Shown here: positions 1 through 64,000 of the stretch, in pieces
Layout: every line of letters starts with the position of its first letter
How positions within the stretch are numbered: position 1 is the first letter of the stretch
Assembly (NCBI GenBank): GCA_019637395.1
Contig: JAHBVR010000023.1
Span: forward strand, 1 to 64,000
DNA: 64,000 nucleotides
Direction: 5' to 3'
Source of the DNA: Vulcanimicrobiota bacterium
GTDB taxonomy: Bacteria; Vulcanimicrobiota; Xenobia; Xenobiales; JADMJV01
The notes under the pieces: model-generated
The model's input: only the letters and a program-made list of their open reading frames with translations
What the model was told of the DNA's origin: nothing
Databases searched by the model: none
Made by a program: the position numbers and the translations under genes

Positions 1-471
1 TTTGAGGCGGCGCATGGCTCTTTGAAGTTCATCTACTTTGGGATGGTCGCCGGCCCGGACCGAGAGATAGGTATAGTGGATTTCCCCGTTGGGGCGGGTG
101 AGGATGGCTCCGCCGTTTTGCAGGGGGTCGCCGAGTTTGGCTTCGCCCAGGTAGGACCAGAGGGGAGGGCGGTGCTGGCGTTTCATTTCCAGGGACTCGT
201 AGGTGCGCAGGTGGGTGTCGCTGAGCAGGGCGCAGGCCGTCTGGCCCAGGTGGTGGCGGCGGAAGGCGCGCGCATCGTAGGGCGGAGAGGGGGAGATGAG
301 CACCAGCCGGATCGGGTCGAGGAGCTCCAGCCGGCGGATCTGGGCCGCCTGGCGGCGCGCGTAGTGGCAGCCGAGCTGGCGCAGCCAGAGGAAGAGGCCC
401 GGGTGGAATTCGCTGGAGTGGCGGGTGTAGCCGTCTTCGTCCTGCAGGGAGAAATCGGGAAATACGGTCAC
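1..471 (-). CDS. Peroxiredoxin-like (AhpC/TSA-type redoxin) protein, partial at left edge
   Basis: The frame opens at a GTG (471) and stays open for 157 codons until it leaves the window, so the C-terminus is missing. The product begins MTVFPDFSLQDEDG and has FLWLRQLGCHYARRQ at residues 27-41, then a hydrophobic strand (RLVLISPSPP). This is the layout of AhpC/TSA-like redoxins of the peroxiredoxin-like branch. Family members usually carry a second Cys, or Pro-x-Cys, after the first cysteine. Here only Cys35 is seen, so the protein may be 1-Cys or inactive. An in-frame ATG at 531 exists, but its extra 20 residues do not resemble the family and would overlap the metG start, so GTG 471 is preferred. 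No clear ribosome binding site is seen. It diverges from metG across 58 bp. Confidence 0.7.
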   Translation of the reverse strand, partial: MTVFPDFSLQDEDGYTRHSSEFHPGLFLWLRQLGCHYARRQAAQIRRLELLDPIRLVLISPSPPYDARAFRRHHLGQTACALLSDTHLRTYESLEMKRQHRPPLWSYLGEAKLGDPLQNGGAILTRPNGEIHYTYLSVRAGDHPKVDELQRAMRRLK

Positions 472-529
472 CGGGCCAGTGTAGCAGAGTTGGCAGGACT
501 TGGGTGAGGGACGGGTTAAGCCGGGGGCC

Positions 530-2425
530 ATGCAGATGGATGAATTGCAAGCGGAGATCGCTCGGATCTTAGATCGGGTTCAGCGGCCCGGCAAAGTGCT
601 GGTGACGGGGGGGATGCCTTATGCGAATGGGCCCCTGCATTTGGGGCATTTGGCGGGGGCCCTGGTCCCTCCCGACATTTACGCGCGCTATATGAAGATG
701 CTGGTGGGAGCGGAGAACGTGCTCTTCGTGTGCGGCACCGATGACCACGGTTCCACCAGCGAAGTGGCGGCCAGGAAGGCGGGCCGGCCGGTGCGCGAGT
801 TCATCGACGAGATTCACGATCGTCAGCATGCTACTTTGCGGCGCTATTCGATCGGAGTGGACGTCTATTCGGGCACCTCCCGTCTCGACAACTTCGAGGA
901 TCACAAGCAGATCTGCCAGGACGCGCTGCGCCAGCTGTACGCCAACGGACTGCTCGAAAAACGGACCAGCCAGCAGTGGTTTGATCCGGGCATGAATATC
1001 TTCCTGGCCGACCGTTACGTGGTGGGCACCTGCCCGCGCTGCGGTCACGAGCGGGCTTACAGCGAGGAATGCGATGCCTGCGGAGCCCATTACCTGGCCG
1101 TCGAACTTTTGAACCCGGTCAGCACGGTCAGCGGTCAGACGCCGGTTCTGCGCGACACCGACCACTGGTGGCTGAACATGTGGAAATTGCTGACGCCGTT
1201 GAAGTCGTGGATCGCCAGCAAAGAGAAGAGCTGGCGCAAGCTGGTCTTCACCGAGGCCATGAGCCAGGTGGCGCCCTGTCTGGTCTTTCCCAACATTCAC
1301 GAGAATGAATATAAGGAGCAGAAGGCCGAACTGCCCCCTCACAAGAGCCGCTACGCCACTGGCAAGCGGGTGGTGGTCCAGTTCGATTCGGTCGAGGATT
1401 TGGAAAAGGGGCGGGCCGTCCTGAAATTTCCCACCGAGGTGATGGACGGCTGGGCTCATCGGCCCATCACCCGCGATATCGCCTGGGGGATTCCCGTGCC
1501 GCCGGAAATTGACCCGGCCATGGTGGGCAAGACTTTTTACGTGTGGCCGGAATCGCTGTTGGCTCCGCTGGCCTTTACGCGACGGGCGCTACAGGCTCAT
1601 GGCCGCAATCCGGACGAATACAAGGACTATTGGAAAGATCCGAAGGCCCGCGTCTGTCAGTTCATCGGATCGGACAACGTCTTCTTTTACGTGGTGATGC
1701 AGGGGGCCATGTGGTTGGGCATGCAGGATGGTTTGCAGATGACCGACGTGTTTGCCAACTGCCATTTGCTCATCAACGGGGAGAAGATGAGCAAGTCGAC
1801 GGGCAATTACTTTACGGCTGATGAATTGCTCGACGAACATGAGTTTTCCGCCGATCAGTTACGCTACTATTTGTCCCAGTTGAGTCTGGCCAAAAAACAG
1901 TCGAACTTTGAACTGGAGGGGTTGCGCGAGAAGTGCGGATTTTTAGCCGGTCCCATGAATGCCGCTTTTGAAAAGCCGATATCGGCCTGTCTCTCCAAGT
2001 TTGACGGATGCGTTCCCGAGGGCCGGCTGATGGGTAAAACCGCTGAAGAGACCCGCAAGATGATCGAAACCTACGTGCGCCTGATGGGCAAGGCGGATTA
2101 CGCCGATTTGCTGGGCCTGGTGGAAAATTACGCGCGTTTGATCAACAAGCTGTTCACCAATTACAAGCCGCACGATGATCGTTTCCCGGAGGCGGAACGG
2201 CGGGATGCGCTTTATTCCAGCTTTTTCATCCTGAAAACCTTGATGATCATGCTCTATCCCTTCGCACCCGAAACCATGGGCCGGGTGCGCCAGGCCTTGC
2301 AGTTGCCGGCTAAGGTGTTTGCGGTGGAGGAATTGGGGACGCCGCTGACTCCGGGACACCGGGTGGGGAGCCTGGTGGAGTTTTTCCCTTCGACGCGGGA
2401 AGCAGACGCAGCAGTTCATAGTTGA
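530..2425 (+). CDS. metG: Methionyl-tRNA synthetase with enlarged connective region
   Basis: Charges tRNA-Met with methionine in the cytoplasm. The class I signatures are intact: PLHLGHL at residues 35-41 and KMSKS near 419-423, followed by an all-alpha anticodon-binding region. One Zn knuckle (CPRCG...CDACG, about 167-184) is present. The 631-residue product stops soon after the anticodon domain, so the C-terminal tRNA-binding (EMAP-like) domain of long MetRS forms is absent. Between the TDHWWLNMW segment (about 210) and ITRDIAWGIPVP (about 308) there are about 50 residues more than in E. coli MetRS. ATG 530 is chosen because the only upstream start is a TTG at 500 preceding a poor extension. 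The 3' end overlaps the convergent gene by 116 nt. Confidence 0.95.
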   Translation: MQMDELQAEIARILDRVQRPGKVLVTGGMPYANGPLHLGHLAGALVPPDIYARYMKMLVGAENVLFVCGTDDHGSTSEVAARKAGRPVREFIDEIHDRQHATLRRYSIGVDVYSGTSRLDNFEDHKQICQDALRQLYANGLLEKRTSQQWFDPGMNIFLADRYVVGTCPRCGHERAYSEECDACGAHYLAVELLNPVSTVSGQTPVLRDTDHWWLNMWKLLTPLKSWIASKEKSWRKLVFTEAMSQVAPCLVFPNIHENEYKEQKAELPPHKSRYATGKRVVVQFDSVEDLEKGRAVLKFPTEVMDGWAHRPITRDIAWGIPVPPEIDPAMVGKTFYVWPESLLAPLAFTRRALQAHGRNPDEYKDYWKDPKARVCQFIGSDNVFFYVVMQGAMWLGMQDGLQMTDVFANCHLLINGEKMSKSTGNYFTADELLDEHEFSADQLRYYLSQLSLAKKQSNFELEGLREKCGFLAGPMNAAFEKPISACLSKFDGCVPEGRLMGKTAEETRKMIETYVRLMGKADYADLLGLVENYARLINKLFTNYKPHDDRFPEAERRDALYSSFFILKTLMIMLYPFAPETMGRVRQALQLPAKVFAVEELGTPLTPGHRVGSLVEFFPSTREADAAVHS

Positions 2426-3236
2426 GTTCCAACGCTTCCACCAGCCACATTTCGGGTTGGCTGGTGGGAGCGGTCAGAGCCAGTTTAACTACGCCGCGAG
2501 CGCCCACTACGTGCTGGTCGGGCACCGAGTAGAGCACTTCGCCGGTCCAGTTACCCTGCAGCGGAAAGGCCTCCGCCGTGGGTTCGGCCTGGAAGTCCAG
2601 GGTGGCCACCGCCTGGCTGCCGCCGGGCACGGGCGGGCGCCAGTTCCAGTGAAACTTCCATTGATAGGGGAGCGGTTTGGCCAGTTCGCGGGCAGCCAGC
2701 TCCAGGGACACGGTGCTTTCCCAGTTGTCGCCGGGAGCCACGGTGGTTTCCGGTAGCTCGGGCCAGATGACGGCATTGAGGGGGCCCAGGATCTCCGGCT
2801 GCAGCCAGGGAGAGCTGGAGTGGGCGCGCACTTTGAGCGAACGTACTCCGCCGTTTTTACCGACCATCGTGTCCCACAGCGTCAGCAGGGTGGCGCGCGT
2901 TTCCACCCGCTTCCAGCTATATTCCACTTTATCCATTTTCTCGAAGCGACAGGTTTGCAGCCAGTCCGCGTCTTGAGCTTTGCCCTGGGTGAGTAAGCTG
3001 GCTTTGAGGTGGGCTTTACGGTCATATTCCTTGGGGAGAGACTGCTGGCCGCCGGCCACCGAGCGGAATTCCTGGAGGCCGGCGTCCAGCCTCCAGCGAT
3101 CGATATTTCCGATGCCGCTGTGGACAAGCCTCTGAGATTGAGCGGCCGGGCCAACGGTGCCGATGGTGCTTGCATAGTAGAGAAGGGGCACGGTTACGAG
3201 CAGGGCGAGCAGGACGACGAGCTTGCGCTTTTGCAT
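2310..3236 (-). CDS. Hypothetical protein with N-terminal signal anchor
   Basis: This 308-residue protein is not recognised. The start at 3236 is chosen because it gives MQKRKLVVLLALLVTV, a basic end followed by a hydrophobic stretch (about 5-23), as in a signal peptide or signal anchor. The longer frame adds 65 Pro/Arg-rich residues that look non-coding. The body (about 35-270) alternates charged and aromatic residues (for example QPEMWLVEALELNYELLRLL) and is probably an extracytoplasmic beta-rich domain. The last 38 codons are Pro/Ser/Gly-rich (TPPGSPPGVPESAASPIPPP) and lie antisense to the metG 3' end. This suggests a tail gained by stop-codon loss. The function is unknown. Confidence 0.7.
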   Translation of the reverse strand: MQKRKLVVLLALLVTVPLLYYASTIGTVGPAAQSQRLVHSGIGNIDRWRLDAGLQEFRSVAGGQQSLPKEYDRKAHLKASLLTQGKAQDADWLQTCRFEKMDKVEYSWKRVETRATLLTLWDTMVGKNGGVRSLKVRAHSSSPWLQPEILGPLNAVIWPELPETTVAPGDNWESTVSLELAARELAKPLPYQWKFHWNWRPPVPGGSQAVATLDFQAEPTAEAFPLQGNWTGEVLYSVPDQHVVGARGVVKLALTAPTSQPEMWLVEALELNYELLRLLPASKGKTPPGSPPGVPESAASPIPPPQTP

Positions 3237-3327
3237 GGGCCCAGATTTTGGATAGGGCCGGCTTTGCCTTTGATCGGGAGAAAATTTACATAGGCACGGA
3301 ACGCCAAGACCTCCAGCGGGAAGTCGT

Positions 3328-3588
3328 TCAGGGTGCGGCGGCGGTGAAGCCGTCCCTGGCTCCCTGCACCAGTCCGGCGGCTCCAAAGGTGAAGCTGGCG
3401 GCGATGGCGGCGCCCCCGCCGCAGGCCGCAATCACGGGAGGGAAGAGGGTCAGCAGGGCGGGACCGGCCACCACCGCGCCCACACCGGCCGTGAAAACAC
3501 TTACGCCGGCTCCGAAGCCGATTCCCAGGCCGATTCCACGCAGACATTCGAGAACTCCGTGCTTGACCGCATTGGCGAACCTTTGCAT
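3328..3588 (-). CDS. Small glycine-zipper-like membrane protein
   Basis: This 86-residue product is dominated by Gly/Ala/Val. It has two long hydrophobic segments with regularly spaced glycines (GIGLGIGFGAGVSVFTAG at about 18-35 and ALLTLFPPVIAACGGGAAIA at about 44-63). There is no signal peptide and few charged residues outside the ends. A purine-rich AGAGG lies upstream of the ATG at 3588. Composition resembles the larger Gly/Ala-rich protein at 27112-27897, but I cannot show homology. Likely a two-helix membrane hairpin. The function is unknown. Confidence 0.6.
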   Translation of the reverse strand: MQRFANAVKHGVLECLRGIGLGIGFGAGVSVFTAGVGAVVAGPALLTLFPPVIAACGGGAAIAASFTFGAAGLVQGARDGFTAAAP

Positions 3589-3927
3589 GATTTCATACCC
3601 TCACTACCTCTTTTTACGATTATGCACCAGGCTTGGTAACGGATCGCAAAGTGAGGCCGCCAAAGGTTTTCCGGGTGTTAATTTTCATCTGCGCGAAAAG
3701 AGTCGTCCCGGTCGGCTGTTTCACAAGTGCTTAGACCAGTTTGTCGGGCAGGTTTTGTTGGGCCTGAGGCGGTCTCGGTTCAGAGACTCATCTCCATACG
3801 GGCGCGACTGGAGGCGGAGAGCCGCAACTTGAATTTTTCTAAATAAGATGCAGTGGGAAGCTCGACGAAGCCGAACATCCGCTCTATGACCCGCACGGGG
3901 ATAGAATATTTGGTTTACTATTAAAGT
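3589..3927. other. Intergenic region upstream of the MarR gene
   Basis: This 339-bp divergent gap has no supported coding frame. The MarR-proximal 60 bp are AT-rich, unlike the surrounding genes, and contain TAGAAT and TACTAT hexamers that could serve as -10 elements. A short TACT-N5-AGTA inverted repeat overlaps the second, and an autoregulatory operator there is only a guess. No terminator hairpin was found. Confidence 0.4.
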
Positions 3928-4371
3928 ATGGCCACTCGATATCGAGGTGAACTTAAAGAGGTTGCCAGTCTCGACGTCTATATCAAGCTGATGCGGGCCA
4001 GCACCTCGGTACTGAATCAGGTGGTTCCCAGGCTGCAAAAGGCCGGTCTTACCTTCAGTCAGTTCGGGGTTCTGGAGGCGCTCTATCACCTGGGACCGCT
4101 CTGTCAAAAGGAACTGGGCGATAAGCTACTGCAAAGTGGCGGTAACATCACCATGGTGGTGAACAATCTTGAGCGTCAAGGGTTGGTCGTGCGTCTGCGC
4201 GACGAGGTCGACAAGCGCTATATGGTGGTGCATTTGACCTGGCGCGGCACGCAGCGGATCCAGGAACTCTTCCCGCTGCATCTACGCGATCTTGTGCAGG
4301 CCTTTGAAGTGCTTTCCTCCGATGAACTTTCAATCCTGAATGATCTGTTGCGTAAAGTAGGTAAAGGTTAG
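3928..4371 (+). CDS. MarR-family transcriptional regulator
   Basis: This 147-residue winged-helix protein is typical in length for MarR. An N-terminal dimerisation helix (VYIKLMRASTSVLNQ) is followed by the helix-turn-helix LTFSQFGVLEALYHLGPLCQ...LLQSGGNITMVVNNLERQG and the wing RLRDEVDKRYMVVHLTWRG, which has the D-x-R/K family signature (DKRYMVVHLT). C-terminal helices close the dimer. It stands alone between an AT-rich promoter region and a diguanylate cyclase 97 bp downstream. MarR proteins usually repress their own and neighbouring genes and release DNA on binding phenolic ligands or on oxidation. No target is evident here. Confidence 0.9.
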   Translation: MATRYRGELKEVASLDVYIKLMRASTSVLNQVVPRLQKAGLTFSQFGVLEALYHLGPLCQKELGDKLLQSGGNITMVVNNLERQGLVVRLRDEVDKRYMVVHLTWRGTQRIQELFPLHLRDLVQAFEVLSSDELSILNDLLRKVGKG

Positions 4372-4468
4372 TTAGTATATTTCGAGAGTATTTGAATATT
4401 AAATTGATTTGCTTCTCCCCCGAGGGCTCAGAAGGAGCCCGCAAGCCTGCTTGGAAAGAGCCTTGACC

Positions 4469-5479
4469 GTGCCACTGGCCTTTCCCCATCTGATTCCGCG
4501 TCGCGCCTGGCGGGAAATCCTGAGCAAGACCCGGGTCCATCGCTTTTCTGCGGGCGAAATGCTTTTTGAGCAAGAAGCTGTCGCCGAAAGTCTCTGGCTG
4601 CTCCGTCGCGGGACGGTGGAGCTCTTCAAGAGTTTCTTTGGGGAAAAGCACCGGCTGATCTATCTCAGCCGGGGGGCTGTCCTGGGGGAAGTCGAACTCT
4701 TCGGAAAGGCTCCTCGCTTTGCCAATGCCCGGGCCGCCACCGACGTCATCGCCTACGAACTGCCGGCCCGATTGGCCCGCGAATACCTGGTTCGCTTTCC
4801 CGCCGCCGCGCTCTCTCTGCTGCAGGCGACCACGCATCGCTCCCGCGACATTGCCGAAGCACTGGTGGAGCAACTCGTTCAGCGAAACCTGGAACTGCAG
4901 ATGCACCAGGCTCGTCTGGACCCGCAAATTCGCCGGCGCGTCAAAGATCTCGAGCAGACCAACGAGCATCTGCAGCAACTGGCCTGGGTGGATGCCTTGA
5001 CGGGCTGCCACAATCGGCGCTCGCTTGAGAAAGTGCTGCAGATGGCCTGTGACGGAGGCGAGCCCTTCGCTGTGGCCATTTTTGACGTTGACCATTTTAA
5101 GCACTACAACGACACCAACGGCCATCCCGAGGGGGATCGGGCCCTGCAGACCCTGGCTCGTTTGCTGCAACGGCGTCTGCGCGCCAACGACGTGCTGGCG
5201 CGCTATGGAGGCGAGGAATTTTGTCTGATTTTGCGCGACGTCGGACCCGAGGTGGCGCCGGTGGTGCTGGAACGCCTGCGCACCGCCATTACCGAATACA
5301 ACTTTCCCTTTGAAGAAAAGCAGCCACTGGGAGATTTCACCGTCAGCATGGGGTTGTCCATGTTTCCACGAGACGGCAGCACTCCCGAGAGGCTGATCAA
5401 ATCTGCCGACGAGAGGCTCTATGAAGCCAAGCGGCAGGGGCGCAACCGGCTGGTCGGAGGTTCGGGTGCCCGCTTGTGA
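4469..5479 (+). CDS. Cyclic-nucleotide-binding-domain diguanylate cyclase (cNMP-GGDEF)
   Basis: The N-terminal half (about residues 10-120) is a cNMP-binding beta-barrel (FSAGEMLFEQEAVAESLWLL, then RGAVLGEVELFGKAPRFANA). A helical linker leads to a GGDEF domain (about 175-335) with an intact active site RYGGEEF. An RAND (RxxD) inhibitory I-site lies five residues before it, so the enzyme should make c-di-GMP and be product-inhibited. DVDHFKHYNDTNGHPEGDRAL is the metal and nucleotide-binding stretch. GTG 4469 is chosen because it starts just before the barrel. The frame is open 20 codons further upstream. The downstream zinc-ribbon gene overlaps by 14 nt, suggesting coupling. Confidence 0.88.
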   Translation: MPLAFPHLIPRRAWREILSKTRVHRFSAGEMLFEQEAVAESLWLLRRGTVELFKSFFGEKHRLIYLSRGAVLGEVELFGKAPRFANARAATDVIAYELPARLAREYLVRFPAAALSLLQATTHRSRDIAEALVEQLVQRNLELQMHQARLDPQIRRRVKDLEQTNEHLQQLAWVDALTGCHNRRSLEKVLQMACDGGEPFAVAIFDVDHFKHYNDTNGHPEGDRALQTLARLLQRRLRANDVLARYGGEEFCLILRDVGPEVAPVVLERLRTAITEYNFPFEEKQPLGDFTVSMGLSMFPRDGSTPERLIKSADERLYEAKRQGRNRLVGGSGARL

Positions 5480-5663
5480 CCACTGCGGCCGGGTGGTGGC
5501 CAAGATTCACGAGAACAACAACGGCCGCACCAGGCTGAGGCTTTGCCCCATGTGCCAGGCGGAGTTCGACTTGAAGCAAAGCCCGGAGCTTAGGCCCGAG
5601 GAGCTGGCCGGCTCGGAGGAGCCATGGTACCGGCGCTGGTGGCGCAAGCTGACCGGAGGCTAA
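5466..5663 (+). CDS. Small zinc-ribbon protein
   Basis: This is a 65-residue protein. GTG at 5466 is favoured because GGAGG (5456-5460) sits five bases upstream, inside the 3' end of the cyclase gene. Two Cys pairs, CDHCG (about 4-8) and CPMCQ (about 27-31), form a single rubredoxin-like zinc site. An acidic stretch and a C-terminal WYRRWWRKLTGG cluster follow, which could bind nucleic acid or membrane. Translationally coupled to the diguanylate cyclase. The role is unknown, but the conserved layout argues for a real gene. Confidence 0.7.
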   Translation: MPACDHCGRVVAKIHENNNGRTRLRLCPMCQAEFDLKQSPELRPEELAGSEEPWYRRWWRKLTGG

Positions 5664-5756
5664 AATCTGTTGGGCGTCACGCGGTTTTCGGCCGCGCTCC
5701 TAAAGAGGGAACCCAGGGCGGAGCGCCAAGGGCCAGCCAACAAGGAGGCTTGAGCC

Positions 5757-6248
5757 GTGGCGTCTGTGATCGAGAAAAACCAGGTGGTGACTTTTCACTA
5801 TACTCTGAAAGACAAGGACGGCAACCTGCTGGACAAGTCGGTGGGGGGCGATCCGCTGGCCTACTTACACGGTCACAGCAACATCATCCCCGGGCTGGAA
5901 GTCCACATGGAGTCCAAGAAGGTCGGCGATAAGCTGCAGGTCCACGTCACTCCCGACAAAGGCTACGGCCAGTATGACCCCGACAAGCGCTTCTTGATCG
6001 CGCGCGACCAGTTGCCGGGCGATATCGAACTGGAGCCGGGAATGGCCTTGGAGTTGCACGCCGAGGATGGCGAAACGCTGCTGGCTGCCATCGTGGCCAT
6101 CGACAAGCGCGCCGTGGAAGTAGACGCCAACCATCCGATGGCCGGTATCGACCTCTACTTTGAAGTCGAAGTCATGAGCATTCGGGACGCCAGCGCCGAG
6201 GAAATCCAGCACGGCCACGTGCACGGGCCCGGCGGACACCATCACTGA
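5757..6248 (+). CDS. slyD: FKBP-type peptidyl-prolyl isomerase, SlyD-like
   Basis: A cytoplasmic prolyl isomerase and chaperone that also delivers nickel in many bacteria. The GTG start is preceded by AAGGAGG. The FKBP core is split by an IF (chaperone) domain as in SlyD: VTFHYTLKDKDGNLLDKS, then LAYLHGHSNIIPGLE, then the insert around DKGYGQYDPDKRFLIARDQL. The C-terminus is His-rich (HGHVHGPGGHHH), consistent with metal binding. Length of 163 residues is normal for short SlyD forms. The stop codon lies beside the start region of the DUF938 gene, implying coupled translation. Confidence 0.93.
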   Translation: MASVIEKNQVVTFHYTLKDKDGNLLDKSVGGDPLAYLHGHSNIIPGLEVHMESKKVGDKLQVHVTPDKGYGQYDPDKRFLIARDQLPGDIELEPGMALELHAEDGETLLAAIVAIDKRAVEVDANHPMAGIDLYFEVEVMSIRDASAEEIQHGHVHGPGGHHH

Positions 6249-6252
6249 GCGA

Positions 6253-6837
6253 CTGCATTTCCCGGCCACGGCGCAAAATCGCCAGGCCATTTGGGAAGTG
6301 CTGGGTCCCCTGGCGGCCTCGGCTCCGGGCCCGATCTTGGAAGTGGCCAGCGGCTCGGGCGAGCATCTCGCCTACTTTCGCCAACAGAATCCCGGAGTTT
6401 GTTGGCAGGGCAGCGATCCGGAGCCGATTCATAGAGCCTCGATTCAGGCCTGGGACCCGTCTGCTCCCGCTCCTTTGGATCTGGATGTCAGGTCGTGGCG
6501 GGACACCCGCTCATGGGGCGGGATCGTAGCCATCAATCTGCTGCATATCTCTGCCTGGGAGGCCACCATCGGCCTCCTGAAAGGAGCGGCCGCTCATTTG
6601 CACCCGGCCGGCTGGCTCTATTTATATGGGGCCTACTTGCGTAAAGACCGTCCCAACGCTCCCAGCAATCTGGCCTTTGACGAGAGCCTGCGCCGGCAGA
6701 ACCCGAGCTGGGGAGTACGCTGGCTGGACGAGGTGGTGGCCGAGGCGGAACTCCATCAACTCCGATTGGATTCTTGCCTGGACATGCCCGCCAACAATTT
6801 CTCCTTGATTTTTCGTCCCTCCCGCCTTGAAAAATAG
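6253..6837 (+). CDS. DUF938-family SAM-dependent methyltransferase, non-canonical start likely
   Basis: The product has the DUF938 signature throughout: ILEVASGSGEHLAYF (SAM motif I), NLLHISAWEA, LYLYGAYLRKDRPNAPSN, and WGVRWLDEVV followed by MPANNFSLIF near the C-terminus. The first ATG/GTG/TTG in frame is GTG 6298. The upstream codons, however, read HFPATAQNRQAIWEVLGPL, matching the conserved family N-terminus (PAxxRNxxxILxVL-like). Translation therefore probably starts upstream at a non-standard codon. CTG 6253 is given here, and ATC 6241 and ATT 6289 are alternatives. The substrate of the family is uncertain. It is immediately downstream of slyD. Confidence 0.8.
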   Translation: MHFPATAQNRQAIWEVLGPLAASAPGPILEVASGSGEHLAYFRQQNPGVCWQGSDPEPIHRASIQAWDPSAPAPLDLDVRSWRDTRSWGGIVAINLLHISAWEATIGLLKGAAAHLHPAGWLYLYGAYLRKDRPNAPSNLAFDESLRRQNPSWGVRWLDEVVAEAELHQLRLDSCLDMPANNFSLIFRPSRLEK

Positions 6838-6839
6838 TA

Positions 6840-6902
6840 GAACGACGTGCAACGAACGATATTTCGCGAGGAGCGCTGTAGCGCGGCGCGGAAACGTCGT
6901 TC
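6840..6902 (+). promoter_or_regulatory. Inverted repeat abutting the helicase start codon
   Basis: GAACGACGT (6840-6848) is perfectly repeated in inverse as ACGTCGTTC (6894-6902), and the right arm ends at the base before the ATG at 6903. Inside are a GCGCT-GT-AGCGC hairpin and a GAGGAG sequence about 30 nt from the start codon. There is no Shine-Dalgarno at normal spacing. A leader fold that presents or hides the start is plausible, and a dyad operator is the alternative. There is no T-run, so it is not a classical terminator. Confidence 0.5.
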
Positions 6903-9296
6903 ATGTCCAACTCCACCCTCGAACCCATGCATCCCATGTCTGATTGGAATCCAGCCGACATTTTAGAGACTTTCACGGCGGGAATGAACCCGGCTCAAGC
7001 CCGGGCCGTCAGTATCACCGAAGGACCTCTCTTGATCCTGGCCGGCGCGGGCAGCGGCAAGACGCGCGTGCTCACCCACCGCATCGCCTATATTCTGGCC
7101 AGCAAAAAGGCGCGCCGTAACCAGATTATGGCCGTCACTTTCACCAACAAAGCCGCCAAAGAGATGTCGGAACGCATCGCCCACCTGTGCGGCAAAGGTC
7201 GCTTTCCGGATTTGGGCACCTTTCACTCGGTGTGTGCCCGCTGGTTGCGCCGCGAATCGGAAGCCCTGGGACTGAACGCCCAGTTCGCCATCTACGCGAC
7301 GGCGGAGCAACTGGTGGTGATGAAAGAAACCGTTCGCGATCGGGGCCTGGACGATAAGAAGTTTACCCCGCGCGGCATGCTCAGCATGGTTTCCAGTTGG
7401 AAAAATCAAATGGTCACGGTGGACGAAGTGAAGCGCCGGGCCCGCAACGCCTTCGAACGCGATCTGGGCGAGATCTATGATCTCTACCAGCGCAAGCTGA
7501 AACAGAACCAGGCTCTGGATTTCGACGACATCCTGCTCAAGACGGTGGAGATGCTGCGCGACCACGCCGAGATTCGCCAGCGCTACCAGGAGCGCATTCG
7601 CTACGTCATGGTCGACGAATATCAAGACGTCAACGCGGTGCAGTATGAGTTGCTCCGGCTGTTGGCGGCCGGGCATCGCAATCTATGCGCGGTGGGCGAT
7701 GACGACCAGAGCATCTATGCCTTTCGCGGGGCGGATGTGTCGATTTTGCTGCGCTTCGAGAGCGACTTCCAGGACGCGCAGGTGGTCAAGCTGGAGCAGA
7801 ATTACCGCTCCACTCAGATGATCCTGGACGCGGCCAACGCGGTGGTGGCCAACAATTCTTCGCGTAAAGCCAAGCGTCTTTTTACCGACCGGGTGGGCGG
7901 TGAAAAATTGCATCTCTTTCTGGCCGGCGACGGTCGCGACGAAGGCCGATTCGTGACGCGCGAAATCAAACGCCTGCTGCCCACGCGGTCCGGTTACAAA
8001 GACTTCGTGCTGCTCTACCGCACCAATTCCCAGTCGCGCCTGCTCGAAGAAGCCATGATTCAGGCCAGCATTCCCTATAAGATTGTGGGTGGACTGCGCT
8101 TTTTCGAGCGCAAAGAGATCAAGGACGTGCTCGGCTACCTGCAGGTAATGATCAATCCCGCCGACAGCCTGGCGCTACGCCGTATCATCAATACGCCCAC
8201 CCGGGGCATCGGCGCCACCACCATGGAAAAGTTGCTGCAGGCCGCGGCCGAGCGCGAAATTCCGCTCTGGGAAGTGGTCAGCGATCCGGCCCGTTTCGAG
8301 GTGACCGGCAAAGCGCGCGGCGCCATGGAGGCTCTGGTGGGCTGGATCACCGAGTTACGTGCCCAGGTCAGCGGCCTGAAAGTCACCGAGTTGGTGGAGA
8401 GAGTGCTGGAACACAGCGGCTATCGTAAGTGGCTGCTCGACGATGACAAAGTCGAAGCCCAGGTGCGCCTGGAAAACCTGGACGAACTGATCAACGTGAC
8501 CAGCGAGTACGACCGCAACGCCGAAGATGGTTCCCTGGACGGATTTCTAGCCGAAGTCAGTCTGCTCTCCGACCAGGACACCTATGCCGAAGACGCCCAG
8601 GCGGTCACTTTGATGACTTTGCACGCCGCCAAGGGTCTCGAGTTCCCGGTGGTTTTTCTGGCCGGTTTGGAGGAAGAGACCTTTCCTCATATCCGCTCCA
8701 TGGATGACCCCGAGCAGATGGAGGAAGAACGCCGTCTTTGTTATGTGGGCATCACCCGCGCCAAAGATCAGTTGTTCATCACCTCGGCTCAGTCGCGCGA
8801 GCTTCACGGCACGCGCGTCCCGCGGCGGCCCTCGCGTTTTCTGGCGGAAATTCCCAAGTCCCTGACCAATATGGTCATCCCGGAGCGCCCCTCTTTTCAG
8901 GAACCGCCCGCCATCGGCTCGGGCAAGTGGAAGGGCTGGGGGCATCAGCAGCCATCCAGGCCGGCTCCCCCAAGCTATGCGCCGGCCGGCCCTCAATTCA
9001 AGGTGGGCGACAGCGTCACTCACGCCGTCTTCGGGCCGGGCCAGGTGGACGCCGTCGACAAAGATGTGGTCACCGTCACTTTTGAAAAGGGCCAGAAGAA
9101 ACTCAAGCAAGAGTTCCTCAAGCCGGCGGCCCCCACGGGGGGCGGTTCCAGCTTGAAAGTCGGCGACCGCCTGTGCCACCCCCGCTATGGCAATGGGGTG
9201 GTAAAATACGTAGACGGTAGTGGCGTGACCACCATCTTCGGCAACCTTACCTTGCTCTTGCCGGCCGCCGAAGCTGCCCGCCTGCAGAAGCTTTAA
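6903..9296 (+). CDS. pcrA: UvrD/PcrA-type superfamily 1 DNA helicase
   Basis: ATP-dependent 3'-5' helicase for repair and replication-conflict resolution. The motifs appear in order: Q-motif and Walker A ([12 protein letters not shown], about residues 46-57), Ia ([12 protein letters not shown]), Walker B ([15 protein letters not shown]), III ([13 protein letters not shown]), IV (QNYRST), V ([17 protein letters not shown]) and VI (YVGITRAKD). After a Pro-rich linker the C-terminus has two consecutive Tudor/CarD-like segments, [15 protein letters not shown] and [15 protein letters not shown]. PcrA normally has one such RNA-polymerase-binding module. At 797 residues it is slightly longer than usual. 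ATG 6903 directly follows an inverted repeat. Confidence 0.93.
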
Positions 9297-9339
9297 GGAG
9301 GAGGGAAACCCGGGCAAAGCTTTCGAAAGGCTGCGGCCT

Positions 9340-10596
9340 ATGAAAACGATTGCCATGCTTTTAGCCGGGGGCGAGGGAAGCCGCCTCACCGTTCTATCCG
9401 AGAAGCGCGCCAAGCCGGCCGTTCCTTTTGGCGGTAAATACCGAATCATTGACTTTACCCTGAGCAACTGCGTCAACAGCGGCATCTACACGGTGGGCGT
9501 GCTCACTCAGTATCGTCCCCACAGTCTCAATGAGCACATCGGTATCGGTAAGCCCTGGAACCTGGACCGCAGTCGCGGCGGCGTGCGCCTGCTGGCTCCC
9601 TATCAGGAACGTGGCGGGCAGCGCTGGTACGGCGGCACGGCCGACGCCATTTATCAGAACTGGGGCTTCATCGAGGACCAGGCGGCTGACGCCGTGCTCA
9701 TTCTCTCGGGCGACCACATCTATAAGATGGATTACGCCAAGATGATTGACTACCACGTGCAGCGCAAAGCCGATTTTACCGTGGCGGTCATGCCGGTTCC
9801 TTTAGAAGAAACCGATCGTTTTGGGATTATGACCATCGACGACCAGTCCAACATCGTAGAGTTCACGGAAAAACCCAAGAAGCGCGACAAAGGCAATCTC
9901 GCCTCGCTGGGCATCTATATCTTCAGCCGGCGCGTGCTGCAAGAGCGGCTCGAAGTGGAACGCCAAAAAAATCCCGACCTGGATTTCGGCAAACACGTCA
10001 TCCCTGCTCTCATCTCGGGAGGTTACCGCTGCGTGGCTTACCGCTACGAGTCCTATTGGGTGGACGTCGGCACCCTGGATTCTTACTGGGCTACCAGTCT
10101 GGAGCTGACTCGGCCCAGTCCGGCTCTGGACCTTTTTACCGACCACTGGCCGGTGCTGACCCGTTCGGAGGAACGGCCGGCGGCGCGTCTGGGCCCGCAG
10201 GCCAAGGTGCAGTCCAGCCTGATTTCCAACGGTTGCGTGATTCGCGGCCTGGTGCACAACAGCGTGCTCAGTCCCGGAGTTCAAGTGTCTCCGGGAGCGG
10301 TCGTGGAAAACTGTGTGATCATGAATGATTGCTGGATCGGTCCGGGCGCCCGGCTTGACCGCGTGATCGTGGATAAGCAGGTGGTGGTGGGAGCGGGCGT
10401 GACCATCGGGCCCGGTGACGATTCGGTGCAGAATAAACTGCTGACCGACAAGATGACCACCGGCTTGACCGTCATCGGCAAAGGGGCCGTCATTCCCGTC
10501 GGTTGCCGGCTGGGGCGCAACGTGCTCATCAACAGTGACCGGGAAGAACATCACTTTCCCAAGAGCAACGTCGTCGAAGACGGCGAGACGGTTTAA
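9340..10596 (+). CDS. glgC: Glucose-1-phosphate adenylyltransferase, catalytic subunit
   Basis: Makes ADP-glucose from ATP and glucose-1-phosphate, the committed step of glycogen synthesis. The 418-residue protein has the intact pyrophosphorylase loop [10 protein letters not shown], the [17 protein letters not shown] segment, the catalytic [10 protein letters not shown] and the sugar-phosphate-binding FTEKPKK. A left-handed beta-helix follows from about residue 290. The second, related gene follows after 9 nt, so the two products are probably co-translated and may form a hetero-oligomer. Only the first copy keeps both the loop arginine and the RAKP lysine. Confidence 0.93.
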
Positions 10597-10605
10597 GGAG
10601 CTTTT

Positions 10606-11862
10606 ATGTCGAGAGCATTGGCAATGATCATGGCTGGCGGCCCCAGTCCCAACCTCAGCGTCATGAGCGAAATCCGCGTGGCTCCGGCCATTCCCTTTGG
10701 CGGCAAGTACCGTCTGATCGACTTCAGCCTGTCCAATTGCGTCAACAGCGACATTTATAATGTAGCCGTCATCACTCAGTATCTACCGCAGAGTCTGAAT
10801 GAGCACCTGGGGACGGGGGCGCCCTGGGATCTGGACTTGATGACGGGCGGCCTGCGCGTGGTGCATCCCTATCGCGGCGGGCGTTTCGGAGACTGGCAGC
10901 GGGGAACCGCAGACGCGGTTCGGCGCAATCTGGACTACTTGAAAGAACAGCCCGAAGAAACCGTGATGGTTCTCTCCGGCGACCATATCTATCTGATGGA
11001 CTACCGGCCGCTGCTGCGCCAGCATCATCAGACCGGCGCCGATCTGACGCTGGCCGTGCGCCGCGTCAGTCCTCACGATGTCCACCGCTACGGCATTGTG
11101 GCCCTGGGTCAGGAGGACGTGGTCGAGGGATTTGAAGAAAAGCCGCGCCGCGCCCGCGAAGCGCTGGCCAACATGGGAGTCTACGCTTTTAAGAAGGATG
11201 TGCTGATCTCGCTGCTCGAGAAAAACGACTACGTGGACTTCGGCCGCCACCTAGTGCCGGCCATGGTGGAGGGCAACATGAAGGTGCGCGCCCATCATTT
11301 CCCGGGTTATTGGGCCGATATCGGCACGGTGCAGTCTTACTGGGAAGCCAACATGAGCCTGCTGGCTGAAAATCCGGCGCTGGATCTCTATGATCCGCAT
11401 TGGACGGTGCTGACTCGCAGCATGGAGCGCGCTCCCGTCAAATGCGGCGCCGTGGCTCGAGTAGATGGGAATATCCTTTCCAACGGCTGCCGCATTGACG
11501 GCGTGGTGGAGCACAGTGTGCTTTCTCCCGGCGTGGTGGTGGCCGAAGGAGCGGTGGTGCGTAATAGCATCATCCTGCACGACACCGTGATCGAAGCCGG
11601 CGCGGTGGTGGATCGTTGCATTGTCGACAAGAATGTCCACGTTGGCAAAGGCTGCCTGCTGGGGGTAGGGGACGACAACACGGCCAACAAAGAGCTTCCC
11701 GACTGGTTGAATACCGGCCTGACCCTGGTGGGCAAGGACGCGGTCTTGCCCGAAAAGCTGGAAGTCGGCCGTAACGTGGTCATTCACTCGACCACCCGAG
11801 CGGAAGATTTCGCTAAGAAGAAGAAAGTGGCCAGCGGCAGTTTTGTGGGGGAAAAGCCCTGA
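10606..11862 (+). CDS. GlgC paralogue with degenerate active-site loop, likely regulatory subunit
   Basis: This 418-residue protein is colinear with the upstream GlgC and clearly a tandem duplicate. The nucleotide loop reads [10 protein letters not shown] instead of [10 protein letters not shown], so the catalytic Arg is lost. RAKP has become RVAP, losing the Lys. [10 protein letters not shown] and the EKP sugar-phosphate site remain, as does the C-terminal beta-helix. Plant large subunits and Firmicutes GlgD show comparable losses and act mainly as regulatory partners. The same role is inferred here. AAGGAGC lies before the ATG. The stop TGA overlaps a probable CTG start of the next gene. 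Confidence 0.88.
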
Positions 11863-12899
11863 GTTTTTTCGAGTTCCTGCGCCAGGCCTGGCAACGCCGC
11901 CAGGCCGATGCAGTCAGTTGGCGTCAGCAGAAGACCGATTGCTTCAGAGTTTTCCACGGCAGCAGCGAGGGAATGCCCGGCCTCTCTCTGGATCGCTACG
12001 GTCCCCTGGCGCTCCTACAGTTGTTCCGTCCGCTCGTGCTGGAGCTGGACTGGGACGTGCTGGAACGCTGGTGTCAGGAAAACCTGGGGGTGGCCCAACT
12101 GGTGGTATGGCAAAGGCGTTCCGGCCAGTCCCCCCAGTTACTCTATCCGGAAAGGGCTCCCGAGCCGGCCTGGGTTCAAGAGATGGGACAGACTTTCAAA
12201 ATTGAAGCCCATCATCGCGGCCAGGACCCCCACCTGTTCCTCGATCTGCGTTGTGCCCGCCGTTATTTGCGCCATCACTGCCAGAAGGCCAGAGTCTTGA
12301 ACTTGTTCAGCTACACCTGCGCGGCCGGGATTGCGGCTGAAGCCGGCGGGGCCAGCCAGGTGATGAACGTGGATTTCTCGCAAGCGGCCTTGCGCCGCGG
12401 GGAAGAGAACGCGGCGGCCAATGGCTGCAAACGCCAACATTTCTGCTGCGAAGAGGTTTATCCTATTCTCTGGCAACTGGCCGGGCGGCCGTTACCGGCG
12501 CGGGCCCGCCAGCGTCCTCAAACCCGGCGTGTGCCCGCCCGCCGATATGATCTGGTGTTTCTGGATCCGCCCGCGCTGGCCAAAGGCTTTTTTGGTGCGG
12601 TGGACGTCAAAAACGACTATCAGAGTTTGTTTAAGCCGTGTATAGAGCTACTGGCTCCAGGTGGCCGCATTGTGGCCTGCAACAACCTGGCGGAGGTCAG
12701 TGAAGAGGATTTCCGAACGGTGTTGGAGCGTTGCGCTCTCAAAGCAGGCCGGCCTACGGAGCGTATTCGTCGTCTGCTTCCGGAATCGGACTTCCCAGCC
12801 CGGGATTCTGATCCTCCACTGAAGGTCCTGGTATGTGAGTTCGCTTCGGCAGTTCGGGAAGCGGGCGACCCACCTCTTGGGCGAGCTCCGAGAGAGTGA
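11859..12899 (+). CDS. Class I SAM-dependent rRNA methyltransferase (RlmI/RlmL-like), probable CTG start
   Basis: The core is a Rossmann methyltransferase: [19 protein letters not shown] (motif I), [11 protein letters not shown] (acidic ribose site), [11 protein letters not shown] (DPP motif, as in RlmI/RlmK) and a GGRIVACNN strand. The first ATG is at 11973, but the upstream codons read [20 protein letters not shown], the conserved family lead-in (FRVxxGxxDGxPGLxxD-like). No ATG/GTG/TTG precedes it in frame. CTG 11859 overlaps the TGA of the GlgC paralogue (CTGA) and follows a GGGGGAAAAG stretch, making it the best candidate start. The 3' end overlaps the convergent deacetylase by 146 nt. 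Confidence 0.82.
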
Positions 12900-13671
12900 C
12901 AAATTCGAAGCCCTTGGCTTTGAGAGCGTTGATATAGCCGGGCAGGGCCCGCACGATTCCCAGGGCGCCGCTGTGCATAAGGGTCACGCCCTCGCGGCTG
13001 CGTCCCCGGTAGCTGGAGCGTATGAGCATATCCGGGTCGCGTTGCCACCAGTCGCCCGGGTTGACGGTCGCGTTGCAGGAGGTATAACCAAGATTTTGCA
13101 CCGTTTGGATTCCTTCATCGGTGAGAAAGCCTCCGGCCGGGCGGAAACAGCGCGGTCTCTGGCCGGTCACGTCCAGGATAGCCTGCTCGCAGCCGAGGAT
13201 CTCCCCGCGCAGTTCTGCCTGGCTGAGATCCCGTTCGCGGCGGTGACGGTTCGTGTGGTTGGCGATCTCGTGGCCGTCGGCCACGATCTGGCGGGATAGA
13301 GCGGGAAACTCGCGCACGTGGATGCCGACCACGAAAAAGGTGGCTTTGACCTTATAGTGCTTGAGGATGTCAAGCAAAAGCGGGGTGTAGAGAGGGTAGG
13401 GCCCGTCGTCGAAGGTAAGGGCGATGAGCTTTTTGCGGCTGCAGTCGGAATCTTTGTATTGGAGAAAGTCGAAAAGCGCCTGGGGAGCCCTCTCCAGGCC
13501 GTCCAGGCGCCAACTCCACAGACTTTGATTGGGGGGCAGCCAGGGTAGCAGTTCGCGTTTATAGAAATAACGGAAAGAGACGGCCAGAATCAGAGCGCCC
13601 GTCAAAGTCAGGAGGGAGAAGAGCGCTACCAGGAATCTTCTTTTTCGTTTCATGCCAGGACGTTTTCCCAT
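12754..13671 (-). CDS. Membrane-anchored polysaccharide deacetylase (NodB homology)
   Basis: A 305-residue protein starting at ATG 13671, preceded by GATGAGGG. ATG 13653 is a possible alternative. An N-terminal anchor (FLVALFSLLTLTGALILAV) is followed by a linker and a NodB domain: motif 1 ALTFDDGPYPLYT, motif 2 HEIANHTNRHRR (H-x3-H metal site), motif 3 CFRPAGG and a late LMHSG motif. It should deacetylate N-acetylated glycans (peptidoglycan or exopolysaccharide) outside the membrane. The last 48 residues, rich in Pro/Glu/Asp, are encoded antisense to the end of the methyltransferase gene. Confidence 0.9.
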   Translation of the reverse strand: MGKRPGMKRKRRFLVALFSLLTLTGALILAVSFRYFYKRELLPWLPPNQSLWSWRLDGLERAPQALFDFLQYKDSDCSRKKLIALTFDDGPYPLYTPLLLDILKHYKVKATFFVVGIHVREFPALSRQIVADGHEIANHTNRHRRERDLSQAELRGEILGCEQAILDVTGQRPRCFRPAGGFLTDEGIQTVQNLGYTSCNATVNPGDWWQRDPDMLIRSSYRGRSREGVTLMHSGALGIVRALPGYINALKAKGFEFVTLSELAQEVGRPLPELPKRTHIPGPSVEDQNPGLGSPIPEADDEYAP

Positions 13672-13818
13672 GCCCTCATCCCTTCCCGCCCCCTGAACAA
13701 AAGGCCTGGGGATGAGAATTAACAAATTTGAAACAAAAATTCAACCTTCCCGTAACCTAGTTCTAGCGGTTTTACCGCATACTGTTACCAAGATATACAG
13801 AGATGAAAGGGTTTCGCC

Positions 13819-14619
13819 GTGAGCTTACCTCGTGCCAGTGATATTGCAGCTAATACAGGCATAGCACAGTCCTACATCCAACCAAAGGCCCCGAAAACCG
13901 ACAAGAAAGCGGAAGAGGCCAAAGCCAAAACCCTCCAGGGCGAAGACGAGGAGGGGGATAAAGGCCCGCAAGCCGGGGCGAACGGGGCTGGCAAATCGGG
14001 TGGCGCCGCCGCTGCCAAGTTTGATCAAGGCGATAAGCAGAAAGTTAAGCGCAAGCGCGTTAAGCTCAGCGAACTGACCTCCAAAAAGACGGAAGGCGCC
14101 AAGGCCAAGGCCGAGGCCGCCCCGCAGCAAGAGGCTAAAGAAGCCAGGCTGAACAAAACCACGCCCGAAGAAATCGGTCGCAAGGTTGCCCAGCAGAAGC
14201 TGAACGAACAGGGCAAGCTGGCTGAAACGCGCTTTCTGTATCAGCAGCGGCTCCAGCAGTCCAATGCCGATCCGAATAATGCGCTCAGCCCTCAGGCTCG
14301 CCAGAAGCGCATGCTCAACAGCTTGATTTCTTACCAGCAGAACAACTATATGCAGCATACCGGCGACAAGGCGGGCGAGATCTACAACCGCCCGGCCACT
14401 CGTCAGATTCTGCAGGCTCTGCAGGGACTGAAGGCTGGTTCTGCCGGACAGACCGGGTCGTCCGACAAGTCCAGTTCCAGCAATTCGACCACGGCTTCCA
14501 ATATGTCTCCGGCCGCCTACAAGGCGAAAACCGAACAGGCCAGCAAGATGCTGGAAGTTTTTATGCGCGAAGATACCGCTCCGCCGCCCGGCTATGAGCC
14601 GACTGAAATGGTCGCCTGA
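13819..14619 (+). CDS. Lys/Ala-rich low-complexity orphan protein
   Basis: A 266-residue protein from a GTG start with no recognised domain. The first 100 residues are Lys/Ala/Glu/Gly-rich and probably disordered. A helical middle (RKVAQQKLNEQGKLAETRFL, then LNSLISYQQNNYMQ) is followed by a Ser/Thr-rich linker (SSDKSSSSNSTTASN) and a final helix. There is no Sec signal peptide. The gene follows an AT-rich region and is closed by a strong terminator, so it is a monocistronic unit. Composition recalls structural or secreted substrates of non-Sec systems, but this is inference only. Confidence 0.6.
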   Translation: MSLPRASDIAANTGIAQSYIQPKAPKTDKKAEEAKAKTLQGEDEEGDKGPQAGANGAGKSGGAAAAKFDQGDKQKVKRKRVKLSELTSKKTEGAKAKAEAAPQQEAKEARLNKTTPEEIGRKVAQQKLNEQGKLAETRFLYQQRLQQSNADPNNALSPQARQKRMLNSLISYQQNNYMQHTGDKAGEIYNRPATRQILQALQGLKAGSAGQTGSSDKSSSSNSTTASNMSPAAYKAKTEQASKMLEVFMREDTAPPPGYEPTEMVA

Positions 14620-14670
14620 TCCCAAAGTCGAGCGCACGGCGCGCGACGGAGGTTGGGCAGGCAACAAAGA

Positions 14671-14699
14671 AAGCCTCGCTGGAAACGGCGAGGCTTTTT
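14671..14699 (+). terminator. Rho-independent terminator
   Basis: Perfect 9-bp stem AAGCCTCGC (14671-14679) / GCGAGGCTT (14688-14696) with an 8-nt loop, running into TTTTT. It closes the Lys/Ala-rich orphan gene. Confidence 0.9.
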
Positions 14700-14981
14700 G
14701 GTGTCTCCGGAGGGCTAAGATTCGCCCTTCTTTACGATCAAAGGCTGGCCAGATGCCACCGTTTCTTGCTTTATTCGATACCCAGGAGCGTTTTTCGGCA
14801 AGAAGTCGTGGGGTCTGCCAGATTTGCGCGATGCCAAGATTCTAAAAAAGACTTGGTTTCCTCAAAAAGAACAGCAGGTAATTGCACCTCGTGGCAGAAG
14901 CGCCCCCGTGTTCGCGGCCGTGCAGTCAACCGGCCGCCGGGGGCCATGAGCCCACCATCAAGGAAAGTCCAGGTAGTTTTT
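14700..14981 (+). promoter_or_regulatory. Structured leader upstream of the beta-propeller lipoprotein gene
   Basis: This non-coding stretch contains AT-rich blocks near 14770-14790 and 14845-14870 that could hold a promoter. It also contains a strong two-part hairpin: GCCCCCG (14902-14908) pairs with CGGGGGC (14938-14944), and GCGGCCG (14914-14920) pairs with CGGCCGC (14931-14937). A 5-nt bulge and a 10-nt loop separate the arms. AAGGAAAG lies between the hairpin and the ATG at 14982. It matches no riboswitch I recognise. Confidence 0.45.
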
Positions 14982-16160
14982 ATGAAAAAGAATCTGTCGA
15001 ATCTCTGTCTAGCTGGCCTCATCGCCCTGGCGGCCGTGGTGGCCACCGGTTGCGGATCTGATGATGCCGACTTTATCAACAATGTCCCATCGACCAACCT
15101 CTCTGAATATGTCATCATTCCCAATGCCGGAGTGGCGGCCAATGTCCAGGGGGCGCTGGTCATTAAAGGTGTCAATACCGTCGATGGCACCAGCTCGATC
15201 GTCAATAATACGTTTGCTTCTGCAAATACCGCCAACCCGGTGGCTGTGCGCAGTCACCCCAAAATCAATGTGTTCTACGCTTTGAATCAGGGAACCGGGC
15301 AGTTGACCAGCTATTCGGTCGGTTCGAACGGCGCCATCGCGGAGCTGAATTCGGTGGCCTGTCCTGTACCTGCCGTTGCCGCCAGTAACGCTCTGGTCGA
15401 CTCGGCCTACCTGATCGTTCATCCCGCCGGCGGAGCCGTTTATGCAGGCATCCCGGGCCTGCTTCGCCAGTTCAACGTCGCCAGCGATGGCCGCCTGACC
15501 GCCAGTGGCTTCCCCGATGTGAACGTCGGCGCGGGCGGCTGGGACGGTGACTTCAGCCACGGCGGAGGTCAACTGCACGTTCCCTTCGGAAGCGCCGTTA
15601 GAACCTACACTGTGGCCAGCACTTATCAGTTGACCTCCCCGGTTGACAGCGCTCTGCCGGCTGGATCGGTTGTCACCGATGTCGATGTCCGTGTCGGCCA
15701 GGCTTCTCTGTTCGCCGCCGGGGCGGCTAACGCCGATGCGGATGGCCGCATCTGGTCCTTCTCGGTGGCGGACGGTGTGCTGAGTGCTGCGCCCACCTCG
15801 GTGGTTTCGCTTACGGGTTCCCCCCTGGGAACCGGCGACATTCATCCGAATGGCCAGTACTATGTTGGTGCCCGCAATACCAACTCGGTGTTCGCCTTCA
15901 CTTCGGACAACGAAACCGGCACTCTCACCGGTATCGGTACTTCTCTTATCACTGGCGCCAACGCTATCTTCACCCAGGTCGATCCTCTGGCGGCTTTCGT
16001 GGTGTCGACCCAGGGCACGGGCAACAACAATATCGATGCCCGCTCCCTCGACCAGAATGGCATCATCACTGGCTCGACCAGCGACAATCAGGGGCTGAAT
16101 GTTCCCAAGTCGTTTGACTTCGTTCAGTTCATCAACGGCGGTTACGTCACCCGTACCTAG
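14982..16160 (+). CDS. Lipoprotein with lactonase-type beta-propeller
   Basis: The start at 14982 gives MKKNLSNLCLAGLIALAAVVATGC, a lipoprotein signal peptide with lipobox VATGC (Cys24). The mature part (about 368 residues) is made of repeated blades such as TSYSVGSNGAIAELNS, FNVASDGRLTASG and AFTSDNETGTLTG, typical of the 7-bladed 6-phosphogluconolactonase-like family. Ser/Thr/Ala/Gly-rich composition suits an exported protein. Probably an outer-membrane-attached propeller. Enzymatic lactonase activity is not established for such lipoproteins. A strong terminator follows 22 nt downstream. Confidence 0.82.
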   Translation: MKKNLSNLCLAGLIALAAVVATGCGSDDADFINNVPSTNLSEYVIIPNAGVAANVQGALVIKGVNTVDGTSSIVNNTFASANTANPVAVRSHPKINVFYALNQGTGQLTSYSVGSNGAIAELNSVACPVPAVAASNALVDSAYLIVHPAGGAVYAGIPGLLRQFNVASDGRLTASGFPDVNVGAGGWDGDFSHGGGQLHVPFGSAVRTYTVASTYQLTSPVDSALPAGSVVTDVDVRVGQASLFAAGAANADADGRIWSFSVADGVLSAAPTSVVSLTGSPLGTGDIHPNGQYYVGARNTNSVFAFTSDNETGTLTGIGTSLITGANAIFTQVDPLAAFVVSTQGTGNNNIDARSLDQNGIITGSTSDNQGLNVPKSFDFVQFINGGYVTRT

Positions 16161-16181
16161 TCCGTTTCTTGACTCCCCCTA

Positions 16182-16210
16182 AGAGCCCCGGCCTCGGCCG
16201 GGGCTCTTTT
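16182..16210 (+). terminator. Rho-independent terminator
   Basis: AGAGCCCCGGCC (16182-16193) pairs perfectly with GGCCGGGGCTCT (16196-16207), followed by a T-run. It ends the lipoprotein transcript. Confidence 0.93.
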
Positions 16211-16265
16211 GCTGGGAGAGGGAAAGAGGGGCAACTGCGGCGCTTGGCAAAGAGCGCCCTCTGAA

Positions 16266-17603
16266 ATGCCGGGAACTCTCCTGTTTACCAACGCCACCAT
16301 TGTTACGCTGGGTGAGACCCCAGAGGTCATTCGGGATGGCGCCGTATGGATCGAGAACGGCAAGATTCGTGGCTTTGGTTCTGCCGAAGCGGTCCTCGCG
16401 CAGGCTCCGCCGCTGGCCAGGCTGGATCTGCAGGGGCGGGTCCTCATGCCCGGCCAGATCAACTCTCACGATCATCTTTACAGTGCCTTCGCGCGGGGCA
16501 TTGCCTTGAAAGACGAAGCGCCGGCCAATTTTCTGCAGATTTTGCAGCGTCTCTGGTGGCGGCTGGATCAGGCGCTTTCCAGCGAGGACGTTTATCTCAG
16601 CGCTCTGCTCGGTTTTACCGAGGCAGTTCAACGTGGGGTCACCACGATAGTGGACCATCATGCCAGTCCCGCCTGCATCGAAGGAAGCCTGGACCGTCTG
16701 GCTGAGGCCAGTTTACAGGTCGGGCTGCGGGCCTGTCTGTGTTACGAAACGACCGACCGCCACGGGGAAGTGGGCGCCCGTCAGGGAGTGCTGGAAAATC
16801 TGCGCTTCGCCCGCTACTGCGAGAGGCTGCGCGACGGCCGGCTGGCCGCCGCTCTGGGTTTGCATGCCTCCATCACGGTGGACCCGGCCACCCTGCAACT
16901 GGCGCTCAAGGAATGGCCGGCCGATGTGCCGGTGCACGTGCATGTCGCGGAGGATCTGTGCGATCTGGAGCACAGCCTCAAGACCTATTCCCGGCCCCCG
17001 CTGCAGCGTCTGCTGGAGGATGGTCTGCATGATCGTCCGGTTTGGGCGGCTCATTGCATTCATCTGCAGCCCCACGAAAAAGAATTGCTGGCCAGGCATT
17101 CCGTAACCGTCATGCACAACCCGCGGTCAAATATGAATAACGCGGTGGGGTGCGCTCCCGTCCAGGAGTTGATCAACCTGGGAGTTCCGGTAGCCTTGGG
17201 GACGGACGGTATGAGCCAGGACCCCTCCGAGGATGCCCGGGCCCTGGCCGTCATTCACAAGCACCAGGCGGGCGATCCGCGCGGCTTCGAGTGGAACAAT
17301 ATTTACCGAGTGGCCTTTCTAGAGCCGGCCCGACTGGCCAGCCAGAGGTTCGGCCGCCAACTGGGACAGATAGCCGTGGGTGCGGAAGCGGACTTGATGG
17401 TGCTGGACTATGATCCGCCCACCCCCCTGAACGGTGGAAACTTTCTCGGCCACTGGCTCTTTGGCATGGGAACGGCTCCGGTCTGGGGCACCTGGGTGGC
17501 GGGAGACTGTGTCTTTTTCAAGGGCGAGGTGGCCGGCATCGATGCCACTGATCTGAAAGCCCGTTGCCGAGTGGCGGCGGAAAAATTATGGGAGCGCTGG
17601 TAA
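16266..17603 (+). CDS. ssnA: SsnA-type amidohydrolase/aminohydrolase
   Basis: A 445-residue member of the metal-dependent amidohydrolase superfamily, closest in pattern to SsnA. A beta-sandwich start ([21 protein letters not shown]) leads to the metal motif SHDHLY (HxH), then [15 protein letters not shown] and WAAHCIHLQ (His ligands), [10 protein letters not shown] and the catalytic [13 protein letters not shown] 16266 is chosen because it begins the sandwich. SsnA is tied to purine and selenate-related catabolic loci in enterics. Its substrate is unresolved. glyA and a carbamate kinase gene lie downstream. Confidence 0.87.
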
Positions 17604-17605
17604 AT

Positions 17606-17646
17606 GGAGTTCGCCTGAGAGCGAACTCCGGGGTTTACTGCGTAAA
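17606..17646 (+). other. Two hairpins between ssnA and glyA
   Basis: GGAGTTCGC (17606-17614) / GCGAACTCC (17621-17629) with a 6-nt loop, then TTTAC (17634-17638) / GTAAA (17642-17646). No T-run follows the first stem, so it is not a standard terminator. It may be an mRNA processing or stability element, or part of a glyA leader. Confidence 0.5.
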
Positions 17647-17676
17647 CTTCTAAAGGCAAGAGAAGAGGGAGCAAAA

Positions 17677-18951
<1,275 letters not shown>

Positions 18952-18978
18952 AAACGAAAGGGACGAACAGGCCAGCTT

Positions 18979-19884
18979 ATGTCGGGCGAAAACACTTCTC
19001 AGGACGACTCGGTCGCCGTAGCGGCCGAGGTCGAAGCTTCTTCCTCTTCAGCGGATACCGATCCGGTGGAACCTCTGATCGAGGGGGTGGAGGCGGCTAC
19101 TGCTGAGGTGGTCGAGGAAGAGCTGGATCCGCAAGCGGTCTGGGGGGCGGAGACCGAGGCGCAGAAAAAGGCCGCCGAAAGCAAGTCGGAGCGCCGTGTG
19201 GCCCAGCGCAAAGGGGTTCGCCTCAACAAGCTAATCATGGCCCAGTTGCTCCACTCTGGCGAAAGTACCGGATTGTACTTACACCTGGTAGACATTTCCT
19301 CTGGTGGTATCCGAGTGAATGGCGACGTCGAATTTCCTCAGAGCGAGCAGTTTACCCTCAAGCTCCAAACCGAGTCGTTCGGCGGTGAGGTCAGCTCCGA
19401 GTTTCCCGAACTGGAAGTCAAAGCTCGCGTGGTCTGGAGCAAGCGCCTGCTGGGCGGGATGTTCGTTTCTGGTTTGCAGTTTCTCGACATGAGTCCCGAG
19501 GCAGAAGCCTGCGTGACCAAAATTCTGGAGATTTGCTCGCCCGAGGGTAAGCGCTTGCGTTTCCGGCTCAACCGCGTGTTAGGTGTGGGCATCGGGCTCG
19601 AGGAACAAACTCGCTGGCTTTATCCGCTGGCTTTGGACCTGTCGGTCGAAGGCATGCGCGTGCGTCTTGACGAGTCGCTGGAAATCGGCAGTACTTTCCC
19701 CCTGCAGATTTTCCTCGAGTTCGATCTGCCGACCGTGCACATGAACGCCGAAGTGGTCTGGCGTGACGAGGTGGGCACGGGCCGTTATCAGGTCGGCCTG
19801 CGCTTTCACGACCTCAACGAGGATAGCGCTAAAGCGATCCAGGATTACATTGACCGCTGCCTGGCCAAAGAAGTCCAGCCCTAG
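18979..19884 (+). CDS. Double PilZ-domain protein (putative c-di-GMP receptor)
   Basis: An acidic, disordered N-terminus (1-65) precedes two PilZ-like domains. The first carries RRVAQRKGVR (RxxxR) and DISSGGIRV (D/NxSxxG). The second carries RLRFRLNR and DLSVEGMRV. Both signature halves are needed for c-di-GMP binding and both appear present. Each domain ends with a hydrophobic strand (ARVVWSKRLLGGMFVSGLQF and VVWRDEVGTGRYQVGLRF). Its 301 residues contain no membrane segment. A cytosolic receptor for signals set by the GGDEF (4469) and HD-GYP (54867) proteins is a reasonable inference. Confidence 0.83.
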   Translation: MSGENTSQDDSVAVAAEVEASSSSADTDPVEPLIEGVEAATAEVVEEELDPQAVWGAETEAQKKAAESKSERRVAQRKGVRLNKLIMAQLLHSGESTGLYLHLVDISSGGIRVNGDVEFPQSEQFTLKLQTESFGGEVSSEFPELEVKARVVWSKRLLGGMFVSGLQFLDMSPEAEACVTKILEICSPEGKRLRFRLNRVLGVGIGLEEQTRWLYPLALDLSVEGMRVRLDESLEIGSTFPLQIFLEFDLPTVHMNAEVVWRDEVGTGRYQVGLRFHDLNEDSAKAIQDYIDRCLAKEVQP

Positions 19885-19887
19885 TTC

Positions 19888-20838
19888 ATGCCCGTCGCCG
19901 TCATCGCATTAGGGGGAAACTCCCTGATTCGCGACGCGCGTGTTCGCCAACGCCTGGCCGATCAAAGCCAGATCATCGCGGAATTCAGCAGCCAGGTCGT
20001 GGAGTTGCTGGCCGAGGGTTGGTCGGTGGCGTTGGTTCACGGCAATGGGCCCCAATTGGGACAGGCTTTACAACGTTCCGAGCTCAGTCGCGAGTTGGTG
20101 GAGGACTTACCTTTGGATTTGGCGCTGGCCGATACCCAGGCCAGCCTGGGCTATCAGTTTCAGCAGAGCCTCGGCAATGCTATGCGACAACGCCAGTTGA
20201 GCGGCCAAGCGGTGACTCTGGTTACGCAGGTGGAAGTGGATGCCGAGGATCCCGCCTTTGCCAATCCCATCAAGGCGGTTGGCTATTTCATGGACGAATC
20301 CACCGCAACCTACCATCGCGAAGAGGATGGCTGGCAGGTAACCGAGGACGCCGGGCGTGGTTGGCGCCGCCTGGTTCCCTTCCCCAAGCCCAAGGCGGTG
20401 GTGGAGATGGCGGTGATTCGCCAGTTACTGGCGCCCGGATCCTGTGTCATTTGTGCCGGTGGGGGAGGGATCCCGGTCATCGCCGGCGAGTCCGGCTATC
20501 TTTCCACCACGGCGGTGGTCGACAAAGATTTGACGGCCATTTTGTTAGCCGAGCAGTTGAAAGCCGAATTGCTGCTCTTTTGCGCGGCGGGGGAGCAACT
20601 TTCGCTTTATCCCAATACCGAGAAAGCGCAGCCGCTCTCGCGCTTATCGGTGCGGCAAGCGCGCGAATATTTGGCGGAAGGACACTTCCGCTCCGGCTCG
20701 CTGCGTCCCAAGGTGGAGTCAGGGCTTCAGTTCATCGAGGCGACCGGAGGCCGGGTGGTGATTACCAATCCCGCCAATTTACTGCGGGGCGCTCGTTCCC
20801 AGGCCGGCACCGAGATCGTGGCAGTAGAGAGCGCGTAG
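19888..20838 (+). CDS. arcC: Carbamate kinase
   Basis: Transfers phosphate between carbamoyl-phosphate and ADP (substrate-level ATP) or the reverse. The 316-residue protein has ALGGNSL at the N-terminus, LVHGNGPQLGQ, FPKPKAVVEM, CAGGGGIPV and VVDKDLTAILLA, all carbamate-kinase motifs. It starts three bases after the PilZ gene stop. No arginine deiminase or ornithine carbamoyltransferase gene is nearby, so it probably serves purine/pyrimidine or other carbamoyl catabolism, possibly with SsnA. Its 3' end overlaps tgt on the other strand by 60 nt. Confidence 0.93.
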   Translation: MPVAVIALGGNSLIRDARVRQRLADQSQIIAEFSSQVVELLAEGWSVALVHGNGPQLGQALQRSELSRELVEDLPLDLALADTQASLGYQFQQSLGNAMRQRQLSGQAVTLVTQVEVDAEDPAFANPIKAVGYFMDESTATYHREEDGWQVTEDAGRGWRRLVPFPKPKAVVEMAVIRQLLAPGSCVICAGGGGIPVIAGESGYLSTTAVVDKDLTAILLAEQLKAELLLFCAAGEQLSLYPNTEKAQPLSRLSVRQAREYLAEGHFRSGSLRPKVESGLQFIEATGGRVVITNPANLLRGARSQAGTEIVAVESA

Positions 20839-22011
20839 GTCTGCAAAGCGATCTTCTTCCAAGGCGCTCCGCATCTCTCTCATCAATTGGAGCAGGAAAT
20901 GAAGGTTGTGCATGCTGCATAACGTGTAGGCTAGAATTTCCTCGGCCTTGTGCAAGTGGCGCAGGTAAGCCAGCGAAAAGTTACGGCAGCAATAACAGCT
21001 ACAGCCTTTCTGAATGGGCTCGTCCAGGTCGAAGAAGCGGGCATTGAGGATATTCCAGGTTCCGCGCGGACTGCGCCCCGGACTGCCGGGAGGTACGAAA
21101 ACGTGGCCGTTGCGGGCGAAGCGGGTAGGAATGACGCAGTCAAAAGTATCGATGCCGCGCGCAACCCCTTCAAAGAGATCGGAGAATTCACCGATGCCCA
21201 GCAAGTGACGAGGTTTGTCATCGGGCAATCCAGGCAGGGTCCAATCCAAAACCTGATGCATTTCTTCTTTGGTCTTGCCCAGGGAACCGCCCACGGCAAA
21301 GCCCTGCCATGGCCACTTCAACATAAAATCCAGCGTGCGCTCTCGCAGGTCCTGGTAGGCGCCGCCCTGCAGGATACCGTACAGGGCCTGAGGAGTGTGG
21401 CGGCGTGCTTCCAGACAGCGGACGGCCCAGCGGTGAGTGCGCTCCAGGGCGATCTCCGTATAAGCTTTGTCGGCTAACGGGGATGTGCATTCGTCGAAAG
21501 CCAGAATCATATCGGCTCCCAACTCTTCTTGAATACGAATCGAGGATTCCGGAGTCAACAGGTGGGTGGAGCCATCCAGGTGTGAGCGGAAGCGCACGCC
21601 TTCCTCATTGATTTTCACCATGTTGGACATGATGGCCCCGCGCGGCTTCTTGGCGGCCGTCCCGGGGAAGACTCCGCCAATCTTGCCCACGCCGTGTTCC
21701 CGGCCGGCGCCCAGCGAAAAAGCCTGGAAACCTCCCGAGTCGGTCATGATGGGACGGGGCCAGTTCATCATTCGATGCAGTCCACCCAGCTTTTCCACCA
21801 GTTGGGAGCCCGGCCTCAAATAAAGGTGATAGGTGTTGGCCAACACACCCTGGACGCCCAGGTCCAGCAGTTGTTGGGGAGTCAGCGCTTTCACGCTGGC
21901 CTGGGTTCCCACCGGTAGAAATTCCGGGGTCTCGATGATTCCGTGCGGGGTGTGGATGCGGCCGCGCCGGGCCTGGCCCCGTTTCTTTAGCAGTTGGTAG
22001 TGGAAGGACAT
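20779..22011 (-). CDS. tgt: tRNA-guanine transglycosylase
   Basis: Swaps guanine-34 for preQ1 in GUN-anticodon tRNAs, leading to queuosine. Key features: TPEFLPVGTQASVK at the start, MTDSGGFQAFSL, FDECTSPLADK, the nucleophile region GIDTFDCVIPTRFARNG, and the zinc site CSCYCC...H. At 410 residues it is about 30 longer than usual. The extra tail (ending GAGLGTSAPQ) lies antisense to the arcC 3' end. Divergent from bpt across 49 bp. Confidence 0.95.
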   Translation of the reverse strand: MSFHYQLLKKRGQARRGRIHTPHGIIETPEFLPVGTQASVKALTPQQLLDLGVQGVLANTYHLYLRPGSQLVEKLGGLHRMMNWPRPIMTDSGGFQAFSLGAGREHGVGKIGGVFPGTAAKKPRGAIMSNMVKINEEGVRFRSHLDGSTHLLTPESSIRIQEELGADMILAFDECTSPLADKAYTEIALERTHRWAVRCLEARRHTPQALYGILQGGAYQDLRERTLDFMLKWPWQGFAVGGSLGKTKEEMHQVLDWTLPGLPDDKPRHLLGIGEFSDLFEGVARGIDTFDCVIPTRFARNGHVFVPPGSPGRSPRGTWNILNARFFDLDEPIQKGCSCYCCRNFSLAYLRHLHKAEEILAYTLCSMHNLHFLLQLMREMRSALEEDRFADLRALYCHDLGAGLGTSAPQ

Positions 22012-22060
22012 AGCCTCAGGGGTTTGGGCTCTTTCGCAGGAAGCCCTGCACAGTCTGGGA

Positions 22061-22780
22061 ATGAGGCCGCATATGCAACACTCGCCGATGCGCCTGTTGG
22101 ATTTTGGCGAATGTCCTTACTTGCCGGAGCGCCGTTGGCATTCTCTGGCTATGCACGTACTCGAAGCCAACCCCGATGACATTCAGGGCCTGCTCTTCTC
22201 GGGCTTTCGCCGCCTGGGGCATCTTTACTACACACCCATGTGCAATGGTTGCCAGGCCTGTATTTCGCTACGCATTCCCGCCCGCTCGTTTCGCCCCAAC
22301 AAAAATCAACGGCAGATTTGGAAACGTAATCAAGACCTGGAGATGGCCGTTGAGCCCAGCCTTTTCAGTCAGGAAAAGTATGAACTGTATCAACGTTACC
22401 AGGCAGCCCGCTGGGACAAGCAGCAGCCGATCAGCGCCGAAGAATTTTCGGCTATTTACTTGGAACAGCCCGGCACCGGCATGGACTTTGTCTACCGCCT
22501 CGATGGACAGTTGGTGGGGGTAGATTTTATGGATGTCACGCCAGCCGGTATTTCTTCGGTCTATTTTGTGTGGGAGTGCGAGCCCCGCCGCAGTTTGGGC
22601 ATTTATTCGGTGATGCGCGCCCTGCAATGGTGTGCCGAAAATGGGCGCGAGCATCTCTACTTGGGGTTATACGTGGAAGGCAACGAATCGATGCGCTACA
22701 AGGCTTCTTTTCATCCGCACCAGCGGCGCTATCGGGGCGGTCCCTGGATGGACCAGCCGGAATCGGGTTGGCCCCAGTGA
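22061..22780 (+). CDS. bpt: Bacterial aminoacyl-tRNA-protein transferase (Bpt/ATE-like)
   Basis: A 239-residue transferase of the N-degron pathway that moves Leu (Bpt) or Arg (Ate) from tRNA to acidic N-termini. Features are GECPYLPERRW, the Cys-rich MCNGCQACISLRIP, SFRPNKNQRQIWKRN, and the GNAT-like C-terminal part (YFVWECEPRRSLGIYSVMRA and LYLGLYVEGNESMRYKASFHP). The specificity cannot be read from sequence. No clpS or clpA is in the window. The stop overlaps the next start (GTGA). Confidence 0.9.
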   Translation: MRPHMQHSPMRLLDFGECPYLPERRWHSLAMHVLEANPDDIQGLLFSGFRRLGHLYYTPMCNGCQACISLRIPARSFRPNKNQRQIWKRNQDLEMAVEPSLFSQEKYELYQRYQAARWDKQQPISAEEFSAIYLEQPGTGMDFVYRLDGQLVGVDFMDVTPAGISSVYFVWECEPRRSLGIYSVMRALQWCAENGREHLYLGLYVEGNESMRYKASFHPHQRRYRGGPWMDQPESGWPQ

Positions 22781-24060
22781 GGGACCGCTTGTTGCAAGAA
22801 GGCCTGAGCCTGGCTCAGGTCGAGAATTTTCAGCGGGCCTCCAGGCTGACCCGCGAGCGCCGGGAAGAGATTCGCGAACGTGCCCATCGTTTGCAGTGGA
22901 AGGTTTTGGATGCCTTGCAGGCCCGGGGGCTGAGCGAGGTGCATCTGCTCGGTTCGACCGGCTACGGCTACGGCGACACCGGACGGGAGTTGCTGGACCA
23001 GGTCTATGCGGACCTGTTCGGCTGCCAGGCGGCTTTGGTCCGATTGCAGTTCGTTTCCGGAACCCACGCTATCGCCTGCGGGTTCTTCGGCAATTTGCGG
23101 CCTGGTGACGAGCTGGTCAGCTTGAGCGGCGAGCCTTATGATACGCTCTCGACGGTCATCGGACAGAAGGGCCAGGTGCCCGGCTCTCTGGTGGATTGGG
23201 GTGTAAGCTATCGCCAGTTAGAGTTGCGCGCGGAGGGGCTTGATCTCGAGGCGATCGAGAGTTTTCTGCGACCCCGAACGAAGATGGTCTTTTTACAGCG
23301 CTCGCGTGGCTACGCCTGGCGCAGCAGCCTTTCCATCGAGCAGCTAGGGCAGGCTATCGAGAGAGTCCGTCGGGTTTGCCCCGAGGCGGTGGTGATGGTG
23401 GATAACTGCTACGGAGAACTGGTGGAAGAGAGCGAGCCGACCCGGGTGGGCGCGGATCTGGTGGCGGGTTCGTTGATTAAAAACTTAGGTGGCACGCTGG
23501 CCGCCACCGGTGGCTATCTGGCTGGTAGCAGCGCCGCCGTTGAAGCCGCCGCTTATCGTTTGACCGCCCCGGGTATCGGCGGCGAGCAAGGAGCCAGCCT
23601 GGGGTTTTCCCGATCCATGTTGCAGGGACTGTTTCAGGCTCCCATCGTGGTGGGTCAGGCCTTGGAAGGCGCTTGTTGGGCGGCTTGTTTCCTCGAGTTA
23701 GAGGGATTTGAGGTGGCTCCGCGCTGGCAGGATCAGCGCAGCGACATTGTCCAGGCTATTCGCCTGGGCAGCCCGGAAGCGCAGGCGGCCTTTTGCCGGG
23801 GCGTGCAGCGAAGCGGCCCGGTAGATTCGAAGGCGACGCCGGAGCCCTGGGTGCAACCGGGCTATCGAGATCCCATCCTGATGGCCGGCGGGACTTTCAT
23901 CGCGGGCTCTTCTTTGGAGATGTCGGCCGACTGCCCGGTGCGGCCGCCTTATATCGCTTATCTGCAAGGCGGCATCAGTTTGGGACACGTGCAGTTGGGC
24001 GTGGTGCGCGGGCTGGTGAGCTTGCAAAGAATTCTTGGTTCAGGCGCAGGGTACCCATAG
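22777..24060 (+). CDS. Methionine-gamma-lyase-family PLP enzyme (Alum_res family)
   Basis: A 427-residue fold-type I PLP protein starting at GTG 22777 in a GTGA overlap with bpt. The PLP lysine is in GSLIKNLGGTLAATGGYLAG, the cofactor-binding Asp region is MVDNCYGELVEE, and SGTHAIACGFFG binds phosphate. The motifs match the 'aluminium resistance' (Alum_res) group, which is usually annotated as methionine-gamma-lyase family. Its true substrate is not settled. A 69-codon upstream extension of the frame is rejected because it runs inside bpt. Confidence 0.88.
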   Translation: MRDRLLQEGLSLAQVENFQRASRLTRERREEIRERAHRLQWKVLDALQARGLSEVHLLGSTGYGYGDTGRELLDQVYADLFGCQAALVRLQFVSGTHAIACGFFGNLRPGDELVSLSGEPYDTLSTVIGQKGQVPGSLVDWGVSYRQLELRAEGLDLEAIESFLRPRTKMVFLQRSRGYAWRSSLSIEQLGQAIERVRRVCPEAVVMVDNCYGELVEESEPTRVGADLVAGSLIKNLGGTLAATGGYLAGSSAAVEAAAYRLTAPGIGGEQGASLGFSRSMLQGLFQAPIVVGQALEGACWAACFLELEGFEVAPRWQDQRSDIVQAIRLGSPEAQAAFCRGVQRSGPVDSKATPEPWVQPGYRDPILMAGGTFIAGSSLEMSADCPVRPPYIAYLQGGISLGHVQLGVVRGLVSLQRILGSGAGYP

Positions 24061-24314
24061 AGCTTGAAGAACTTTCAACCCGGGTTCAGGTGGAAACATT
24101 TTCGCAGTTTGACACAGTCCAGACACGAAAGTGTGGTGTTTATAAGGGGCCAGAAAAGTTGAGTCCGTCCTGGTAGTCAGGTTCGCTGTCTGGAGTACAG
24201 GGGAACTTTGTGTGACCCGAGACAACCGGATACCCTTGTTGGAGGGGGTGGCCGGTCGACTGCGAAGGGCCGCTGTGATTTCAGGGTCTGGTCGATAATG
24301 GGAGGTAAAGCCGA
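24061..24314 (+). promoter_or_regulatory. Leader/promoter region of murI
   Basis: This 254-bp gap contains a perfect -35 hexamer TTGACA at 24109-24114. At 17-bp spacing the -10 (TGTGGT, 24132-24137) is weak. TTTATAAGG lies further down. ACAC-GAAA-GTGT, a GNRA-type tetraloop hairpin, lies between them. GGGAGGT precedes the murI ATG. The remaining about 150 bp is GC-rich without an ORF and might be an RNA leader, but no known class is recognised. Confidence 0.45.
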
Positions 24315-25130
24315 ATGAGTTCGGGACGTATAGGGGTTTTTGATTCGGGAGTAGGCGGGCTGAGTATTGCCGGGCGCCTGATGACCGAGGCGCCCCATCT
24401 GGCCATTCATTATTATGGCGATACCGCGCACGTCCCCTACGGCGAACGGCCCGCGGCCGAAGTCACTCATCTGGTGGAAACGATTGTGGAACACCTGGTG
24501 GAATCCGGTGCCTCCGCCGTGGTGATGGCCTGCAATACCTCCAACGCGCTCGCTCTGGAAAGAGTTCGCTCCTGGTGCCCGGTGCCGGTGGTCGGTATCA
24601 TTGACCCGGCCGCCGAAGCAGCCGTGCTGCGCACGCGTAACGGTCGCATCGGTTTGATCGCCAATCCGCTGACCGCTCGCAGCGGCGCCTATGAGAAATC
24701 TTGCCGTACCGCCCTGGGGCGTCTCAACTTCGGTATCAATGTGCTGCCGGTCGGTTGTCCCAAACTGGTGCCCCTGATCGAATCCGGCCAGGTGGCCACC
24801 CGGGAAGCTCGGGAGACCCTCTGGGAATACCTGGCTCCGTTGCAGATGGAGCAAATCGATACGCTGATTTTGGGATGCACTCACTTCCCGTTCCTGCGCC
24901 CGCTGATCCAGGAATTGCTCGGTCCCGACGTGGAAATCATCGATCCCGCCAGTTATGTGCTGCAGGAATTGGTTCGACTGGGCGTGACCAGCACGCCGGC
25001 GCTACCTCATCTGGTGGAAGTCAGCGGCGACTCCGAGGAATTTGGCCGCGTCGGTTCGCGCTTGCTGTCACGCAATCTCAATGGCGTGCGCCACACTCAT
25101 CTGAAACGGTTTGCCAGACTGGCGGTCTAG
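24315..25130 (+). CDS. murI: Glutamate racemase
   Basis: Supplies D-glutamate for peptidoglycan. The 271-residue protein has the GVFDSGVGGLSI start, YYGDTAHVPYG, both catalytic cysteines (MACNTSNA and LGCTHFPFL) and the late EVSGDSEEFGR segment. GGGAGGT provides an excellent ribosome binding site. The stop overlaps by 4 nt with the convergent coiled-coil gene. Confidence 0.96.
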   Translation: MSSGRIGVFDSGVGGLSIAGRLMTEAPHLAIHYYGDTAHVPYGERPAAEVTHLVETIVEHLVESGASAVVMACNTSNALALERVRSWCPVPVVGIIDPAAEAAVLRTRNGRIGLIANPLTARSGAYEKSCRTALGRLNFGINVLPVGCPKLVPLIESGQVATREARETLWEYLAPLQMEQIDTLILGCTHFPFLRPLIQELLGPDVEIIDPASYVLQELVRLGVTSTPALPHLVEVSGDSEEFGRVGSRLLSRNLNGVRHTHLKRFARLAV

Positions 25131-25339
25131 TCTGCCGTCAGTGCTTCCAGCGCCTCTTCCAGGCATTCCATCACGCTCTCGATTTGCTCGAGTTTGCGCA
25201 CGGCTTCCTCGTGTTCTTTCTCTTCCAGTTCGTCTTCGTTTTCATCCAGCCATCGTTCTTGCTGACCGAGTCGCTCGCTCAACTCTTTGAGATGGGCTTT
25301 GAGTTGACTCTGTAATTTCGTGATCCACTCTTCAGGCAA
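25127..25339 (-). CDS. Small acidic coiled-coil protein
   Basis: A 70-residue protein consisting almost wholly of charged heptads (WITKLQSQLKAHLKELSERL and ENEDELEEKEHEEAVRKLEQ), predicted to be helical. The start overlaps the end of nadK by 8 nt, so the pair is probably translationally coupled. XseB (exonuclease VII small subunit) was considered, but its conserved motif is absent. The function is unknown. Confidence 0.6.
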   Translation of the reverse strand: MPEEWITKLQSQLKAHLKELSERLGQQERWLDENEDELEEKEHEEAVRKLEQIESVMECLEEALEALTAD

Positions 25340-26162
25340 CGGAACCTCCGGGGTCGACTTTGAGCTTGCCTACGGCCGAGACCCAACCGGGGTCCACCAG
25401 CAAGGCTTTGACGGGGGAAGTGGTGATTTCTATCTCCGTTCCCTCATCGATCTGGTAGTCTTTTTGCCCGTCCGCGATCACGTAGGGGCGCACTCCTCGC
25501 GAGCGGTTGGCCAGGCGCAGGCTGACGCTGCTGGGCAACACGACCGGGGTGGCGATACTCGAGGTGATTTCGTTGGAGGCCACCAGCACCAGCGCTTCCA
25601 TCAGCAGGATGGGACCGCCGGCCGAGTAGGCGTAGGCGGAAGAACCGGTGCGAGTCGCCACGATGACGCCGTCGCCGCGCACCAGGCCCAGGGCCTCGCC
25701 GTTGGCCCAGAGTTCCAAAGTCAGCGTTCGGGTGCTGCCGCCCACCAGGACTTCATTGAGCGCATCCACCTGCCAGACTTCCTCGCGCCGGTTATAGACA
25801 CGGGTGCGCACCATGTCACGCGCCTCGACCTGGTAGGTTTGAGCACAGAGCGCGTCCACGGCGTCGTCCAGCTGGTTTTCCTGGGCGGTGCACAGGTAGC
25901 CCAGCCGTCCGAAGTTCACGCCCAGGACCGGCACCGAGCGGGGGGCCATCAGGCGCGCCGCGTGCAGCAAGGTGCCATCTCCGCCCAGGGAGAGCAGGGC
26001 ATCCACCTGCTGGCCGGCCAGCACCTGTTCCAGGGAATAGACTTCCGCGCCCGCCTGGAGAAAGCGCTCGCGCGAGTGTTCGGCGGCTTTCCGGGCGCTT
26101 TCGCGCGATTCCGAAGCAACGATGGCGAAACGACCCGGAGCCGAGGCGGGGGGCTGAGACAT
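25332..26162 (-). CDS. nadK: NAD kinase
   Basis: Phosphorylates NAD to NADP. The 276-residue product carries the invariant LSLGGDGTLLHAAR, GVNFGRLGYL, the NEVLV motif, RGDGVIVATRTGSSAYAYSAGG and a final ADGQ segment. It diverges from an NrtR-like regulator across 99 bp, a context consistent with co-regulation of NAD(P) metabolism. The downstream coiled-coil gene overlaps it. Confidence 0.94.
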   Translation of the reverse strand: MSQPPASAPGRFAIVASESRESARKAAEHSRERFLQAGAEVYSLEQVLAGQQVDALLSLGGDGTLLHAARLMAPRSVPVLGVNFGRLGYLCTAQENQLDDAVDALCAQTYQVEARDMVRTRVYNRREEVWQVDALNEVLVGGSTRTLTLELWANGEALGLVRGDGVIVATRTGSSAYAYSAGGPILLMEALVLVASNEITSSIATPVVLPSSVSLRLANRSRGVRPYVIADGQKDYQIDEGTEIEITTSPVKALLVDPGWVSAVGKLKVDPGGSVA

Positions 26163-26261
26163 GCAAGCCTGTTCCTGTCGCTCGGGCCTTTTCCCTTCGG
26201 GCTGAAGTCACCCCGGGCGGCCGCGGGCGGGGAAGGGCTTTGTAGGGCGGTTGATAAAAAG

Positions 26262-27005
26262 GTGGGCGTGAAAGTCCCCGAGATTCCCGTGCGCAGCCTG
26301 GCCGAAATCGAAGCCCAGGTGGAGGCGGAAAAGCTTTCCTCCGATGCCGCAACTTATGATTCCAGCCGGTTTTATCATCCGGCCGTTACCGTCGATCTGG
26401 TCGTCTTTACTCTAAATGAGCGCGATCTGCAGGTACTGTTGATCCATCGCGATCATTGGCCCTTTAAGGGACGCTGGGCGCTTCCGGGCGGATTTGTTCG
26501 TGAGCACGAGGCGATCAATCAGGCAGCCCACCGCCAGTTGATGGAAAAGACCGGTGTGGCGGACGTGTTTTTGGAGCAGTTGCACACCTTCGGGCACCCC
26601 CAACGCGACCCGCGCATGCGGGTGGTGACGGTCGCTTATTACGCGCTGGTGCCGGCGGACAAACTGCCCCAAACAACCGAGGGGGAACACGTGCGCTGGT
26701 GGTCAATCTATCAGTTGCCCGAGCTGGCCTTTGACCACGATCGCATTCTGGAACTGGCTCTGAGCCGACTGCGCCGCAAGATTATGGATACTAACGTGGC
26801 TTTCCAATTCATGCCGGAGAAATTCACCCTCACCCAGCTCCAGCGCACCTATGAGATCGTGCTGGGGCGCACGCTCGACAAACGTAACTTTCGCAAGAAA
26901 GTGCTGTCCTCGGGGGGCGTCAAGGAAACCGACGAACTGCACCTGCAGGGGCGCCACCGGCCGGCTCGGCTTTACGAATTCGATCTGGAAGCCCGTGACT
27001 TTTAG
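26262..27005 (+). CDS. nrtR: NrtR-type regulator: Nudix domain plus winged helix
   Basis: The product (247 residues) starts at GTG 26262 or 26268. The longer open frame upstream is antisense to nadK and is rejected. Residues about 45-175 are a Nudix domain (VDLVVFTLNERDLQVLLIHR, then GRWALPGGFV). The Nudix box is degraded: the family RE-U-x-EE-x-G-U reads RQLMEKTGV, losing two acids, as in NrtR sensors that bind ADP-ribose rather than hydrolyse it. The C-terminus (FTLTQLQRTYEIVLGR, then KRNFRKKVL) is the NrtR winged helix. It probably represses NAD biosynthesis or salvage genes, with nadK as a neighbour candidate. Another ADP-ribose-type Nudix regulator is the alternative. Confidence 0.85.
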   Translation: MGVKVPEIPVRSLAEIEAQVEAEKLSSDAATYDSSRFYHPAVTVDLVVFTLNERDLQVLLIHRDHWPFKGRWALPGGFVREHEAINQAAHRQLMEKTGVADVFLEQLHTFGHPQRDPRMRVVTVAYYALVPADKLPQTTEGEHVRWWSIYQLPELAFDHDRILELALSRLRRKIMDTNVAFQFMPEKFTLTQLQRTYEIVLGRTLDKRNFRKKVLSSGGVKETDELHLQGRHRPARLYEFDLEARDF

Positions 27006-27111
27006 CCAGTCCGGCGAAGCGGGATAGCCGCTCACCTGATTGGTGCTGAAAAATCATTTGCCGGAGTGAAGCGGCTCCGCCGCGAGCGGAGGCCTGAGCT
27101 GTGGCCAATTT

Positions 27112-27897
27112 TTAGCTAGCGGCGCCTTTGACTCCATGGTAGAGGGTAGCGCTGACGGCGCCCAGCGTGCCCAGAGCCAGGGCTCCCGCCGCATAACCGG
27201 CCGGCTCGCCGATTTTGCGACCGAGCAGGGCTCCGGCCACGGCGCCGGGGATGAGCACGGCCGGGTGGGCCACCAGGCCCATTAAAGGAAGCGCGGCCAC
27301 GCTGCCCAGCGCGGCTCCGAGAACTATCCCCTGGATCTTGCCGGCGGCGGCCCCGGCCGGGCCACCCAGCGAAGCACCGGCGCGGAAACCGGCCGCGGCG
27401 GCCGCTTTGTAACCGGCGGCGGATTGGACCGAGCCCAGGTGTTGGCGCAGTTCGGCGCCACTTTGCTGGAGTAACTTCTTACCTTTGACTTCGCTTGAGT
27501 TGGCGGTGATGTCGGGTTTGCTGGCACCGGTGGCGGCTGCGTTGGCCACCCGGGCGCCGACCACACTGCCGGCCACCGCGGCGGCGGCCGTGCCCACCAG
27601 GGCGGCGGCGGCCACCTGAATCATCAGGCCGCTGGTACCGGGAGCCAGTTGGGTGATGGTGGGGGAAGTGGCGTGAATGACCCGGCCGAGCTGCCCGGTC
27701 AGGAAGAAGGCGGTGGCTCCGCTGGCTACACCGGCGGCGGCGCCGGCCAGCACTCCGCCGGTGCCGGCCAGTAAGCTTGGCCCTTTGAGCTCTACCTGGT
27801 CGCCGCTGGGCGGCGTGGGAGGAGCGGGGTCAGGGTTCTGGGGGGCCTTGAAAGACCGCAGCGGCGCTTGATGGGAGTTGAATTGTTGAACCTGCAT
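27112..27897 (-). CDS. Gly/Ala-rich multi-helix membrane protein with Pro-rich leader
   Basis: A 261-residue protein starting at ATG 27897, with GAGGAG upstream. The N-terminal 50 residues are polar and Pro-rich with a SGDQVELKGPSLLAG motif and no Sec signal. The rest is four to five Ala/Gly-rich hydrophobic segments with glycine spacing (LAGAAAGVASGATAFFLTG, MIQVAAAALVGTAAAAVAGS, IQGIVLGAALGSVAALPLMG). Composition recalls pore-forming or translocator proteins, but no family is recognised. It follows manB by 66 nt on the same strand. Confidence 0.6.
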   Translation of the reverse strand: MQVQQFNSHQAPLRSFKAPQNPDPAPPTPPSGDQVELKGPSLLAGTGGVLAGAAAGVASGATAFFLTGQLGRVIHATSPTITQLAPGTSGLMIQVAAAALVGTAAAAVAGSVVGARVANAAATGASKPDITANSSEVKGKKLLQQSGAELRQHLGSVQSAAGYKAAAAAGFRAGASLGGPAGAAAGKIQGIVLGAALGSVAALPLMGLVAHPAVLIPGAVAGALLGRKIGEPAGYAAGALALGTLGAVSATLYHGVKGAAS

Positions 27898-27963
27898 GAC
27901 CTGAGCTCCTCGAGTTGTTGCATGAATACTATAGGAGCAGGCCAACTCGGAGATGTGGACTGA

Positions 27964-29304
27964 CTATGAACATTCATCCACGAGCTGCAGGATCTCCTGA
28001 GTTTTTTCCCGCATGAGGGCCTCATCGTCGCGGGCCTCCACGTTGAGCCGAATCAATGGTTCTGTATTGGAAGAACGCAGGTTGAAACGCCACTTCGGAA
28101 AATCGAAGCTGACGCCGTCCAGATCCCAACTTTGCACGACCTCCTTTGCGTAGCGTTGGCGAATGGTCTGCAAGACTTTCTTCTGATCTGGGACGGAGCG
28201 ATTGATTTCGCCGCTGACCGGAAAACGCCGGGCTCGCTCCTGAATATAGCTTGTGATGGGCTGCTCCTGAGTTCCCTGGATTTGCAGCCAGAGCAACCAG
28301 GGAAGCACCCCGCTGTCACAGCAGCCAAACTGCTGAAAGTAGTGATGGCCGGACATCTCGCCGCCATAGACAGCGCCCTGGCTGCGCAGATTCTGCTTGA
28401 AGAAGACGTGACCGGTAGGACAGAGCAGGGGAGTGCCGCCGGCCTGTTCGACCACCTCGATGGTGTTCCAGGTCAGCCGGGGATCGTAACAGATCGGTCT
28501 CGGCCCTGACTTGAGAAAATGGCGTGCGAACATGCCCACCAGGTAATAGCTCTCGAGAAAATTACCCTGGTCGTCCCAGAAAAAGCAGCGGTCGAAGTCG
28601 CCATCCCAGGCCACTCCGAGGTGCGCGCCGTGTTCGCGCACGGCCTGGCTGGTCAGTTCCCGCTTTTCAGGGAGCAGCGGATTGGGAATGCCGTTGGGGA
28701 AGGTGCCGTCGGGCTCGCCCAAGAGAATGTTCGTATCCAGTTGGAAGCGCTGCACAATGCCCTGCAGCAAGGGCCCGATCGACCCGTTGCCCGCGTTGGC
28801 CACCGTTTTCACTCGAGCCAGTGTTTCGGGGGGAAACATGGTGGCCAGATAGTCCAGGTATTGGGCGCGCCAGTCCCGATACAGGACCGCGCCTCGGCGC
28901 TTACTACTTCGGATGTGTCCAAGACTTTGATGAATCAATCCGAGCTGGTCGGCGGTCAGGGGGGCGCCGTGCCGGGCCACGAATTTCATGCCGTTATACT
29001 CAGAGGGATTGTGGCTGGCGGTGACCATGATCCCGCCATCCAACTGGCCGGCGAAGGCGGCGTGATAGACTTCCTCGGTGCCGCCCATGCCCAACTCATA
29101 AACGTCCACACCTTGCTTGAGCAGCCCTTCGACCACCGCGGCGGCCAGTTCCGGACTGGTCAGACGCACATCATAGCCCACCGCCACCCGCGCGGGCTCC
29201 AGCACCTGAGCGTAGGCGGCGGCAATGTTCTCGGCCAGTTCGGCATTGAGTTCGTGCGGGACTTTTCCGCGCACGTCGTAGGTTTTGAAGGCGGGCTGTT
29301 TCAT
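27964..29304 (-). CDS. manB: Phosphomannomutase/phosphoglucomutase
   Basis: An alpha-D-phosphohexomutase interconverting mannose-6-P and mannose-1-P (and probably glucose phosphates). The 446-residue protein begins MKQPAFKTYDVRGKVP. The phosphoserine loop is TASHNPSEYNGMKF, the Mg site DGDFDRCFFW, the sugar loop GGEMSGHHYF and the phosphate site RSSNTEPLIRLN. The start ATG 29304 overlaps manC by 4 nt, an operon sign. It makes the substrate for ManC and supports the glycan genes on both sides. Confidence 0.93.
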   Translation of the reverse strand: MKQPAFKTYDVRGKVPHELNAELAENIAAAYAQVLEPARVAVGYDVRLTSPELAAAVVEGLLKQGVDVYELGMGGTEEVYHAAFAGQLDGGIMVTASHNPSEYNGMKFVARHGAPLTADQLGLIHQSLGHIRSSKRRGAVLYRDWRAQYLDYLATMFPPETLARVKTVANAGNGSIGPLLQGIVQRFQLDTNILLGEPDGTFPNGIPNPLLPEKRELTSQAVREHGAHLGVAWDGDFDRCFFWDDQGNFLESYYLVGMFARHFLKSGPRPICYDPRLTWNTIEVVEQAGGTPLLCPTGHVFFKQNLRSQGAVYGGEMSGHHYFQQFGCCDSGVLPWLLWLQIQGTQEQPITSYIQERARRFPVSGEINRSVPDQKKVLQTIRQRYAKEVVQSWDLDGVSFDFPKWRFNLRSSNTEPLIRLNVEARDDEALMREKTQEILQLVDECS

Positions 29305-30362
29305 TTGAGTTCCTCGGGCGGCATTTTGGCCAGCAATTGCTTGACTTCTTCGGTTCGGCTTTTGGGCACGACCAGCGTCTTTTTGCCGACCCGTACCACC
29401 ACCAGATCGGACACTCCCAGCAGGGCCACCGTTTCTTCGGGGTCCTGACAAACGACCAGGTTGCGCTGGCCCTCGTAGCTATAGACCTGACCGCGACCGA
29501 AATTTTGGTCACCTGCTTCTTGCAGGAAGGGTTGCAGGGCCAGCCAACCGCCCAGATCGCTCCACTTGAAGTCGGGCACCACGCAGCGTACATCGGGCGC
29601 CTTCTCCAGGATGGCGAAATCAATGGAGATTTTTTCTAGTTTACCGAAAGCATCCGCCAAATTGGTGCGTCCTTCCACGGCCGGCCGCAGGGTGGTCAGG
29701 TGAGCCGGGAGATGCCGGTAGAATTGTTCCAGAATGACATCGGTCTGCCAGGCGAACATACCACTGTTCCACAGGTAGTTGCCGCTGGCGATATAGCCCT
29801 CGGCTACCTGGCGGGCCGGCTTCTCGCGGAACTGCAAGAGCTTACGATGGGGAAGAGGACGCTCCGAGTTGAGCCGTTCCCCGAGCTGTAAATATCCATA
29901 GCCGGTAGCCGGATAGGTGGGCCGGATGCCCAGGGTATAGAGAGCCTGGCTGTTGGCAGCACCCCAGGCTACTTCGCGGATGGCCGCCTGATATTGCTCG
30001 ACGGTTTCGATCCAGTGGTCCGAAGTCAACAACACCGTCACCGGATTGCCATAGAGCTTCTGCACCGAGAGAGCACCATAAGCCACGGCGGCTGCGGTAT
30101 CGCGCCGGCTGGGTTCGCAGAGAATCTGCTCGGGGCCGAGTTCGGGCAACTGTTCGGCTACCAGGCCACGATAGTTCTCGTGGGTCAATACCAGGATGTT
30201 TTCCGTGGGACAAAGTCCACGAGAGCGTTCGTAGGTTTCCTGCAGCAAGCTGCGCTGGCCCACGAATTGCAGGAACTGCTTCGGAAGGCTATCGGTGCTC
30301 CACGGCCAAAACCGAGTGCCGGCGCCTCCCGCCATAATTAAAAGAACAAGCCCGTCGCTCAT
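29301..30362 (-). CDS. manC: Mannose-1-phosphate guanylyltransferase
   Basis: Forms GDP-mannose from GTP and mannose-1-P. The 353-residue product is the short, monofunctional form (no phosphomannose isomerase domain). It has IMAGGAGTRFWPWS, the LPKQFLQF motif, TSDHWI, FREKPA and GNYLWNSGMF, all typical. It overlaps manB by 4 nt and lies 43 nt below a peptidase gene. Gmd at 59122 would use the product. Confidence 0.94.
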   Translation of the reverse strand: MSDGLVLLIMAGGAGTRFWPWSTDSLPKQFLQFVGQRSLLQETYERSRGLCPTENILVLTHENYRGLVAEQLPELGPEQILCEPSRRDTAAAVAYGALSVQKLYGNPVTVLLTSDHWIETVEQYQAAIREVAWGAANSQALYTLGIRPTYPATGYGYLQLGERLNSERPLPHRKLLQFREKPARQVAEGYIASGNYLWNSGMFAWQTDVILEQFYRHLPAHLTTLRPAVEGRTNLADAFGKLEKISIDFAILEKAPDVRCVVPDFKWSDLGGWLALQPFLQEAGDQNFGRGQVYSYEGQRNLVVCQDPEETVALLGVSDLVVVRVGKKTLVVPKSRTEEVKQLLAKMPPEELK

Positions 30363-30405
30363 AGGCGCCGGGCTTTGCTCTTAAGATTCGATCTCCTGGG
30401 AAGTA

Positions 30406-31116
30406 TCAGGGATTTGCCGCTACTGTTTCGGTGCCGCCGCTTTCCAGGCGGTCGGCATAGAAAATGAAGTTACCCTGTGGATGGCTGGGGGCATTGTTCA
30501 TGTTCTGTTTGCTGGTCGTGCGAATGGTGCCGGTAGCCGGGTCGGCAAAGGTGACTTTGTCACCGTCAATTTTGGTAATGGTCACGATGTGACCGCGGCC
30601 GGAGACGGAAAATTCGGGTCCGTTGAGAGCTACCACCACGGGTGTTTTCTCGTTGTTGACCTTGTGCTCAAGCAACTCCCAGCAGTTGGGGTTGATCTCG
30701 CCGCCGTCCTTCCAGGTATAGCCGGCCTCGGCTGTTTCATCCTTGAGGGCGCGCAGCAATTCATAGCCGTACTTGGCGTTGATGTCGTTGTCGTTAAGAT
30801 TCTTGCCGGTGAGGGCGTTGATCGACATGGCCACGCTGGTTTGGCCGCAGGAATCGCCGGTTTGCTGGGCGATGGGCGTGACATTCAGACTGCCGGTGCG
30901 GGTGGTTCCAAAAGCGGAGGGATCGGAGGTGAAGCCGCGAGCGGTCAGTAAGTGATTTTGAGCCGCGTTGGCGGTCGGGGCGGTTTTCTTGGCGGCCGGT
31001 TTGGCCTGTTCTCCCATAAACTGGTTGAAGGCCTCCGAGTCGACCATCGGGCCCGAGTTGAGCTGGGTTTCCAGCTGCTGCATCCTGGACGTGATGCGAT
31101 CTACATTTTCAAGCAT
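30406..31116 (-). CDS. C39-like papain-fold cysteine peptidase without Sec signal
   Basis: A 236-residue protein. The N-terminal 75 residues are polar (coiled start, AKPAAKKTAPTANAA linker). The C-terminal domain has GDSCGQTSVAMSINALTG with the catalytic Cys, GRGHIVTITKI with the His and DPATG with the Asp/Asn, the order of C39/papain-like peptidases. No signal peptide or ABC-transporter domain is present, unlike bacteriocin-exporter C39 domains. GGAGG lies upstream. It leads manC-manB on the same strand, 43 nt apart. It may act on an exported partner or be a secreted effector. The role is inferred. Confidence 0.75.
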   Translation of the reverse strand: MLENVDRITSRMQQLETQLNSGPMVDSEAFNQFMGEQAKPAAKKTAPTANAAQNHLLTARGFTSDPSAFGTTRTGSLNVTPIAQQTGDSCGQTSVAMSINALTGKNLNDNDINAKYGYELLRALKDETAEAGYTWKDGGEINPNCWELLEHKVNNEKTPVVVALNGPEFSVSGRGHIVTITKIDGDKVTFADPATGTIRTTSKQNMNNAPSHPQGNFIFYADRLESGGTETVAANP

Positions 31117-31251
31117 TCTTTATACCTCCGCGACTACAGCATACAACAGTTGGGCCACACTTGACGTGGGGTATTTGTAAATTTTCTGTGAACGAGTTTT
31201 ACCGTCCTGTCGAACAGGCCAATCCTCCAGGAGGACAGAAGGCCAAAGGCC

Positions 31252-31860
31252 ATGAGGCCATGGTATCGCCGCCCTGACAATCCGATCAAGCGACTCTTCG
31301 ATTTTAGCCTGGGTTTCTTTGGATTACTGCTTACGGCGCCGATTTTTCTGGTGATCGCGGTGCTGATCAAGATGGAAGACGGCGGCCCGGTCTTCTATAT
31401 CCATCCACGCATCGGTAAAGACGGCAAGCCTTTCCCTTTCTACAAATTCCGCACCATGAAGGTCGACTCCGACAAATCCGGCTTCGAGATCGAAGCCGGA
31501 GACAGCCGCATTCTCAAGATTGGCCATTTTCTAAGACGCTGGTCCATCGACGAAGTGCCCCAACTTTTGAACTTGTTGCGCGGGGACATGAGCTTTATCG
31601 GTCCTCGGCCGACCCTGGCTTATCAGGTAGAGACCTACGACCAGCGCCAAAGAGGCCGCCTGGCGGTGCTGCCCGGAGTGACGGGTCTGGCTCAGGTGAG
31701 CGGTCGCAACTCCCTGACCTGGCCCGAGCGCATCGAACTCGACCTGAAATATGTCGAAGACTACAGTCTGGCCCTGGATGCCTGGATTTTACTCAAAACT
31801 TTCGGAACCGTCGTCAATCCCGATGGGATTTATGGCCACGGCTGGGAAAAAAAATCTTAG
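31252..31860 (+). CDS. Undecaprenyl-phosphate sugar-1-phosphate transferase (PglC/WcaJ-like)
   Basis: A 202-residue minimal-form polyprenol-phosphate sugar transferase. A short N-terminal membrane helix (LFDFSLGFFGLLLTAPIFLV) is followed by the catalytic domain: FYKFRTMKVD, FLRRWSIDEVPQLLNLLRGD, SFIGPRPTLAY and PGVTGLAQVSGR. The size equals PglC rather than the longer WbaP family. It starts lipid-linked glycan assembly at the inner membrane. Upstream is an AT-rich divergent promoter region. The next gene follows by 24 nt. Confidence 0.92.
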   Translation: MRPWYRRPDNPIKRLFDFSLGFFGLLLTAPIFLVIAVLIKMEDGGPVFYIHPRIGKDGKPFPFYKFRTMKVDSDKSGFEIEAGDSRILKIGHFLRRWSIDEVPQLLNLLRGDMSFIGPRPTLAYQVETYDQRQRGRLAVLPGVTGLAQVSGRNSLTWPERIELDLKYVEDYSLALDAWILLKTFGTVVNPDGIYGHGWEKKS

Positions 31861-31884
31861 GAAACTCGTCTAAGGAAGGTACCA

Positions 31885-33060
31885 GTGATCACTAGCAAAG
31901 TTCCAGCACTCCTCGGAGGCCCGCCCGCCTTTCAGCCCCCTCTGGCCTTTACCCGGCCGGCCGTGCCTTCCTTCGCCGAACTGGCCCCGGAGTTCGAGGA
32001 CATCCTGAACACTGGAGCGCTGACCAAGGGACCGCGCCTGGCGCGTCTGGAGCAGTCGCTACGCGAACATCTGAAAAGCCCGCACGTGGTGTGTGTGAAC
32101 TCATGCACCAGCGGACTGATTCTGGGGATTCAGTCGCTGAAGCTGAGCGGCGAGGTGATCGTGCCCAGTTTCTCTTTCATGGCCACCTTCCACGCCTTGC
32201 GCTGGAATAACCTGATCCCCGTCTTCGTGGACTGCAGTCCCTATTCGTTGACCATCGATGTGGAAGCGGTCAAGGCGGCCATCACGCCCCGTACCTGCGC
32301 GGTCATGTCGGCCTACGTCTTCGGCAATCCCCCGGATCTGGAGGCCCTGGACGCCCTGTGTAAAGAGAAGGGTCTGGCCCATTTCTGCGATTCGGCCCAT
32401 GGCATCGGCACTCTGATCGATGGAGTGCCGGCCGGCAATCATGCGGATTTTGAAGTCTTTTCCTGCAGTCCGACCAAGTTGTTGACGGCCGCCGAAGGGG
32501 GAGTGGTCAGCACCCGCCGGCCGGAAATCGAGCAGTGGATTCGCAACGGGCGAGACTATGGTAATCCGGGTAGCTACGATTGTGATTTCGCCGGCCTCAA
32601 TGCGCGCATGTCCGAATTCCATGCGGCCATCATGCAGGCAGGCTTGCCCCGTTTGGAAAGCTACGTGCAGGCTCGGGCCCGTCTGGTGGAAGTCTACCAA
32701 GGGCACCTTTCTGAGGTGCCGGGCATCCGTTTTCAAGAGATTCGGCCGGGCGTGCGCAGCTCCAACAAGGATTTTCCCATTTTTGTCGAGGCCGGAGCCT
32801 TTGGATTGCACCGCGACCAGTTGCAAAAGGCGCTGCTGGCTGAGGGCATTCCTACCCGGGCTTACTTCGACCCGCCTGGACACGAGTTGACGGCTTATCA
32901 ACAGGAAGGCGGGGGGCTTGAGCTGCCGGTGACCAGCCGCATGTGCGCCGAGGTGCTCTGTCTGCCCATGTCGTCCGTGATGTCGGAGCCGGAAGCAGAG
33001 CGTGTTTGCCAATGCTTGCTGGAAATTCATCGGCAGGCCCCGGCGCTTGCCAGCGCCTAA
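31885..33060 (+). CDS. DegT/DnrJ/EryC1-type sugar aminotransferase
   Basis: PLP aminotransferase that forms amino sugars on nucleotide-bound intermediates. The 391-residue protein starts at GTG 31885. PLP contacts are NSCTSGLIL, VIVPSFSFMATFHAL, FCDSAHGIGTL and the lysine in SCSPTKLLTAAEGG, followed by NARMSEFHAA. The pattern is close to PglE-type enzymes. It is 24 nt below the sugar transferase and 108 nt above the dehydratase, forming a PglC-E-F-like trio. Confidence 0.93.
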   Translation: MITSKVPALLGGPPAFQPPLAFTRPAVPSFAELAPEFEDILNTGALTKGPRLARLEQSLREHLKSPHVVCVNSCTSGLILGIQSLKLSGEVIVPSFSFMATFHALRWNNLIPVFVDCSPYSLTIDVEAVKAAITPRTCAVMSAYVFGNPPDLEALDALCKEKGLAHFCDSAHGIGTLIDGVPAGNHADFEVFSCSPTKLLTAAEGGVVSTRRPEIEQWIRNGRDYGNPGSYDCDFAGLNARMSEFHAAIMQAGLPRLESYVQARARLVEVYQGHLSEVPGIRFQEIRPGVRSSNKDFPIFVEAGAFGLHRDQLQKALLAEGIPTRAYFDPPGHELTAYQQEGGGLELPVTSRMCAEVLCLPMSSVMSEPEAERVCQCLLEIHRQAPALASA

Positions 33061-33168
33061 CCCTAAATTGCCCCCCGCCCAAGCCTCCGGTCGCGGCGAA
33101 GCCGCTCCACTCCGGCGAATGCGGTCAGTTGGACAATTTAGAGCAGATTCCGCTGCGCGGGCTGGCCT

Positions 33169-34983
33169 ATGAAACCCCTTCAGAAACTGGCCCTGGCCGC
33201 AGCCGACTTCTGTCTGGTGCTGGCGGCCATCGTGATTGCGCTCGGGTTACGCAAGGATTTTGACTGGAACGACATGGTTCCCCAATTCCTCTGGTCGCCG
33301 GCCCAGCTCGCCTTCGTATTGGGATTGGCGGCGGCCACGGTGCTGAGCTTCTTCTATAACGGCCTCTATAAGAAGCTTTGGCGCTATGCCGGAACTCACG
33401 AACTGGTCGGGGTCATCAAAGCTTGTTTATGGAGCTTTTTGCCCTTTCAGGCGATCGCCATGATTTACCAGGGGCAGCTCTTCCCGCGAAGCGCGCTGGC
33501 TCTCACTTTGCTGGTCACGGTCAACATTTGTGGCGGCATTCGCCTGCTGCTGCGCCTGGCCAGCGAGACCATGGGCAAACCGATCACCAGCACTCGAGTA
33601 ATTATCGTGGGAGCCAACGACGCCGGGGAAGCGGTGGTGCGCGATCGTTCTCGTAAGTATGTCCCGGTTGGCTTTGTCGATGACCGCCCGGATCGCGCCG
33701 GCGTTCGCATCCACGGCATTCCCGTGCAGGGCCGGCTGGAAGACCTGCCTCGCCTGGTGGATTCTCAATTGGTGACCGAGGTCGTGCTGGCGGCTCCTCC
33801 GGCGGCAGAAGTTCGCCGTGTCATGGATCTGTTGGCCGGGCGGGAAGTCCAGCTCCGGGTGGTGCCGGCCATGCAGGATCTGGTGGCGGGCAAGGTGGAG
33901 TTGGCCCGGTTGCGCCAACTCTCGATCGAGGACTTGCTGGAGCGGGAACCGATCAAAGTCGCCCCCGAATTGGTGCGCCCCCTGCTGGCCGGTAAGCGCG
34001 TGCTGATCACCGGAGCGGGGGGCTCGATCGGGTCGGAGATTGCCCGTCAGGTAGCCAGTTTTGGTCCGGAAAAGCTGCTGCTGGTGGGCCGCGGAGAGAA
34101 CAGTCTGTATGAGATTGGCCTGGAGTTGCCGCAAGCCACTTTGCTGGTCTGTGATGTTTGCCGGGAACGCATCCTCGAGCGCATTTTTGAGGAGCACAGG
34201 CCCCATTTTGTCTTTCATGCGGCCGCCCACAAACATGTCCCACTTATGGAGGCGGCCCCTGCCGAAGCCGTTTACACCAACGTCTTCGGGACCCGGTCGG
34301 TGCTGGCCGCCTGCCAGAAGTACGGGGTGGAGCGCTTCATTCTGCTGTCCACCGACAAGGCCGTCAATCCCAACAACGTCATGGGCGCCACCAAACGGCT
34401 GGCCGAGAAACTGGTAGCCCAACTGGGGCATCCCGGCTACGCGGCGGTGCGCTTCGGCAATGTTCTGGGCTCGCGCGGCAGCGTGGTCCCAACCATGCAG
34501 AAACAAATCCTCCAGGGCGGGCCGGTAACCGTCACCGATCCCGCCATGACTCGCTACTTTATGACGATTCCCGAAGCGGTCACGTTGGTTCTGCAGGCCT
34601 CGGGCCTGGCTCAGGGGGGTGAGATCTACCTGCTCGACATGGGCAAACCGGTGCGTATCCTCGATCTGGCTCAAAACTTGATACGCCTGTGCGGCTTCGA
34701 GCCGGACAAGGATATCGCCATCAAAATCACCGGTTGCAGGCCCGGCGAAAAACTGGAGGAACAGCTGGTTGGAAAGGACGAAAGCACCGAACCTACTCGT
34801 CTGGCCAAGATTTCCAAGGTGATCACTCGGGTACCCGGGCCGGAGTGGCCCGGTGAGTTGCTCGAGGAACTCCGCCAGCACTGTCTGAACGGCGATCAAC
34901 GCCAGTGCCGCGCCCTATTACTCAAGCTGTTGGAGCAGGCCGAGGCGCAGGGGGAAAGCTCGCCGCGAAGCGAAGCATCGTAA
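33169..34983 (+). CDS. Membrane-bound nucleotide-sugar dehydratase (PglF/CapD/FlaA1-like)
   Basis: A 604-residue protein with about four N-terminal membrane helices (residues 1-130), a CoA-binding-like Rossmann domain (VIIVGANDAGEAVV) and a C-terminal SDR domain. The latter has VLITGAGGSIGSEIAR, AAAHKHVPLME and STDKAVNPNNVMGATKRLAE. The catalytic Tyr is replaced by Met (MGATK), as in the PglF/WbpM 4,6-dehydratase group. It would make the 4-keto sugar that the upstream aminotransferase converts. Topology and order fit a bacillosamine-type or related pathway. No acetyltransferase (PglD) is seen. Confidence 0.92.
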   Translation: MKPLQKLALAAADFCLVLAAIVIALGLRKDFDWNDMVPQFLWSPAQLAFVLGLAAATVLSFFYNGLYKKLWRYAGTHELVGVIKACLWSFLPFQAIAMIYQGQLFPRSALALTLLVTVNICGGIRLLLRLASETMGKPITSTRVIIVGANDAGEAVVRDRSRKYVPVGFVDDRPDRAGVRIHGIPVQGRLEDLPRLVDSQLVTEVVLAAPPAAEVRRVMDLLAGREVQLRVVPAMQDLVAGKVELARLRQLSIEDLLEREPIKVAPELVRPLLAGKRVLITGAGGSIGSEIARQVASFGPEKLLLVGRGENSLYEIGLELPQATLLVCDVCRERILERIFEEHRPHFVFHAAAHKHVPLMEAAPAEAVYTNVFGTRSVLAACQKYGVERFILLSTDKAVNPNNVMGATKRLAEKLVAQLGHPGYAAVRFGNVLGSRGSVVPTMQKQILQGGPVTVTDPAMTRYFMTIPEAVTLVLQASGLAQGGEIYLLDMGKPVRILDLAQNLIRLCGFEPDKDIAIKITGCRPGEKLEEQLVGKDESTEPTRLAKISKVITRVPGPEWPGELLEELRQHCLNGDQRQCRALLLKLLEQAEAQGESSPRSEAS

Positions 34984-35006
34984 ATCGCAACCATTCAAGG
35001 AGATTC

Positions 35007-36881
35007 ATGAAGCATCCATCCTATCGCTCATTGCTGGCATCGGGATTGCTGGCGGCGGGTTTGTTGGCCACCTGGCAGGGAGTCCAGCGCTTCCAACCCG
35101 CCCAAGACGGCGCTCCTCTGCTCGAACCCGAGCTGAACCTGACCACCTCCGACCCGGACGGACCGGGTCCTCGCCAGGCCGGTGAGGCGCGTGTCGCCGG
35201 TGAACTGGTGCTGGACCTCAAGGATGAGGCCACTCCGCAGCAGATTGCGGAATTGCACCGGCGCTACGGTATCGAGAGCAAACTCAACTCGATCCACTCC
35301 GGGGCCGCTCAGTTGCGTCTGGTGGACGTGGCTGAGTCCCGCCTCCCCGAATTGTTGGAAAAGCTCTCGGCCGACCCGCTGGTCGAGAACGTTTGCCCCA
35401 ATTACTACTACGAATTGCCGGCCGAAGAGCAGGCATCCGCCTCTGTTTTCCGGGCCCAACCGGAGAGCGGCTTCCCCAACGATCCGATGGGCAAGTACCA
35501 ATGGCATATGAATCAGATCAATGCCCAGAAAGCCTGGCCCATCGCCACCGGCGCCGACGTCATCGTAGCGGTGATCGACACCGGCGTGGCCTACCGAGAT
35601 TTCAAGGATTTCAAGCCGCTTGAGGATTTGGAAAATACCAAAATGGTGGCCGGCTATGATTTTGTGAATAAGCGGCCTGAGGCCATCGACGATCACGCCC
35701 ACGGCAGCCACGTGGCCGGCACCATCGCCCAGTCGACCAACAACGGCAAAGGCGTGATGGGCGTGGCTTTCTCGGCCTCCATCATGCCTATCAAAGTGCT
35801 CTCCGCCCGGGGCGGCGGCACTCTTTCCAATATCGCCGACGGAATTTACTTCTCGGCGGGCCACGGCGCCAAGGTCATCAACATGTCGCTGGGTGGCGGC
35901 TTCGCCGAAGCCACCCTGCGCACGGCCGTGGCCAGGGCGCACGCCAAGGGCGTGATCGTGGTCTGCGCGGCCGGGAACGAGAGCAAGGGTCGGCCCAGCT
36001 ATCCGGCCGCCTATGACGGGGCCGTCTCCGTTTCGGCCACGGATTTCCAGGAGAACCTGACTTTCTACAGCAACTACGGCCCGGCCATCGACATCGCCGC
36101 CCCCGGCGGAGACACCCGCAGCGACAAAAACGGCGACGGCTATCCGGACGGGGTTTTGCAAAATGCTCCGGTTCCGGGCCAGGCAACGCAGCACGATTAT
36201 CTCTGGTTCATGGGTACCTCCATGGCCTGCCCGCACGTGGCCGGCGTCTCCGCGCTGGTCGAATCGCTGGGCGTGACCAACCCGGCCGCGGTCGAGCGCC
36301 TGCTCAAGGCCACCGCCCGCAGCAAGGGCAAGGAAGGCCAGGAACGGGGCTACGGCGCCGGTATTGTGGACGCGCAGCGGGCCGTCTGGAAGGCCGGCAT
36401 CGAGTTCGGCGCCTGGCGATTGGGCCTGGGCCTGGTTCTGCTGGCCCTGCCCGCCCTGGCGATGTTGCGCCGCGGTTACTTCGTCGGATTGTTGCTGGCT
36501 CTGCCGGCGGCCGTGATGGCCTCCAGCGGGCTCTTCTTCCTACCACTGCTGTCGGCTTCGCCCACGCCGCCCTGCTGGATGTTCACCACCGGTTTTCCGA
36601 GCTGGGGACTGCATCTGCTGGGTGCGCCGATGCACGGCAATCCCTTGCTCTTCTCGGCCCTGGTGCCGGTGGTGCTGTCGCTGATCGTGGTAGATATCCG
36701 CCCCTTCCGCTCGCTGGTGGCCGGCCTCTCGGCCGGCTGGGCCGCCCACCTGGCCTTCGCCGGCCTGACCGGAACGGTTACCGTGCTCTTCATCCCGGGC
36801 GTCATCGGCACGCTCTGGCTGCTGGCCAACTCGCTGTTCCTGATCTTCCTGGCCACGGTGCTGGGCGAAGAACAACCCTGA
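35007..36881 (+). CDS. S8 subtilisin-like protease with polytopic C-terminal membrane domain
   Basis: A 624-residue protein. The start at 35007 has AAGGAG upstream. A signal sequence (LLASGLLAAGLLATW) is followed by an I9-like propeptide (about 60-140, LVLDLKDEATPQQIAELHRR) and a full subtilase domain with the catalytic triad in VIAVIDTGVA (about 190), HGSHVAGTIA (about 233) and GTSMACPHVAG (about 404). After residue about 468 there are five to six hydrophobic segments (for example LGLGLVLLALPALAMLRRG and VTVLFIPGVIGTLWLLANS). A subtilase ending in a multi-spanning domain is uncommon. It may be retained in the inner membrane to process exported proteins of the glycan region. A terminator follows. 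Confidence 0.88.
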   Translation: MKHPSYRSLLASGLLAAGLLATWQGVQRFQPAQDGAPLLEPELNLTTSDPDGPGPRQAGEARVAGELVLDLKDEATPQQIAELHRRYGIESKLNSIHSGAAQLRLVDVAESRLPELLEKLSADPLVENVCPNYYYELPAEEQASASVFRAQPESGFPNDPMGKYQWHMNQINAQKAWPIATGADVIVAVIDTGVAYRDFKDFKPLEDLENTKMVAGYDFVNKRPEAIDDHAHGSHVAGTIAQSTNNGKGVMGVAFSASIMPIKVLSARGGGTLSNIADGIYFSAGHGAKVINMSLGGGFAEATLRTAVARAHAKGVIVVCAAGNESKGRPSYPAAYDGAVSVSATDFQENLTFYSNYGPAIDIAAPGGDTRSDKNGDGYPDGVLQNAPVPGQATQHDYLWFMGTSMACPHVAGVSALVESLGVTNPAAVERLLKATARSKGKEGQERGYGAGIVDAQRAVWKAGIEFGAWRLGLGLVLLALPALAMLRRGYFVGLLLALPAAVMASSGLFFLPLLSASPTPPCWMFTTGFPSWGLHLLGAPMHGNPLLFSALVPVVLSLIVVDIRPFRSLVAGLSAGWAAHLAFAGLTGTVTVLFIPGVIGTLWLLANSLFLIFLATVLGEEQP

Positions 36882-36905
36882 TTGGCGGCCTTAGCCAGTC
36901 TGAAG

Positions 36906-36932
36906 AACCGGCCTTAGCGGGCCGGTTTTTTT
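36906..36932 (+). terminator. Rho-independent terminator
   Basis: AACCGGCC (36906-36913) / GGCCGGTT (36920-36927), loop TTAGCG, followed by a run of seven T. It ends the protease transcript. Confidence 0.92.
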
Positions 36933-36942
36933 GTGGCTGGGG

Positions 36943-37082
36943 TTGGCCACCGAGTGACCAGGCTTGGCCACCGGTGAACAAGATCGGCTCGCAGGAGTCG
37001 GCCCCCGGGGGGTTGGCCACCGGTGATCAGGTTTCGGTCACCGGTGACCAAGACGGGCTCGCAGGAGTCGGTCCGTCTTCAG
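36943..37082 (+). repeat. Tandem duplication, 2 x 70 bp
   Basis: Two 70-bp units start at 36943 and 37013. Each contains two related 19-mers spaced 21 bp apart (TTGGCCACCGGTGAACAAG at 36964 and variants at 36943, 37013, 37034). Each also shares the segment GGCTCGCAGGAGTCGG after the second 19-mer. Non-coding, between a terminator and the DUF7689-like gene. CACCGGTG is palindromic. Confidence 0.75.
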
Positions 37083-37176
37083 CTTTTTTTCAGGGAGCCG
37101 GGCTACCCTGGGACGGTCCGCAGGGATATGGCGATGAGCCGTTGCCCGGCAAGCTCCGTCCCCTGGAGGTAGTCAA

Positions 37177-38205
37177 GTGATCGATCCGATTCGTCCCTCT
37201 CAAGCTTCTTGGTTTACTCCGCTGGCGCGCTCCGAGGCGCCGGCTCAGGCTACGGCCAACCCGACCGACGGCTTCTCGCCTTCGCAGGGCGGCTCCGTGG
37301 CCAAGGTGCAACAGCCGCCCATTCAGGACAATCCCTACCCGCGGCCCATGACGGACGAAGAAAAGGCCGATTTCAAGTCGTGGTTCCCGGCGCTGGACGT
37401 GGACGAGGCTCGCGTCACGCACGAGGCCACTCCTCGCTACAACTGCATCTCCTGGACGACGGGCAACACCGAGAGCTGGGATTGGCCGCCTTCGATGTAT
37501 GGCGGCGACCCGGTGGAAGCTTTCAGCCAGTATTATACCGAGCGCGGTTTCACGCCGATCTCGGCGGAAGAGGCGGCCAATATCGGCAAGGACAAAGAGT
37601 TGGTCGCCTACTGGGAAGACCCTAACGGACCCACCCACGGCTCGGTTTCCGGCCCGACGCATGGGGAGCGCTGGGAATCGAAGTGCGGGCAGGCGGCTCA
37701 GATCACCCACGGACGCGATGAACTCGAATCGAACGTCTACGGCAAGATCGCCGGCTACTGGCTCAAAACCGGTGAAGGGACAAAAATTGTGCGCGAAATT
37801 CCGCTGGAAGCTCAGCAACGCCTCGACACCAAGCTGGCCATGCGTCTCCTGACCGTCGACCCCAAGGTGGCTCGCTCGTTCCAGCAGGCCTACAGCGAGT
37901 GGCAGGCGGAACGCAAATCACCCAGGATGGCTATGTCGTCCAACCCTCAGGATTACCTGAAAGGGGAGGGCTACGAAAAAATGAAGGCTCTGGGCAAAGA
38001 AGCTCTGCCCCTGTGGATGGAAAAAATGCGCGCCGGCGACTTCTTCTGCCAGTATGGCGTGCAAGAACTGACCAAACCCGACGAAGACGCCTTTCAGATC
38101 AAGGGGCCCAATCCTCAGCCCGAGCTGAAGCCTCAGGTAGTGCGCTGCAGCGAGCAGGATAAGGCCAATCAGGTCATGGTTCAGTGGCTCGATAGCCAGT
38201 GGTAG
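37177..38205 (+). CDS. DUF7689-like orphan protein with disordered leader
   Basis: A 342-residue protein from a GTG at 37177. The first 55 residues are Ala/Pro/Ser-rich with TDGFSPSQGGS and no signal peptide. The next part (about 60-195) has YNCISWTTGN with Trp-rich context, VEAFSQYYTERGF, LVAYWEDPNGPTHGS and WESKCGQAAQITHGRDEL, ending in YGKI. This Cys...THG...SKxGxxxxIxH pattern resembles the DUF7689 papain/NlpC-like fold, with a possible Cys-His dyad. The family call is from memory and unverified. The C-terminal 145 residues are helical and unrecognised. Confidence 0.65.
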   Translation: MIDPIRPSQASWFTPLARSEAPAQATANPTDGFSPSQGGSVAKVQQPPIQDNPYPRPMTDEEKADFKSWFPALDVDEARVTHEATPRYNCISWTTGNTESWDWPPSMYGGDPVEAFSQYYTERGFTPISAEEAANIGKDKELVAYWEDPNGPTHGSVSGPTHGERWESKCGQAAQITHGRDELESNVYGKIAGYWLKTGEGTKIVREIPLEAQQRLDTKLAMRLLTVDPKVARSFQQAYSEWQAERKSPRMAMSSNPQDYLKGEGYEKMKALGKEALPLWMEKMRAGDFFCQYGVQELTKPDEDAFQIKGPNPQPELKPQVVRCSEQDKANQVMVQWLDSQW

Positions 38206-38232
38206 GCTGATAGAGGCAGCCAGAGCTCAAAA

Positions 38233-38267
38233 AGAGGCCCGGTAGCAGCACCGGGCCTCTTTTTTTT
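38233..38267. terminator. Bidirectional Rho-independent terminator
   Basis: AGAGGCCCGGT (38233-38243) / ACCGGGCCTCT (38250-38260) with a T-run on the right and an A-run on the left. It sits between convergent genes, so it can stop both transcripts. Confidence 0.93.
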
Positions 38268-38273
38268 GGGGGA

Positions 38274-38714
38274 TCAGTCTCCCAGGCCGAATTCTTCCTG
38301 GATAGACCCCCACAACTGCATGATCAGGGTGGGTGACGTGTTGCGCGGAAGCCTGATCAATAGGTAGACGAAAGCAGCCAGGGCCGCCAATCCAGTGAGA
38401 AATTGAATCACGGCCCGGAAGGGGCTGCGCTTCTTGCGCTCTTTGGCGGCCTCTTCTTTTTCGACCCGCTTTTGTTCCGCTTCGCGTTCGGCGGCACGCT
38501 TGCTCTGGTCGCCTTTCTGCTTCCACTGGTCGATGCGGACTTTGGCTTGATCGATGGAGCCGGAAAGAAAGGCCAGCTCGGAACGTAGAGAGCCGGGTTT
38601 GGCTTCGCCAGGCTCGGCCTTTTTGGCGGCGGGGGTTCCTAATTTATGACCGCACGCCTCACAAAAGGTCGCGTCGGGCAACACCTGCCCGTGGCAATTT
38701 TCACAATCTGGCAT
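38274..38714 (-). CDS. Zinc-ribbon, coiled-coil, single-pass membrane protein
   Basis: A 146-residue protein. ATG 38714 is chosen because GGGAGG lies just upstream. MPDCENCHGQVLPDATFCEACG is an N-terminal zinc ribbon. A charged coiled coil (QWKQKGDQSKRAAEREAEQK) follows, then one membrane helix near 105-125 (VIQFLTGLAALAAFVYLLIR) and a short tail. The cytosolic ribbon would face inward. The function is unknown. Divergent from a helix-turn-helix protein gene. Confidence 0.72.
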   Translation of the reverse strand: MPDCENCHGQVLPDATFCEACGHKLGTPAAKKAEPGEAKPGSLRSELAFLSGSIDQAKVRIDQWKQKGDQSKRAAEREAEQKRVEKEEAAKERKKRSPFRAVIQFLTGLAALAAFVYLLIRLPRNTSPTLIMQLWGSIQEEFGLGD

Positions 38715-38878
38715 ACGGCCTCCCAAGGACGAATAGAACAGGCTTCCACAACAGAAAACGCCCCCCTTCCGACAGGGCTGATTGATGTTTTGAGCAGCAG
38801 TGTGTACAGGGTTGTGTTCATGGGTGATCGATGTGTTTGCGGAGGATGATCGGTCTTTTGTGTTGAATATTCTTCAGC

Positions 38879-39604
38879 ATGAGCAAGATGTTGAGTGTTA
38901 CGGAGGCGGCCGAACATTTCAAGGTGTCCACGGCCACGATTCGGCGTTGGATTCGCAGTGGAAGGGTGCGCAGTCAATTGACGCTGGGGCCGTTTGGCGA
39001 GCAATGGATGATCGAACCGGACGGCCTGGTGATGGAAGACCGTGCTCAAGGGCCCTATGTGCCGGTTGAGCAGTTCATGGAAAAGCCTGATCTGGTGCCG
39101 ACTCTCAAGTCGACTCAGGCTGATCAGGGGGGTGATCAGGGGTTATTGCGCGAGGCCCAGGAGGCTCTGGAAGAAGCCTGGCAGGCCAAGGAAAAAGCTG
39201 AGCAGGAGCTCCAGGAATTGCGCAGCCACAGCGATTTGAGCGCGCTCAGACTGGATTTGGAGGGTAGTGAGCGCCAGCGCGCTCGCCTGCAGCAGGAAGT
39301 CACCCGGCTGCGCCAGAGCGAGCAGCAGGCCTGGGAAGAGACGCGCACGGCTCTACGAGCGCTCCAAGGCGCCTATGCGGACTGCGAACGCCTCGGGCGC
39401 AAGCTGCACGGACTGGAGACGGAGTCCGAATGCTTCCGGCGCAGCCTGGCTCAGCGCCTGGGATTGGACTGGCGGGATTATTCGGTGCTGGAGTTGTTTT
39501 TGCGCTGGGATTCGCTGGGCGACTTTTCGGCCAGTTCGGAAAGGACCGATTGGGGCCAGATACGCCGCCGCCACGCGGTCACCGAGGAAATGGAAGCCGG
39601 TTAG
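38879..39604 (+). CDS. Excisionase/MerR-like HTH protein with long coiled coil
   Basis: A 241-residue protein. Residues 1-50 hold a MerR/excisionase-type HTH (LSVTEAAEHFKVSTATIRRW, then IRSGRVRSQLT). Residues 80-185 are a charged coiled coil (EAQEALEEAWQAKEKAEQEL). A C-terminal helical domain (LGLDWRDYSVLELFLRWDSL) ends the protein. DNA-binding plus oligomerisation suggests a regulator or nucoid/partition-type protein. ATG 38888 is a possible alternative start. It converges with rnhB, overlapping 4 nt, and is divergent from the zinc-ribbon membrane protein. Confidence 0.7.
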   Translation: MSKMLSVTEAAEHFKVSTATIRRWIRSGRVRSQLTLGPFGEQWMIEPDGLVMEDRAQGPYVPVEQFMEKPDLVPTLKSTQADQGGDQGLLREAQEALEEAWQAKEKAEQELQELRSHSDLSALRLDLEGSERQRARLQQEVTRLRQSEQQAWEETRTALRALQGAYADCERLGRKLHGLETESECFRRSLAQRLGLDWRDYSVLELFLRWDSLGDFSASSERTDWGQIRRRHAVTEEMEAG

Positions 39605-40311
39605 AAGCTCAAGTCGAGCTGGGCAGGCAGTTGGGCTTTGACGGGGCGGTAGTTGCGGCGGTGATGGGGGGTGGGGCCGAGGCGCTTGAGAGCCTCCTGG
39701 TGCTCGCCGGTGCAGTAGCCCACGTTTTGCTCCCAACCGTAGCCCGGGAACTGCCGGGCCAGGTCTTTCATGATGCGATCGCGAGTGACTTTGGCTACAA
39801 TCGAGGCGGCCGCGATCAGCGCGCTGTTGCGATCCCCCCCGATGATGGCGCGTTGCTTGAGTTTCTTGTCGGGCAAGGGGTATTTGCCGTCCACCAGCAC
39901 CAGCTTGGGCTTGATCTTCAGGCGTTTGAGGGCTGCCTGCATAGCGCCCAGGGATAGATGATGAAGATTCCCCTCGCTGATGACGTCGACCGAGACCACC
40001 TCGACCTCGACGCGGATGTTGCTGGCGCGAATCAACTCGACCAGCACCTCGCGCTCATCCGGACTCAATTTTTTCGAGTCGTTCAGACCGGGTATAAAAA
40101 CCGGGCCCTGCGCGGTAGCGGCGGCGGCCACCAGCGGCCCGGCCATGGGGCCTCGGCCTACTTCGTCGGTGCCGACCACCCAGCCAGGAAAGCCCCCGTG
40201 CTCATGCTCCCAGAGGTTGTCCAGGCGCGTTCGTTCTTTGGCCCACCAGGCATCTTCTTCGATCTGCTGGCGCATATAGGCTTGCAGGCGGCTCAGTCGG
40301 CTAGGGTTCAT
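39601..40311 (-). CDS. rnhB: Ribonuclease HII
   Basis: Removes RNA from RNA-DNA hybrids and misincorporated ribonucleotides. A start at ATG 40311 gives 236 residues. An extension to 40401 is rejected because it runs inside rbgA. Motifs: VVGTDEVGRGPMAGPLVAAA (catalytic Asp-Glu), LNDSKKLSPDERE, VDGKYPLP and IVAKVTRDRIM. It overlaps rbgA by 11 nt and belongs to the rplS-rbgA-rnhB group seen in many bacteria. Confidence 0.95.
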   Translation of the reverse strand: MNPSRLSRLQAYMRQQIEEDAWWAKERTRLDNLWEHEHGGFPGWVVGTDEVGRGPMAGPLVAAAATAQGPVFIPGLNDSKKLSPDEREVLVELIRASNIRVEVEVVSVDVISEGNLHHLSLGAMQAALKRLKIKPKLVLVDGKYPLPDKKLKQRAIIGGDRNSALIAAASIVAKVTRDRIMKDLARQFPGYGWEQNVGYCTGEHQEALKRLGPTPHHRRNYRPVKAQLPAQLDLSF

Positions 40312-41158
40312 GCAAAGGCTCCCAAGTAATCGTGCCCAGTTTGCCGTCGAAACACTGATTGAATAACCAGGTGGCGGCGCGTTCTTCGTCCACGATTCCA
40401 CCTTTCTGCAAAAATCCTAGCTTGCGCCCCAATTCCTCCAGGCTCAGGCAGGGAGTGGGAAGCCGGTCCTGCAGCCCCAGTTCCCGCAGCCGGCGCAGCA
40501 AGATGGTGGCCACCTCATAGCGAGGAACCACGTCGGCCTTGACGTTGCCGCAGGCCGTCAAGTGGGCCAGTTGGGGCCAGGTTTCGATGCGGGGATAGAG
40601 GATGCCCGGAGTGTCGCGCACCTGGATGCCTTCGGGTCCGCTGACCCAGTTGGATTTGCCCCGGGTCAGTCCGGGTTTTTTGCCGGTCCTGGCGGAAGCG
40701 CGCCCCACCAGGCGGTTAAGCATGGACGACTTGCCCACGTTCGGTAGCCCTACCACCATCAGCCGCAGGGGGCGTTCCAGCAGGGAGCGGCCGCTGCGCT
40801 TCTCGGCCAGGCGGTCTTTGACGGCCTGCAGTGGCTGTTTGAGAGGGCCCAGACCAGAGCCCGATTTGGATTGCATCTCCACTACCTGATGCAGCTTGCG
40901 CAGTTCAGCCGCCCATTCGCGGGTCTGCTGCGCCTCGGCCAGGTCGACTTTGTTCAATACCCAGATCTGCTCGACCGGGCGTTTGCGCAGGCTGTCCAGC
41001 AATTGAGGGTGCTGACAACTGCGCGGGATGCGGGCGTCGAGCAGGAAGAGTACCACATCGATTTCCTTGAGTTGCTCCTCGAGCATGCGCCAGGCGCTCT
41101 TCATGTGCCCCGGGAACCAGGAGAAAGTAGCTTTGGGTGGGTCTTTCAGACTTTCCAT
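40301..41158 (-). CDS. rbgA: Ribosome biogenesis GTPase RbgA (YlqF)
   Basis: A circularly permuted GTPase needed for late 50S assembly. The 285-residue protein has the G motifs in permuted order: G4 WVLNKVDLA before G1 GLPNVGKSSML, G2 region GLTRGKSNW, then G3 DTPGIL. WFPGHMKSAWRML is the conserved RbgA N-terminus. It lies 80 nt below rplS, with a terminator-like hairpin in between, and overlaps rnhB. Confidence 0.95.
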   Translation of the reverse strand: MESLKDPPKATFSWFPGHMKSAWRMLEEQLKEIDVVLFLLDARIPRSCQHPQLLDSLRKRPVEQIWVLNKVDLAEAQQTREWAAELRKLHQVVEMQSKSGSGLGPLKQPLQAVKDRLAEKRSGRSLLERPLRLMVVGLPNVGKSSMLNRLVGRASARTGKKPGLTRGKSNWVSGPEGIQVRDTPGILYPRIETWPQLAHLTACGNVKADVVPRYEVATILLRRLRELGLQDRLPTPCLSLEELGRKLGFLQKGGIVDEERAATWLFNQCFDGKLGTITWEPLHEP

Positions 41159-41178
41159 TCGAACCTTACTTACAGAAG

Positions 41179-41209
41179 AAAAAGGCCCGTCCCTGCCGGG
41201 GCGAGCCTT
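41179..41209 (-). terminator. Imperfect terminator hairpin below rplS
   Basis: On the minus strand AAGGCTCGCCCC pairs with GGGACGGGCCTT with two mismatches and runs into TTTTTC. It could act as a partial terminator or attenuator, tuning rbgA-rnhB expression below that of rplS. Confidence 0.7.
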
Positions 41210-41238
41210 CTCTCGGGGCTTCAGGAGCCTCAGGATTT

Positions 41239-41586
41239 CTAGTTGCGGCGCTCTTTGACGCGAGCATCCTTGCCCACCTTGTCGCGCAGATAGAAGAGAC
41301 GGGCGCGCCGGACGATACCGCGGCGAACCACTTCCAGCTTGTCCACGCGGGGGCTGTGAATCAACACCGTGCGCTCGACCCCGACGCCGTGGGAAATCTT
41401 GCGCAGAGTGATGGTCTCGCGCAGGCCGCCACGGCGATTGCGGGTGATGCAGACTCCTTCGAAAGCCTGAAGACGCTCTTTGCCACCTTCAACGACCTTG
41501 AGCCAGGCGCGCACGGTGTCGCCAGGTCCGAACTCGGGGAGTTCTTTCTTCATCTGCTCGGCTTCAAGAGTTTGAATGATTTGCAT
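41239..41586 (-). CDS. rplS: 50S ribosomal protein L19
   Basis: A 115-residue L19, the usual length. [20 protein letters not shown], then [30 protein letters not shown] and the C-terminal [15 protein letters not shown] are highly conserved. L19 sits at the 30S-50S interface. The promoter at 41619-41647 and a GGGAAAGGA stretch precede it. Confidence 0.97.
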
Positions 41587-41618
41587 GTCAGTGACGTCCT
41601 TTCCCTTAGGAAGTCGGA

Positions 41619-41647
41619 ATCATAGCACTTCGCTCGGGTGCTGACAA
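41619..41647 (-). promoter_or_regulatory. Sigma-70-type promoter of rplS
   Basis: On the minus strand TTGTCA (41647-41642) and TATGAT (41624-41619) are separated by 17 bp, close to consensus. The -10 lies 33 bp before the rplS start codon. Confidence 0.8.
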
Positions 41648-41809
41648 GAGTTCTCGCTAAATTCTTAGGGAAGGTCAGCAAAGCTCCATCATCAGGCCGG
41701 TCTGGGGTTGGGGTTCGGCTTGCGCTCGGGTCTTCCAGGCCCACCGGAGGCCTCCAGCTTGAGGCCCTCGCTCTCCAAGCCTTGGACGTAGAACTCCAAC
41801 AGGGATTGG

Positions 41810-42101
41810 CCTCCGCGGAGCAGCCGTGGCGGAGTCTCCGCCATCAGGTATCCGCATCCTCTCGGAAACGGCCCCAGACCAACCTCCGCGGAGCAGCCGT
41901 GGCGGAGTCTCCGCCATCAGGCCTCCGCCCCCCCTCGGAAACGGCCCCAGACCGGCCTCCGCGGAGCAGCCGTGGCGGAGTCTCCGCCATCAGGCCTCCG
42001 CCCCCCCTCGGAAACGGCCCCAAACCGACTTCTGCGGAGCAGCCATGGCGGAACCTCCGCCATCAGACCTCCGCCCCCCTCGGAAACGGCCCCAGACCAA
42101 C
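41810..42101 (+). repeat. Minisatellite, four copies of a 73-bp unit
   Basis: Units begin at 41810, 41883, 41956 and 42029 with exact 73-bp spacing. They are nearly identical, and the fourth is more diverged. Each unit contains the palindrome CTCCGCGGAG, the inverted repeat GGCGGAGTCTCCGCC and a CTCGGAAACGGCCCC segment. The period is not a multiple of three, so it is non-coding despite open frames. It fills most of the 641-bp gap between rplS and asnS. Confidence 0.92.
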
Positions 42102-42242
42102 CTCCATGCCTCAGGTATCCGCACCCCATGCGGTCGGGCAGTCGGGGTTGTATCTGCATAGCTGAAATCCATTCGAAACAAAGGAGGGCCGCCGGGGCCC
42201 CGCAAAGCCATCGGGACATTCACGAGGATGGGTTTTGAAAGC

Positions 42243-43544
42243 ATGAGCAAGGCACCCTGGGTACGCATTGACAAGGTCGGAGAGCACTCCGGTGAAATCG
42301 TGGAAATCCGCGGTTGGCTGAGCCGACTCCGCTCCTCTGGCAAGATCAGCTTTTTGCAGTTGCGCGACGGTTCGGGAAATATCCAGGGTGTGATGGCCAA
42401 AGCCGACGTGGGCGAGGAGATTTTTGCCAAGTCCAAGAGCGTGGGTCAGGAATCCTCGCTGCGCGCCTGGGGCAAGGTGAACCCGGACGAGCGGGCGCCC
42501 GGCGGTTACGAGTTGCACCTGACCGATATCGAAGTGCTGCACCATGCCGAGGGTTATCCTATCACTCCCAAGGAGCACGGCACCGACTTCTTGATGGACC
42601 ACCGCCATCTCTGGCTGCGTTCCAACCGCCAGCACGCCATCCTGAAAATTCGCGCCGAGATCATGAAAGGCATCATCGACTGGCTCGACGATCACGATTT
42701 CCTGCGAGTGGACACGCCGATCCTTACGCCTAGCGCCTGTGAGGGCACCACCACTCTGTTTGAAACCGACTACTTCGAGTCCAAGGCTTACCTGGCCCAG
42801 TCCGGCCAGCTCTACAACGAGGCCACCGCCATGGCCTTCGGCAAGGTCTACACCTTCGGGCCCACCTTTCGCGCCGAGAAGTCCAAGACGCGCCGCCATT
42901 TGATGGAGTTTTGGATGGTCGAGCCGGAAATGGCCTTCTGCGATTTCGAAGAGAATATGCGGGTTCAAGAGCAGATGCTGGAGTACGTGGCCCAGCGGGT
43001 GCTGGAAAAACGGGCGCGCGAACTCAAGGTGCTGGAGCGCGACACCGCCAAGCTGGAAAATATCAAGGCGCCTTTTGTGCGTCTGGCCTATGACGACGCC
43101 GTCAAGCTGCTCAACGAAAAGGGCGTGGAGTTCGCCTGGGGCGGCGACTTCGGCGGCGGCGATGAAACCATCATCGCCGAGTCTTTTGATCGGCCGGTTT
43201 TTGTGCACCGCTTTCCTACCGCCATCAAGGCTTTTTACATGAAGCCCGATCCGGAACGACCGGAAGTGGTGCTGGGAGCCGATCTGCTGGCTCCGGAGGG
43301 CTACGGCGAGGTGATCGGAGGCGGGCAGCGTTTAGATGACCTGGCGCTCCTGGAGCAACGCATCAAAGATCATCACCTGCCCGAGGAAGCCTATGCCTGG
43401 TACGTGGATCTGCGCCGTTACGGCTCGGTGCCGCACTCGGGCTTCGGGTTAGGCCTGGAGCGCACGGTGGCCTGGTTCTGCGGCCTCGAGCACGTGCGCG
43501 AAACCATTCCCTTCCCACGTATGCTCTCACGCCTCTATCCCTGA
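42243..43544 (+). CDS. asnS: Asparaginyl-tRNA synthetase
   Basis: Class IIb synthetase. The N-terminal OB fold ([20 protein letters not shown]) is followed by the catalytic core: [16 protein letters not shown] (motif 1), [20 protein letters not shown] (motif 2) and [13 protein letters not shown] (motif 3). The motif 2 flank [14 protein letters not shown] marks AsnRS over AspRS. The 433-residue length is normal. ATG 42228 is an in-frame alternative, but its SD is too close. It lies just below the 73-bp repeat array. Confidence 0.94.
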
Positions 43545-43589
43545 TTCCCGGCACAGGAGTTAGAGCGCGCTTCCTTGAACGACCGCCCC

Positions 43590-44342
43590 ATGGCTGGGCA
43601 TTCAAAATGGAAAAATATTCGACTCAAAAAAGGCCGGGTGGACGCTCAAAAGGGCAAGATTTTCACCAAGCTTTCGCGGGATATTCTCATGGCTTGCCGG
43701 CAGGGCGGCGGCCCTGATCCGGAAGCCAACTATCGCTTGAAAGACGCCATCGTGCGGGCTCGCGAGGCCAGTATGCCTCGCGAGAATATCGAGCGGGCCC
43801 TCGAGAAAGCTCGTGGTGGCGGGGAAGGCGCCGAGCTGGACGAAGTCGTCTATGAAGGCTATGGTCCCGCCAATATCGCCATCATCGTGGAGGCGGCCAC
43901 CAACAACCGCAACCGCACGGCCGCCGAGGTCCGTTTGATTTTTTCCAAAAACAGCGGAAACTTCGGGGAGACCGGCTCGGTAGCCTGGCTCTTTGACCGC
44001 AAAGGCCAGATCACCGGCCCCAGTGCCGGGCTCGACGAAGATACGCTGATGGAGCAGGCTATCGAAGCCGGCGCCGACGATCTGGAAATGGATGAGGACA
44101 ACTTCATCATCACCTGCGAACCGACCATGCTGCACGAGGTGCGCACGGCTCTGGTCAACGCCAAAGTGCCGGTCAAGAGCAGTGAACTGACCATGATCGC
44201 CAAGACCTCGGTGGAGGTTTCGGCCGCCGACGCTCCGGCCGTGCTGAAGTTCATGGATCTCCTCGAGGAGCACGATGACGTGACCAACGTCTATACCAAT
44301 TTCGAACTATCGGCCGAAGCGGTGGAAGCGATGGACGCTTGA
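43590..44342 (+). CDS. yebC: YebC/PmpR-family DNA-binding/translation factor
   Basis: A 250-residue protein beginning MAGHSKWKNIRLKKGRVDAQ, the invariant family start. That choice fixes ATG 43590 over TTG 43575. Other marks are KIFTKLSRDILMACRQGGGP, YEGYGPANIAIIVEAATNNR and GSVAWLFDRKG. Family members act as transcription regulators or help ribosomes at stall-prone motifs. It precedes ruvC as in many bacteria, overlapping by 4 nt. Confidence 0.95.
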   Translation: MAGHSKWKNIRLKKGRVDAQKGKIFTKLSRDILMACRQGGGPDPEANYRLKDAIVRAREASMPRENIERALEKARGGGEGAELDEVVYEGYGPANIAIIVEAATNNRNRTAAEVRLIFSKNSGNFGETGSVAWLFDRKGQITGPSAGLDEDTLMEQAIEAGADDLEMDEDNFIITCEPTMLHEVRTALVNAKVPVKSSELTMIAKTSVEVSAADAPAVLKFMDLLEEHDDVTNVYTNFELSAEAVEAMDA

Positions 44343-44827
44343 GCGGCCGGGTCATCCTGGGACTGGATCCGGGCAACGGGCGCACCGGCTACGGTGTGGT
44401 GCGCAAAGTCGGAGATGAAGTCGAGTTTCTGGAATGCGGCTGCATTTCCACCAATCCCAAACATTCGCGTGAGGACCGCCTGCTGGACCTGCACCGCCAG
44501 CTCAGCGCGCTCTTTGAACGCGTGCGCCCCGAGGCGGCGGCCGTGGAAGAGCTGTTTTTCAGCCGCAACGTGACCACCGCCATCACCGTCGGCGAAGCGC
44601 GCGGCGTGATTTTGCTGGCCGCCGCTCAGAATCGGGTGACGGTCACCAGCTACAATCCCATGACCGTGAAAGAAGTGGTGGCCGGGGCCGGCAAGGCGGG
44701 CAAGCCGGAGATGACCCAGGCCGTCATGTACACCTTGAACTTAGAGGAAAAACCGAAGCCGGATGATGCCGCCGACGGCCTGGCCCTGGCTCTCTGCCAT
44801 CTCTTCTGGGAGGGGCTGGACGGGTGA
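44339..44827 (+). CDS. ruvC: Holliday junction resolvase RuvC
   Basis: Resolves Holliday junctions with RuvAB. The 162-residue protein starts at TTG 44339 (TTGA overlap with yebC). The acidic residues are in LGLDPGNGRTGYG, VEELFFSRNV and KPDDAADGLALALCH. NPMTVKEVVAGAGKAGK is the DNA-binding loop. The stop overlaps ruvA (GTGA). Confidence 0.96.
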   Translation: MSGRVILGLDPGNGRTGYGVVRKVGDEVEFLECGCISTNPKHSREDRLLDLHRQLSALFERVRPEAAAVEELFFSRNVTTAITVGEARGVILLAAAQNRVTVTSYNPMTVKEVVAGAGKAGKPEMTQAVMYTLNLEEKPKPDDAADGLALALCHLFWEGLDG

Positions 44828-45426
44828 TCGCGCAACTGCGTGGCACCATCGATCAGGTCAACACCGATTCGCTGGTCATCGACTGCCACGGAGTGGGTTA
44901 TCTGGTCCACGTGCCCAGCAGCCTGGCCGCGCACTGCAGTGTGGGGGAGCAGCGGCTGGTTCCAACCGAGTTTGTTGTTTCCCAGGACGCCATGAACCTG
45001 TACGGCTTTGCCCACGGTTTCGAACGGGAGTTGTTCCGCCTGCTCACCTCGATTAACGGGGTTGGACCCAAACTGGCGCTACGTATCTTGGGAAATGTGA
45101 GTCCCCCCGATCTGGCTCAGGCCATCGGAGAAGAAGACCTGTCGTTTCTGGTGCGCATTCCCGGGGTCGGTCCCAAAACCGGCAAGCGTATCGTGGTGGA
45201 ACTTTCCGAAAAGATTACCAAACTGGTGGATGAGAGCCGCTCTGAAGTCGGTTCCTCGAGCGCTTTCCGCGAAGCCGAGCAGGTGCTGTGCAGTCTGGGC
45301 TGTTCGCCCGAAGAGGCCCGGGCCGCCCTGGAAAACTGCATGCTGGCTTCCGGCGAAGCCGAATGGAGTGTCGATCTGCTGGTGATCGAAGCCATGAAGC
45401 ACCTGGGCGGAAACCTCGATGGATAG
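44824..45426 (+). CDS. ruvA: Holliday junction DNA helicase subunit RuvA
   Basis: The tetrameric junction-binding subunit. The 200-residue protein has the OB fold (IAQLRGTIDQVNTDSLVIDC), the tandem HhH motifs (LTSINGVGPKLALRIL and VRIPGVGPKTGKRIVVEL) and the C-terminal RuvB-binding domain. GTG start at 44824, overlapping ruvC by 4 nt and ruvB by 8 nt. Confidence 0.96.
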   Translation: MIAQLRGTIDQVNTDSLVIDCHGVGYLVHVPSSLAAHCSVGEQRLVPTEFVVSQDAMNLYGFAHGFERELFRLLTSINGVGPKLALRILGNVSPPDLAQAIGEEDLSFLVRIPGVGPKTGKRIVVELSEKITKLVDESRSEVGSSSAFREAEQVLCSLGCSPEEARAALENCMLASGEAEWSVDLLVIEAMKHLGGNLDG

Positions 45427-46432
45427 ACCGGGGCATACGCTGTCCGCTCAAAAAGGTCGGGAGGACGAGCAAGAACTGACCCTGCGCCCGCAGCAACTGG
45501 ACGAGTACATCGGCCAGGAAGAGATCGTGGCCAACCTGCGCGTCTTTCTGCAGGCCGCCCGCGAGCGCAACGAGCCGGTCGATCATATTCTCTTGAGCGG
45601 CCCCCCCGGTTTGGGAAAAACCACCCTGGCCTCGCTGGTGGCCCGCGAAATGGGCACGCAACTGCGCACTACCTCGGGCCCGGCCATTGAAAGGCCCATC
45701 GATCTGCTGGTGCTGCTCAACAGCCTGCGCGCCAAAGACGTCCTCTTTATCGACGAGATTCATCGCCTGTCCAAGACGGTAGAAGAAATTCTCTATCCGG
45801 TCATGGAGGATCTGGCTTTCGATCGGGTCATCAGCAAGGGCATGAAGAAGGGGGCCATCAAGCACAAAGTTCAGCCTTTCACGCTGGTGGCCGCCACCAC
45901 CCGGGGCGGCTCTCTGTCGGCTCCCTTGCGCTCGCGTTTCGGTATTCTCTTTCACCTGGACTATTACAACGCCGAGGCCCTGCAAAAAATCGTGACCCGC
46001 TCGGCCGGCTTGATGGGCCTTTCCATCGACCAGGGTGGGGCCCATGAGATCGCCTGCCGCTGCCGCGGCACGCCGCGCATTGCCAATCGACTGCTACGGC
46101 GCGTGCGCGATTTCGCCCAGGTGGAATCGGCCCCGATCATCATCCAGGAACTGGCCCGGGCGGCCCTGGACAAAATGGGCATCGACCGCGCCGGACTGGA
46201 CCGCGTCGACCAGCGCATCCTGGAAGCCTTGATTCACCGCTTCGATGGGAAGCCGGTAGGAATCGCCACGCTGGCCGCGGCCGTTCACGAAGACGCCTCT
46301 AACCTCGAGGAGGTCTACGAACCGTTTTTGCTGGCCAACGGCTTTCTTTTAAAGACGCCGCGCGGCCGCGTGGCCGGACCGCAAGCCTACAAGCATCTGG
46401 GTCTTACCATTCAGCCAGATCTGTTTTCGTAG
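45419..46432 (+). CDS. ruvB: Holliday junction DNA helicase ATPase RuvB
   Basis: An AAA+ motor for branch migration. The 337-residue protein has LRPQQLDEYIGQEEI, Walker A GPPGLGKTTLASLV, Walker B LFIDEIHRL, sensor 1 VAATTRGGSLSAPLRSRFG and the C-terminal winged helix (ALIHRFDGKPVGIATLAAAV). The ATG lies within the end of ruvA, giving a ruvCAB order. Confidence 0.97.
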   Translation: MDRPGHTLSAQKGREDEQELTLRPQQLDEYIGQEEIVANLRVFLQAARERNEPVDHILLSGPPGLGKTTLASLVAREMGTQLRTTSGPAIERPIDLLVLLNSLRAKDVLFIDEIHRLSKTVEEILYPVMEDLAFDRVISKGMKKGAIKHKVQPFTLVAATTRGGSLSAPLRSRFGILFHLDYYNAEALQKIVTRSAGLMGLSIDQGGAHEIACRCRGTPRIANRLLRRVRDFAQVESAPIIIQELARAALDKMGIDRAGLDRVDQRILEALIHRFDGKPVGIATLAAAVHEDASNLEEVYEPFLLANGFLLKTPRGRVAGPQAYKHLGLTIQPDLFS

Positions 46433-46442
46433 CAAACCAAGA

Positions 46443-46851
46443 TCAGGTGGCTTTGGTCCAATCCAGTAGTTTTAACGGCACTTTCATCGACAAGGATATT
46501 CTCTCGAAATCTCGTTTGTTGCGTGTGACCAGCGGAAGATGGCGAGAGATCGCCACACTCGCAATAAGAATATCGCCCAGTTGTTGACGTTGGGAGCGCG
46601 ACGAGCCAGACCATATCTTGGCGGCGACGGCAGCAGCTTCCAGGTCGAAGGGCAGCACAAGGCAAGGTAGAGGTCGGAGCCTCGAACGCCTGGAGTTGGC
46701 GTTCAAAGGGTTTTCCTTCGCGAATCGCCAGTCGATAGCCTCGGAGGCGCTCGAAAATCGTCACAGAACTCACAGTCAGTCGGCCAAATTTACACAGATA
46801 ACGGTCGGCCTCCCAGGCCACTTTCGGATTTCCGCGACAAAGTTCTGACAT
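46443..46851 (-). pseudogene. VapC-like PIN-domain toxin remnant, truncated and frameshifted
   Basis: Reading from 46851, the first frame gives MSELCRGNPKVAWEAD, LTVSSVTIFERLRGYRLA and ERQLQAFEA, matching a PIN toxin after its LDTNVxSEL start. The continuation LVLPFDLEAAAVAAKIW, LGDILIASVAISRH and LVTRNKRDFERI is in another frame, opening near 46660-46690. The first catalytic Asp (LDTN) is absent because the gene starts within what should be the first helix. The acidic residues in FERL, GDILIA and KRDF remain. It converges with ruvB and ends 11 nt after its stop. Inactivation is inferred, and sequencing error is the alternative. Confidence 0.75.
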
Positions 46852-47082
46852 CCAATCGGGCTGTTAGCGCAGCCAGGTCATCCTCTGGAATGCCGGCCAG
46901 GCTGGCAAGAGCTAAACTCAGGATCTTTTGGGGTGGCGGAGCGATGTCCACGTCCTCACCATCACCTGGGCTTCGAAGCTGCGGGAGCAACGTTCCGCAT
47001 CTGCCGCGATTCGGTGGCGAAGGGTCGCTGGAAAGCGGATGGTCCGGGCTGTGGGGAGGTCGGTTGGTTCGGGTTGCGCCAT
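46852..47082 (-). pseudogene. Ribbon-helix-helix antitoxin remnant, frameshifted
   Basis: From ATG 47082 one frame reads TIRFPATLRHRIAADAERCS, then RSFEAQV, an Arc/MetJ-like ribbon-helix-helix segment. It stops at 46918 after a non-homologous tail. A second frame carries GEDVDIAPPPQKILSLALAS and LAGIPEDDLAALTARLD, a plausible antitoxin C-terminus that should follow the RHH. The break lies near 46950-46970. It directly precedes the broken toxin, so this is a decayed VapBC-type module. Confidence 0.65.
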
Positions 47083-47177
47083 AACCAAAATCATACCAAT
47101 TTAGTGATTATCGGAGCAGGGCCCATCTCGAAGGCGCTGTACAAGGTCCGCAAGCGGCTCACGTAAAAGTCCCAGGC

Positions 47178-48179
47178 ATGAAGCATCCCAATTACCCTGG
47201 AGTTTTCAGCGACAACTCCCAAACGATTGGTCGCTCGCCCCTCGTCCATCTGGCCCGTTTAGGCAAAGATTGTCAGGCTACCATTCTGGCCAAGATCGAA
47301 GGCCGCAACCCGGCTTACTCGGTGAAGTGTCGGGTGGGGGCGGCGCTGGTGTGGGACGCCGAAGAGAAAGGCCAGCTGGGCCCGGGCAAGGCGGTTTTGG
47401 AAGCGACCAGCGGCAACACCGGCATCGCTCTGGCCTTCGCCTGCGCTTCGCGGGGGATTGAGTGCGTGCTGACCATGCCGGAAACCATGAGTATGGAGCG
47501 GCGTAAGGTTTTGATTGCGCTGGGAGCCAGACTGGTGCTGACGCCCGGTTCGTTGGGAATGAAGGGAGCCATTCAGCGCTCGCTGGATATGGCTGCGGCC
47601 GAGCCGGACAAGTATGTGCTGGTGAAACAGTTCGACAATCCGGCCAATCCCAACATCCACCAGACCACCACCGGGCGGGAGATTTGGGAAGACACCAACG
47701 GCAAGGTGGATGTGTTGGTGAGCGGTGTGGGCACGGGCGGAACGCTGACCGGCGTGTCGCGCTATTTTGAACAGGACAAGGGGCAGCCGCTGCACTCGGT
47801 GGCGGTCGAGCCGGTGCACAGCCCGGTGATCATGCAGACGCTACAAAATCAGCCATTGCAGCCGGCTCCTCACAAGATTCAGGGAATCGGGGCCGGTTTC
47901 GTGCCCGCCAACCTGGATTTGGGCCTGGTCGACCAGGTGGAGCACGTGAGCAACGAGGAAGCCATCGAGATGGCCCGCCGCCTCTCCAAAGAGGAGGGGA
48001 TTCTGGCGGGGATTTCCAGTGGCGCGGCCGCGGTCGTGGCCGTGCGTCTGGCTAAACAACCGGAGTGGGCGGGCAAGACCATTGTGGTGGTGCTGCCCGA
48101 CGCGGCCGAGCGTTACCTGAGCGGGCCTCTCTTCGAGGGCATGTTCACCGAGGTGGAACAGGCCGTCGCCACTCCATGA
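47178..48179 (+). CDS. cysK: Cysteine synthase (O-acetylserine sulfhydrylase)
   Basis: Makes cysteine from O-acetylserine and sulfide. The 333-residue PLP enzyme has [12 protein letters not shown], the PLP lysine in [16 protein letters not shown], the substrate loop [30 protein letters not shown] and [12 protein letters not shown]. The stop overlaps cysE (ATGA), so the pair is coupled and may form the cysteine synthase complex. Confidence 0.95.
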
Positions 48180-49078
48180 GCGCGCGTCTTTCGGGCGCGC
48201 GCGAAGCTCTGCTGCGGAGCTATCAAGAGAGCACGGCCGGGCAACGTATCGACGGCCAGCCGGTGGCCTCGGTCAGCGAGTGTCTGGCCATTCTGCGCCT
48301 TTGCCAGGAAGCGCTCTTTCCCGGCTACTTCGGACATCGGGACGTCACCTCCGAGAACTTGAATGGTCTGCTGGGCGGGACGCTGGAAACCTTGCAACGC
48401 AAACTCCAGGATCAGGTTGGCCTGTGTGGCGGTTCCAACGAGGTGAGCTGGGCCTTTGTCGAATCTCTCCCGGCTATCCGGGCTCAGTTGCTGCTGGACG
48501 CTCAGGCCGCTTTAGATGGAGATCCGGCCGCCACCAGTATCGATGAGGTCTTGCTGGCTTATCCCGGCTTCCTGGCCATCACCGTCTACCGCCTCGCGCA
48601 CCGCCTGCTGCAGTTGGGCATGCCTTTACTGGCGCGTATTCTGAGCGAATGGGCGCACTCCCAAACGGGAGCGGATATTCACCCGGGGGCGCAGATCGGC
48701 GACAGTTTCTTTCTGGATCACGGAACCGGCGTGGTCATCGGGGCGACTTCCGTGCTCGGGCGCAGAGTTCGCCTCTATCAAGGAGTCACATTGGGAGCCC
48801 TCTCTCTGTCGCGCGACGCCAGCGGTAAGGTGGCGGGCGGCTCCAAGCGCCATCCCACGCTGGAGGACAGCGTGACCGTCTACGCCAACGCCGTCATCTT
48901 GGGCGGCACCACTGTGGTGGGGGAGGGCTGCGTGATCGGAGGCGGCGTCTTTCTCACCCGCAGCGTACCGGCCGGACATCGCGTCATCCTCGATCCGCCG
49001 CCTTTGCGCATTCAGGGGCCCAAGCCGGCGACACCCGAGGGTGAAGTACTCGTCTGTCCCATCGATTTCGAGATTTAA
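48176..49078 (+). CDS. cysE: Serine O-acetyltransferase
   Basis: Acetylates serine to feed CysK. A start at ATG 48176 (ATGA overlap) gives 300 residues. The N-terminal helical domain ([20 protein letters not shown]) is followed by the left-handed beta-helix ([20 protein letters not shown], then [12 protein letters not shown]) with the catalytic His in [26 protein letters not shown] and [15 protein letters not shown] complete it. A usual C-terminal Ile (DFEI) is present, compatible with CysK docking. Confidence 0.95.
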
Positions 49079-49659
49079 TGAGGAGTCACTAGAGTCTCGA
49101 GTTTATCACACCAGAAAAGTTCACAGGCTCCCGTGCCGGTATCGCTGCGCACCAGCGAGCTGGACCAGGTCCAGCCGTCCGGGGCTGCCACATTGACCAG
49201 GTAGCCGTGGGCCTGAATCAGATCATGCACGCGCACGGCCTTGAGGATGGCGGCCACCTGGTCGTTGGCCGGAATAAAGTGGGTATTGGCCGAATGCTGG
49301 ATGATGGTGTCTTTGTCCGGCACTTCTCCCTTGATTTCCCACTGATAGTAGCGTTCCACGTGCTGCATGCTGATCTGACTGAGATAGCCGCTGTTGGACA
49401 TCTCGCCCCAGCCGAGGCTCAGGTCCTCGGGAGAGAGTTCGGCTTCGCGCCCGCTGGAAAATTTCTCCAACAGGAGCACACGCGCGATCAGGCTGTATTC
49501 CGCCTGTGGCGTGAGCAAATAGCCTTTGTGGCTCCAGCCTTTCATTTTGCCGGGCAGGGTTTTTTGCACAGGCTCGGCTTTGGCGATGATTTGCTGCGGC
49601 CAGGGATCAGAGCGCCCGCAGCCCAGGCACAAGAAGGCGAGCACACAAAGTTTCTTCAC
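49075..49659 (-). CDS. Lipoprotein of unknown function, last gene of the ligase operon
   Basis: A 194-residue protein from GTG 49659, overlapping the permease stop by 4 nt (GTGA). The start KKLCVLAFLCLGC is a lipoprotein signal with lipobox LCLGC. The body (WPQQIIAKAEPVQKTLPGKM, then LLTPQAEYSLIARVLLLEKF, LSPEDLSLGWGEMSN) has no recognised family; late residues LVRSDTGTGACELFW lead to the stop. Probably periplasmic face. Its stop overlaps cysE convergently. Confidence 0.72.
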   Translation of the reverse strand: MKKLCVLAFLCLGCGRSDPWPQQIIAKAEPVQKTLPGKMKGWSHKGYLLTPQAEYSLIARVLLLEKFSSGREAELSPEDLSLGWGEMSNSGYLSQISMQHVERYYQWEIKGEVPDKDTIIQHSANTHFIPANDQVAAILKAVRVHDLIQAHGYLVNVAAPDGWTWSSSLVRSDTGTGACELFWCDKLETLVTPH

Positions 49660-51107
49660 GACAGCTCCATTCCCACCACCGGAGGACCCTGGAAGCGGTG
49701 CTTTTCGAAAATCTGCCAGATGAAGCCGGTGATGAGCAGAAAACCAAAAATCAAGTAAAGCGCCAGTTCGTTGGGCGGTTGGACCCCGATCAAAATCAAG
49801 CCGCTGCAGCCGATGGCCGCCACGGTGGCGGCCACTCGGAAAAAGGGACCCAGATCCCACGGGCCCATCTTGGTCCAACTGCGCCGATAGGCGTAGAGAC
49901 CCAGGGTGATCGGTATCACATAAGAAATGTAGAGGAAAATCGTGCACACCACGGCGATGGTGGAATAGACCTTGGAGTAGCTGGCGAAGCCCACGCTCAG
50001 GAGGGCCACCGTCCAGATGGCCTTGACCGGAGTCAGGTAACGAGAATCGACCTGCCGCAATTGGCTGGACAGCGGCAGGCCTCCGTCACGGGCAAAAGCA
50101 TAAACCATGCGGCTGGAAGAAGTCACCGTGGCCAGTCCGCACAGGTACTGGGCGAGGCCGCATCCCAGATAGAGCAGGGCGCACAGGGCTTGGGGCAAGA
50201 CTTTACCCATGGTGAAGAAGAAAACCTGATCTCCCTGATGGATGCCTGCGCGCAAATCGGGAATGGCCATGACGATGCAGCTCAGCATGATCCAGCCGAA
50301 AATCGAGGAGGAAACCACGGCGAAGACGATCGCCTTGGGCACGGCTAGCGAGGCACCCCGGGTCTCCTCGGCGGTATGAGCCGAAGCATCAAAGCCGGTG
50401 ATGGTATAGGCGGGCAGTTGCAGACCCAAAAGGAAGAGAATCAGCATGTTCGGCTCGACCGGCCAGACTCTGCCGCCTGCCTCTCCGCTAAAATTGGTAA
50501 ACGTGAACAGCCGGCTGAAATCGTGACCCGCCGAGTAATAGATCAAGGAGGCGACCAGCACCAGGGTCACCGCCATGATCAAATACCCGGAGATATCGAT
50601 CAGGAAGCTGGTGATGCGGATGCCCAGATGATTGAGCAGGGCTTGCGACAGCGTGATCAGCATGACCACCACGACCTGGGTGTTGGGATCGGATTCAAAG
50701 CCCCAGATGGGACCGAGAGAGCCGACCGCAAAAGTATAAATGCCGACGTTGATGGCCGAGAGCACTGTAATCAGACCGGCCAGGTTGAACCAGGCCGTCA
50801 GCCAGCCCCAGCCTCGCCCCCCCAGAATGGAAGCCCAGTGATAAAGCCCTCCGGCGGTGGGGAAGGCGGAAGCGATCTGGCCCATGGCCAGGGCGGTGCA
50901 TACCGAAAACATGCAGGCGAAAGGCCAGCCGATGCCGATCGAGGCCCCGCCTACCGACGAGAGTCCCAGATGCAGCGAGGTCAACCCTCCGGCCAGAATA
51001 CAAATGACCGAAAAAGACATGGCGAAGTTCGAAAAAGCGCTCATGCGCCGGGACAACTCCTGGGTATAGCCCAGGCTCTCTAAGTGGGCCTCGTCAGACT
51101 GGCTCAC
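49656..51107 (-). CDS. APC-superfamily amino acid/amine permease
   Basis: A 483-residue polytopic protein with about 12 membrane segments. SNFAMSFSVICILAGGLTSL, then PTAGGLYHWASIL, the Gly-rich substrate site in helix 1 and the conserved TAEETRGASLAVPKAI loop after helix 6 mark the amino acid/choline/GABA transporter branch. Starts 4 nt inside the end of the iron alcohol dehydrogenase gene. In this operon it probably imports the substrate of the ligase. Confidence 0.9.
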   Translation of the reverse strand: MSQSDEAHLESLGYTQELSRRMSAFSNFAMSFSVICILAGGLTSLHLGLSSVGGASIGIGWPFACMFSVCTALAMGQIASAFPTAGGLYHWASILGGRGWGWLTAWFNLAGLITVLSAINVGIYTFAVGSLGPIWGFESDPNTQVVVVMLITLSQALLNHLGIRITSFLIDISGYLIMAVTLVLVASLIYYSAGHDFSRLFTFTNFSGEAGGRVWPVEPNMLILFLLGLQLPAYTITGFDASAHTAEETRGASLAVPKAIVFAVVSSSIFGWIMLSCIVMAIPDLRAGIHQGDQVFFFTMGKVLPQALCALLYLGCGLAQYLCGLATVTSSSRMVYAFARDGGLPLSSQLRQVDSRYLTPVKAIWTVALLSVGFASYSKVYSTIAVVCTIFLYISYVIPITLGLYAYRRSWTKMGPWDLGPFFRVAATVAAIGCSGLILIGVQPPNELALYLIFGFLLITGFIWQIFEKHRFQGPPVVGMELS

Positions 51108-52237
51108 CCCAGAACACCAAGGTATGCGTTGTCCAGCAACTGGCGGCAGTTCTCCACCGTCAGCTCAATCGGATTGGTGGCCGCGGTCGGATCGGCCACG
51201 GCTTTCTCGGCAATTTCCTGCATCCGGTCGCCGGGAAGGCCCAGCTCCTGAAGAGTTTGGGGAATGCCCAGGGCTTTGCGCAGATCCAGCACCCACTCCA
51301 ACACGGAAGGCACGCCCAGGTAGCGGGCCAACCGCTCCAGACGCTCATAAATGGCCGGAGAATTGAAGGCCAGCACGTAAGGCATGACCACCGCGTTGGT
51401 CAGTCCGTGGTGGGTGTCAAAGAGAGCGCCGATGGGGTGGGCCAGTGAATGCATGGCTCCCAGACCTTTCTGAAAAGCCACCGCACCCATGGTGGAGGCG
51501 GCCATCATGTCCGCGCGGGCCTGGCGGTCACTGCCATCCTCATAGGCTTTCACCAGCGAGCGGGCTACCAGCCGGCAACCTTCCAGGGCGATGCCGTCCG
51601 CCATAGGGTGATGGAAGGGAGAGAACCAGGCCTCCAAATTGTGAGAGAGCGCATCCATACCGACGGCCGCCGTGATTTTGGGGGGCAGACCGAGGGTGGT
51701 GTCGGGATCGGCCAGCACCAGGCCGGGTAACATTCTGGCGTGAAAGATGATCCGTTTGGTCTGAGTGGACTCGTCGGTAATCACGGAACAACGCCCGACC
51801 TCACTGCCCGTCCCGGCGGTGGTGGGCACGGCCACCACCGGAGCCATGCCGGCTTGGTTGACCCGCTTGTGGTTGTCGCCCAGATCCTCGAAATCCCACA
51901 GCGGTCGTTCCTGGCCCACCATTAAGGCCACCGCCTTACCGACGTCCAGGGCGCTGCCGCCCCCCATGGCGATCACCCCATCATGGTTCCCCTGACGATA
52001 GGCTTCCACGCCGGCACTCACGTTGGCCCCGACCGGGTTGGGGCGGACGTCGCAAAAAAGCCCAAAATGGGGATGCTTCTCCAAGACTCCCGTCACCAGA
52101 GGCAAGGTGGCCAGGCCAGCGTCGGTAACCAACAGGGGCTTTTTCATGCCCAGACTTAAACAACACTCATCCAATTCGGCCAATCGGCCGCAGCCAAAGC
52201 GAATGGACGTAGGATAATTCCAGTTGACGCTGTGCAT
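51104..52237 (-). CDS. Iron-containing alcohol dehydrogenase
   Basis: A 377-residue type III ADH. ATG 52237 is chosen because MHSVNWNYPTSIRFGCG begins the Rossmann part. NAD(P) motif MGGGSALDVGKAVAL, TTAGTGSEV, metal ligands in AVGMDALSHNLEAW and GLGAMHSLAHPIGALFDTHH. It oxidises or reduces alcohols or hydroxy acids, and the substrate cannot be told. The start follows the ligase stop by 2 nt and the stop overlaps the permease by 4 nt. Confidence 0.92.
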   Translation of the reverse strand: MHSVNWNYPTSIRFGCGRLAELDECCLSLGMKKPLLVTDAGLATLPLVTGVLEKHPHFGLFCDVRPNPVGANVSAGVEAYRQGNHDGVIAMGGGSALDVGKAVALMVGQERPLWDFEDLGDNHKRVNQAGMAPVVAVPTTAGTGSEVGRCSVITDESTQTKRIIFHARMLPGLVLADPDTTLGLPPKITAAVGMDALSHNLEAWFSPFHHPMADGIALEGCRLVARSLVKAYEDGSDRQARADMMAASTMGAVAFQKGLGAMHSLAHPIGALFDTHHGLTNAVVMPYVLAFNSPAIYERLERLARYLGVPSVLEWVLDLRKALGIPQTLQELGLPGDRMQEIAEKAVADPTAATNPIELTVENCRQLLDNAYLGVLG

Positions 52238-52239
52238 GC

Positions 52240-53598
52240 TTAAATGATCTCGAAGTAGCGGCGCAGTTCCCAGTCGGTGATGGTCTTGCGCAACTCGCGT
52301 TCTTCCCATTCCCGAGTGGCCGCGAAGTGATCCACAAAGGCGTCGCCAAAGAGCTCGCGCGCTCGCTGGCTGGCTTTCAGATTCTGGGCCGCGCTCCACA
52401 GGGTGTGGGGGAGTTCCAGCTCGGGAGGCTGCTGCTGGGTGTAAGCGTTACCCTGGATGGGCTGGTTGGGCTCCAATTTTTCTTCGATTCCCCATAATCC
52501 AGACGCCAGCGCCGCGGCCAATGCCAGGTACGGGTTGGCGTCGGCGCCGGCCACGCGGTATTCCAACCGTTGCGACTTGGCCGAGCCGGGAATGGCGCGC
52601 AACGCGCAAGTGCGGTTCTCCACGCCCCAGGTGGCGTTGGTGGGAGCCCAGTAGCCGGGCACCAGGCGTGAATAGGAGTTGACGGTGGAGGCCACCATGG
52701 CCAGCACCTGCGGCATGTAATGCTGACATCCGGCGGTAAAGTGCCTCATCAAGTCACTCATGCCGTGAGGTTTGCCTTCCTGAAAAAAGACGCCTTGACC
52801 GTCTTTCTGCAGCGACATATGAAGGTGGCCACTCTGCCCGGGATAATCGTTGGACCACTTGGCCATGAAAGTGGCCATCAAACTGTTGCGCTGGGCGCAT
52901 ACCTTGGCGAAAGTCTTGAAAAGAGCGGCTTTGTCGGCGGAGGCCAAGGACCCGTCGACGCCGATGGCCACTTCCAGCACTCCAGGACCGGTTTCGTTGT
53001 GCAGTCCTTCAATGGGGAAATCCATGACTTCGCCCAGGCGCAGTAACTCTTGGTAAAACTCGTTCTGCACCGAGTTGCGCAGCACCGAATAGCCGAAGTT
53101 ACCGGGCGTCCACGGCTCCAAATTACGGTAGCCCTTTGCCTGAGCGGATTTGGGCGTTTCGCTGAAGACGAAAAACTCGTATTCGACGGCCGAGAAGGGC
53201 TCAAAACCCAGCGAGCGGCTGTATTCGATGACCCGACGCAGCATGGCCCGCGGACACAGGGCCTCGGAGGCTCCCGAGAACTCGGCCAGGAAGAAGAGAC
53301 CGCCCTCCTCATACATCAGGTCGCGGCAGCTTTCCGGCAGCAATCGCACGGTGGCGTCGGGATAGCCCGTATGCCAGCCCGTATGAGTCACGTTATCGTA
53401 CAACTGGTCGTTGGAATCCCAGCCCAGCACCACGTCGCAGAAATTGAACCCGCCCTCCAGGGCGGCGAAGAACTTGGCTCTGGACATATACTTGCCGCGC
53501 ATGACGCCGTCGAGGTCGAAGACTCCCACCTTGACGTGGGAAAGACCGCGTTCCTCGACAATTTTGCGCGCTTGCTCAACGCTAAAGATACCCGACAT
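52240..53598 (-). CDS. Glutamine-synthetase-family ligase (gamma-glutamyl-amine-type)
   Basis: A 452-residue ATP-grasp-like GS fold protein from ATG 53598 with GGGAGGA upstream. N-terminal DLDGVMRGKYMSRAKFFAAL, the catalytic VEYEFFVF (Glu), ETGPGVLEVAI, SGHLHMSLQKDG (His), PTNATWGVENRTCALRAIPG and RLEYRVAGADANPYLALAAA. The active-site residues look intact. The N-terminal DLDGVxRGK pattern is that of the GlnA3/FluG/PuuA-like branch rather than of GlnA. With a permease and ADH it may gamma-glutamylate an amine or related compound. Canonical glutamine synthesis is less likely. Confidence 0.85.
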   Translation of the reverse strand: MSGIFSVEQARKIVEERGLSHVKVGVFDLDGVMRGKYMSRAKFFAALEGGFNFCDVVLGWDSNDQLYDNVTHTGWHTGYPDATVRLLPESCRDLMYEEGGLFFLAEFSGASEALCPRAMLRRVIEYSRSLGFEPFSAVEYEFFVFSETPKSAQAKGYRNLEPWTPGNFGYSVLRNSVQNEFYQELLRLGEVMDFPIEGLHNETGPGVLEVAIGVDGSLASADKAALFKTFAKVCAQRNSLMATFMAKWSNDYPGQSGHLHMSLQKDGQGVFFQEGKPHGMSDLMRHFTAGCQHYMPQVLAMVASTVNSYSRLVPGYWAPTNATWGVENRTCALRAIPGSAKSQRLEYRVAGADANPYLALAAALASGLWGIEEKLEPNQPIQGNAYTQQQPPELELPHTLWSAAQNLKASQRARELFGDAFVDHFAATREWEERELRKTITDWELRRYFEII

Positions 53599-53611
53599 GG
53601 GTGATCCTCCC

Positions 53612-54751
53612 TTATTCCGCTTCGATGGCGGGGCTTTCGATTTCACTCCAGCGGTGGTTCAAGGCTACCGCCGTGGTCAGATGGGCGACGGCGCCGCCCA
53701 GCGTGTACATATCCAGGCGCGGCATGCCCAACCAGCAACGCGGCCGGCCTCGATCCATGGTCTGGCTATCCAGGGCCGGACTGGCGTAATCCAATTGCAA
53801 TTCGTAATATTGGGGCCGTTCGCCGGGATGAGGGTCGTGCTCCTGACATTGCAGGTGGGGAAATGGATAGGGAACCGGCGGCTCCAGATGCAAACAACTG
53901 GTTTCCAACAACCGGCGCGTCCACAGTCCCAGCGGCTCCAGGTAGGTGTCCGGCGTGACCACGGCTTCCACCCAGCCGTCCTGCATGGTCAGCAGTTGGC
54001 GGATGACAGCATAGCGCAGCGTGGCGTTGTCCCAATTGAAGCCTTTTTCCAGGTTGCGCACCTGCGAACGAGCACCTTCGATCAAGCTGCTGGCCTCAAA
54101 TCCCGAGACATACAGAGGGAACAGACCAAAACCACTGAAAATCGGCGCCAGATAAGCGCGCTCGGTCACCGCCAGATGCTTGACCGGTATTTGCAGGTGA
54201 CTGCCTATGGGACGCGCCGACAGGGCCACCACCCGGCGCGACAGCTCATTCTCGGAGTAGCGCTCCCTGATCCAGTTGAGGGACGGCAGCACTCCTCGCT
54301 CCCAGAGCAAGTCACCCGGAACCCAGCCTAAAATCACCACCCCCACGCGCGAGCCGACTGCCTCCAGGGCGGGCAGCAACTGGTGTTCCCAGGCTTTACT
54401 GCGGGGAATGTGGAGTCGAGGTCCGCGCCCTCCCGGTCCGTCAAAAAGTTCCTGGAGGCGGGCCAATTCCAGTGTCTGTGAAGAGCCGACGAACAGGATG
54501 TCGTCGCAATTGGCGCGCAGCTCTAGAGCCATGCTGCGCAGTGGTTCGAGATCGGCTTCACGAAATTGATTGAGCAGGTCGAGGACGGGCAGGTTGCGCC
54601 GCATTTCCTCCGCCTTGCCGGTCCAATTGGACAACTGGCCCTTCCAGTGCTCGATTCCTTCAGCGGGTAGCGAATTCCACAGTGCCTCGATTTCGCAGTG
54701 TAATAGGCCGTGGCGATTTTCCTGAGACGGTTCGGTGGAAGCTTGCGACAA
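53612..54751 (-). CDS. Degenerate phosphoglucose-isomerase-fold (SIS) protein
   Basis: A 379-residue protein with a PGI layout but eroded catalytic motifs. The SIS domain has DDILFVGSSQTLELARL where PGI has GIGGSSLG. GFGLFPLYVSGFEASSLIEGA matches the PGI region after DxGGRxSV. A late LDMYTLGGAVAHLTTAVALN resembles the PGI LGaLiaLYE segment. The following NpFDQPGVExGK motif with the catalytic Lys is missing, because the protein ends soon after. It is probably a non-catalytic sugar-phosphate-binding or structural protein. First gene of the operon, 13 nt before the ligase start. Confidence 0.7.
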   Translation of the reverse strand: MSQASTEPSQENRHGLLHCEIEALWNSLPAEGIEHWKGQLSNWTGKAEEMRRNLPVLDLLNQFREADLEPLRSMALELRANCDDILFVGSSQTLELARLQELFDGPGGRGPRLHIPRSKAWEHQLLPALEAVGSRVGVVILGWVPGDLLWERGVLPSLNWIRERYSENELSRRVVALSARPIGSHLQIPVKHLAVTERAYLAPIFSGFGLFPLYVSGFEASSLIEGARSQVRNLEKGFNWDNATLRYAVIRQLLTMQDGWVEAVVTPDTYLEPLGLWTRRLLETSCLHLEPPVPYPFPHLQCQEHDPHPGERPQYYELQLDYASPALDSQTMDRGRPRCWLGMPRLDMYTLGGAVAHLTTAVALNHRWSEIESPAIEAE

Positions 54752-54803
54752 AGTGGACCCCTTAGAAGCTGTTGACGTTCAGCGGGATTTCGGCGCCATT
54801 ACA

Positions 54804-54827
54804 CCCTTTGCTCCTATGGAGCAAGGG
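54804..54827. other. Inverted repeat between HD-GYP and PGI-like genes
   Basis: CCCTTTGCTCC (54804-54814) pairs with GGAGCAAGGG (54818-54827) with one bulged base and a 3-nt loop. No T-run on either strand, so not a standard terminator. It lies 52 bp upstream of the PGI-like start and could affect its expression. Confidence 0.4.
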
Positions 54828-54866
54828 GCGCAAAACGGAACTGCAGAGGCGAACCGTCAGCAGCTC

Positions 54867-56654
54867 CTAGGCGGTTTGGGTGCGGGGTTCCACGATATCT
54901 CCAACTTTGCCTTCCTGAATCAGGGCCAGAAACACGTCGGTGGCGTCGGGGTCAAACTGGCTGCCGCGCCATTTCTGCAGCTCGCTTACAGCCGCCTCCA
55001 CCGGCATGCCGGCTCGGTAGGGTCGATCAGAGGTCATCGCATCAAAACAGTCGGCCACGCACATGATGCGAGCCTGCAAAGGAATGCCCCGTCCGCTCAG
55101 CCCGGCCGGGTAACCGCGCCCATCAAAGCGCTCATGATGGTGCAGCATATAAGGCAAAATCGTTTGAAAAGCGCGCACCGGCTGCATGATCTCCACGCCG
55201 TACTCGGGGTGGCGCTTCATTTCCTCGAATTCATCATCGGTCAGCTTGCCCGGTTTGTGCAAGATAGCGTCGCGGATGCGGATTTTGCCGATGTCGTGAA
55301 GTAAGCTGGCATAGCGGAGTTCTTCCAGTTGTTCGGCCTCGAAGCCCAATTTTTCCGCGATCAGCACGGAAAAGCGGGTGACCCTCTCGGAGTGGCCGCT
55401 GGTGTAGGGGTCACGGGCATCGATGGCGTTCGCCAGGGCCCGGATGGAGTGGACGAAGAGCAAGCGCAGTTCGCTGTGCAGGCCGGCCTTGGAAATCGAG
55501 AGGGCGGCCACGTTGGCGAAGCGTGAGGCCAGCGACAGCTCGTCGGCGGAAAAGTCCCCACCGCTCTTTTTTTGACGCACGTTGAGCACACCCAGCACCT
55601 GGTCATCCTTAAGCAGTGGCACCGATAGGGCCGAGCCGGATTCGTCGGCGTCCCGGGCGGGATAGAGAATGGGTTTCTTTTGTTCAGCCACCTTGCCGGA
55701 GATGCGTTCGCCCAGTTTGACCCGGGTTTCGGCCACTACTTCCTCGGTCAGACCTCGGGCCATTTTGATGGTCAAAGTTTGCTGATCGGGTTCGAGCAGC
55801 ATCACCGAGGCATTTTCGGCTTCCAGTTGCTGCAAGGTTTCGTCCAGCAATTGCTCCAGCACGTCTTCCAGCGAGACGGTCCGGTTCAGCGATTCGCTCA
55901 ATTGCTGCAAAGCGCGCAACTCGCTGAGCTGGCGTTCTACCTGGCCGAACAATTGAGCATTGTGAATGGCGTTGGCGGCGTGGCCGGCCAGAATGCTGAG
56001 AGCCTGGACCTCGGTATCGCTGAACTGGGCGTTGCGTTCGCCGGTGAGCGTGAGCGAGCCGACGACGCGTTGCTGGGAGCGCAGCGGAATGCCCAGCACG
56101 CAAGCCGTCTCCGTGTCGCCTGGAGTGCGCCGCAGCCGGCCCTCCTGGCGCAGCCAGCTCTGCAGGTCTTCGCCGGCGTCCACGTGGGTGGTGGTCAAGA
56201 TGGGCGCCTCGCTGCCGTTCTGCTGTAACATCTTCAGTTCGGAGTGAACCTGGTCGTGCATGACCAGCGTGGCGCCGGTCGCTTTGACCAGTTGGCGGGC
56301 AAAAGTCAGGATACGCTCCAGCAAGTCATTGAGCTGAATGGTTTCATTCAGGGTGGTGGCCAGTTCGTAAAGACGCCGCAGCGTGTCCAGGTTGGCTTGT
56401 TGCTCCAGATAGCGCTGAAAGATTTGCTCGAGGGCGCGCACCGTGCTCAGGCCGACTGCCGCCAGACCGCCGGGGTTGCCCAAGATACGCAGGGTGCCGA
56501 TGCGGCCGGGAGAGATGGTGACGGGAAAATCTTGCTCGGAAGCGTTCAGGGGGCGGGCGTCCAGGAGAACGCAAGTGTAACCAGAGCCTTGCTCAATCGC
56601 GGCAAAAAGGCTTTCGACCAGGGAACTGCAGGCTTCTACGGGCGAGGGATGCAA
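54867..56654 (-). CDS. GAF-GAF-HD-GYP c-di-GMP phosphodiesterase
   Basis: A 595-residue protein. Two GAF-like sensor domains (about 95-235 and 255-400, with VLGIPLRSQQRVVGSLTL and SVPLLKDDQVLGVLNV) precede the HD-GYP domain. It has RDPYTSGHSERVTRFS, SLLHDIGKIRIRD (HD) and HHERFDGRGYPAGLSG (GYP), so it should degrade c-di-GMP. The TTG start at 56654 has no good ribosome binding site, but no better upstream start is seen. It shares a divergent AT-rich promoter region with the CRP/FNR gene. Confidence 0.9.
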   Translation of the reverse strand: MHPSPVEACSSLVESLFAAIEQGSGYTCVLLDARPLNASEQDFPVTISPGRIGTLRILGNPGGLAAVGLSTVRALEQIFQRYLEQQANLDTLRRLYELATTLNETIQLNDLLERILTFARQLVKATGATLVMHDQVHSELKMLQQNGSEAPILTTTHVDAGEDLQSWLRQEGRLRRTPGDTETACVLGIPLRSQQRVVGSLTLTGERNAQFSDTEVQALSILAGHAANAIHNAQLFGQVERQLSELRALQQLSESLNRTVSLEDVLEQLLDETLQQLEAENASVMLLEPDQQTLTIKMARGLTEEVVAETRVKLGERISGKVAEQKKPILYPARDADESGSALSVPLLKDDQVLGVLNVRQKKSGGDFSADELSLASRFANVAALSISKAGLHSELRLLFVHSIRALANAIDARDPYTSGHSERVTRFSVLIAEKLGFEAEQLEELRYASLLHDIGKIRIRDAILHKPGKLTDDEFEEMKRHPEYGVEIMQPVRAFQTILPYMLHHHERFDGRGYPAGLSGRGIPLQARIMCVADCFDAMTSDRPYRAGMPVEAAVSELQKWRGSQFDPDATDVFLALIQEGKVGDIVEPRTQTA

Positions 56655-56666
56655 AGGAATTTTATG

Positions 56667-56696
56667 TTATCAGTTTTAACCATAAGTGTCTAGAAT
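56667..56696 (+). promoter_or_regulatory. Putative promoter of the CRP/FNR gene
   Basis: TTATCA (56667-56672) and TAGAAT (56691-56696) are spaced 18 bp in an AT-rich divergent gap. The -10 is one base from consensus and the -35 is weak. Confidence 0.45.
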
Positions 56697-56772
56697 ATGA
56701 CTACTAGGTCTTTGGAAGTAGGCTTTCCTCCACCAAAAGGACGAATTCGTTCGGACCTGGAAAGGGCCGGCC

Positions 56773-57477
56773 ATGAACGATACCGCTGCTCTGCTGCGCC
56801 AGGTTCCGCTCTTCTCCGGACTGGAACCGGAAGATTTGGAGACGCTGGCCAAATATCTCTACCACAAGAGCGTAACACGCTCTCAGGTACTCTTCCAGCA
56901 GGGGGACAAAGGTGACGAATTTTTGATTGTCACCGAAGGTTCCGTCAAAGTGGAACTGGTCAACCCGGACGGCAAAGAACTGACGCTGGCCATCTTGAAG
57001 CCCTTTCAGTTTTTGGGAGAGCTGGCCCTGCTCGACGATTTTCCGCGCTCGGCCAACGTGATCGCCCTGGAAGACAGCCAGTTGCTGGCTCTCAATAAAC
57101 GTGACTTCCTTCATGTGGTCAGTCAATACCCGCGTATCTACGGGCCCATTACCCGGCAACTGACTCGTCGAGTGCGCGTGCTGACCGATGACATCGCCAG
57201 TATGGCCTTCCTGGACAGCTTCACGCGCACCGCGCGCAAGCTGGTGAATCTGGCCCAGGACCTGGGCGTGCCCGGGTCGGGTCCGTCGGTGACCATTCCC
57301 CAGCCGCTGACGCATCAAGAGCTGGCCAACCTGGTGGGAGCCACTCGCGAAACCGTTTCCAAAGTGCTCAGCGATATGCGCTCGCGCCGGCTGATCTCGG
57401 TGGAAGGCCACAGGATCACTATCCTCAACAAGGACCAGTTCGCTGAAATCGCCAGTCTGCCAAGCTTCAGTTTATAG
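56773..57477 (+). CDS. CRP/FNR-family transcriptional regulator
   Basis: A 234-residue regulator. A cNMP-binding barrel (residues about 12-120: VLFQQGDKGDEFLIVTEGSV, then FLGELALLDDFPRSANV) is followed by the dimer helix and a winged helix with LTHQELANLVGATRETVSKV. The Fe-S cysteines of FNR are absent, so it is CRP-like. The phosphate cassette GELALLDDFPRSA resembles cAMP-binding proteins. Cyanophycinase lies 55 nt downstream and may be a target. Confidence 0.92.
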   Translation: MNDTAALLRQVPLFSGLEPEDLETLAKYLYHKSVTRSQVLFQQGDKGDEFLIVTEGSVKVELVNPDGKELTLAILKPFQFLGELALLDDFPRSANVIALEDSQLLALNKRDFLHVVSQYPRIYGPITRQLTRRVRVLTDDIASMAFLDSFTRTARKLVNLAQDLGVPGSGPSVTIPQPLTHQELANLVGATRETVSKVLSDMRSRRLISVEGHRITILNKDQFAEIASLPSFSL

Positions 57478-57532
57478 CCTGGGGATATTCGCTTCAGCTT
57501 TTTTTGGGCTCGTGCGGGCACAATCATCGAGC

Positions 57533-58423
57533 ATGCGTACCGATACCGCTCATTACACCTGTTATTTTTCGGGGTCCTCGCAGAATGTCTCGCGGCCCGG
57601 TCAGGGCGGCGCTGTACTGATGGGCGGCGGCGCCGACGTGGACGAAGCATTCCAGTGGATGGTGGAGCGCGGCGGGGGAGGGGATGTGCTCGTTTTGCGC
57701 TCCTCCGGAGGAGACGGTTACAACGACTACTTGATGGAGCTGGCCCGGCCGAATTCAGTGGAGTCCGTGGTTTTCAAAGATCGAGAAGCCTCCTTCGTCC
57801 CCGAGATCGCAGCCAAAATCGACGGTGCCGAGGCGATTTTCCTGGCTGGCGGAAACCAGGCCGACTATGTCAACTTTTGGAAAGACACGCCCGTGCAAGC
57901 AGCGCTGCAACGAGCCATCTTGCGCGGCGTTCCTCTGGGCGGCACCAGCGCCGGTCTGGCGGTATTGGGCGATCAGATTTTTTCCGCGCAACAAGGAGGT
58001 CTGGACTCCGAAGAAGTGTTGCAGAATCCCACCGATGAGCGAATCACTCTGGAAGGCCGCCTGGTCGACCTGCCTTTCATGGATGGCATCTTGACCGACA
58101 CCCATTTCTCGCAGCGCGATCGCTTGGGGCGGCTGGCGGGATTCCTGGCTCGGACCCGGGGCGAGCTTCGCGGTCTCGGCGTCGACGAAGCCACGGCCGT
58201 GCTGGTGGAACCTGGCGGCCAGGGTCGCGTCGTCGGGAAAAACAGCGCATATTTCGTCACCCCTCCCGGCCCCGCCGAAGTTCTTGAGCCCGGCCAACCT
58301 TTGACCTACCGCAATCTCGGCGTCCTCCGCCTGCATCCCGGCGCAACCGTCAATCTGAGCAACTGGCAAACCACCGAGCGCCTGGACATCATCCACGGCG
58401 AAGAAGAATTTTTCTCAAGTTAA
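57533..58423 (+). CDS. cphB: Cyanophycinase (S51 family)
   Basis: A serine peptidase that cleaves cyanophycin to beta-Asp-Arg dipeptides. A start at ATG 57533 gives 296 residues. The marks are AVLMGGGADVDEAFQWMVER, AIFLAGGNQADYVNFW, the nucleophile in VPLGGTSAGLAVLG and DTHFSQRDRLGRLAGFLA. No cyanophycin synthetase is in the window, so the polymer may be made elsewhere or taken up. No signal peptide, so the intracellular CphB form. A small exported protein follows. Confidence 0.92.
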   Translation: MRTDTAHYTCYFSGSSQNVSRPGQGGAVLMGGGADVDEAFQWMVERGGGGDVLVLRSSGGDGYNDYLMELARPNSVESVVFKDREASFVPEIAAKIDGAEAIFLAGGNQADYVNFWKDTPVQAALQRAILRGVPLGGTSAGLAVLGDQIFSAQQGGLDSEEVLQNPTDERITLEGRLVDLPFMDGILTDTHFSQRDRLGRLAGFLARTRGELRGLGVDEATAVLVEPGGQGRVVGKNSAYFVTPPGPAEVLEPGQPLTYRNLGVLRLHPGATVNLSNWQTTERLDIIHGEEEFFSS

Positions 58424-58494
58424 GACAGGGAACGCGTGTGCGGTTGTAGGAGTAACCCTTGCGCCGACGTTACGGATCGGCTGAGGAGGCAAGG

Positions 58495-58881
58495 ATGAAA
58501 AAGATACTGCTGAGCGCTTCGCTCGTTCTGCTGGGACTCACCGCAGTGCCCGGCCCCCGCAGTTCGCAAGCGCAGCTACTGCTCGTGACGGGAGATTATC
58601 GCATCACCGAGATGGATGAGAACAACCAACGCTTTGGAATCGCGCTGCCGGAAGCCAAGCCGGATGTGACCCAAAACTGGTGCTACGTCGACCCCAAGAC
58701 GGAAATCAATCGCAAGATGACCAATTCGCAGGGCTGGACCAAAGAAGACAAGCTGAATTACTACCAATTTTTTCAGCGCGCCAAGCCGGGCAACATGATC
58801 CGCATTCACGGCGGCCGGCGCTGGGATGGCGAGATCTCGGGCAAGAGTTTGTGGTTGAACGGCCCGGAAGACCCCCGCTAA
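58495..58881 (+). CDS. Small exported protein
   Basis: A 128-residue protein starting at ATG 58495, with GAGGAGG upstream. A Sec signal MKKILLSASLVLLGLTAV is followed by a likely cleavage after SSQA. The mature about 100 residues (LLVTGDYRITEMDENNQRFG, then WCYVDPKTEINRKM and MIRIHGGRRWDGEISGKSLW) look beta-rich, perhaps a small OB-like fold. No family is recognised. It lies 72 nt below cphB and just before tRNA-Glu. Confidence 0.7.
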   Translation: MKKILLSASLVLLGLTAVPGPRSSQAQLLLVTGDYRITEMDENNQRFGIALPEAKPDVTQNWCYVDPKTEINRKMTNSQGWTKEDKLNYYQFFQRAKPGNMIRIHGGRRWDGEISGKSLWLNGPEDPR

Positions 58882-58929
58882 AGCTTGCTCTTGACGCGTG
58901 CAGGGGTCGCGGCTATACTGCCTGCACCT

Positions 58930-59006
58930 GCCGCGTTGGTCTAGGGGTTTAGGACGCCGCCCTCTCACGGCGGAAGTCACGGGTTCGAATCCCGTACGCG
59001 GTACCA
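58930..59006 (+). tRNA. tRNA-Glu (anticodon CUC), CCA encoded
   Basis: A full cloverleaf: acceptor GCCGCGT (58930) with ACGCGGT (58996-59002), anticodon stem CCGCC/GGCGG with loop CTCTCAC, so anticodon CTC reads GAG. The T-arm is CGGGTTCGAATCCCG. Discriminator A 59003 and encoded CCA at 59004-59006. A terminator follows at once. Confidence 0.95.
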
Positions 59007-59007
59007 G

Positions 59008-59032
59008 AAAGCGCACTCCGGTGCGCTTTTTT
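59008..59032 (+). terminator. Rho-independent terminator of tRNA-Glu
   Basis: AAAGCGCAC (59008-59016) / GTGCGCTTT (59021-59029), loop TCCG, then T-run to 59032. It starts one base after the CCA end. Confidence 0.93.
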
Positions 59033-59121
59033 CGTGCTTTTCTGGTGAGAGCGTTTGAAGCCAACAGGACTGTGGCAACTCTGCTAAATCACCGAGCTCC
59101 AGCTACGATGAAGGAGACGCA

Positions 59122-60144
59122 ATGAGAAAGAGTGCGTTGATTACCGGAGTGACCGGCCAGGATGGCTCTTACCTGGCCGAATTGCTGCTCGGTAAAGGTT
59201 ATGAAGTGCACGGCGTGGTGCGGCGTACTTCGCAATTCAACACCGGTCGTATCGACCACCTGCGCAGCTATCGCCAGGGTTCTGACGCCCGCTTCTTTCT
59301 CCATTATGGCGACCTGGCCGATAGCAGCGGCCTGCGCAGGATCCTGAGCGGCACCAAGCCGACCGAGGTCTACAACCTGGCCGCCCAGTCGCACGTCAAG
59401 ATCAGTTTCGACCAGGCCGAGTATACGGCCGACATCGTGGCCACCGGTACTTTGCGCTTGTTGGAAGCCATTCGTGACTACAATGATTTTACGGGCGAAC
59501 AGGTGCGCTTTTATCAGGCCGGCTCCTCGGAGATGTACGGCTCGGCTCCCGCCCCGCAGTCCGAGGAAACCCGTTTCTGGCCGCGCAGCCCCTATGCCGT
59601 GGCCAAGGTGGCCGGCTTTCACTTTGGAGTGAATTTTCGCGAATCCTACGGGATGCACATCTCCAACGGCATTCTCTTCAATCATGAATCTCCGCGCCGC
59701 GGCGAAAACTTCGTGACCCGCAAAATCACCCTGGGTGTCTGCCGCATCGAAGCCGGACTGCAGCAAGACTTGACCCTGGGCAACCTCGAGTCCCGGCGCG
59801 ACTGGGGTTTCGCCGGTGACTACGTGGAAGCCATGTGGATGATGTTGCAGCAGCCTAAAGGCGACGACTACGTGGTGGCCACCGGCAAGAGCTACTCCAT
59901 CCGCGAGTTTCTCGAACTCGCCTTCGGTCACTTCGGCAAGGATTATCGAGATTTCGTCAAGTTTGACGCGGCTTATACCCGCCCCGCCGAGGTCGATCAC
60001 CTGGAAGGCGATGCTTCTAAAGCGCGCCGCATCCTGGGTTGGGCTCCCAAGCTGGACCTGCCCGACCTGGTCAAGCTCATGCTCGAAGAAGATATGAAGA
60101 TTGCCCAGAAAGAGCGCGCTCTCCAGCAACTGAACCCCCTCTAA
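59122..60144 (+). CDS. gmd: GDP-mannose 4,6-dehydratase
   Basis: Converts GDP-mannose to GDP-4-keto-6-deoxymannose, leading to GDP-fucose, rhamnose or perosamine. The 340-residue SDR has ALITGVTGQDGSYLAELL (NADP), VVRRTSQFNTGRIDHL, AAQSHVKISFDQAEYTA, AGSSEMYG and the catalytic YAVAK. It uses the product of manB-manC, which lie 30 kb away. A reductase such as Fcl or Rmd is not in the window. An A/T-rich leader with GAAGGAGA precedes the ATG. Confidence 0.94.
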   Translation: MRKSALITGVTGQDGSYLAELLLGKGYEVHGVVRRTSQFNTGRIDHLRSYRQGSDARFFLHYGDLADSSGLRRILSGTKPTEVYNLAAQSHVKISFDQAEYTADIVATGTLRLLEAIRDYNDFTGEQVRFYQAGSSEMYGSAPAPQSEETRFWPRSPYAVAKVAGFHFGVNFRESYGMHISNGILFNHESPRRGENFVTRKITLGVCRIEAGLQQDLTLGNLESRRDWGFAGDYVEAMWMMLQQPKGDDYVVATGKSYSIREFLELAFGHFGKDYRDFVKFDAAYTRPAEVDHLEGDASKARRILGWAPKLDLPDLVKLMLEEDMKIAQKERALQQLNPL

Positions 60145-60168
60145 ACGACTCGCTAGTTTGTCGTTTTT
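60143..60168 (+). terminator. Terminator after gmd
   Basis: AAACGAC (60143-60149) pairs with GTCGTTT (60160-60166) and runs into TTTTT. The stop codon overlaps the first base of the stem. Downstream are repeated TAGTTTGT words. Confidence 0.7.
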
Positions 60169-60254
60169 AGTTTGTAGTCGTCGAAGCTCAGGGTAGAACT
60201 TTTTTCTCCTGCCAACGATTAACGAACAAACTACTGACGCAAAGGAGAGGCGCC

Positions 60255-61568
60255 TTGAAGAAAATTCTTACAGCGGGACTGCTGTCCCTGACGTTGGGCC
60301 AGTTGGTCTGGGCCCAGGAAGCGCCGCCGCCCGTGCGTACGCTGCTTCCCAACGGCATCCCCCTGATTGTGCAGGAATCCTACTCGTCGCCCACCGTGTC
60401 GCTCAACATCTTTATCCGCGTCGGCAGTGTCTACGAGAATCCTCAGCACAACGGCATCAGCCACTTCTATGAGCACATGTTCTTTCGCGGCACGCCCACT
60501 CGAACCGGGTTGCAATTCAAACGCGCCATCGAGTCTTTGGGCGGCATTACCAATGCCACCACCGGTCGCGACTATACCCACTTTTACATCAATCTGCCCA
60601 AGCAGTATCTTCGCCAGGGACTGGAATTGCTGGCCGATGCCTACCTCAACGCCGAATGCTCTCAGGAGAGTGTGGAGGCCGAACGCAAGGTGGTGCTCGA
60701 AGAGTACAACCTGGGCTTGAATCAGCCGGCCCGCCTGGTATCCGACAAAATCTACCATCTGGTTTTTTCGAACCATCCATACGGACGGACCATCATCGGC
60801 ACCGAGGACAACCTGAAAAGCGTGGGCCGGGCCGAATTGCTGGCCTTCAAGCGAGACTACTATGTGCCCTCGCGGACCAAACTGGTGGTCACCGGTGACC
60901 TGGATGTCAACGAGGTCCAGATGGAGTGCCGTGATCTGTTTGGAGGTTATAAAGCCTCGGGAACGGTTGAGGACAAAATGGCCGTGCAGACGGTGCCGGC
61001 GGAAACCGTGGTGCTCAATGAAACGACTCGCGGTGGAGGAGGTCAGGTGGCTCTGGCCTTCCTGGGGCCGTCGGCCAAAGAGCATCAGGATGTGCACCGC
61101 GTCGATCTGCTCAGCTTTCTCATCGGCAACGGCAAGGGGAGTCTGTTGGGCAAAGAACTGGATTCGGCCAAATCCGACCTGAACGGGAGCATGGAGTATC
61201 TGACCTCGGCTTTTCCCGGGGTCATCATCATCACCGCCCAATCCAAGCCGGGCCAGGAAGACGAAACCTTGAAGAAAGTGGACGCGGTGCTGGGACGTGT
61301 GCGCCAAGGGGACTTCAGTGACAAAGATTTGGCCCGCGCTAAGAAGACCCTGACCAATCTTTACCGCTTTGGACTGGAAACCAACGCGGGTAAGGCGAGC
61401 AACTGGGGGACCTACGAAACCATCGACAAGATGGATTTCGCCAAAACCTACGCCCAGGACATCAACAAATTAAGCAAAGCCGACCTGTCCGCGGCCGCCG
61501 AAAAGTATTTCTCCCGCAATCACTACCGCCTGGTCTTCAAGTCGGGAAAAGCAGCTGGACCAGGATGA
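60255..61568 (+). CDS. M16 zinc peptidase, catalytic subunit
   Basis: A 437-residue protein from TTG 60255 with AAAGGAG upstream. A signal peptide (ILTAGLLSLTLGQLVWAQ) is followed by the inverted zinc motif HFYEH (HxxEH, about 75-79) and the distal Glu in ERKVVLEEYNLG. VGSVYENPQHNGISHF and SNHPYGRTIIGTEDNL are typical M16B. Probably a periplasmic peptidase. The next gene overlaps by 4 nt and encodes a non-catalytic partner. Confidence 0.9.
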   Translation: MKKILTAGLLSLTLGQLVWAQEAPPPVRTLLPNGIPLIVQESYSSPTVSLNIFIRVGSVYENPQHNGISHFYEHMFFRGTPTRTGLQFKRAIESLGGITNATTGRDYTHFYINLPKQYLRQGLELLADAYLNAECSQESVEAERKVVLEEYNLGLNQPARLVSDKIYHLVFSNHPYGRTIIGTEDNLKSVGRAELLAFKRDYYVPSRTKLVVTGDLDVNEVQMECRDLFGGYKASGTVEDKMAVQTVPAETVVLNETTRGGGGQVALAFLGPSAKEHQDVHRVDLLSFLIGNGKGSLLGKELDSAKSDLNGSMEYLTSAFPGVIIITAQSKPGQEDETLKKVDAVLGRVRQGDFSDKDLARAKKTLTNLYRFGLETNAGKASNWGTYETIDKMDFAKTYAQDINKLSKADLSAAAEKYFSRNHYRLVFKSGKAAGPG

Positions 61569-62947
61569 AAAAACTCGCGCTCGCTCTGGCTTTGACCTGG
61601 CCGGTCTGGTCCCAGCCTCTGCCCGGAAGCATCCATATTTCCGCTCCCAGTGGCTCCTCCAGCCGCTCTCCCGGCGGTGATACGAGCAGTAGCGTGCGGG
61701 CGGCGCGGGCCACCCCGGTGGGTCGGCAGGTGCTCAAAAATGGACTGCGGGTGCTGGTCAACGAGTCTCCTCAGGAAGACATCGTGGCCATGGAATTGCT
61801 GGTGCAAGTTGGCGCCATGGAAGAATCGACCCCGGTGATCGGTATCGAGCAGATCATGCAGGAGCTGCTCACCGAACGAATCAGCATGACCGCCGAGGGC
61901 TCGGACCGGATCGAAGATTGCGCCGCCTCTCTCAAGGTGACTCCCGAGCTCGATTACATGCGGATCAGCCTGGTGAGCACCTCGGGTGACTTTCCCGGCC
62001 TGCTTTCGGCCGTGGCCGACGCTCTGAAAAAACGGCCCCTGGACGAAATCGAACTCGAAAAAATTCGCAAAAAGATTCTGCCCAACCTGGAGTCGCCTCA
62101 GGGAGCCCTGAACGAACTCTATGACATCTTCCGCCAACAGTTCTATCGCTATCATCCCTACAAGCGCAACGGCCGTCTGGCCGAGGGCCTGCTGGAAAGA
62201 TTGCGGGCTCACCAGGTCCAGGCGTTCATGGATCAATACTACGTCGCCAATCGTATCATCGTCTCGATTTCCGGGCGCATTGACCGGACCGTAGCCGTGA
62301 AGATGGTGGAAGATCGCTTTGGCGCTCTGCCCCAAAAGGAAATTCGCAATATGGAAGTGAGCTGGGATCCCAAGCCCACCGAAAAAGAAGTGTTTCTGAC
62401 CGGCGGTGGTCAGTTGGGCTGGCTGTTCGTGGGCTATCCCGCACCCTCCGGCCCGAGCCGGGACTATGCGGCCATGCGGGTGATCAACTCTCTGCTGGGA
62501 GAGGGGCTTTCTTCCCGGCTCTTTACGGAAATCCGCGAGAAGCGCAGCCTGTGTTACGAGCTTGGTTCCATGTACCCGGTGCTCCGGGGGCCTTCGCATT
62601 TTCTTACCTATACCGTGACCAAGCCCGAGCAGGTCTGGCCGGCTCGCAAGCAGTTGCTGGTGGAAATCGACCGCTTGAAGAAGGACGGCATCACCAGGCA
62701 AGAGCTGGAAGAAAGCAAGCGCAAGGTGATCGGGAGCTACTGGCAGGAGCGTGAAACCAACCAGGGGCGCGCTTTCGCCTCGGCCCAGGGGGAGCTGCTG
62801 GGGCTCAGTTACGAGTTCGACAGTCAATTCATGCGCTCGCTGGAGATGGTCACCACCGAGGACGTCAAGGAGGTGGCGCGGCGCTATTTGGACAACGCTA
62901 CCCTTATCGTGGCTCGTCCACGCGGTATCTTTTATTGGGATCTGTGA
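61565..62947 (+). CDS. M16-family non-catalytic partner protein
   Basis: A 460-residue M16 homologue with a signal peptide (KLALALALTWPVWSQ) and a Ser/Gly-rich linker. The zinc motif is missing: at the HxxEH position it reads GIEQIMQELL. The second half keeps the substrate-binding pattern (ALLGEGLSSRLFTEI-type EGLSSRLFTEIREKRSLCYE). Such inactive partners pair with the catalytic subunit (as in mitochondrial MPP alpha/beta). It overlaps the preceding gene (ATGA) and the cmk start by 1 nt. Confidence 0.88.
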   Translation: MKKLALALALTWPVWSQPLPGSIHISAPSGSSSRSPGGDTSSSVRAARATPVGRQVLKNGLRVLVNESPQEDIVAMELLVQVGAMEESTPVIGIEQIMQELLTERISMTAEGSDRIEDCAASLKVTPELDYMRISLVSTSGDFPGLLSAVADALKKRPLDEIELEKIRKKILPNLESPQGALNELYDIFRQQFYRYHPYKRNGRLAEGLLERLRAHQVQAFMDQYYVANRIIVSISGRIDRTVAVKMVEDRFGALPQKEIRNMEVSWDPKPTEKEVFLTGGGQLGWLFVGYPAPSGPSRDYAAMRVINSLLGEGLSSRLFTEIREKRSLCYELGSMYPVLRGPSHFLTYTVTKPEQVWPARKQLLVEIDRLKKDGITRQELEESKRKVIGSYWQERETNQGRAFASAQGELLGLSYEFDSQFMRSLEMVTTEDVKEVARRYLDNATLIVARPRGIFYWDL

Positions 62948-63627
62948 TGAAAAAAGCGAATGTCGCCATCGATGGCTTCGCCGGCAGCGGCAAGACTACC
63001 GTGGCCGTGGAACTGGCCCGCCAATTGGAGCTGGTTTATTTAGATACCGGATTGATGTATCGTTCGGTAGCGCTCCAATGTTTGCGCGAAGGCCTTGACG
63101 CCGGACAGGATGCTGTGCTGGCCTCCCTCATGGAGCGCTTCGAGCTGAAAATGGAAGTGGTGGCCCGACCTCATCCGACCTGCCGCATGATCCTGGGTCG
63201 CGAAGACGTCACCGACGAACTGCATGATCCTCGCGTCACCGCCCTGGTTCCCCAGGTGGCCAGTTGTTCGGCCGTGCGCCGTGAGTTGGTGGCCCGCCAG
63301 CAGGCTTTCGCCCGGCGGGGCGGGGTGGTCATGGTAGGCCGGGACATCGCTTCGGTGGTGCTGCCCGATGCCGAGGTCAAAATCTTTCTGGCCGCCAACC
63401 TGGCCGAACGGGCCCGGCGCCGGTCTCTGGAACTGGCCGCTAAGGGCAGGCACCTGACTCAACAGGAGGTGGAGGCCGATCTGGCTCTGCGCGACAAAAT
63501 CGACAGCGAGCGGGAGGATAGCCCCCTGATCTGCGTGGCGGAGGCCAGGCAAATCGACACCACCGGCCGCACGGTGGCGGAAGTTGTCGACGAAATCTCC
63601 GGCTGGGTGCGCTGTGGGAGCGTTTGA
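62947..63627 (+). CDS. cmk: Cytidylate kinase
   Basis: Phosphorylates CMP and dCMP. A start at ATG 62947 (TGATG overlap) gives 226 residues. P-loop DGFAGSGKTTVAVEL, then LDTGLMYRSVALQCL, the NMP-binding insert, GRDIASVVLPDAEVKIFLAA and the lid RARRRSLELAAKG, then RDKIDSERED. Typical for the family. Confidence 0.95.
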   Translation: MKKANVAIDGFAGSGKTTVAVELARQLELVYLDTGLMYRSVALQCLREGLDAGQDAVLASLMERFELKMEVVARPHPTCRMILGREDVTDELHDPRVTALVPQVASCSAVRRELVARQQAFARRGGVVMVGRDIASVVLPDAEVKIFLAANLAERARRRSLELAAKGRHLTQQEVEADLALRDKIDSEREDSPLICVAEARQIDTTGRTVAEVVDEISGWVRCGSV

Positions 63628-64000
63628 CCCCAAAGGCGCTGTCCTTGTCGAGGTTTTTTCTGAGGGCGCGGCGGCCCGAGCGGGCTTGCAAGCCGGCGAC
63701 CAGATTCTGGCCGTCAACGGAGTTCCTCCAACGGACCTGATGGACTTGATGGATCGGACCTACGCGGGTCCTACCTTTCTCCGGGTGCAGCGCCAACAGG
63801 AGATTCTTGAAATCCCTTTGCCGCGGCTCGAGCATGAGCCATTGGGCGCCGAGTTCTCGGACACGCTTTTCAATCGCGTCAAAACCTGCCGGAACAAGTG
63901 CGTCTTCTGTTTCATGGATCAGATGCCCAAGAAGATGCGCGGGTCCCTCTATTACCGGGACGACGATTATCGGCTCAGCAATTTGCACGGCAACTTCATC
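63614..64000 (+). CDS. PDZ plus radical-SAM DUF512-family protein, partial at right edge
   Basis: A GTG at 63614, inside the end of cmk, opens a frame that continues to the window edge (129 codons). The N-terminus is a PDZ-like domain (VEVFSEGAAARAGLQAGDQI, then LAVNGVPP). This is followed by the radical-SAM start KTCRNKCVFCFMDQ (CxxxCxxC) and MRGSLYYRDDDYRLSNLHGN, the DUF512 signature. The radical-SAM core is truncated by the window. The family has no settled function. Linked to cmk by a 14-nt overlap. Confidence 0.87.
   Translation, partial: MGAFDPKGAVLVEVFSEGAAARAGLQAGDQILAVNGVPPTDLMDLMDRTYAGPTFLRVQRQQEILEIPLPRLEHEPLGAEFSDTLFNRVKTCRNKCVFCFMDQMPKKMRGSLYYRDDDYRLSNLHGNFI

Follow-up and report, generated by a model that had tools for sequence, protein, structure and literature searches.

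The gap between rplS and asnS

The window, by which we mean the whole stretch of 64,000 nucleotides analysed here, belongs to the genome of an uncultured bacterium of the Eremiobacterota (G000; 7.66 Mb in 36 contigs), whose AsnS finds its closest named relative in the Candidatus Eremiobacterota MAG SCN18_25_8_15 (97%). Between rplS (41239-41586, minus strand) and asnS (42243-43544, plus strand), which both lie outside the element, TRF detects a minisatellite at 41810-42105 with a period of 73, 4.1 copies, 91% matches and a score of 480. Its units follow one another on the plus strand at 41810-41882, 41883-41955 and 41956-42028, each of 73 bp, and at 42029-42100, where the most diverged copy measures 72 bp. 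The first-pass annotation had described four copies at exact 73-bp spacing. This holds for the double-stem hairpin cores (41808-41860 on the plus strand, then 41881-41933, 41954-42006 and 42027-42079), which are 73, 73 and 73 bp apart; in the right halves of the units the spacing is 73, 73 and 72, as copy 4 lacks 1 nt there. The inner hairpin TGGCGGAGnCTCCGCCA is present in three exact copies and one with a single mismatch, while CTCCGCGGAG is intact in copies 1 to 3 and altered in copy 4. With up to 3 mismatches allowed, TGGCGGAGnCTCCGCCA occurs 7 times in the window, where shuffled sequence would give 0.84. The element starts where it had been placed and ends later, at 42127 instead of 42101: the four copies are followed by a fifth unit (42101-42127, plus strand) that is similar to unit 1 in its tail and has lost its hairpin. 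A CRISPR array is ruled out, as the entire 73-bp unit repeats, including the stretch between the hairpins, and there are no differing spacers. A coding repeat is ruled out as well, in agreement with the earlier annotation, since 73 is not a multiple of 3 and reading frames break inside the array.

The array does lie between rplS and asnS, but inside the remnants of a gene rather than in ordinary intergenic DNA. In the congeners G001 and G003 the gap holds an intact minus-strand gene of ~231 aa with a nucleotidyltransferase-like motif, scoring slightly under the Pfam cut-off. In the window, blastn to these orthologs identifies the 3' remnant of the gene at 41665-41811 (minus strand), and the gene restarts at 42128 with its 5' remnant (42128-42159, minus strand), which comprises the start codon and the first ~10 codons (MQIQPRLPDR). 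The array occupies the ~500 bp missing between both ends. As the gene is intact in congeners and survives here only as remnants, the comparison of sequences indicates that it is dispensable and that the array arrived as a replacement of its middle. The gap is a repeated site of gene loss, since in G002 (L049) the same gene has been broken independently by other sequence, with 103 of 230 residues matched. In G004, other sequence stands before asnS. No array was found in the rplS-asnS gap of G001-G004.

As RNA, the whole array folds much more stably than shuffled sequences (z -5.25; 0 of 200 shuffles), while single units fold barely better than theirs (z -1.7 to -0.1). An Rfam covariance-model search of 41500-42300 gave no match up to E 1. 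The stretch directly before asnS (42160-42242, plus strand) contains AAAGGAG and CCGCAAAGCC; it is conserved in G001-G003, which have no array there, is partly recognisable in G004, has no Rfam match and might be an uncharacterised leader. Elsewhere in the window, at 36939-37071, a second minisatellite, shorter than the array, lies just behind a terminator-like T-run and consists of 1.9 copies of 70 bp that include palindromic stretches; the orthologous place in G001 (L278, ~3384-3491) is a shorter gap without a minisatellite.

Dispersal and insertion of the repeat family

A covariance model (A1) with the stems CGCGGAG/CTCCGCG and TGGCGGA/TCCGCCA was built from 14 copies and used to score the best 150 of ~7,000-11,000 candidates per genome. 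Among the best 150 of 10606 candidates in G000, 16 copies were found at five places, weaker ones possibly having been missed: four in the window (contig C16), two at C7:100k, four at C7:129k, five at C9:182k and one at C1:151k. The earlier suggestion of a dispersed element, with a genome search as its own test, is thereby borne out. G002 has six copies among its best 150 candidates, all single and at six places, and none were found among the best 150 candidates in each of seven further genomes (G001, G003-G006, G010 and G033). A DNA search with the unit in 38 genomes likewise places it in G000 and G002 only, and the exact core has 0 matches in the contigs of named genomes, a set from which records near the window's genome are perhaps excluded. 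Identity inside arrays is highest at C7:129k (94%) and amounts to 72-86% between places in G000. In 8 of the 11 places, a coding-like ORF of the same orientation has its stop codon no more than 35 nt before the start of the element; the exceptions are the window copy, C1, which has doubtful ORFs only, and C408 of G002, which borders a contig end. A 46-bp tandem repeat on another contig of G000 (C23; L163:13867-14027) also folds better than its shuffles.

Comparison with congeners shows two of these places as insertions. At C7:129k, 354 extra bp comprising the array, with GGCGCT at both ends, separate two convergent genes; in G001, G002 and G003, which have no array there, the same genes almost touch. 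At C7:100k, behind topA, 1107 extra bp with CTTAGG at both ends comprise an array together with a gene of ~265 aa (L023:2009-2806, minus strand) for a putative HTH-nuclease protein; in G001 and G002 the next gene follows topA directly. Array and gene were thus inserted behind topA together, as one block. The probability of two such 6-bp end matches arising by chance is ~1e-6, allowing five registers each. For the C1 and C9 places, no comparable empty site was present in the sequence compared.

A putative HTH-nuclease gene beside hairpin arrays

The partner gene has 17 homologs in four congeners (G001-G004). The N-terminal part of its product is an XRE HTH, with Pfam HTH_3 recognised in 14 of 14 homologs. 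The C-terminal part carries the motifs R.DS.LE, PQ, RPDG, ELDG..H and D..R. D196 is invariant and D215, G216 and H219 are nearly so, and weak matches to the DUF559 profile occur in 5 of 14 homologs (best E 8e-4). PADLOC and NCBIfam matches are confined to HTH-type models, and a structure search with the full-length protein aligned the HTH domain only. Modelled alone, the C-terminal part reaches a mean pLDDT of 87.3 and adopts an order of helices and strands that we take to fit the PD-(D/E)XK core. Foldseek returned nothing at E <= 0.001 for this model, its best E being 0.25 and its best rows including Cdn1, Card1, Can2 and DrdV. The best VIA rows feature the Bax1 nuclease (Z 8.0, rmsd 2.7, 102 aligned residues) and the endonuclease-like NGO0050 (Z 6.5, rmsd 3.2, 94 aligned), followed by restriction enzymes and by TnsA at 3.7, with small GTPases at Z near 3.5-4 marking the background. 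The motif, the weak profile matches and the mid-range Z scores together suggest a PD-(D/E)XK-like domain. Homologs were found neither in plasmids or viral contigs, with the L238 protein as query, nor in phages, with that of L243.

The partner genes stand beside minisatellites far more often than random intervals do. Linkage was defined as a minisatellite with a period of 35-130 and a TRF score of at least 150, located at most 150 bp from the gene. Of the 18 genes considered (the 17 homologs of G001-G004 and the G000 gene), 10 are linked (L023, L236, L238, L240, L241, L243, L245, L247, L248 and L251), or 9 of 18 when the 39-bp repeat beside L251 is left out. Random intervals lie near a minisatellite in 1.8% of cases in G000 (443 kb sampled, with an upward bias because the window and three of the family's own places were included) and in 4.8% of cases in 800 kb of G001; the binomial P for 10 of 18 is 1e-13 and 2e-9 against these backgrounds, respectively. 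The 39-bp repeat is possibly coding, its codons reading by eye as a G-A-P-T-G-like peptide. Four of the eight unlinked homologs (L237, L242, L246 and L250) lie directly at a contig end or no more than 300 bp from one, and we infer that arrays tend to break assemblies there. The other four (L239, L244, L249 and L252) are away from contig ends; an array lies 1.8 kb off L239, and L249 keeps a short version of the array that is expanded at its syntenic counterpart L247.

The 800-kb sample of G001 contains the L236 gene, which was already among the 18, and one additional homolog, L261, with a 71-bp array at a distance of 105 bp. Counting this gene, the array stands upstream of the gene in five of 11 linked cases, downstream in five and on both sides in one. 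The L261 gene and its hairpin array occupy 15871-16611 and 16716-17194, and a related 71-bp array with 69-73% identity (L265:14307-14852) is found ~78 kb away on the same contig.

Each gene lineage appears with a repeat of its own. L241 in G002 and L243 in G001 are syntenic orthologs with 77% protein identity and have a common unit (81%), and the other gene lineages carry unrelated units. The L243 unit recurs in seven further arrays of the 800-kb sample, six of them on the gene's own contig, which makes up 100 of the 800 kb (clustering P 2e-5). In 7 of 10 arrays of this family, a sense stop codon precedes the array by 2-76 nt, in one fixed orientation. In most linked arrays, one strand or both fold more stably than shuffled sequence; this is not so for the L245 array. 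In the window and L243 families, arrays without an adjoining partner gene are in the majority.

Origin of the arrays

We favour, with a probability of about 0.6, the explanation that the array is a REP-like, non-autonomous hairpin repeat of an HTH-nuclease gene-repeat system and has replaced the middle of a gene. A REP-like repeat would have been copied into the dispensable gene between rplS and asnS, replacing its middle, and the array would then have grown by tandem duplication. In general terms, we infer that the HTH part would recognise the cognate repeat and the nuclease part would cut DNA, upon which the repeat, or repeat and gene, could enter a new site, as a rule immediately after a stop codon, with arrays arising later through repair or slippage. 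The window array would be one product of such protein-driven spreading, where the insertion event also deleted half a kilobase of gene. A more specific formulation, held tentatively and at slightly less than even odds, is that the hairpin minisatellites of each lineage are spread by their own XRE-HTH/PD-(D/E)XK endonuclease and not by a tyrosine transposase. Insertion would take place behind stop codons, for the most part in the neighbourhood of the endonuclease gene, would duplicate 6 bp of the target and would now and then destroy a gene, as between rplS and asnS.

Several observations argue against a gene-repeat system. The window array lies antisense within a gene and has no direct repeat at its ends, unlike the other places, and the 6-bp end repeats are few, amounting to two cases. 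For eight of the 18 genes, the nearest 150 bp on either side contain no array. The predicted nuclease fold has no Foldseek match at E <= 0.001. The alignment of the hairpins shows no covariation beyond shuffles, with 0 pairs changed on both sides and the stems conserved. Finally, G002, a genome 82% complete, has the window-type repeat and no close homolog of the G000 gene, the best reaching 36%.

Another explanation is that of ordinary minisatellites made by replication slippage in hairpin DNA, with arrays and HTH-nuclease genes merely sharing tolerant gaps behind stop codons and the gene being irrelevant to the repeats. The loss of the hairpin in the fifth copy and the 1-nt indels of the window array agree with slippage, and insertions do the least harm behind stop codons. 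Slippage, however, does not disperse sequence families, which these repeats form, nor does it account for the insertion of array and gene as one block behind topA. The linkage of 10 of 18 genes, against 2-5% for random intervals, and the unit that is common to orthologous genes and clustered around one of them also disagree with it, and we regard this explanation as unlikely.

A role of the arrays as RNA appears still less probable. Transcribed at 3' ends, the repeats could block exonucleases or attenuate read-through, or their RNA could restrain the linked protein in the manner of a type III toxin-antitoxin system. Such a role would fit the strong folding of the window array as RNA and the sense hairpin that follows a stop codon by no more than 35 nt in 8 of 11 window-family places. 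A type III antitoxin precedes its toxin, whereas the arrays are found as often downstream as upstream of the linked genes, and the window and L243 families consist mainly of arrays that adjoin no partner gene at all. The missing Rfam match and covariation also speak against it. Descriptions of ToxIN present tandem repeats beside the gene of a nuclease-like protein, a likeness to our arrangement; the repeats described here differ in being dispersed without the gene and standing on either side of it, and the C-terminal domain of the partner is DNA-endonuclease-like.

Classical REP/BIME elements mobilised by a REP-associated tyrosine transposase (RAYT) would resemble our arrays in being palindromic and extragenic and in their sites behind stop codons, between convergent genes and in tandem clusters, as reported for REPs (PMC3733652, PMC3116915). 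This very improbable explanation is already contradicted by the distribution of repeats and Y1 genes: G002 has repeats and no Y1 match, while G004 has two Y1 matches and no repeat. The sole Y1_Tnp match of G000 (L171:499-854, at the end of contig C17), which by eye we take to be of IS200 type, is frameshifted, and none is present on the contigs of the arrays. The window unit, moreover, has neither a GTAG nor a CGTC tag. A phase-variable leader, as suggested in the first-pass annotation, that controls asnS could draw on the position upstream of that gene and on the ability of tandem repeats to change copy number, but is hardly credible for an array that lies inside an opposite-strand pseudogene and has no Rfam match, with the ~80 bp before asnS conserved in congeners that lack an array, and an assembly artefact, which that annotation had named as a refutation, is just as hard to uphold: the copies differ from one another, the family occurs on four contigs and a comparable array stands at syntenic loci in two independent assemblies. 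By this evidence the array is not an artefact, and an effect on asnS is neither shown nor needed.

The gene-repeat system that we prefer can be best compared with REPIN/RAYT, for which the literature describes dispersed hairpin families that each belong to a gene of the same genome and form clusters next to it; in Thauera, copies have been noted to be most frequent near the gene (PMC3116915, PMC2817692, PMC3733652). Set against these accounts, our repeats are alike in their dispersal, gene-bound families, tandem clusters, sites behind stop codons or between convergent genes and copies near the gene. A lineage-specific repeat likewise accompanies the gene, in 10 of 18 cases, with an HTH-nuclease in the stead of RAYT. 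The partner here is an XRE-HTH protein with a PD-(D/E)XK-like domain, whereas RAYT is a Y1 HUH transposase, and the units, of ~50-73 bp, are arranged head to tail. With REPs in general, the repeats have in common a short palindrome (here a double-stem hairpin) and extragenic positions behind ORFs, the window copy being the exception; the window family has 16 copies at five places among the best 150 of 10606 candidates, compared with the more than 100 per genome given for REPs (PMC2817692). Among the nine units examined, GTAG/CTAC occurs in one (L238) and CGTC/GACG in one (L248). The CGTC-tagged REPs, REP-like repeats described in PMC3733652 as lacking a dedicated transposase, differ from the window unit in their tag and from our system in that a candidate partner gene exists here. 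The partner itself resembles DUF559/Vsr-like endonucleases in its weak profile similarity (5 of 14) and the ELDG..H motif, and differs in its fusion to an XRE HTH and its linkage to hairpin arrays. As the partner is no Y1 transposase and the tags are missing, the system would work like REPIN/RAYT without being a member. It is best read as resembling REPIN/RAYT in its pairing of gene and repeat, with an unrelated enzyme in a putative mobilising role.

Titles and abstract openings of the open-access literature contained no account linking hairpin, tandem or REP repeats to DUF559 or HTH-nuclease genes, and the system seems to represent a way of repeat spreading that has not been described before, analysed in depth here in one Eremiobacterota genus. 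It has long been puzzling that some REP-like repeats have no known transposase, the CGTC REPs being a case that lacks one according to PMC3733652. If our reading is true, a second, unrelated class of enzyme is associated with hairpin repeats, and this lifestyle would have arisen more than once. It would also provide a testable candidate for the spreading of orphan repeats. The window case shows how such repeats break genes, and the system, if real, would explain why the intergenic minisatellites of this genus form families.

Follow-up and report, generated by a model that had tools for sequence, protein, structure and literature searches.

Organization of the locus

The window, a 64,000-nt stretch of Vulcanimicrobiota DNA (contig JAHBVR010000023.1, positions 1 to 64,000), carries on its minus strand a run of genes in the order HD-GYP protein, phosphoglucose isomerase (PGI)-like protein, glutamine-synthetase-like (GS-like) ligase, iron-containing alcohol dehydrogenase (Fe-ADH), and APC permease, with a Crp/Fnr-type gene divergent from the run. 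The features are as follows.

56773-57477, plus strand: Crp/Fnr-type regulator, divergent from the HD-GYP gene (Pfam; arrangement recurs across genomes)
54867-56654, minus strand: GAF-GAF-HD-GYP protein, 595 aa, putative c-di-GMP phosphodiesterase (Pfam; orthology and position; motifs)
54758-54866, no strand: insert of ~104 nt with imperfect inverted-repeat ends and a strong hairpin, between the HD-GYP stop and the PGI-like start
53612-54751, minus strand: PGI-derived pseudoenzyme, 379 aa, TTG start (profile homology, fold matches, residue alignment, dN/dS)
52240-53598, minus strand: GS-like ligase (neighbor only in the window's genus)
51104-52234, minus strand: Fe-ADH (neighbor only in the window's genus)
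49656-51107, minus strand: APC-family amino acid/amine permease (neighbor only in the window's genus)

The TTG start of the PGI-like reading frame has AGGGG 7 nt upstream, and the GS-like gene, which follows after a 13-nt gap, starts at about 53598 with GGAGG upstream. The HD-GYP protein retains its motifs intact in the window, namely, HSERV (HD), HDIGKIRI (HDxGK), and HHERFDGRGYPAGL (HHExxDGxGYP), with HHERFDGRGYP present, and it is therefore likely, judging from these motifs, to hydrolyze c-di-GMP. A weak PocR-like N-terminal region is found in orthologues of this protein and has been lost in the window's genus.

The PGI-like protein is a full-length homologue of Bacillus-type PGI

As a single sequence, the 379-aa protein matched no Pfam family; against NCBIfam it matched glucose-6-phosphate isomerase PRK14097 (E = 5.4e-8) over residues 205 to 283 only, far under the cut-off, and against PDB entry 1b0z it gave an E value of 0.023. 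A family profile, A1, built from the alignment of 10 orthologues, matched the Bacillus stearothermophilus PGI 1b0z with an E value of 1.4e-39 over profile positions 46 to 400, and the likeness to PGI is therefore not a matter of chance. The AF2 model was of moderate confidence (mean pLDDT of 70; pTM of 0.72), and its best Foldseek matches in the PDB were all PGIs, with Staphylococcus aureus 3ff1 giving an E value of 7e-12 and a TM score of 0.71. Profile match and fold matches extend across the two SIS subdomains of PGI; the protein is a full-length homologue of Bacillus-type PGI, and the PGI/SIS fold put forward in the original prediction is borne out. The protein resembles these enzymes (1b0z and 3ff1) in fold and in full-length profile homology and differs from them in lacking both phosphate loops and the Lys420, Glu285, and Arg202 positions, in its shorter C terminus, and in the location of its gene next to an HD-GYP gene.

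Loss of the active site

A residue-by-residue comparison, in PDB-chain numbering, set the family against 1b0z together with seven of the phylum's own PGIs of Bacillus type at the positions marked by the motifs GGR[YF]S, ESxGK, H, and QPGVExxK, the established catalytic positions of PGI. Phosphate loop 1, GIGGSYLG in 1b0z, reads GSSQTLEL in the window protein, and loop 2, SKSGTTTE in 1b0z (SKSGTT/SKTFTT type), reads GWVPGDLL; both loops are replaced in all 10 members, with the exception that G006 retains GGT in loop 1. The helix that carries the catalytic Lys, K420 (QPGVEAYK motif), is absent from all 10 members; the window protein ends before it. Replacement of the GIGGSSLG site and absence of the C-terminal Lys motif had both been noticed from the letters alone; the alignment upholds the two observations, and from them the protein is predicted to be noncatalytic as a PGI.

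The remaining positions have been lost less uniformly. The R202 position of the GGRYS motif is gapped in the window protein, with R198 lying ~4 residues upstream if the region is aligned without a gap; this active-site Arg is gapped or replaced in the window's genus and in G010, G011, and G013 and is kept in G005 and G006. Since G005 and G006 retain the Arg and G006 also retains GGT, the members, as judged from the alignment, differ in how far the loss of the active site has gone. The catalytic Glu, E285 in 1b0z, corresponds to T284 in the window protein, with E283 one residue earlier, and only in the window's genus does H306 of 1b0z have an aligned His, H308, the alignment being weak in this region. 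The possibility that catalytic residues persist at shifted positions thus stands insofar as E283 and H308 are candidates within the genus, but there is neither a Lys nor a phosphate loop to accompany them, and on this alignment the PGI site is not restored. Sequencing or frame errors hiding the motifs were ruled out, since the sequence shows this pattern in five species alike.

In the alignment of the ten orthologues, neither a His nor a Lys is invariant, and the cleft residues lack family-wide conservation. The residues that have become newly invariant, ELRAN and EGARS-x2-R, are not fixed in the enzymes. The function suggested at the outset, that of a sugar-phosphate sensor, appears unlikely as far as the PGI site is concerned, because the phosphate loops have been lost in every member, apart from the GGT of G006.

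Selection, descent, and distribution

Within the genus, the dN/dS of the PGI-like gene is 0.04 to 0.07, similar to that of neighboring genes; synonymous sites are near saturation in distant pairs, so that the safest value is the 0.039 obtained for the closest pair. The reading frame is open in all near-full copies, and length is constant within the genus. The gene is under strong purifying selection and is not decaying; a decaying PGI pseudogene, which the lost active site and the rapid divergence between genera might have suggested, is therefore ruled out for practical purposes by the low dN/dS, the open frames, and the constant length.

Among 149 genomes of the phylum, the family is confined to the window's order (G000 to G006, G010, G011, and G013, with a fragment in G012), and a profile search of the phylum genomes found it to be absent from the small genomes G007 to G009 and G014. 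Sequences diverge quickly between genera, with identities of 26 to 32%. In a tree, the PGI-like proteins form one group (support, 97/96) apart from the enzymes, with long branches and unsure placement within the group; near-full family copies score at least 470 bits against A1, whereas no canonical PGI of the phylum scores above 167 bits.

A separate PGI is present in every genome of the window's genus, and the copies from five species, one from each, have all of the catalytic and phosphate residues. A complete PGI at G000:C4:154163-155470 rules out the notion that the PGI-like protein is the sole PGI of its genome with shifted residues. This housekeeping PGI of the order (L030) is itself of an unusual ~525-aa type that scores ~170 bits against Pfam PGI in a split match, and G001, G005, and G015 have a classic long PGI in addition or instead. 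The canonical PGIs closest to the family are Bacillus-type enzymes from other orders of the phylum, and the window's order uses a different PGI; we infer from these sequences that an ancestral Bacillus-type PGI may have been displaced and then re-tasked.

Conserved gene order

The gene immediately upstream of the PGI-like gene is a GAF-GAF-HD-GYP orthologue in all nine of the readable genomes, which represent three genera of one order. Outside the window's genus, this was seen in G006, G010, G011, and G013, and in each of the four the upstream gene is the best genome-wide match to the window's HD-GYP protein; HD_5 domain matches number 9 to 27 per genome in the five genomes counted. In a fourth genus (G005), the HD-GYP gene, with Crp divergent, ends 65 nt from the end of one contig, and the PGI-like gene is cut by the end of another, which fits the contigs joining there. 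The divergent Crp/Fnr gene is also present in G001, G003, G004, G005, G006, G010, and G011; the G013 stretch showed none, and the G002 flank is unreadable. Other neighbors change between genera, and Crp, HD-GYP, and PGI-like genes stay together.

The GS-like, Fe-ADH, and permease genes form a set that is kept throughout the window's genus where readable; they were not found beside the PGI-like gene in the other genera examined. The amine operon in which the protein had been placed is therefore peculiar to the window's genus, the GAF-GAF-HD-GYP gene being the partner conserved order-wide; with adjacency so limited, an amine-operon function is ruled out as the core role.

In three other genera, a single-copy gene for a protein of ~115 aa directly follows the PGI-like gene (G005, G006, G010, and G011). 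These proteins, identified by position, are as follows.

L047:2349-2696, minus strand: ~115-aa protein
L051:13025-13393, minus strand: ~115-aa protein
L049 and L050: ~115-aa proteins downstream of the PGI-like gene

Identity is about 60% between the G006 protein and those of G010 and G011 and 50% to that of G005. The family was found only at this position, in these four genomes; it matched no Pfam family or PDB entry and, despite a confident model (pLDDT of 84), no PDB fold at an E value of ≤0.001. The gene is absent from the window's genus, where it has been lost, and from G012 and G013.

Five genomes of the class (G008, G009, and G015 to G017) have an HD-GYP orthologue but no PGI-like gene, and the orthologues therefore do not need a PGI-like partner; for the same reason, the PGI-like gene was probably added, on this comparison of genomes, to a preexisting signaling gene. 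G015 to G017 (L112, L113, and L114) belong to a different family of the class; in them, the gene ahead of the HD-GYP orthologue encodes a MobA-like nucleotidyltransferase.

A probable signaling partner derived from a metabolic enzyme

We suggest, tentatively and with somewhat less than even confidence, that the GAF-GAF-HD-GYP protein encoded just upstream has the PGI-derived pseudoenzyme as its protein partner. That it is a signaling partner rather than an enzyme is probable, because catalytic and phosphate sites have been lost, the gene is kept by selection, and it adjoins the HD-GYP gene across the order. The linkage of the two genes is an observation and the mechanism is one that we infer; gene order is evidence of a functional link, not of physical binding. 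The transcript would run from the HD-GYP gene to the PGI-like gene and, in other genera, on to that of the ~115-aa protein, these presumably being cotranscribed, and it would start from a region common to this unit and the divergent Crp/Fnr gene. The PGI-like protein would most likely bind the HD-GYP protein and, once bound, may tune or localize the hydrolysis of c-di-GMP, serving as a fixed scaffold or else answering to a putative ligand that would no longer be a sugar phosphate in the PGI site. In the window's genus, where the module has joined the GS-like/ADH/permease set, it may help to coordinate that set. The newly fixed ELRAN and EGARS-x2-R residues, together with the lack of conserved cleft chemistry, fit binding better than catalysis or canonical sugar-phosphate sensing. 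The short spacing of the two genes in the other species of the window's genus speaks for a partner role; counting against it are the HD-GYP orthologues that occur alone, the fast divergence of the PGI-like sequence between genera, and the hairpin insert that now separates the two genes in the window strain.

The domain set and motifs of the window's HD-GYP protein are those of HD-GYP proteins with GAF inputs; what differs here is that a PGI-derived protein is co-encoded, and a literature search for HD-GYP together with phosphoglucose isomerase, covering published work outside subscription, found nothing. Two known systems offer precedents for the logic, not for membership, of such a pairing. 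GKRP is of MurQ-like lineage. It is a sugar-isomerase-like (SIS) protein that binds F1P and F6P and controls glucokinase (PMC4109836), and it is thus comparable as an SIS-type protein that controls another protein through binding; it differs in being eukaryotic, in its SIS lineage, and in keeping phosphate-ester binding, and in the present case a c-di-GMP enzyme would stand in the place of glucokinase. In the NspS-MbaA polyamine receptor of Vibrio cholerae, how active a c-di-GMP enzyme is depends on a binding protein (PMC8967002), but NspS is periplasmic and MbaA is a membrane GGDEF/EAL protein, whereas the partner here is an HD-GYP protein and both proteins are assumed to be cytoplasmic.

Both precedents would also suit a metabolite sensor, in which the old interdomain cleft would still bind a small ligand, not necessarily a sugar phosphate, and relay its occupancy to the HD-GYP protein: GKRP as an SIS-type regulator of glucokinase (PMC4109836) and NspS-MbaA as a case of a soluble binding protein controlling a c-di-GMP enzyme (PMC8967002). 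The active-site Arg kept in G005 and G006, the GGT loop of G006, and the absence from the window's HD-GYP protein of its own PocR-like sensor region point the same way; with both phosphate loops replaced in the window and most members, however, and with cleft residues that are not family conserved, we consider such a sensor unlikely, if still the strongest of the alternatives. It is less probable again that linkage reflects inheritance only, with the PGI-like protein a bystander in a stable operon that acts elsewhere, with binding to the housekeeping PGI as one example; the HD-GYP orthologues that lack a PGI-like neighbor would allow this, but Crp, HD-GYP, and PGI-like genes remained together while other neighbors changed between genera. 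A new enzyme on the PGI scaffold, perhaps one that in the window's genus acts alongside the GS-like and ADH genes, seems improbable to a greater degree: within the genus, the catalytic His has an aligned counterpart in H308, E283 is one residue off the Glu, and R198 is a nearby conserved Arg, but none of the three is common to other genera, which also lack the GS-like/ADH/permease set as neighbors, and no His or Lys is invariant family-wide.

Returning to the partner role, a larger scenario is conceivable, although we regard it as doubtful, in which a glycolytic PGI was displaced by a second PGI and demoted to a regulatory subunit of a c-di-GMP phosphodiesterase, giving an uncultured bacterial order a three-part module (HD-GYP protein, pseudo-PGI, and ~115-aa orphan) that reads metabolic state into c-di-GMP signaling. 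Catalytically dead PGIs have hardly been described; a full-text literature search for phosphoglucose isomerase and pseudoenzyme returned no paper on a dead PGI, as judged by titles and abstracts. A dead PGI kept by selection beside a c-di-GMP gene, in members with graded active-site loss, makes the route from metabolic enzyme to signaling part testable, and it offers a candidate answer to the question of how HD-GYP proteins with only GAF inputs get their signals.

The insert between the HD-GYP and PGI-like genes, with its inverted ends CTAGGAGCTGCTGACG...CGTCAACAGCTTCTAA, is present in the window strain only, the spacing between the two genes being about 9 to 12 nt in other species of the genus. 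It was rejected as a repeated element, there being only one copy in the genome; it looks like the remnant of a small mobile element and could lower the expression of the downstream genes.
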